From positions 1 to 23,163 of IMG/VR virus record IMGVR_UViG_3300030104_002001: a stretch of DNA of 23,163 nucleotides, one strand, 5' to 3'. This document shows positions 1 through 23,163 of this stretch, piece after piece. Numbering within the stretch: the stretch's first letter is position 1; every line of letters starts with the position of its first letter. The position numbers and the translations under genes were made by a program. Under the pieces are notes generated by a model. That model was not told where the DNA came from. It ran no database searches and saw only the letters and a program-made list of their open reading frames with translations. Source of the stretch: a virus.

Positions 1-132
1 CATCCTGTTGGCATAGGAGAGCATGGACAAATTGTTGATGAGTTTATCAAACAAATAAAGTTAGCTGCTGAAGCAGACGAAGCTGCATCTATGTTAAAGG
101 ATACATTTAGAGATGAAATAATAGAAGACTAA
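1..132 (+). CDS. 3' end of an unidentified phage protein (5' partial)
   Basis: The frame is open from the left edge and gives the last 43 residues of a protein before a TAA at 130-132. The visible part starts HPVGIGEHGQIVDEF and ends in a charged helix (EADEAASMLKDTFRDEIIED). The stop shares its last A with the ATG of the next gene (TAATG), the junction type seen repeatedly in this genome, so it belongs to the same operon. I do not recognise the family from this fragment. The start and most of the protein lie outside the window. Confidence 0.7.
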   Translation, partial: HPVGIGEHGQIVDEFIKQIKLAAEADEAASMLKDTFRDEIIED

Positions 133-467
133 TGAATGAAGAATACATTGAGATACTAGCAGAGATACAAGAGCATGAGAACAGTAGTCCTGAACGTATG
201 TTATTTTTATCTGTTATATTTCAAGCATTGTTAGATGCAACAAAAGAAAAGACTAAAGTAGAATCACCACGTACAAGTGTTGAAAGAGCAAATGCTCGTG
301 CATGGTTCTTCTGTAGTGTAGGTGTTACATGTGATAACTTTGAGTATATCTGTGAAAGTGCAGGTATGGATGCACAGTATACAAGAAGCTTTGCAATAAA
401 GGTAATTAATTCAAAGGAGATAAAATATGTCAGACAAAGAATCAGAAGAGTCCTTGATAAATCCTGA
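132..467 (+). CDS. Small conserved phage protein of unknown function
   Basis: This 111-residue, soluble, helical protein starts at the ATG that overlaps the preceding stop as TAATG. The central stretch ERANARAWFFCSVGVTCDNF (residues 51-70), followed by EYICESAGMD (71-80), resembles a recurrent pattern in small phage proteins (W-x-F-x...DF-x-x-[VI]C-x-x-[AS]G-x-D). I know that pattern only as a family of unknown function, and the assignment is from memory. The C-terminus is basic (KYVRQRIRRVLDKS), compatible with nucleic-acid binding, which is inference. The last 41 nt overlap the next gene, and the next gene's ribosome site AAGGAGA (414-420) lies inside this coding region. It sits just upstream of nucleotide-metabolism genes. 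Confidence 0.75.
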   Translation: MNEEYIEILAEIQEHENSSPERMLFLSVIFQALLDATKEKTKVESPRTSVERANARAWFFCSVGVTCDNFEYICESAGMDAQYTRSFAIKVINSKEIKYVRQRIRRVLDKS

Positions 468-789
468 AGAGGATAGAGGATGGTCTCAAGAAAGTTATAG
501 AGATTATATGAAGAGAAGAGATGCTGAAGAAGATGCCTTAAAAAAAGGTACATATGAATATGAGTATGAGTATGGTAAACCTAGTGATAAACAAATAGGT
601 GGTAGCCATTATAAAGATTGTGTTATACAACCTGTAGATTATATTGTTAAAAATAATCTTGACTTCTTAGAGGGTAATGTGGTAAAATATATAACTCGAC
701 ACAAAACAAAAAATGGTATAGAAGATATTAGAAAAGTAATTCATTATGCAGAATTAATATTAGAACTAAAGTATGGAAAGGAAAATTAA
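427..789 (+). CDS. DUF3310 (T7 gp1.7-like) protein, possible nucleotide kinase
   Basis: This 120-residue protein has an acidic N-terminal half (residues 1-50, ending in a YEYEYEY run) and a C-terminal DUF3310 domain: IGGSHYK (57-63), QPVDYI (68-73), EGNVVKYITRHK (82-93) and a closing helix GIEDIRKVIHYAELILE (97-113). The family includes T7 gp1.7, reported to act as a nucleoside monophosphate kinase. Whether this homologue is a kinase is inference. The start is set by AAGGAGA at 414-420, 6 nt before the ATG, although it overlaps the upstream gene by 41 nt. The stop directly abuts the ATG of the ribonucleotide reductase gene, which fits a role in dNTP supply. Confidence 0.88.
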   Translation: MSDKESEESLINPEEDRGWSQESYRDYMKRRDAEEDALKKGTYEYEYEYGKPSDKQIGGSHYKDCVIQPVDYIVKNNLDFLEGNVVKYITRHKTKNGIEDIRKVIHYAELILELKYGKEN

Positions 790-2724
790 ATGGCATCATT
801 AATGGGAAGTAATTATTTACCTACTGAATATCAATCATTTATACATATGTCTAGATATTCACGTTGGTTAGAAGACAAAGGTAGAAGAGAGAGTTGGAGT
901 GAAACTGTAAGCAGACTTATATCTTTCTTTAAACAACATATAGATAATGAATATAATAGTATAATTAAAAATAAAGAATGGGATGAATTAGAAGAAGCTA
1001 TACTTTCATTACAAGTTATGCCATCTATGAGAGCATTAATGACATCAGGTGATGCATTAGATAGAGAGAATGTTGCAGGTTATAACTGTTCTTACATTCC
1101 TATTGATAGTCCAAGAGCATTTGATGAAGTGTTATATATACTTATGAATGGTACAGGTGTAGGCTTCTCTGTTGAAAGACAGTACGCTGATAAACTTCCT
1201 ACTATTCCTGATGTAGAGTTTGAACATACAGAAGATGTAGTATCTGTTGTTGATTCTAAAGAAGGTTGGGCAAAAGCATTTAGAGATTTAGTATCTTATC
1301 TCTACACAGGTAGAGTTCCTAAAATAAATGTTAGTAAAGTTAGACCTGCAGGTGCAAGATTAAAAACATTTGGTGGTAGAGCTAGTGGACCTCAACCTCT
1401 TGTTGATTTGTTTGACTTTACTATTCTTAAATTTAAAGGTGCAAGAGGTAGAAAGCTTTCTTCTATGGAGTGCCATGATATTGTTTGTAAGACAGGTGAG
1501 GTAGTAGTTGTAGGTGGTGTACGTAGATCAGCACTTATATCTTTATCTAACTTATCTGATCAAAGAATACGTGCTGCTAAGATGGGTGAATGGTGGAATG
1601 AAAATCCACAAAGAGCATTAGCAAATAACTCTGTAGCTTATACAGAGAAACCTGATGTAGGTATCTTTATGAAGGAATGGTTATCATTATATGAAAGTAA
1701 ATCAGGTGAGAGAGGGATGTTTAATAGAGCATCTGCTCAATCTAAAGCTGCAGAGAATGGTAGACGAGATGCATCATGGGATTTTGGTACTAATCCTTGT
1801 AGTGAAATTATATTAAGACCTAATCAATTCTGTAATTTAACTGAAGTTGTGTGTCGTTCTACTGATACTATGACTACACTAACAAAGAAAGTTAAACTTG
1901 CTACAATACTAGGTACAATACAATCTACCTTTACAAACTTTGGTTATCTTCGTAAGAGATGGCAGAACAATACAGAAGAAGAAAGACTACTTGGTGTATC
2001 TCTGACAGGTATTATGGATTGTGTTGAGCTTAATACTATTGATGGACTTGCACCTAGACTAGAAGTATTAAAGAAACATGCAGTAGAAACTAATAAGGTT
2101 TTATCAAAGAAGTTAGGTATACCACAATCAACAGCTATTACTTGTGTTAAACCTTCAGGTACTGTAAGTCAATTAGTTGATAGTGCTAGTGGTATACATG
2201 CTAGACATAATCCTTACTACATTAGAACAGTAAGAGGAGATAATAAAGATCCATTAACTGAGTTTATGAAAGTATCTGGTATACCTAATGAGCCAGATTA
2301 TTTAAAACCAGAACATCAAACTGTATTTTCTTTTCCTATGATGGCTCCTAAAGGTTCAGTATGCAGAACAGACATGACAGCTATTCAACAATTAGAGATA
2401 TGGAAATGTTATGCTCAACATTGGTGTGAACATAAACCTTCTGTAACTATAAGTGTTAAGGAAGAAGAATGGGTTCCTGTGGGTGCATGGTGTTGGGAAA
2501 ACTTTGAACATGTAAGTGGTATATCTTTCTTACCATTCTCTGATCATACATATCAACAAGCACCTTATCAAGATATAGATGAGAAGACTTACAAGAAGTT
2601 AGCAAAAAATATGCCAACGAATATTGATTGGAATAAATTACAAGACTTTGAGAAAGAAGATAATACGAAAGGATCACAAGAACTAGCTTGTACTGCAGGT
2701 GTATGTGAGTTGGTGGATATATAA
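790..2724 (+). CDS. nrdJ: Class II (adenosylcobalamin-dependent) ribonucleoside-triphosphate reductase
   Basis: The 644-residue monomeric class II reductase reduces ribonucleotides to deoxynucleotides with adenosylcobalamin as radical source, supplying dNTPs for phage DNA synthesis. The visible active-site layout matches the family: C100 (GYNCSYIP) and C348 (NQFCNL) as the redox pair, NPCSEI giving the thiyl cysteine C337 and E339, the phosphate-binding loop KPSGTVSQLVDSASGIHARH, and the C-terminal reducing pair C634/C639 (ACTAGVC). The motif GGVRRSALISL is also family-typical. It is shorter than the roughly 740-residue Lactobacillus enzyme, as expected for phage forms, and no intein is visible. 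The start follows the upstream stop without a gap, with AAGGAAA upstream. It depends on cobalamin in the host cell. Its terminal TAA overlaps the candidate ATA start of the DUF1289 frame. Confidence 0.95.
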   Translation: MASLMGSNYLPTEYQSFIHMSRYSRWLEDKGRRESWSETVSRLISFFKQHIDNEYNSIIKNKEWDELEEAILSLQVMPSMRALMTSGDALDRENVAGYNCSYIPIDSPRAFDEVLYILMNGTGVGFSVERQYADKLPTIPDVEFEHTEDVVSVVDSKEGWAKAFRDLVSYLYTGRVPKINVSKVRPAGARLKTFGGRASGPQPLVDLFDFTILKFKGARGRKLSSMECHDIVCKTGEVVVVGGVRRSALISLSNLSDQRIRAAKMGEWWNENPQRALANNSVAYTEKPDVGIFMKEWLSLYESKSGERGMFNRASAQSKAAENGRRDASWDFGTNPCSEIILRPNQFCNLTEVVCRSTDTMTTLTKKVKLATILGTIQSTFTNFGYLRKRWQNNTEEERLLGVSLTGIMDCVELNTIDGLAPRLEVLKKHAVETNKVLSKKLGIPQSTAITCVKPSGTVSQLVDSASGIHARHNPYYIRTVRGDNKDPLTEFMKVSGIPNEPDYLKPEHQTVFSFPMMAPKGSVCRTDMTAIQQLEIWKCYAQHWCEHKPSVTISVKEEEWVPVGAWCWENFEHVSGISFLPFSDHTYQQAPYQDIDEKTYKKLAKNMPTNIDWNKLQDFEKEDNTKGSQELACTAGVCELVDI

Positions 2725-3008
2725 TTCGTTCACCTTGTGTTGGTGTATGTACACTAGAGAATGATATTTGTATTGGTTGTTTTAGAACAAGTAAACAAAT
2801 AGCTGAGTGGGCATTTTATAATGATGAAGAAAGGGAAACTATAATGAAAGAAAGTAAACCAATATTTGCAACAGCAGATATAGATTTAATAAGAGATTTA
2901 ATAGTATTTACTTTGAAAACACAAGATGATTTTGTTATGCCTGTTGAAAAGAAGAAAGAGTTTGAAGCATTGTATCATAGACTAGGTAGATTCAAAGAAA
3001 GTTCTTGA
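2721..3008 (+). CDS. DUF1289 cysteine-cluster protein with non-canonical (ATA) start
   Basis: An open frame of 95 codons begins right at the nrdJ stop. Read from the ATA at 2721 it gives (M)IRSPCVGVCTLENDICIGC followed by FRTSKQIAEW. The four cysteines C6, C10, C17 and C20 and the following RT-x4-IxxW segment are the signature of DUF1289, a small family thought to bind a metal or Fe-S centre; its function is unknown. The C-terminal half (residues 50-95) is an extra helical, charged extension. In frame there is only GTT GGT GGA TAT ATA ATT between the previous stop (TGA, 2706) and the cysteine motif, so no ATG, GTG or TTG can start it. The only in-frame ATG (2844) would remove the cysteines. 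One G in place of A2723 would create a standard ATGA overlap with nrdJ. It is either started at AUA/AUU, a mutated gene, or a sequence error. Confidence 0.7.
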   Translation: MIRSPCVGVCTLENDICIGCFRTSKQIAEWAFYNDEERETIMKESKPIFATADIDLIRDLIVFTLKTQDDFVMPVEKKKEFEALYHRLGRFKESS

Positions 3009-3033
3009 CATTTAAAATAAACTGTGTCATAAT
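3005..3033 (+). promoter_or_regulatory. Sigma70-type promoter for hsp20
   Basis: A perfect -35 box TTGACA (3005-3010) is followed after exactly 17 bp by CATAAT (3028-3033, five of six to TATAAT). TG at 3025-3026 forms an extended -10. The predicted start of transcription is near 3040. The -35 box overlaps the stop codon of the DUF1289 frame. It is the clearest promoter I see in the window and drives hsp20 and perhaps the downstream glycosyltransferase genes. Confidence 0.8.
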
Positions 3034-3039
3034 TACACT

Positions 3040-3139
3040 ATAGAATGCCATAATGGGTTCTATGAGAGAGTTCTGGTTAAAACTACCATACAGTATTCAG
3101 CGTAGTCTCTCTATTAATCGCTTAATGAAAGGATAAATA
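3040..3139 (+). promoter_or_regulatory. Structured 5' leader of hsp20, candidate RNA thermometer
   Basis: This is a non-coding leader of about 100 nt between the promoter and the hsp20 ATG. Hairpin 1 lies at the 5' end: ATAGAA (3040-3045) with TTCTAT (3058-3063) and an inner CCA/TGG. Hairpin 2 pairs AGAGAG (3065-3070) and ACTAC (3082-3086) with the continuous strand GTAGTCTCTCT (3102-3112). Hairpin 3 pairs ATTAA (3113-3117) with TTAAT (3122-3126) around a UCGC loop. It extends through an interrupted stem in which 3106-3112 faces the ribosome site AAAGGA (3128-3133), with C-A mismatches and G-U pairs. Hairpins 2 and 3 compete for CTCTCT. Imperfect masking of the Shine-Dalgarno sequence is the design of known thermometers upstream of ibpA-type genes. 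The thermometer role is inference. Confidence 0.5.
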
Positions 3140-3556
3140 ATGAGTGTATTTCATAATATAAATAGATATGCTATAGGGTTTGATCATTTGATGGATCACT
3201 TAGTATCTCTACACAGCAACAATAACTTAACAACTAATGAATATCCACCTTATGATATAATAAGAGAAGGAGAAAGTAATTATAAAATAGAACTTGCAGT
3301 TGCAGGTTTTAAAAAAGATGAGTTAAGTATACAATTAAAAGACAATACCTTAACTATAAAAGGTGAGTCTAATTCTAAAAATTCTAATGGAGATTATCTT
3401 CATAAGAATATAGCACGAAGATCTTTCTCTAAAGATTTTACTCTTGCAGAGAATATAGAGGTTGGAGATGCTGAGTTTGAGGATGGTGTATTGAGTGTTA
3501 GTTTAACACATAACATACCTGAAGAACAAAGACCAAAAGAAATATCAATACACTAA
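3140..3556 (+). CDS. hsp20: Small heat-shock protein, IbpA-like (Hsp20 family)
   Basis: The 138-residue small heat-shock protein is an ATP-independent holdase that binds unfolding proteins in the cytoplasm. The N-terminus YAIGFDHLMDHL (10-21) closely resembles that of IbpA. The alpha-crystallin domain spans about 35-125 (YPPYDI, YKIELAVAGF, the A-x4-GVL signature at 111-118). The C-terminal I-S-I (135-137) is the IxI motif used in oligomer assembly. AAAGGA at 3128-3133 sets the start. The gene is flanked by its own promoter and a hairpin, so it can be transcribed independently of the surrounding genes. Hsp20 genes are known in marine cyanophages; the role here, such as protecting assembly or host proteins during infection, is inference. 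Confidence 0.95.
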   Translation: MSVFHNINRYAIGFDHLMDHLVSLHSNNNLTTNEYPPYDIIREGESNYKIELAVAGFKKDELSIQLKDNTLTIKGESNSKNSNGDYLHKNIARRSFSKDFTLAENIEVGDAEFEDGVLSVSLTHNIPEEQRPKEISIH

Positions 3557-3563
3557 CTTAAAG

Positions 3564-3598
3564 TGAGGGAGTGTTTTATATTTCCTTTCACTCCCTCA
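3564..3598 (+). terminator. Strong stem-loop after hsp20, likely terminator or processing hairpin
   Basis: TGAGGGAGTG (3564-3573) pairs perfectly with CACTCCCTCA (3589-3598) around a 15-nt pyrimidine-rich loop. It lies eight bases after the hsp20 stop and just before the next ribosome site. It lacks a U-run immediately after the stem, so it may be an imperfect intrinsic terminator or an mRNA-stabilising 3' hairpin. It is the strongest inverted repeat I found in the window. Confidence 0.6.
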
Positions 3599-3613
3599 TA
3601 ACATGGAGATAAT

Positions 3614-4381
3614 ATGAATACAGTTTACATAGGATATGATCCAAAAGAAGATACAGCATACGAAGTTTTAAAGTTTACTATAGAAAGAATATCAGGTAAG
3701 AACATACGTATTGTGCCATTAAGAAAAAATATACTAGAACATATAGGTATATATACACGTAAGTCTGAATTAATAAATGGTCAACCTTATGATATTATAG
3801 ATGGTAGACCTTTCTCTACAGAGTTTAGTTTTAGTAGATTCTTAGTACCTGCTTTAAATATGTATCAAGGTAAAGCTTTGTTTATGGATTCAGATATGTA
3901 CTTACGTGCAGATGTTAATGAACTATTTGATTTGTGTGATATGGATTATTATCCTGTGTATTGTGTTCATCATAAATATGAACCAGAAAAAACTACAAAG
4001 ATGGATGGTAAAGAACAACATCCTTATCGTAGAAAGAACTGGTCTAGTCTTATGATGTTTAATTGTGGACATGATGCAAATAAAAAGCTTACACCTGAAG
4101 TAGTTAATACACAAACAGGTAGATGGTTACATGGATTTGGTTGGTTGCCTGATAAAGAAGCAGATATAGGTAAGATACCTGAAGAATGGAATTGGTTAGA
4201 TGGTCATTCACCAGAAGATATGGATGCAAAGAATGTACACTTTACTACTGGTGGTCCTTGGTTTAAAGATTGGAAACCAAGAGGAGCAATAGAAGGTAAG
4301 TATGCAGTTGAATGGTGTAGTGATGCTGATTGGTTAAAGATGAAACGTATAATTGAATTTGATAGGGATTATATGATATGA
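3614..4381 (+). CDS. GT8-like glycosyltransferase
   Basis: The 255-residue protein has a GT-A fold glycosyltransferase pattern of the GT8/glycogenin type. It has an N-terminal beta strand MNTVYIGYDP, the metal-binding D-x-D motif in LFMDSDMYL (D92, D94), and a late HFTTGGPWF segment where this class places its second metal/sugar-phosphate ligand histidine. It would transfer a sugar from a nucleotide-sugar donor; donor and acceptor cannot be read from the sequence. GGAG at 3605-3608 sets the start. The stop overlaps the next ATG by 4 nt (ATGA), so it is translated together with the large fusion protein that follows. The three genes together look like a glycan or surface modification module. 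Confidence 0.8.
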   Translation: MNTVYIGYDPKEDTAYEVLKFTIERISGKNIRIVPLRKNILEHIGIYTRKSELINGQPYDIIDGRPFSTEFSFSRFLVPALNMYQGKALFMDSDMYLRADVNELFDLCDMDYYPVYCVHHKYEPEKTTKMDGKEQHPYRRKNWSSLMMFNCGHDANKKLTPEVVNTQTGRWLHGFGWLPDKEADIGKIPEEWNWLDGHSPEDMDAKNVHFTTGGPWFKDWKPRGAIEGKYAVEWCSDADWLKMKRIIEFDRDYMI

Positions 4382-6699
4382 CAAAGATAAATTTTGTTAC
4401 ATCTTTTAATGAAACTATATATAATACTGTAGGTAATCATTTAATTAAATCAATAAAAACTAATTGGGAACCTTCTATAAAGTTTACAGCTTATCACCAT
4501 GACTTTGATCCTAAAAATTATTCTATTAAAGATGTAGATCTAAAATCTTTAGAAGATGTAGAAGAATATAAAAATTATTTTGAAGTAAATAAAGAACATA
4601 ATGGTACAGAAAATAATACTATACCTTATAATTGGCATCTTGATTCTCTTAGATGGGCACATAAAGTATATGCTTTAACTGAAAAAGCTTTTGAATTATC
4701 AGAAGAATCTAAAGATGCAGGATGGTTGATCTGGATTGATGCTGACTCTCTTGCTTCTAAAAGGTTAGTGCCTGATGATATACTAGCTATGTTACCTGAA
4801 GCTTGTGATGTAGCTTATAGAGGTGTTAGAAATTATCCAGATAAAACATTTTATATTGATACTTCTTTCATAGCTTTTAATTTAAATAAAAGACCTGCTC
4901 TTGATTTACTTGGTGACTTACGTGGTGCTTATAATTCAGGAGAGCTATTACAATATAGAGAGTGGCATGACTCTTTCTTAATAGAAAGATTATTAAATAT
5001 TTATAAAGCTCATGGTATGAAGATACAAGATCTTCCACAAATTAATGATTATATTGCTCACTTTGAAGGTGTAGATAACATAAAGAACCTAGCTATTAGA
5101 GATGATAAAGGTAATAGATTAGTAGCTTTATCAGAAGATACAGTATCTCAAGATATAGTACCTAATAGATATAAACAATTAGCTGATGTTATAAGAGAGT
5201 ATAAACCTAAATCTATTATAGAAGTAGGTACTTGGAATGGTGGTCGTGCTATTGAGATGGCTCTTGCTGCATTTGAAACTCAAGATGAGTTATTATATAG
5301 AGGGTTTGATTTATTTGAAGATGGTACAACTGAAACAGATAATGAAGAGTTTAATCTTAAAGCTCATAATACTAAGTCTGCTGTAATAAAAAGACTTCAA
5401 GACTTTAGAAAAAAGATGATGGAAAAAAAGAAAGTCTTTACATTTGCACTAGGTAAAGGTAACTCTAAAGATACATTAAAAGATTGTGATGATTTAAATG
5501 CTGACTTTGTTTTAATAGGTGGTGGTAATAGTATAGCTACTACTAAAAGTGACTATGATAATTTAAAACATAATCCTGTTGTTGTATTAGATAATTATTT
5601 TAGAGAAGATGAAGATAAAAATAATGCACCAGAACAGTATCATGGTACAAATAAAATTGTAGAAAGTTTACCTAAAGGAAAGAAAGATGGTGTACGTAGA
5701 TGGGTAATACCTTCACAAGATTTAGTACGTGGTGGTGGACATACACATTTAGTAGTAGTATTAAATGATAATAAACTTGCTGATGTACCTAAAAAATTAT
5801 TGAATGTTCCTATAGTTGTGCATCCTAGAGATTGTGTACCTAAAGATTTTATTAGAGATAACATTAGAAGTAATTTAAAACTTATTGATACATGGTTAGG
5901 TAAGTTTCCTTTACATAATGGTAATGTTATTCTTGTATCAGGTGGTCCTTACTTAAATATTAATAAATTAAAAACACATGTAAGAAACAATCCTGATAGT
6001 AAAATTGTATGTGTTAAACATTCTTATCCTAAACTTATAGATAATGGTATATTACCTTGGGCATGTATTGTTCTTGATCCTAGACCTATTACAGGTACAA
6101 GTACACATGGTATAGTAAGAAAAGAATTATTTAAAAAGATAGAAAAGAAAACAAAGTTCTTTGTAGCATCTATGACTGATCCTTCTGTTACTGAATACTT
6201 AATAGATAAAGGTGCAGAAATACATGGATGGCATGCATTTACAGAATCATTGCGTGATCCTGCAGAACAAAATAAAAAGATGGTTAATAATTCTGTTACT
6301 CTTAATCCTGATATAGGTATACCTCAAGGCTCTACTCTTATTACAGGTGGTACATGTGCTGCCATGAGAGCTCTAGGTATTATGCATACTATGGGATTTA
6401 GACATTTTGATTTATTTGGTTTTGATTCTTGTATGGAAGAACCTACTGAAGAACAAAAGAAAGAAACTACAGGTGCTGAAGATGAAGAACCTAAACCTAA
6501 ATACTTTAAAGTAGGTGTAGGTGAGCAATACTTCTGGACTACTGGTGAGTTACTAGCTATGGCACAAGATTGTGAAAGAACTTTTAATGATCCACCTATG
6601 GAAATGAATTTAAATTTATATGGTGAAGATACTTTAGTTACTGCTCTATGGAATGTATCACCTAAAAAACCAACCTTTAAGGAAACATTTGATGGATGA
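4378..6699 (+). CDS. Three-part fusion: glycosyltransferase / class I methyltransferase-like / DUF115 (MAF) protein
   Basis: In this 773-residue protein, residues 1-235 look like a GT-A glycosyltransferase with D-A-D in LIWIDADSL (D121, D123). Residues about 262-430 resemble a Methyltransf_24-type class I methyltransferase: SIIEVGTWNGGRAIEMA (279-295) is the SAM-binding motif I, and FVLIGGGNS (377-385) sits where relatives have an IDGGHS motif, so the usual Asp and His are missing. Residues about 510-690 match DUF115/MAF (MptE-like), with NVILVSGGPYLN, VLDPRP, TGGTCAAMRALGIMHTMGFR and LFGFDS. MAF proteins are linked to flagellin glycosylation with nonulosonic acids in bacteria; some archaeal relatives are pterin pyrophosphokinases. 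It would couple sugar addition to further modification, which is inference. It starts in an ATGA overlap. Confidence 0.82.
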   Translation: MTKINFVTSFNETIYNTVGNHLIKSIKTNWEPSIKFTAYHHDFDPKNYSIKDVDLKSLEDVEEYKNYFEVNKEHNGTENNTIPYNWHLDSLRWAHKVYALTEKAFELSEESKDAGWLIWIDADSLASKRLVPDDILAMLPEACDVAYRGVRNYPDKTFYIDTSFIAFNLNKRPALDLLGDLRGAYNSGELLQYREWHDSFLIERLLNIYKAHGMKIQDLPQINDYIAHFEGVDNIKNLAIRDDKGNRLVALSEDTVSQDIVPNRYKQLADVIREYKPKSIIEVGTWNGGRAIEMALAAFETQDELLYRGFDLFEDGTTETDNEEFNLKAHNTKSAVIKRLQDFRKKMMEKKKVFTFALGKGNSKDTLKDCDDLNADFVLIGGGNSIATTKSDYDNLKHNPVVVLDNYFREDEDKNNAPEQYHGTNKIVESLPKGKKDGVRRWVIPSQDLVRGGGHTHLVVVLNDNKLADVPKKLLNVPIVVHPRDCVPKDFIRDNIRSNLKLIDTWLGKFPLHNGNVILVSGGPYLNINKLKTHVRNNPDSKIVCVKHSYPKLIDNGILPWACIVLDPRPITGTSTHGIVRKELFKKIEKKTKFFVASMTDPSVTEYLIDKGAEIHGWHAFTESLRDPAEQNKKMVNNSVTLNPDIGIPQGSTLITGGTCAAMRALGIMHTMGFRHFDLFGFDSCMEEPTEEQKKETTGAEDEEPKPKYFKVGVGEQYFWTTGELLAMAQDCERTFNDPPMEMNLNLYGEDTLVTALWNVSPKKPTFKETFDG

Positions 6700-7336
6700 T
6701 TACGTAATGCCTAAGAAACCTAAACCTTCTAAAAAATATTTAGAACTAATAGAAGCTTATAAACATTTACATGAAGATGATACTAAGTTTCAAGGTATAA
6801 GTTTAATACCTTTTGCTATAGATATTTATGATATAATAAATTTTAATAATTGTAAATCTATTTTAGATTATGGTTGTGGTAAAGGTTATCCTTATAAAAA
6901 AGAATATAAATATATGGATCGTAAAAAGAAAATACCTAACTTTGATAAACCTTTACATCTATGGTGGGGTATAGAAGATTTATTTTTATATGATCCAGGT
7001 GTACCAGAACATAATAAATTACCTACTAAAAAATCTGATTTAGTAATATGTACTGATGTACTTGAACATATACCTGAAGAAGATTTAGATTGGATTATCA
7101 GAGAGATATGTAGTCTGTCTAACAAAACAGTATTCATTAATGTATCTGGTGAACCTGCTTTAAAAACATTTACTACAGGTAAATATAAAGGAGAGAATGT
7201 ACATGTATCTTTGTTTGACCATGAGTGGTGGTTGAATAAAGCAAAACATGTATGGGAAGATTATAAACATTTAAAAATATACTTGACTTCTACTACGAAA
7301 GAGGGTATAATTGGAACATGTATCAAAGGAGATTAA
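6692..7336 (+). CDS. Class I SAM-dependent methyltransferase
   Basis: This is a 214-residue protein if started at 6692, where AAGGA (6679-6683) is correctly spaced; an upstream in-frame ATG at 6653 lacks such a site. SAM-binding motif I is SILDYGCGKG (56-65), and LVICTDVLEHIPEEDL (117-132) is the post-motif typical of Methyltransf_11/12/23 enzymes. The substrate is unknown. It overlaps the fusion gene by 8 nt, so it is probably co-translated and may act on the same glycan or lipid product. Three basic stretches (KKPKPSKK, DRKKK, the tail) give a positive charge. No DNA-methyltransferase catalytic motif (NPPY, or the PC motif) was seen, so DNA methylation is less likely. Confidence 0.85.
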   Translation: MDDYVMPKKPKPSKKYLELIEAYKHLHEDDTKFQGISLIPFAIDIYDIINFNNCKSILDYGCGKGYPYKKEYKYMDRKKKIPNFDKPLHLWWGIEDLFLYDPGVPEHNKLPTKKSDLVICTDVLEHIPEEDLDWIIREICSLSNKTVFINVSGEPALKTFTTGKYKGENVHVSLFDHEWWLNKAKHVWEDYKHLKIYLTSTTKEGIIGTCIKGD

Positions 7337-7337
7337 C

Positions 7338-7751
7338 ATGCTAAATTTACTTACACAACTACTACCTGTTGTGGGTGAGGTTATTGATAGAGTAGTACCT
7401 GATCCTAAAGCTAGAGAAGAAGCAAAACTTCAAATGGTTAAACAGGCACAAGAGGGAAAGTTTAAACAAGCTGAACAACAGCTCTCTGTTATTATGGCAG
7501 AAGCTCAGTCAAAAGATCCTTGGACATCTAGGGCAAGACCTGCATTTTTATATGTAGTGTACTTATTAATATTAACATCAATTCCTATGGCTATTGTTCA
7601 TGCTTTTAATCCTGAACTTTCACAAAGACTAATAGAAGGTTTTAATGGTTGGCTTACTGCTATACCAGAACCTATTATAACATTATTTGGAGTGGGATAT
7701 TTAGGCTACACAGGTGCACGTAGCTATGATAAATTTAAAATAAAAAGGTAA
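7338..7751 (+). CDS. Holin, GTA-type (3-TM family)
   Basis: The 137-residue holin candidate matches the pattern of the gene-transfer-agent holin family: a hydrophobic N-terminal helix (3-20), an amphipathic Q/K/E-rich segment (25-58), the conserved SKDPWTSRARPAFLYVV block (58-74) leading into a transmembrane helix (69-89), and a second helix IITLFGVGYLGYTGA (113-127) with a basic tail. Holins open the inner membrane at the end of infection so that endolysin can reach the cell wall. AAAGGAG at 7326-7332 supports the ATG at 7338 rather than the upstream TTG at 7311. The likely endolysin partner lies on the other strand, near 11.7-12.1 kb. Confidence 0.9.
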   Translation: MLNLLTQLLPVVGEVIDRVVPDPKAREEAKLQMVKQAQEGKFKQAEQQLSVIMAEAQSKDPWTSRARPAFLYVVYLLILTSIPMAIVHAFNPELSQRLIEGFNGWLTAIPEPIITLFGVGYLGYTGARSYDKFKIKR

Positions 7752-7755
7752 AAAA

Positions 7756-7893
7756 ATGTTCCCATATACTGAAGAAGAATGGCTGTGGTTATCAGCTAAA
7801 AAAACTTTACAAGGAGAAATTTCATGGCTAGAAAATCTAAAAGAAAAGTTGTTGACCAAGATAAAAAAGTTGCGTGGATTATTGGGATTGTAA
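7756..7893 (+). CDS. Short ORF, 45 aa, amphipathic
   Basis: ATG at 7756, four bases after the holin stop, gives MFPYTEEEWLWLSAKKTL followed by a basic amphipathic helix ending KKLRGLLGL. AAAGG at 7744-7748 is correctly spaced. It overlaps the next small ORF for 70 nt in another frame. I recognise no family. Its position between holin and other membrane ORFs suggests a lysis accessory role, which is inference. Confidence 0.5.
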   Translation: MFPYTEEEWLWLSAKKTLQGEISWLENLKEKLLTKIKKLRGLLGL

Positions 7894-7931
7894 TTGCTGG
7901 TATTATAATAATAAGTGTTTTAAATGCCTGA
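7824..7931 (+). CDS. Short single-span membrane protein, 35 aa
   Basis: The translation starts MARKSKRKVVDQDKKVAW and continues into a hydrophobic run of isoleucines and valines (residues 18-34). A basic N-terminus before one transmembrane segment predicts an inner-membrane protein with the N-terminus inside. The Shine-Dalgarno sequence AAGGAGAA (7811-7817) is the best of this cluster and sits 6-7 nt before the ATG, which argues that this overlapping ORF is real. Its last 8 nt overlap the next gene. It could be a small lysis or holin-modulating protein; no family is recognised. Confidence 0.6.
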   Translation: MARKSKRKVVDQDKKVAWIIGIVIAGIIIISVLNA

Positions 7932-8256
7932 TATATTTTATGTAGCTATGCTCCTCATTTGTTTTAATGGGGAGTGTACCACGTTTGAAAGTGCACCTTA
8001 CTCTAAAGATTTAAGTGAAGCTAACTGTCAAACCATGCTTCAATATACTTTTCAAACAAAAGTTGGTCCTTATTATGATGAAATAATTGACTTTGAAAAA
8101 GATAGTCCTGATGATATAAAGATAATGTATGCAGGATGTGATAAAACAGATAGGAAAAATAATGATTGGAAAATTACTCCCAACGTGGACCCAGAATTAT
8201 ATAAACAAAATCCAAGCATTCTTGAATGGGGAGAACCAGAAGGTAGAGAACTGTAG
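7924..8256 (+). CDS. Small exported protein of unknown function
   Basis: This 110-residue protein has a short hydrophobic N-terminus (IFYVAMLLICF, residues 4-14) that may be a signal peptide or anchor, followed by an acidic, soluble part. Four cysteines (C13, C18, C35, C73) suggest disulfides in the periplasm. The start overlaps the preceding ORF by 8 nt. The ribosome site is weak, so translation probably depends on coupling. I do not recognise the family; its place after the holin suggests a lysis or envelope role. Confidence 0.65.
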   Translation: MPDIFYVAMLLICFNGECTTFESAPYSKDLSEANCQTMLQYTFQTKVGPYYDEIIDFEKDSPDDIKIMYAGCDKTDRKNNDWKITPNVDPELYKQNPSILEWGEPEGREL

Positions 8257-8341
8257 TAAGTTTGTTACTTCTTTTTACTATGCTGTTATAGTAGGTACTA
8301 CAGCAGGTATTATTCATTGGTTAATTCATTCATGGAATTAA
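8129..8341 (+). CDS. Overlapping small membrane ORF (C-terminal part probably translated)
   Basis: The 70-codon frame overlaps the preceding gene for 128 nt. Its C-terminal part, after that gene stops, encodes one clear transmembrane segment (YYAVIVGTTAGIIHWLIHSW, residues 50-69). The stop at 8339-8341 overlaps the terminase ATG at 8332 by 10 nt, as expected for a real gene in this tightly packed genome. The start is uncertain: the ATG at 8129 has no good ribosome site, and a TTG at 8222 would give a 39-residue version. The nested arrangement recalls overlapping spanin genes, but no lipobox is visible. Confidence 0.4.
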   Translation: MQDVIKQIGKIMIGKLLPTWTQNYINKIQAFLNGENQKVENCSKFVTSFYYAVIVGTTAGIIHWLIHSWN

Positions 8342-8754
8342 ATGATAAGCAAGAAAAGTTTTGTCAAGCTTATGTATTAAGACATAATGCTGCAGAAGCT
8401 GCACGTATAGCAGGATATGCAGAAAAATATGCACATACTCAAGGATATAAATTTTTAAAAGGCGATACACCTTTAAGTGAAAAAATTAATGAACGTATTC
8501 AAGAGTTAGAAGGTACATTAGAAACAAGTGTTAATGTTGTAGATGAGATAGAAAGTCAGTATGCTTTTGCTAAGAAAGAAGGACATACTAATAGTGCTAT
8601 CAAAGCTTTAGAACTCTTATCAAGAATAAGAGGAGCAACAAGTGAAAAAGAAATAGATCTTACACCTGAAAAACTAGATGAAAGTATAGTTAATTCTTTA
8701 AAAATATTAGGTAAAGAAAAAGTAAATGAACTTATAAAAAAATGTGGGTTCTAA
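8332..8754 (+). CDS. terS: Terminase small subunit (Terminase_2 type)
   Basis: The 140-residue protein begins MELNDKQEKFCQAYVLRHNA and continues AEAARIAGYAEKYAHTQGYK, the helix-turn-helix DNA-binding region of Terminase_2-family small subunits. It recognises phage DNA and delivers it to the large subunit for packaging. Residues 50-115 are the helical oligomerisation region. I chose the ATG at 8332 because the homology begins there; the frame extends upstream only to a TTG. The large subunit is not next to it: the strand switches immediately after the stop, with the last base of the TAA at 8754 touching the first base of the opposing gene's stop at 8755. Confidence 0.92.
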   Translation: MELNDKQEKFCQAYVLRHNAAEAARIAGYAEKYAHTQGYKFLKGDTPLSEKINERIQELEGTLETSVNVVDEIESQYAFAKKEGHTNSAIKALELLSRIRGATSEKEIDLTPEKLDESIVNSLKILGKEKVNELIKKCGF

Positions 8755-9333
8755 TTACTGTCCTGCTAAAGGATTATCTAAAGCTCGTTGCAACATCTCA
8801 CGTAACTTTGTTTCTAATGCTGTTAGCTTACTATCTATTAGTTCTATTCTTCGTTGTGCATCAGACTCGATTGCAGTTCTTTTAGAATCAAACCTATCAC
8901 TTGCATGATCAATCATAGTTCTAAGATCTGTCTCTGTTTGTCTAAGAGAAGTTCTTACATCTTGTTCCATAGCTCTTGATCTCTTATCTACATTAGCTAT
9001 TTGATCATGTGCTTCATGTACATCATTTCTTATATCAGTACGTATAGTACGTGCATCATCTTGTGCTGCACCTACCAGTTCTTTTAATGTACTTGTTTCT
9101 ATATTAACATTCTCTTGTAATGATACTATTCTTTCTTCTAATACTTCTAGTCTTAAAGTAAAACCAGACAGATCAGGAGCCACATACTCATTTATCTTTT
9201 TCTCCATAGCTACCCACCTTGCATAGCCTTCAAATCCTGCCCATAAAGCACCACCTAAAGTTCCTAGCAAAGGCAGAATTAATAACAATTTACTACCCTT
9301 TAATTTTATTCCTTTATATTCTACTTCACTCAT
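8755..9333 (-). CDS. Membrane-anchored coiled-coil protein
   Basis: The 192-residue protein has a short basic N-terminus, one transmembrane helix (LLLILPLLGTLGGALWAGF, 16-34) and then a long charged helical rod (about 56-185) with heptad-like spacing and many R/E/D, ending DNPLAGQ. The topology resembles small phage membrane proteins with coiled coils. It is the last gene of the minus-strand operon; its ATG overlaps the upstream stop by 8 nt (ATGAGTGA). The function is unknown: a spanin-like envelope bridge, or a virion or ejection component, are both possible. Another membrane/coil gene of the same design lies next to the endolysin at 12080-12340. Confidence 0.75.
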   Translation of the reverse strand: MSEVEYKGIKLKGSKLLLILPLLGTLGGALWAGFEGYARWVAMEKKINEYVAPDLSGFTLRLEVLEERIVSLQENVNIETSTLKELVGAAQDDARTIRTDIRNDVHEAHDQIANVDKRSRAMEQDVRTSLRQTETDLRTMIDHASDRFDSKRTAIESDAQRRIELIDSKLTALETKLREMLQRALDNPLAGQ

Positions 9334-10921
9334 ACTGTTGTTGAATCATCCTTTCCATTTGTAAGTTAGATCTAACAGAGATATAATCTCCTAAAGGATC
9401 AGACATTATTACATCATTATAAATTTCTTCTGCTTCATACCATTGCATTTGTTGTACTATATCTTGCTGTTGATATTGTTGTATATCAGGACCAAGAGCA
9501 GTAACTAATGCTATAGTAGTAAGTTGTGCTACAGGATCATATTGTGATTGTATTGTATTAAGTACCTGATTAGCTTTATCTTGTTTCTTTTGTTGTTGTT
9601 TAGTAACTTCTAATTTCTTTGGCTCATTCTGATCCACCTCTTCTGATTCCATATCGTTATTCGCAATTTCCTTCTCTTGTGGTTCAGTCTCTTCATTAGC
9701 TTCTTCTTTAATCTCTTCCATGTTATTGTCTTCAGAAACATCAGCGACCTCCTTTGTAGGTTCTTCGTTGGTTTCTTCTACAATTTCTACAGGTTCTTCA
9801 GTAACTTCTTCTATAACTTCAACAGTTTCTATAACAGGTTCAGCTTCTATTGTTTCTACTTCTACTGGTTCTTCCATTGGTTGTTCAATAGCAACCTCTT
9901 TAACTTCTTCTAGTGTAGGCATTGATACATCAACTTCCATGCCTATATCTTGTATCTCTTGTACCATCTCCTGAACCTCTACTATAACTTCTTCATATGA
10001 TATAGTACCTTCATTATATTCTTCCATCATAACACCAATAGTATCAACTTCTATTGGCATCTCTATAGCTATCTCTTCCATTGGATAGTCCATAATAGGC
10101 ATCTCAAAGGTCATAACCATATCAAATTCTTCCATCATTTCATCCATTTGATATTGTTCTTCTGGTGTAGCAACTTCATATTGCTCTATTAATTCTACTG
10201 TTATCTGATCTTCCATTAATCCAGGCTGAACAATCTCTATCCATGTTTCTACTGCTGTAGTTATATGATTGTAATTAACTGTATATTCTACATTATCAAA
10301 GAAATAATTTTTAGCTCCACCTACTCTTATAAATACTTTATCCAAATCTCCTGCAAAATCATACGCTCCTGAGTATGTTGTAGGTGTTTGATTATTCTCT
10401 AATGTAATCTGTCCTGTATCCCATTGTAGAACATTATTATTATATCCTTTTGTTTGAAAATATCCTGTGGTGTTTGCTTGTGAATGATGCATTTGTAGTT
10501 CCCATTCTAAAGCACCACCATTTGATATATGAAATTCACTTATGTCTACATACTGATCAAATGTTGTATGTGAGTTAGACGTACCTTTACCACATCTACC
10601 TGTACCAAAATGTGTATTACAATTTGGCATACTAGCTGAACCAATCCCTCCCCAATCTTGATCCATATCTCCCTCGTACCTACTGGTTACGACACCTGTA
10701 TCTTTATGTAGTAAATCACCTGTTGTTTTGTGTTCAACAGTTGTAGTTGTTTCTGTTATTGTATCTATATGTCCTTCACCAATGTGCTCAGTTTCTATCT
10801 CTTGAGTAACTGTGTCACCTTCTGGCAACATCTGTGCATTAGATAAAGAGCAACATAAGAATAACAGAGAAGATACCAAGAGCACCTTCATCAGAAATAT
10901 ATTCTTCTTCTTTAATAGCAT
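9326..10921 (-). CDS. Secreted protein with beta-rich domain and long acidic tract
   Basis: This 531-residue protein has a signal peptide (1-30, ending SNAQ; an alternative start at 10888 gives a cleaner one, MKVLLVSSLLFLCCSLSNAQ). Residues 85-225 form a beta-strand-rich domain with many N, G, T and aromatic residues and two cysteines (C101, C110), suggestive of a jelly-roll or carbohydrate-binding fold; this is inference. Residues about 231-437 are extremely rich in E, V, M, I and P, with repeated VE, EEP and MEE patterns and very few basic residues. The C-terminus (438-531) is Q-rich and helical. No homologue is recognised. The gene overlaps the upstream gene by 83 nt (50 with the later start), unusually long here. 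It may be exported to the host envelope or carried on the virion. Confidence 0.75.
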   Translation of the reverse strand: MLLKKKNIFLMKVLLVSSLLFLCCSLSNAQMLPEGDTVTQEIETEHIGEGHIDTITETTTTVEHKTTGDLLHKDTGVVTSRYEGDMDQDWGGIGSASMPNCNTHFGTGRCGKGTSNSHTTFDQYVDISEFHISNGGALEWELQMHHSQANTTGYFQTKGYNNNVLQWDTGQITLENNQTPTTYSGAYDFAGDLDKVFIRVGGAKNYFFDNVEYTVNYNHITTAVETWIEIVQPGLMEDQITVELIEQYEVATPEEQYQMDEMMEEFDMVMTFEMPIMDYPMEEIAIEMPIEVDTIGVMMEEYNEGTISYEEVIVEVQEMVQEIQDIGMEVDVSMPTLEEVKEVAIEQPMEEPVEVETIEAEPVIETVEVIEEVTEEPVEIVEETNEEPTKEVADVSEDNNMEEIKEEANEETEPQEKEIANNDMESEEVDQNEPKKLEVTKQQQKKQDKANQVLNTIQSQYDPVAQLTTIALVTALGPDIQQYQQQDIVQQMQWYEAEEIYNDVIMSDPLGDYISVRSNLQMERMIQQQYE

Positions 10922-11378
10922 TTTCTTTTATCCATTTGTCATAGTCAGGTCTTTTTTCTGGATTATTAGCCCACTCTTTAGCAGCATCTATTCCAATTTT
11001 GCCCATGTATGGACAAGGTGTACCTGCCATTTCCATAGCTTGAAAGACTCTTTCATCTTGACATAGTAAAGCAACTGCACCAACTTTCATACCCATTCTA
11101 TATAAAGATCTGGATAGTTTAAGTCTTTCACAGTTCATATCACGTACTGAACTACCACCTGCTATACCTAATATCTGTGACTGTATTGCAACACTAGCTG
11201 CAAAACTACAAACATCTTGATTACTATTCATAATAGAGGGAGCACTAGCTGTAGAGGGAGTTCTATCTACAGATGTAGTGCCAGATACAGTAGATGTTGT
11301 AGATGTTACTGTATTAGTTTGTGCATAGGTTTGTAATGTAAATAAAAATATAATTATAAATAAAAAATATTTAGCCAT
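10839..11378 (-). CDS. Signal-peptide protein with four cysteines and C-terminal hydrophobic helix
   Basis: The protein is 179 residues from the ATG at 11378, whose ATGGCTAA overlaps the stop of the Fe-S carrier gene; a longer frame starts at 11417 but has no support. A classic signal peptide (MAKYFLFIIIFLFTLQTYAQ) is followed by a T/S-rich linker (21-50) and a helical domain with C57, C83, C106 and C122 around NCERLKLSRSLYRMGMKVGA and DERVFQAMEMAGTPCP. It ends in a hydrophobic helix (167-179). Even-numbered cysteines after a signal peptide suggest two periplasmic disulfides. I have an impression of similar proteins in marine phages but know no function. Its 3' end overlaps the next gene's start. 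Confidence 0.75.
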   Translation of the reverse strand: MAKYFLFIIIFLFTLQTYAQTNTVTSTTSTVSGTTSVDRTPSTASAPSIMNSNQDVCSFAASVAIQSQILGIAGGSSVRDMNCERLKLSRSLYRMGMKVGAVALLCQDERVFQAMEMAGTPCPYMGKIGIDAAKEWANNPEKRPDYDKWIKENAIKEEEYISDEGALGIFSVILMLLFI

Positions 11379-11706
11379 AAGCAAAACTTTCTCCACACCC
11401 ACATTGTGAAGTAGCATTAGGATTATTAATTTGTAAATAACTTCCTGCTACATCTTTAGTAAAATCTATAATTGTACCTAATACATACATAATAGCAGTA
11501 GGATGTATGTATAATAAACCTTTATCTAATTTAATAATTTCTTCTTGATTAATATCTTCTACTTCTGAATTAACAAATTCCCATTTATAATTAAATCCTG
11601 CACATCCACCACCTTCAATAGATAGTTGTACACCTAGGGCTTTGTGTTCATTTATTGTATTTGATAAGTATTTGTTTGCTTCTGGAGTAATAGATACTGG
11701 TGACAT
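11371..11706 (-). CDS. A-type iron-sulfur carrier (IscA/HesB-like)
   Basis: The 111-residue protein matches the A-type Fe-S carrier family in length and motifs: SIEGGGCAGFNY supplies C35 and QCGCGESF supplies C102 and C104, the three cluster ligands. Such proteins accept a cluster from a scaffold and pass it to target enzymes in the cytoplasm. The start at 11706 is chosen because it forms TAATG with the endolysin stop and has GGAG seven bases upstream; an earlier ATG at 11724 would overlap more. It lies inside the late operon, between endolysin and exported proteins, not with metabolic genes. Possible targets, phage or host, cannot be read from the sequence. Confidence 0.93.
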   Translation of the reverse strand: MSPVSITPEANKYLSNTINEHKALGVQLSIEGGGCAGFNYKWEFVNSEVEDINQEEIIKLDKGLLYIHPTAIMYVLGTIIDFTKDVAGSYLQINNPNATSQCGCGESFAYG

Positions 11707-12080
11707 TAATAACTCCATATCCAAGGTCTAGGTACTAAAGGACCTACTTCCATAGTATCTATATGAATAAACCTAGAACCATGTGCACCTTTTTGTTTAA
11801 CACCTATACCAGTAAAACCTTCTTCTAAAGCTAGTTGTACAATCTTATATGCTTTTTCACCATGACAAGCTATATCAACAGCTTTACCATATATATGAGG
11901 AGAGTTCTTAGCACCACCTATAGCTTCATTATGTTCTTTACTTCTATATCCAGAGGTAATGGTCATAGGTAGATTAAGTTTATTACGTATAGCTACAAGC
12001 TTTTCCATGAACTCTTCATCCATATTTATTTCACCTGTACCTTTACATTTTAATTCATTCTCACTAAAGAATTTCCACAT
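11706..12080 (-). CDS. Peptidase M15 endolysin
   Basis: The 124-residue M15A-type zinc peptidase matches over its whole length: FFSENELKC at the N-terminus, TITSGYRSKEHNEAIGGAKN (40-59), SPHIYGKAVDI (60-70) with zinc ligands H62 and D69, and RFIHIDT (103-109) with ligand H106, ending RPWIWSY. Members cut peptide bonds in peptidoglycan (D-Ala-D-Ala or L-Ala-D-Glu type) and serve as phage endolysins. No signal peptide is present, so it needs the holin. The start at 12080 forms TAATG with the upstream stop and has GGAG before it. Unlike in many phages, it is not next to the holin, which is encoded on the opposite strand about 4 kb away. Confidence 0.93.
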   Translation of the reverse strand: MWKFFSENELKCKGTGEINMDEEFMEKLVAIRNKLNLPMTITSGYRSKEHNEAIGGAKNSPHIYGKAVDIACHGEKAYKIVQLALEEGFTGIGVKQKGAHGSRFIHIDTMEVGPLVPRPWIWSY

Positions 12081-12340
12081 TATTGTTTCTCCATCCAACG
12101 ATCTAGTTTTTCTTCTAGCTTATCAAATCTTGCTAGTAGTTTATTCATTTCATTAAATACTTCTTTACGTGTAGAATAATTAGTAGCCATAAATTCTCTA
12201 GTCTTAGCATCAGACAATGCATGTTCTTTTAAATCATCACGCAGTTTAGCTATGTCATTATTAGTACCACGTATCCACCATAGAAATGCACCTACTGCTA
12301 ATGTAAGTATAGCATTCCATAGCATTGTCATATCTTGCAT
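12080..12340 (-). CDS. Small membrane/coiled-coil protein next to endolysin
   Basis: This 86-residue protein has an N-terminal transmembrane helix (LWNAILTLAVGAFLWWIRG, 7-25) followed by a charged helical part (28-86) predicted to form a coiled coil (LRDDLKEHALSDAKTREFMA, NKLLARFDKLEEKLDRWMEK). The start and stop both use TAATG one-base overlaps with neighbours. Membrane anchor plus periplasmic coil directly upstream of an endolysin fits an inner-membrane spanin (Rz-like) or a lysis accessory protein. No outer-membrane lipoprotein partner is visible, so this is inference. Confidence 0.8.
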   Translation of the reverse strand: MQDMTMLWNAILTLAVGAFLWWIRGTNNDIAKLRDDLKEHALSDAKTREFMATNYSTRKEVFNEMNKLLARFDKLEEKLDRWMEKQ

Positions 12341-15300
12341 TATTCTTCTCCTCCTAAAATTTCTGTAACACCTTCTCTAATAACTGGTTTTTTACTTGGA
12401 AATACTGCTGATACACCTGGAATTGATTCAGATATTATCTTAGCTAAAGCTTTAGGATTTCCACCTCTATATTGTCCTATAGCATCAGCAAGTCTTCCTA
12501 AATATTGAGCACCAGGACCTGCTAAAACTAATGGAGCAGATGTTCCATACTCTGCAGCATCTAAAGCTTGATCTACAATAGTGCCAGGACCAAATATATT
12601 ACTAGCTATTAAAGCTTGTTTCCATACTTCAAAACCTTCTAAATCTTTCCAATTACTAGGCTCATCTCCATATCTTATTTGATCTTTAAGTTCTCTAATA
12701 CCTATACTACCTGCTGCAATTAATAAAAAAGCAATCGCATATTTAGCTGCTTCTCCTAAAGGTACTCTTCCTTTTGCTAAAGGTTTAAATACTTCTCTCC
12801 ACATTCTCATTCCTACTGTATTTCCAAATGTAAACATAAAACCTTTTAATTGTGCAAACATAGCTAAATGTGGATTAGACATCCATAGAGGTCTATTTAC
12901 TGCATTAGGAGCCATAATAATTTCATCTACAAATTTAGATAATGATTTACGTATTATAGCAGGAGGTACTCCTTGTATATCTCCTTCTGCCCATTTAACA
13001 GCTTCAGATCCTCTAATAGTTCTTTTATCTTTTAATTTTAAATTTTGTTCATCTAAACCTTGTTGTAGTAATCTTCTACGTGCATCTAAAAAACCTTTTG
13101 TAGGTTTACTTTTTGTTATTTTTTGACGAGTTACTGTTATTATATCTTCTTTAATTTGTCTTCTAGCAGCTTGAAAAGCTATATCACGACTTAACTGTGT
13201 AATCTGTGTAAGTAAAATAGCTCTAAAAAATTTATCTGTTACAGTTCGTGCTATATCTACACCTTGAATACTTCCTAGACGTTCTGCTAATGTACCATCA
13301 TAACCTTGTAATATACTTTTAAAAGCTTGTTCAGTTTCACTCTTTTTTAATTTAGGAAATATACTTCTAGCTGCTTGTCTTAATACATTTTGAGATGCTT
13401 TTGTTAAACCATATATAGCATCTTTAGGTCCTACTCTACTTAGTACAACAATAGGTTCAGTTAATGCTGTTAAACCTGCTAATGGTAATGTAAGCATATA
13501 TTGAAAGGTTAAAAACATACGTTGGAATTTTTTATAACCTTCAAATTTAATAGGTTTATATCTATTTTGAAGAGCTTCATATACATGTTTTAATTGTTTC
13601 TGCTCATCTTTATTTATTTGACCTTTACCACCTTCTTTTTTTAATTTACGTAAACGAGATTCAGTAAAAGTTTTTAATAACTTTATATTCTTACGTTGTG
13701 TAGCTTGTATTAAATATCTATCTATAATACGTTTAACATTTGTTTCAACTAACCCTGCTTCATCTAATTTTTTAAAAGTTTCATCATCAATTTTTCTATT
13801 TTTTTCAATATCTTCTTTTATATCAGTTAAGTTTTCTTCATTAGGATCAAAATCTAATTCAACATTTGCTGCAGGTGGAACGTGATGTCCTTCATGTTCT
13901 CTAACATTATCAACTATAATTCCTGCTCTACCCTCTCCTAATTTCTTTCCATTTTCATCTAATTGTTCAGCTATTATTTTTTTTGCTTTTCTTGCTCTTA
14001 AAGGATTATTAAATTTATATAAACGACTAAGATAATTTTCTGCAAAATTTATATCAACACCTGCTCCTAATAATTCACCAATTAAACCAGTAGCTTTTAA
14101 AGGAATAAGAACAGTATTACGTAATTCTTTAAATTCAGGAGATTCTTTCATTTGAGTTTCTAATATACCTTGATCTTGTTCTGTATTACTATATTGACCA
14201 TCAGAAGTTTTTAAAAATTCTGGAGGATTACTCATTCTATTTTGTATATCATTTAACCCTTGATTAAATCTTTGACTAATTGTATTAAATAAATTTTGTA
14301 ATTTATTATAATTTTCTGGAGTAATTTTATTTCTTCTTCTTGCTTCTTCTAATTCAGGTAAAGTATTTTTACCTTCTTTTACTGCTTTTTCTATAGATTT
14401 ATCTGTAATTTTAATTTGATTTTGTGTAACATTACCTAAAACACTTCTTAATACTTCACCAGCTTGATTTACTTTTTCATCTTTACTTCTAGTACCATAC
14501 TCAAGATAGTTAAATAATTCTCTATTTTTTCTTTTACTCATACTACCCATAAGTAAAGGTAATTTAATACTTCTTCTTATATCTTGAAATGATTCATCAA
14601 TTCTTTGACTAAAATTTCCTATATCAGCATTTATATTATTAAAATAATTTTCAAATTTATTTACAATTTCAAATCCAGATTTACTACGTAAACCAAAAGA
14701 TTGTAAAGGAGTCATAGATCTACCTAATATTTGTGTAAGTAAACCAGTTTTATTATCTTCTTTATAATCTATAATAGCTTTAGCTAACTCATCTTCATTT
14801 TGTTTACCTTCAAATAACTCTTGTAATTTTGTAATATGTTTTTCATCTTCTTCTGATCGTTTAGCTAAATTATTATTATTAATACCTGTAAGAGTACCTG
14901 ATCCTACACCCATCATTTTACCACCAACAAAACCAATAGCTGCAGCATCTATCATTCTTTTTGTTATATCTTCACCTTCTGGAGTCCATCCAAGACCTGC
15001 AGCTTCTCCTGCTGCACCTATCTGTACTCTTTCTTGTAATGCTTCTGTAATTGCTTCAGTTGTAGCTGCTCTACCACCTATAAGAAGAGCTTGTTTACCT
15101 ATGTTCTTTTTTACATATTCTTTATTAAGTGATTTAATAGTTTCATCAACAACTTTTTTTCCAGCCTGTTCTGATATTTTCTTTTTTACACCCTCTGCTA
15201 AAAATCCTTTAGATAATATATCTATGGTTGTATCTGCACCAAAAGACTTAATAAAAGGCATAATAGCTGCAGCAGCACCTAATCTATCTAAAAGACCTAT

Positions 15301-16080
15301 AGCACCACCAGCAATTAAAGAAATTTTTTCAGCTTCTTCTGGTGTAGCTCCTTTACGTTGTGCTTCATCATATGTTTCACCACCACCCATAAGAAAACCT
15401 GGAATAAGAGGAGCAACTAAAGTTGTTAAAGTTGCAGCAGTACCACCTACTACAGGAACAGCACCTATGACTGGAGCTGCAGCAAAAGCTCCTATTAAAG
15501 CACCACCACTTATAGCTAATGAAGGTAAAGCTTCAGCACTTAAATCTTTAGCTAATGATAAAGATTCTTTAATACCACCTAATATATCACCTTCACTAAA
15601 CTCACCTTTAATATCACCATATCTATCTGAAAAAGATGCAGATCGTGTAGGTTGAGGTTTTTCAGATATTTGTTGTCTATTTCTTTCAATACCTTCTAAA
15701 GCATATTGTTTAAGATTACCACTTGCTTCTGGAAATGTTTCATCTAAACTATCTGCAACAAGATTTAATCCTTTATACAAAGATGATTGCATATTATCTG
15801 TAGCTATATTAAATCTATTTGTCCATGAGTTTGCATAGTCTTCATCAAAGTAAGGAGTTGCATCTTGAAGAGAAACAGAAGGAATAGTAGAAGAAGTTTC
15901 TAAATTAAAATAATCTGGAGTTGTAGATATATTTAAAGCATTACCAAAATAATCTGGTGTTTGTGATAAAGGAGTATTTAAAGCATTACCAAAATAATCT
16001 GGTGTTGTTTGAGAAGATATATTTAAAGCATTACCAAAGTAATCTGGAGTTGCTTCTATTTTATTATTTGAATCTGCCAT
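12340..16080 (-). CDS. Very large internal virion / DNA-ejection protein
   Basis: The 1246-residue protein begins with three 15-residue repeats of TPDYFGNALN (11-20, 26-35, 41-50) and a fourth partial TPDYF (54-58). Two hydrophobic glycine/alanine-rich stretches follow (about 184-232 and 254-280), then long charged helical regions (300-900), then further hydrophobic segments (FQYMLTLPLAGLTALTEPIV and YAIAFLLIAAGSIGI near the C-terminus). Giant proteins mixing helices with membrane-active segments, encoded after tail genes, are typical of the internal core/ejection proteins of podoviruses (compare T7 gp15/gp16 roles). No lysozyme or transglycosylase motif was recognised. The ATG has no clear GGAG upstream and starts 8 nt after the preceding stop, so coupling is likely. 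The ejection role is inference from size, composition and order. Confidence 0.75.
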   Translation of the reverse strand: MADSNNKIEATPDYFGNALNISSQTTPDYFGNALNTPLSQTPDYFGNALNISTTPDYFNLETSSTIPSVSLQDATPYFDEDYANSWTNRFNIATDNMQSSLYKGLNLVADSLDETFPEASGNLKQYALEGIERNRQQISEKPQPTRSASFSDRYGDIKGEFSEGDILGGIKESLSLAKDLSAEALPSLAISGGALIGAFAAAPVIGAVPVVGGTAATLTTLVAPLIPGFLMGGGETYDEAQRKGATPEEAEKISLIAGGAIGLLDRLGAAAAIMPFIKSFGADTTIDILSKGFLAEGVKKKISEQAGKKVVDETIKSLNKEYVKKNIGKQALLIGGRAATTEAITEALQERVQIGAAGEAAGLGWTPEGEDITKRMIDAAAIGFVGGKMMGVGSGTLTGINNNNLAKRSEEDEKHITKLQELFEGKQNEDELAKAIIDYKEDNKTGLLTQILGRSMTPLQSFGLRSKSGFEIVNKFENYFNNINADIGNFSQRIDESFQDIRRSIKLPLLMGSMSKRKNRELFNYLEYGTRSKDEKVNQAGEVLRSVLGNVTQNQIKITDKSIEKAVKEGKNTLPELEEARRRNKITPENYNKLQNLFNTISQRFNQGLNDIQNRMSNPPEFLKTSDGQYSNTEQDQGILETQMKESPEFKELRNTVLIPLKATGLIGELLGAGVDINFAENYLSRLYKFNNPLRARKAKKIIAEQLDENGKKLGEGRAGIIVDNVREHEGHHVPPAANVELDFDPNEENLTDIKEDIEKNRKIDDETFKKLDEAGLVETNVKRIIDRYLIQATQRKNIKLLKTFTESRLRKLKKEGGKGQINKDEQKQLKHVYEALQNRYKPIKFEGYKKFQRMFLTFQYMLTLPLAGLTALTEPIVVLSRVGPKDAIYGLTKASQNVLRQAARSIFPKLKKSETEQAFKSILQGYDGTLAERLGSIQGVDIARTVTDKFFRAILLTQITQLSRDIAFQAARRQIKEDIITVTRQKITKSKPTKGFLDARRRLLQQGLDEQNLKLKDKRTIRGSEAVKWAEGDIQGVPPAIIRKSLSKFVDEIIMAPNAVNRPLWMSNPHLAMFAQLKGFMFTFGNTVGMRMWREVFKPLAKGRVPLGEAAKYAIAFLLIAAGSIGIRELKDQIRYGDEPSNWKDLEGFEVWKQALIASNIFGPGTIVDQALDAAEYGTSAPLVLAGPGAQYLGRLADAIGQYRGGNPKALAKIISESIPGVSAVFPSKKPVIREGVTEILGGEE
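15907..16050 (-). repeat. 45-bp in-frame tandem repeats, 3.3 copies
   Basis: Thirty near-identical bases recur at 15931-15960, 15976-16005 and 16021-16050 with a 45-bp period. A shortened, diverged copy lies near 15907-15921. They encode TPDYFGNALN at the extreme N-terminus of the 1246-residue protein; the linkers between copies vary (ISSQT, TPLSQ, IST). Confidence 0.9.
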
Positions 16081-16088
16081 TTTAATTT

Positions 16089-18545
16089 TTAATCAAAGAA
16101 ATTAATAGTAGATAGTGCTGGAAGAAATCTAAAAGCAGCTAGTCCATCTGCTTTATCACTAAATTTTTTATTTGTTATAATCATATTTGTAACAGTATTA
16201 GCTATAATTTGTCTTTCTATATCATTTGTATATGGTTTATTGTATTGTTTAGCTTGAGCTTTAACATTATTTATTTCTGATGCAATTTGCCATTGAATTT
16301 TTTCATCTTTTAAAACAACATCTAAAAAATTCTTAATATCTGCATCAGATTCAGCACCTGAATTTTTTCTAATAATTGAATGTAATTTTGTTGTTTGATC
16401 ATCATTCATACTATCTAAAAAACTACTTAATTTAAGTGATGCATTATCTTTCATATTTTTAGTTACAGTTCCAGGTATTTCTACATCAGGATTTTTAGCT
16501 TTCCATTCTTTTACTGCAGCTTCACGTTCTTTAACTATTACTTTTCTTTCTTCTAATGCATTAGTTAATGCTTGTTGAGCAGTAGAAGATTTTAATTTAG
16601 CTCTTGCTTTTTTAATATCTGCTTTAGTTTTTAATTCACCTAACTCTGCATCTTCTACAGCAGCTTTAAGTCTTCGTTCTTCTTTAGCAAATTCGTTTTT
16701 AGTTTTTAAAGCAGCAGGTAAAATCTCTCCTGTTGATTCAACTAATGCAGAAAGAACAGAACCAGATTTAGTACCTAAACGAGAAAATAACATAGCTAAA
16801 TTACCAAACTGTGCTTCTCTTTCTTGTATACCAAGTTTATCTAAGTTACCTTGTATTCTAGTTTTTTTACCTGATAAAGCTTTTAAGTATTCTTCTTCTG
16901 CTGCTCTAGCATCTGCATATATATCTGGCTCATCTGTTTTATCTGGATCTTTTTTATCTTTCTTTTCTTGTTGTTCTTTAGTTAATCTATCAGACTCTTC
17001 TTGAAGTTCTTTTAATTCTTTAACTTTATTATCTGTAAGAACTTTGTTTGGATCTGTTTTACTATCTTCTTTTGAATCTACATTCATTTTTTTAAGAACA
17101 GCTTTAATGCCTTCATCTGTAACTTCAGAACCTTTTGGTGCTGGTGGATCAATAGAAACCATAGATTCTATATCACCTCGTTTAGTAGCAGCTGTTTCAA
17201 AACCTGGTATTTCTAAAGCAGATTTTATTAATCTATATGGATATGTAGCAACATCTTTACCTACTGTAAATCCTTTTTTTGCTATATCACCATATATATC
17301 CCATCCAGTTTTTTGTAATATTTTTTCACCTATTTTAGGAAGTGTGTTAGCTGTATTTTCTGCACTATAAACATCTCCTGATTCTGCAATAGCTTTAGCT
17401 TTATCATCATTTGTAAAAAAACTTTTAATACCACTAAAAAATTTAGAACCTCTTTCTTTATTTAATCTTTCTAATAATTTACGTCTTTCTTCTAAAGCAA
17501 TTAATTGAGGATTAGTAAGAGTATTAACTCCTAAACCAAATTCAGGATCACCTTCATAAACTAGACCTTCTGTTTGTCTTTTAATTACAGGAAGATCTCC
17601 TATACCACCACCAGTTTTAGCATTCTTATTCATACCCATAAATCCACCTGGACTAAATCCACCAAAGGCTCCATAAGTTGCACCTAATGTACCTAGTCCA
17701 GCTAGTAATTGATTAGTAGCACTAGGTTGTTCTACTGGTGGTACATATTCTCTTGTAGATATAGGAGCACCTGTTACAACAGATTGGTATCTACCTAATT
17801 GTTGATAAGGATATTCTTGTTCTTTTAGATATTGACCATAAGCTTCATTAAGAGCTTGTTGAGCTAACTTTTGTTTTTCTTCACCAACACCTTGTAATGC
17901 ACCAAACTCAGCAAGTTGTGTTTTAAATTGATTAGGAGCCATAGTAGCTAATTGACCTGCTGCTTGACCTGATGCAGTTCTTTGATTGTTAATTAAGTTT
18001 ACTGCATCTTGATAAGCTTGTGCACTTCCTTTAGCTTGTATATCACCTAGTAATCTTTGTTGTGTATCTGCAGCCATACCTTCTAATATAGCTTGTCTAC
18101 TACCACCAAAAGGTTGAGCCATTGCAGCTTTAGCAGCTAACTGTGGTACTACTTGTGATTCATATTGTTTTTGTGCTTCTCTTTTTTCTATGTCAACAAC
18201 TGCTTGTTGATAAGGATTCATATACTCTTCTATTTGTTCTGTAGTTATAGGAGCTGCTGCATCTCTTGTCATTTGCATAGCTTCTTGGAATACAGGAGCA
18301 GTACCTCCTTGTAATCCAGCTAATCCTGTAAAAGCTTGTTGTTGTTCAGGCGTAAACTCTGCAAGACTAGGACCTGTATAAGGTTCAAAACCTCTAGCTA
18401 CACTTTCATTGTAAAGTGCTTGAGACTTACCAAGTATATCTTTGTAAAAAGGTTTTAGTTCATCAGGTATCTCAGCTCCTACTGTAAAACCTCCTGTTTG
18501 AGGAGTAGAAGGTCTGTCACCTAATATTGAAGATAATATACCCAT
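16089..18545 (-). CDS. Large internal virion-type protein (818 aa)
   Basis: The N-terminal 270 residues are helical and Q/A-rich, with blocks I associate with marine podovirus structural proteins: LAEFTPEQQQAFTGLAGLQG (61-80), EYMNPYQQAVVDIEKREAQK and AAMAQPFGGSRQAILEG. A glycine-rich hydrophobic segment follows (LLAGLGTLGATYGAFGGFSPGG, about 282-303). A very charged K/E/D region (about 490-560) and coiled-coil-like helices (560-690) precede the C-terminus INFFD. No enzymatic motif is visible. It starts 3 nt after the 929-residue gene's stop and probably forms part of the internal or ejection apparatus with its two large neighbours; the role is inference. Confidence 0.75.
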   Translation of the reverse strand: MGILSSILGDRPSTPQTGGFTVGAEIPDELKPFYKDILGKSQALYNESVARGFEPYTGPSLAEFTPEQQQAFTGLAGLQGGTAPVFQEAMQMTRDAAAPITTEQIEEYMNPYQQAVVDIEKREAQKQYESQVVPQLAAKAAMAQPFGGSRQAILEGMAADTQQRLLGDIQAKGSAQAYQDAVNLINNQRTASGQAAGQLATMAPNQFKTQLAEFGALQGVGEEKQKLAQQALNEAYGQYLKEQEYPYQQLGRYQSVVTGAPISTREYVPPVEQPSATNQLLAGLGTLGATYGAFGGFSPGGFMGMNKNAKTGGGIGDLPVIKRQTEGLVYEGDPEFGLGVNTLTNPQLIALEERRKLLERLNKERGSKFFSGIKSFFTNDDKAKAIAESGDVYSAENTANTLPKIGEKILQKTGWDIYGDIAKKGFTVGKDVATYPYRLIKSALEIPGFETAATKRGDIESMVSIDPPAPKGSEVTDEGIKAVLKKMNVDSKEDSKTDPNKVLTDNKVKELKELQEESDRLTKEQQEKKDKKDPDKTDEPDIYADARAAEEEYLKALSGKKTRIQGNLDKLGIQEREAQFGNLAMLFSRLGTKSGSVLSALVESTGEILPAALKTKNEFAKEERRLKAAVEDAELGELKTKADIKKARAKLKSSTAQQALTNALEERKVIVKEREAAVKEWKAKNPDVEIPGTVTKNMKDNASLKLSSFLDSMNDDQTTKLHSIIRKNSGAESDADIKNFLDVVLKDEKIQWQIASEINNVKAQAKQYNKPYTNDIERQIIANTVTNMIITNKKFSDKADGLAAFRFLPALSTINFFD

Positions 18546-18548
18546 AGT

Positions 18549-21338
18549 TTATGCCCTTTCCATCATGGGCATTAAAGCATTTAGCCCATCTATTTCTTTT
18601 GGTTGTTGCGTTGTACCAAATGCTTTTTTACGTACACCTGCAATAACACTATCCATTACTTTAGCTCCTTCATCTGCATTACCATTTCCTAGTGCAGACA
18701 TTGTATGAGCATCTACTACATATTCAGAAGGTGATACAGCTAATGTTCCTATTTGTTGACCTTGTCCTTTTTCAACAATAGGCATGTAAACATTATCTTC
18801 CATACCATGTCCATCTCCTTCTACTTTACCACTAAATTCTCCACCATGTGCTAATGATACTAATCCACCTTTAGCTGCAAATTGACTTGCATTAGGTTCA
18901 AAACCAATACGATCAGCTAATCGAGTTCTAGGAGTTCTACCTAAAGCTCTATCAAGAAGTTCTTTTGCAGTTAAATTACTAGGCATTATAGTACCAGATG
19001 AATCTCTAATAACTTTTTGTCCATCAAAACCTGTATCAATAGTATAACCCATATCTTGTAGTTGTTGTTCCATAGCTTCTTCACTAGCATATACTTCATC
19101 CCAATTAGGCTGCATTAAATCCATACCTACAAGTTTAGCTACACCTTTTGGATTAGCATAGTCTGCATAAATATTTTCACCTACTTGTTTAATCTTATCA
19201 AATGTACTACCTGTATATCCTTCTCCACCTAATGTTCCACCAGTAGGAGATAAAGGTCCTTTACCAAAGAAACCTGTACGTGTTGCTTCAGGAGCTGAAG
19301 GTACACCCTCAGTTATATATTGTATATTACTAAATTTTGAAGTAGGTATATTTTGAGCAATATTTGTAGGTACACCTTCTGCAGTTATAGTAGGTTGTAA
19401 ACCTGTTCCAGTATAAGCTTCTATCCCTCCAGGAGTTGTAAGTATATTACTACCTATTGCTTCAGGAGCTGCAGCAACTGGTGTTGGACCTGAAGCTGCT
19501 AAACCAAATCCAACTTTACCTTGTCCACCTATTCCTGGTGGTGGACTTTTTAAACCTTCTACTATATTTGTTTTAGCACCACCTACTTGTGTAACTTTAC
19601 CTATATTAGCTGCAGTAGCAGGATTACCAGTACCCATCCAGTTACCACTTCCTAGTCCTTTAAATAGACCACCAGTAGCTCCTGACATTAAACCTTGTCT
19701 AGCAGCATCTCCAAATCTAGCACCACCTAATAAGTTACCTGCCATAGAACCTAGTCCTGTAGCAATACCATAACCTAATGCACCACTTGTTGATAATGCT
19801 CCACCAAGAGCAGTAGCACCTGCACCAAAGACACTAGGAGCTAATGCACCAAGAGCATAAGGAGCAGCAACAGCTAATACTAATGGAGCTAATGCTTTAA
19901 ATGCTTTAGACTTTACAACTTTTCTAATAGGTTTAGTTACAGCACTTACTATTTTTCTTATAGGTTTAAAAAAATTTCCAATACTAAAAGCTTCAGGTAA
20001 TCCTGTTACTGGATTAGTTGTTAAATTACCAAGAGACATTAATCCTGCAACTTCATCAGGATTCATATGAACAAGCATATTATCTCCATATCTACCAAAA
20101 CCTGCTAATCCTTGTGCTGTATCAGCTATAGAACCACCACCTGCTAAGTCTAGTACATATCCTCCTTGTTCTGCTGTCATAACTTGTTTTGAGAAAGGCA
20201 GCATAGGATTACCTTGTTGATCTGCAGGAACCATTATAGGTTTAATTCCTCCTGGTGGTATTGCCATTCCTCCATAAAAAGGAGGTGTATATTCTACCAT
20301 AGGACCAGTTTCTCCTATATTATCTGTTCTTGGCATAGGTTGAAATCTACTTTCTTGTTGAATAGGAGGTTTATATGGATTAAAATTACCAGTATCTATT
20401 CTACCACCTTGAATAGCTCTATCAAATATACCTTGTTGAGTATTTTCACGAAGAGGTACAGGACCACCTGCATTTGATAAAAATCTAGCAGCACCAAAAT
20501 TAAAAGGAACATTTTCTCCTTGAGTATTTACTATTTCATCATTCATAGCTTGTGGAGAACTTATAGGATCTTCTTGTGTTTCTTGATAATTTACTGTTTC
20601 TTTTAATCCTTCTGCACCTCTTGAAGGCATATTCATTAAACCTTGTTTAAATACATTTGCTATACCTGAACCTACAGCACCTCCAAAAGGTCCTGTCATA
20701 TTTCTAAGATTATCTAAAGCTTCTGCTTGTGATACATTAGGATCAGGAGTAGCTATACCAGAACCACCCATAAAAGGTACACTTGTTGATATAACTTGAG
20801 GTGTTCCTGTATTTTCTGTAGGTTTAAATACACCTGAATCTTTTACTTGTTTAATAATGTCTGCAAAACCACCACCCATGAATTTATTAACAACAGGACC
20901 ACCATCTTGATTTTTTTTTAAAAAAGAATCAGATTTAAGATTACCTTCTGGATCAAATTGATCTGAAATAATATCAAAATTTGTCATAGTACCTTCTTCC
21001 ATCATAGCTTTAGTACCTGCATCTAATTCTAATTGACCAATACTACCATCAGAATCTATTGTAAATTCTCCTGGCATATTTTCTACTAAAAATGTATCAC
21101 CTACATTTAATTGTCCTGCTTCTTTTGCTGCATCAACTTCAGCAAGATTTTTAAAAGTAATTCGACCACCATTATCTCTTTGTATAACAGGTTGTTGTCT
21201 TACCTGTGGCAATCCCATTATTCCTTGATTGTTCATTTGTTGTAGATATTGCATAGCTCTTAACCTCTCTAGTCCTTCATCACTTTGTATTGCATCTTGA
21301 AATTCTGCAAGTTGTTCTAATTCATTTGGTGGTGTCAT
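18549..21338 (-). CDS. Large glycine-rich internal virion-type protein (929 aa)
   Basis: This protein carries repeated GG-x-V style motifs: DNGGRITF (55-62), DGGPVVNKFMGGG (145-157), AGGPVPL (290-296), QGGYVLDLAGGG (391-402) and KGGLVSLAHGGEF (823-835). Residues 416-450 (RYGDNMLVHMNPDEVAGL, TNPVTGLPEAF) match a pattern common in phage virion proteins (GDT-x-LAH-x-NP-x-E ... NP-x-TGLPEF), followed by basic PIRKIV/PIRKVVKS and a hydrophobic alanine/glycine-rich stretch (480-545). The C-terminal block GDGHGMEDNVYMPI with SPSEYVVDAHTMSALGNGN recalls a conserved end of marine podovirus structural proteins. Together they suggest an internal or tail-associated virion protein that may contact membrane and DNA. 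Its ATG overlaps the upstream stop by 4 nt (ATGA). Confidence 0.78.
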   Translation of the reverse strand: MTPPNELEQLAEFQDAIQSDEGLERLRAMQYLQQMNNQGIMGLPQVRQQPVIQRDNGGRITFKNLAEVDAAKEAGQLNVGDTFLVENMPGEFTIDSDGSIGQLELDAGTKAMMEEGTMTNFDIISDQFDPEGNLKSDSFLKKNQDGGPVVNKFMGGGFADIIKQVKDSGVFKPTENTGTPQVISTSVPFMGGSGIATPDPNVSQAEALDNLRNMTGPFGGAVGSGIANVFKQGLMNMPSRGAEGLKETVNYQETQEDPISSPQAMNDEIVNTQGENVPFNFGAARFLSNAGGPVPLRENTQQGIFDRAIQGGRIDTGNFNPYKPPIQQESRFQPMPRTDNIGETGPMVEYTPPFYGGMAIPPGGIKPIMVPADQQGNPMLPFSKQVMTAEQGGYVLDLAGGGSIADTAQGLAGFGRYGDNMLVHMNPDEVAGLMSLGNLTTNPVTGLPEAFSIGNFFKPIRKIVSAVTKPIRKVVKSKAFKALAPLVLAVAAPYALGALAPSVFGAGATALGGALSTSGALGYGIATGLGSMAGNLLGGARFGDAARQGLMSGATGGLFKGLGSGNWMGTGNPATAANIGKVTQVGGAKTNIVEGLKSPPPGIGGQGKVGFGLAASGPTPVAAAPEAIGSNILTTPGGIEAYTGTGLQPTITAEGVPTNIAQNIPTSKFSNIQYITEGVPSAPEATRTGFFGKGPLSPTGGTLGGEGYTGSTFDKIKQVGENIYADYANPKGVAKLVGMDLMQPNWDEVYASEEAMEQQLQDMGYTIDTGFDGQKVIRDSSGTIMPSNLTAKELLDRALGRTPRTRLADRIGFEPNASQFAAKGGLVSLAHGGEFSGKVEGDGHGMEDNVYMPIVEKGQGQQIGTLAVSPSEYVVDAHTMSALGNGNADEGAKVMDSVIAGVRKKAFGTTQQPKEIDGLNALMPMMERA

Positions 21339-21568
21339 AGTTTTATATTCTTTATATTCATATAGTTTGATTGTGGTTTAGTGTTATCTGCAATAAAGTT
21401 ACTATTACTATTATACACTATTTTTGAAGAGTCTGCTATAGGTTTTACAATTTCTTGTGAATTATACATGTTTGGTGGTATTACTTCTCCTGTATTTATA
21501 TTACCTATATAAGTACTTTCATTAAGAAACTTAAAAAATTCATTACTCTTCAATTTAAATTTTCCCAT
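21335..21568 (-). CDS. Small protein of unknown function (77 aa)
   Basis: The protein starts MGKFKLKSNEFFKFLN; the rest is polar and rich in N, S, I and K (for example STYIGNINTGEVIPPNMYNS), without membrane segment or known motif. It overlaps the upstream gene by 19 nt and the downstream gene by 4 nt (ATGA), so it lies fully inside the structural operon. I do not recognise a family. Confidence 0.65.
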   Translation of the reverse strand: MGKFKLKSNEFFKFLNESTYIGNINTGEVIPPNMYNSQEIVKPIADSSKIVYNSNSNFIADNTKPQSNYMNIKNIKL

Positions 21569-21837
21569 GCTTGTGTTGCTGTTGTACTAACATAACCTTT
21601 AAACTTACCTGCAGATGCTGCATATGCTATATCACCTTTACGTGGACTACCTATTTCAGTTATAGTAACTACTGAATATATTTTAGTAGAAGGTTTAGCA
21701 TCTACTTGTAAATCTCTAGTATCTAATTGATTTACTAATGCTGCACCCCATTGTGATATTTCTCTATGTACTCTATCAGCTTCAGGATTATCTTTTAAAT
21801 AATCATATATTCTAGGTACTGCTGGATAACGTGCCAT
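21550..21837 (-). CDS. Small virion-associated-type protein (95 aa)
   Basis: The sequence MARYPAVPRIYDYLKDNPEA is followed by a beta-rich C-terminal half (VVTITEIGSPRKGDIAYAAS, AGKFKGYVSTTATQAWENLN). The GD-I-x-[YF] ... KFKGY ... W-x-N/D-x-N ending is one I associate with small proteins encoded next to podovirus tail genes; the function is unknown. It starts one base inside the stop of the head-tail stabilisation gene (TAATG at 21837), so it is translated directly after it. It may be a small tail or virion component; this is inference. Confidence 0.7.
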   Translation of the reverse strand: MARYPAVPRIYDYLKDNPEADRVHREISQWGAALVNQLDTRDLQVDAKPSTKIYSVVTITEIGSPRKGDIAYAASAGKFKGYVSTTATQAWENLN

Positions 21838-23163
21838 TATCTTCTACCATCTGGTTGAATTGCTAATCTAATGGAACCCCATTTCCAGCTAGTACCTGCT
21901 GAGTTGCAAGAAACTCTAACTCTCCCCTGCCTTCCTCTTGCTCTCATATCTATCTTAGCTGTTGAACCTGTTACTGTATGTGGTGGATTTGGTTTTTCTC
22001 TTGATGTACTACTTTCAGGAAAGTCTTTTGTTTTAATTGAAAATGTCAAACTACCATCACTTAAATCAAAGTCAGGAATAACTCTATTTAAAAACATTAC
22101 TTCATTACCAGAATCTATATCAAAGTCTGCTGACTCAATAAAGGAAGACATTGCTACTCCATCTGCTGTATATAAACCTTGCACTTCATTATTAAATAAT
22201 TTATTAGATGCAGGATTTGTTCCTTGTAAACCTGTTGTTATTGTATTTCCAAATACTGTTTTATCTGCAAAGGTTGTAAATATACTATCTCCATAAGACC
22301 AATAGTTTTCATCAGGAGACCATACTACATAACTATCACATTCAGTAGAATCTGTAGAAGGATACAACCATATTATTTCTTTAAACTCTGAATTTATTCC
22401 ACAGAATATTTTATCTTTTTGATCCATATTTAATCTATCAAATATAAATCTTCTTACTGTACAATCTAAACTTCTTACTTGACCATCAAATACATAGAAG
22501 TTATCATATCCCATCCATACTGCTCTACCATCATAATCAACTCCTGCATGTTGAGCTATTAAACCACAGTTAGTTCCTAATTGTGAGAACTGAAATACAA
22601 AAGGTGGACCTACAAAAGTCATAGACCATAAAGCATTATCAGTCCATATATTAATAGCATTACGAGATCTTTTTGCTCCTACTATTTTTGTACCATCAGC
22701 TAATATAACTTCACCAGAAGTAGAACTTATAGATGGAACCCAGTTTGTATAATCTTCTTGATTAGACCATCTAACAGTTAAAGGATTATATGTTCCTGTA
22801 GGACTAGCTGTTGTACCAAATTCATTACCACCTAATGCAATTAAATGTCTATCATTAGGAGATACTATAATACTATCAACAGTAGTAGGTGTAGAATTAG
22901 TACTACCTGATACTTTTGTTGCTCTTAATGGTGTAGTAGATGCATCAGTATCCCAATAGTAAATAGATCCTTTTCTTCTATTAGCTACTATATCTTCACC
23001 CCAATTATCTAAACTCCATTGTGTTATCTCACTTGAGAAATCACTAGCTCCTATAGATGTAGGTTGATTCCATGCTCTTGTATCAGAAGCACATACAGTA
23101 GCTTGATAAGATGCAGAACCATAACCTAAACCTGTTGCAGCATTAGATACACCAGTATTTAAA
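21837..23163 (-). CDS. Head-to-tail stabilisation / tail tube-type protein (5' partial)
   Basis: The frame is open from its stop at 21837-21839 through the right edge, giving at least 441 residues; the ATG at 22622 is internal, because upstream codons continue the conserved sequence. Blocks read in order are WSLDNWGEDIVANRR with KGSIYYWD (around 22960-23025), SPNDRHLIALGGNEFG, VRWSNQEDYTNW, INIWTDNALWSMTFVGPPFV, LGTNCGLIAQHAGVDYDG, MGYDNFYVFDGQVRSLDCTV. These follow the pattern of podovirus head-tail stabilisation (tail tubular B-like) proteins, which form the beta-propeller part of the short tail. The gene leads the visible structural operon; portal, capsid and terminase large subunit genes would be expected further right. 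Confidence 0.85.
   Translation of the reverse strand, partial: LNTGVSNAATGLGYGSASYQATVCASDTRAWNQPTSIGASDFSSEITQWSLDNWGEDIVANRRKGSIYYWDTDASTTPLRATKVSGSTNSTPTTVDSIIVSPNDRHLIALGGNEFGTTASPTGTYNPLTVRWSNQEDYTNWVPSISSTSGEVILADGTKIVGAKRSRNAINIWTDNALWSMTFVGPPFVFQFSQLGTNCGLIAQHAGVDYDGRAVWMGYDNFYVFDGQVRSLDCTVRRFIFDRLNMDQKDKIFCGINSEFKEIIWLYPSTDSTECDSYVVWSPDENYWSYGDSIFTTFADKTVFGNTITTGLQGTNPASNKLFNNEVQGLYTADGVAMSSFIESADFDIDSGNEVMFLNRVIPDFDLSDGSLTFSIKTKDFPESSTSREKPNPPHTVTGSTAKIDMRARGRQGRVRVSCNSAGTSWKWGSIRLAIQPDGRR

Follow-up and report, generated by a model that had tools for sequence, protein, structure and literature searches.

The 100-nt leader of the hsp20 gene in this marine phage (3040-3139, plus strand; the window, i.e., the whole stretch of DNA analysed, is 23,163 nt long) is very probably a ROSE-like RNA thermometer, predicted to mask the Shine-Dalgarno (SD) sequence when cool and to release it when warm. 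The basis in hand is a conserved structure, covariation, and a family shared with what appears to be the ibpA thermometer of P. aeruginosa. An earlier note on this DNA had singled out the hsp20 leader as a candidate RNA thermometer, and this suggestion is now well supported, as the leader is conserved, its pairs covary and it is akin to a thermometer that has been probed. Judged by the sequence and structure features tested, apart from two Rfam models, there is good support for placing the leader in the ROSE-like class, and we infer that it would melt in the cell and permit heat-induced translation of hsp20.

Anatomy of the hsp20 Leader

A sigma70-type promoter (TTGACA at 3005-3010, 17 nt, CATAAT at 3028-3033; plus strand) places the predicted +1 at about 3040. 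The SD AAAGGA (3128-3133, plus strand) and the hsp20 ATG at 3140, both pointed out previously, were confirmed by the sequence, the open reading frame and Pfam; the frame directly 3' of the leader (3140-3556, plus strand) encodes a small heat shock protein of 138 aa with an HSP20 domain (PF00011, E 2.5e-22). The adjoining ribonucleotide reductase gene is nearest to that of the SAR116 phage HMO-2011, and BLAST of the hsp20 region against phage records gave no match. Elsewhere in the window, 11371-11724 appears by eye to specify a phage-encoded IscA/HesB-like iron-sulphur protein.

The ROSE core is defined as U(U/C)GCU imperfectly paired with the SD and containing a bulged G (PMC3669281; PMC11342760). 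The leader carries such an anti-SD motif, UCGCU at 3118-3122 (plus strand), opposite AGGA at 3130-3133 and with G3120 bulged, and this arrangement is kept in the relatives. The earlier statement that no exact ROSE motif is present is thus corrected, and its companion, that there is no fourU motif, stands, since no UUUU lies opposite the SD in the leader sequence. What had been taken for a different, non-ROSE design is instead ROSE-like, the two hairpins normal for that class being separated by an accessory one.

The three hairpins that the note had seen by inspection were also drawn by RNAfold (3040-3160), so that the 5'UTR falls among those with two to four hairpins and the SD in the last (hairpin I, an optional insert hairpin, hairpin II). 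Hairpin I (3040-3063, plus strand) pairs 3040-3046 with 3057-3063 and 3048-3050 with 3054-3056, leaving G3047 bulged; it folds at -5.9 kcal/mol (z -2.2), and its YGCC..GGG core recurs in the leaders of other phages and of Pseudomonas ibpA. Hairpin II, the ROSE-like sensor (3112-3139, plus strand), is closed in the minimum free energy fold by 3112-3115 with 3136-3139, followed by an A.A mismatch and the inner pairs A3117-U3134, U3118-A3133, C3119-G3132, C3121-G3131 and U3122-A3130, between which G3120 is bulged. Taken alone it is weak (-1.7 kcal/mol, z -1.66). As the whole leader folds about as well as its shuffles in RNAfold (z -0.29) and two registers of SD pairing are near-equal in energy, the fold of a single sequence decides nothing here, and the evidence for a leader structure, read from sequences, is the comparative data. 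The two hairpins also share a small motif (3046-3057 and 3118-3133): a Y.G pair, a bulged G, a C-G pair and then C-G or U-A. Hairpin I could in this respect be taken for the sensor core in a locked form, and the resemblance holds in other phages and in the Pseudomonas leader.

Conservation and Covariation Across Phage hsp20 Leaders

We collected 73 nonredundant hsp20 loci, 64 of them viral. UYGCU was found 17-26 nt 5' of the ATG in 62 of the 64 viral leaders, the two exceptions being a weak, truncated match (L075) and a locus at which our script had placed the start too far downstream (L210). The same 62 of 64 leaders share one plan, with hairpin I, which has the YGCC..GGG core and a bulged G, at the predicted +1, followed by U(U/C)GCU that pairs with an AGGA(G) SD and leaves a G bulged. 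Among non-chaperone genes with an SD at the same loci, the motif occurred in 2 of 187. Nine of 194 other SD-bearing leaders carried it: four belonged to hsp20 genes missed by our filter, three to two dnaK and one groES, and two to unrelated genes; all three dnaK/groES genes met at these loci have the motif. A pattern search with hairpin I returned 65 contigs, about half of which had a divergent hsp20 and UUGCU or UCGCU 5' of AAGGAG, and identical leader anatomy was seen before phage hsp20 genes with a protein identity of only 38-50%.

Pairing was conserved beyond the motif. The first pair outside UYGCU/AGGA can form in all of 63 leaders (C-G in 59, A-U in two, U-G in two), and its A-U form, A3117-U3134 here, is a double change from C-G found in the clade of the window and in HTVC103P. 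The arms of hairpin I form 5.46 bp on average, compared with 2.60 (sd 0.21) when right arms were permuted among sequences, real and permuted partners being given equal freedom. In an alignment of 40 phage leaders (A4), seven of the nine hairpin I pairs show double changes; paired cells made up 89.7% as against 73.3% in shuffled and 37-54% in slid alignments, double-change cells numbered 112 versus 36 in shuffled ones, and the covariation score was 0.475 versus 0.166. Plain MAFFT misaligned the loops of diverse leaders and a hand-anchored, N-padded alignment was used instead, in which the right arms of hairpin I were placed by pairing, so that it leans towards structure; sequence kinship was only partly controlled in both the permutation and the covariation tests. 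The core pairs of hairpin II hardly vary, and its covariation rests on the outer three pairs.

Where a -10 box or the T4-late-like TATAAATA was recognised by loose patterns in 58 nonredundant leaders, it mostly ended 3-7 nt 5' of hairpin I. With either promoter type the RNA would therefore be expected to start at hairpin I.

Kinship With Bacterial Thermometers

A covariance model, R1, was built from the 40 phage leaders only. In the window its match is broken by the insert into two parts (3040-3082 and 3096-3140), and the model recognises the hsp20 leaders of the cultured phages HTVC103P, HTVC104P, HTVC115P, Mosig, Melnitz-3, S-SM2, S-SKS1, P-TIM40 and C48C1. It does not match S-TIM61 or Vibrio phage IBT_VpB-34, in which the motif is not at its usual place. 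Outside the hsp20 set, R1 matches leaders of dnaK (L034:479-530 and L053:438-484) and groES (L073:414-471) on phage contigs, none of which had gone into its construction.

R1 also matches (E 1.2e-5) the leader of an IbpA-like gene in L271, an unverified, unannotated record named 'Pseudomonas phage Y7'. Taken as a 61-nt 5'UTR, this leader would have its SD guanines at G51, G52 and G54 and the start-codon G at G64, exactly as published for P. aeruginosa ibpA, and it appears to be that probed thermometer, the two being equated by length and base positions only, not by their sequences (PMC3669281). This match makes the phage leaders kin, in sequence and structure, to what appears to be an experimentally validated ROSE-like element. 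In P. aeruginosa ibpA, melting between 25 and 42 C was confined to hairpin II, hairpin I staying closed, and a P. putida version was locked by perfect SD pairing after removal of the bulged G and a change of U to C (PMC3669281). At the gathering score, neither the phage leaders nor the bacterial R1 loci are matched by Rfam RF00435 or RF02523, and they are not assignable to either family; the Rfam scans offered no other credible family for the leader.

In bacterial genomes, R1 at E 0.01 gave matches in 16 of 240 alphaproteobacterial and 2 of 143 gammaproteobacterial genomes. Inspection of 16 such loci placed ten before hsp20-like genes (profile matches) and five before rpoH (by eye), and the remaining one, L247, had no readable ORF; some of the matching contigs may themselves be phage. 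The five rpoH cases (L250, L251, L257, L258 and L261) come from small alphaproteobacterial genomes and have hairpin I and UUGCU/AGGA about 60 nt before rpoH-like (sigma32) ORFs at about 1554-1564. A literature search found no paper on ROSE-like leaders before alphaproteobacterial rpoH. On the minus strand of L257, UUGCU..AAGGAG also precedes an ORF at 1812, apparently a gene for a metal-binding ABC transporter protein, and ROSE elements have been reported upstream of ABC transporters (PMC11342760).

Predicted Temperature Response and Alternative Readings

Under the proposed mechanism, transcription would begin at hairpin I, a stable 5' hairpin, and the AGGA of the SD would be held in hairpin II by UCGCU, with G3120 bulged, blocking ribosome entry when cool. 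On warming, the weak helix of hairpin II would melt and Hsp20 would be translated, and the 51-nt insert would add an extra hairpin between hairpins I and II with the sensor untouched. Leaders were refolded from the predicted +1, as folds that included promoter DNA had given extra TACAC pairs. The predicted fraction of unpaired SD in the window rose from 0.01 at 15 C to 0.03 at 25 C, 0.11 at 37 C and 0.19 at 42 C; heating would open any weak helix in a calculation of this kind, and the rise, though it agrees with thermosensing, does not prove it. The SD was also predicted to be less open at 25 C in 63 hsp20 leaders than in 188 other genes (median 0.30 versus 0.50, p ~2e-6).

Instead of temperature, or alongside it, the phage Hsp20 might bind its own leader and repress translation until drawn off by misfolded protein, an autoregulation that we consider possible, if rather unlikely. 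There is precedent in E. coli IbpA, which binds its own thermometer-bearing 5'UTR and represses its own translation, for which R93 and an aromatic residue at Y34 are needed (PMC10474464). In the phage Hsp20 the residues equated with these, R94 and Y35, are nearly invariant (alignment A1), and Y or F stands at the position equivalent to Y35 in 64 of the 64 proteins scored. R94 is presumably the equivalent of IbpA R93. Since the presumed counterparts of the arginine and the aromatic residue are kept, protein feedback could act on the leader together with temperature. However, the protein of the window has D at the position equated with K98, a residue that IbpA needs, and such feedback gives no simple account of why the element should also stand before dnaK and groES in phages and rpoH in bacteria.

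That the leader serves as a constitutive damper of translation or as an mRNA-stability element, with no role for temperature, is unlikely. A stem-loop at the extreme 5' end can stabilise an mRNA (PMC3669281). Against this reading stand the bulged-G UYGCU/SD core, which persists in highly diverged hsp20 genes and outside them turns up almost exclusively at heat-shock genes, and the leader's place in one family with what appears to be a probed thermometer.

Relation to Known Thermometers

The ROSE-like reading of the phage leader finds its closest counterpart in the short Pseudomonas ibpA thermometer (PMC3669281), which likewise consists of two hairpins, the first lying close to the 5' end and having an AUGCC..GGGU core, the second with U(U/C)GCU, a bulged G and an AGGAG SD, and which also precedes a small heat shock gene. 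In contrast to the sigma32 promoter of Pseudomonas ibpA, the element is here phage-borne behind a sigma70-type promoter, or a T4-late-like one in other phages; the phage stems are A+U-rich, and the copy in the window has the extra 51-nt hairpin. The classical ROSE elements of Bradyrhizobium hspA and E. coli ibpA (RF00435 and RF02523) share the UYGCU/SD core, the bulged G and the small heat shock gene, but are longer, with three to four hairpins, and their Rfam models miss the phage leader.

Thermometers described from phages in the literature searched are those of lambda cIII, SPbeta blyA and a gut Caudoviricetes sigma70 fourU (PMC11182007; PMC4166951); a 2024 paper counted SPbeta blyA as only the second after lambda cIII and added the sigma70 fourU element (PMC11182007). 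These have other designs and genes, and none is described as ROSE-like or on a chaperone gene. In the open-access literature searched, no phage hsp20 is described as having a ROSE element or a thermometer of any other kind, and a ROSE-like thermometer would, as far as we have searched, be new for phages. It is a more doubtful proposition that phages of many groups keep a host-type ROSE control of their own (hsp20, dnaK, groES) behind phage-type or sigma70 promoters, here together with a small mobile or switchable 51-nt hairpin module that is gained and lost at one exact point between the two hairpins.

Genes for Hsp20 are common in marine phages, and their regulation is little discussed in the literature searched. 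If the thermometer reading is correct, the phage's own mRNA would be its heat sensor, acting at the level of translation, and a very common phage-borne class would join the three phage thermometers from the literature. The phage temperature response would also be tied to host heat-shock control, because the same element precedes alphaproteobacterial hsp20 and rpoH. R1 is a ready model for finding more such elements, and the prediction is testable by a simple reporter carrying leaders of cultured phages, e.g., S-SM2 or HTVC103P.

The Accessory Hairpin

Comparison with close relatives (36 hsp20 genes in this group of phages, 64-100% identity, from an IMG/VR scan) delimits an insert of 51 nt with a GAGAGA..TCTCTC stem at 3064-3114 (plus strand), its ends ambiguous by a few nt. 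It is present in six of 27 unique sequences and precisely absent in the other 21; without it the leader is 49 nt long, with hairpin I (ATAGAATGCC..GGGTTCTAT) followed by UCGCU..AAAGGA. Copies of the insert were noted in the window, L013, L017, L019, L028 and L030. Near-identical hsp20 genes differ in it (L029/L030 and L016/L019, 99% identity each), and the hsp20 tree needs five gains or losses, four of them forced by well-supported branches. The inserts of the window and L017 differ at only one of 51 bases, though their hsp20 genes are 16% divergent at the base level, and one pair at the end of the stem, A-U in some copies, reads G-C in L028 and L030. In IMG/VR the core of the insert occurs only at the hsp20 leader site, and BLAST against phage and plasmid records gave no match. 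No effect on predicted SD opening at 37 C was seen (median 0.21 with the insert, 0.23 without). The insert is a lineage-specific accessory hairpin between the two usual ROSE hairpins that leaves the sensor intact.

This bears on the switch proposed in the earlier note, in which 3106-3117 would pair with 3122-3133 to mask the SD and AGAGAG at 3065-3070 would compete for CTCTCT at 3107-3112 to open it. Both helices can be drawn: the masking helix can form in isolation (-1.6 kcal/mol, z -0.18), and AGAGAG and CTCTCT are indeed complementary. The whole-leader fold nevertheless prefers 3112-3139 and takes 3106-3111 up into another hairpin, and what had been read as the alternative helix is the hairpin that the insert itself forms. 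When the leaders of relatives were aligned, as the note had advised, 3065-3070 and 3106-3112 lay in the insert that 21 of the 27 unique relatives with the same gene lack; as both strands lie in or overlap it, the switch is not conserved, and we regard it as highly improbable. A leader peptide MGSMREFWLKLPYSIQRSLSINRLMKG encoded at 3053-3136, suggested by an open frame that stops just 5' of the hsp20 ATG and by 51 nt being a multiple of three (17 in-frame codons), is hardly credible and was rejected, because the L016-L022 clade lacks its start codon, no SD precedes it, and the differences between insert copies fit a stem (A-U to G-C, G.U to G-C).

In eight other phage hsp20 leaders (L038, L049, L051, L059, L061, L067, L196 and L197), hairpin I is separated from the ROSE hairpin by one or two additional hairpins, and this spot thus seems tolerant of insertions.
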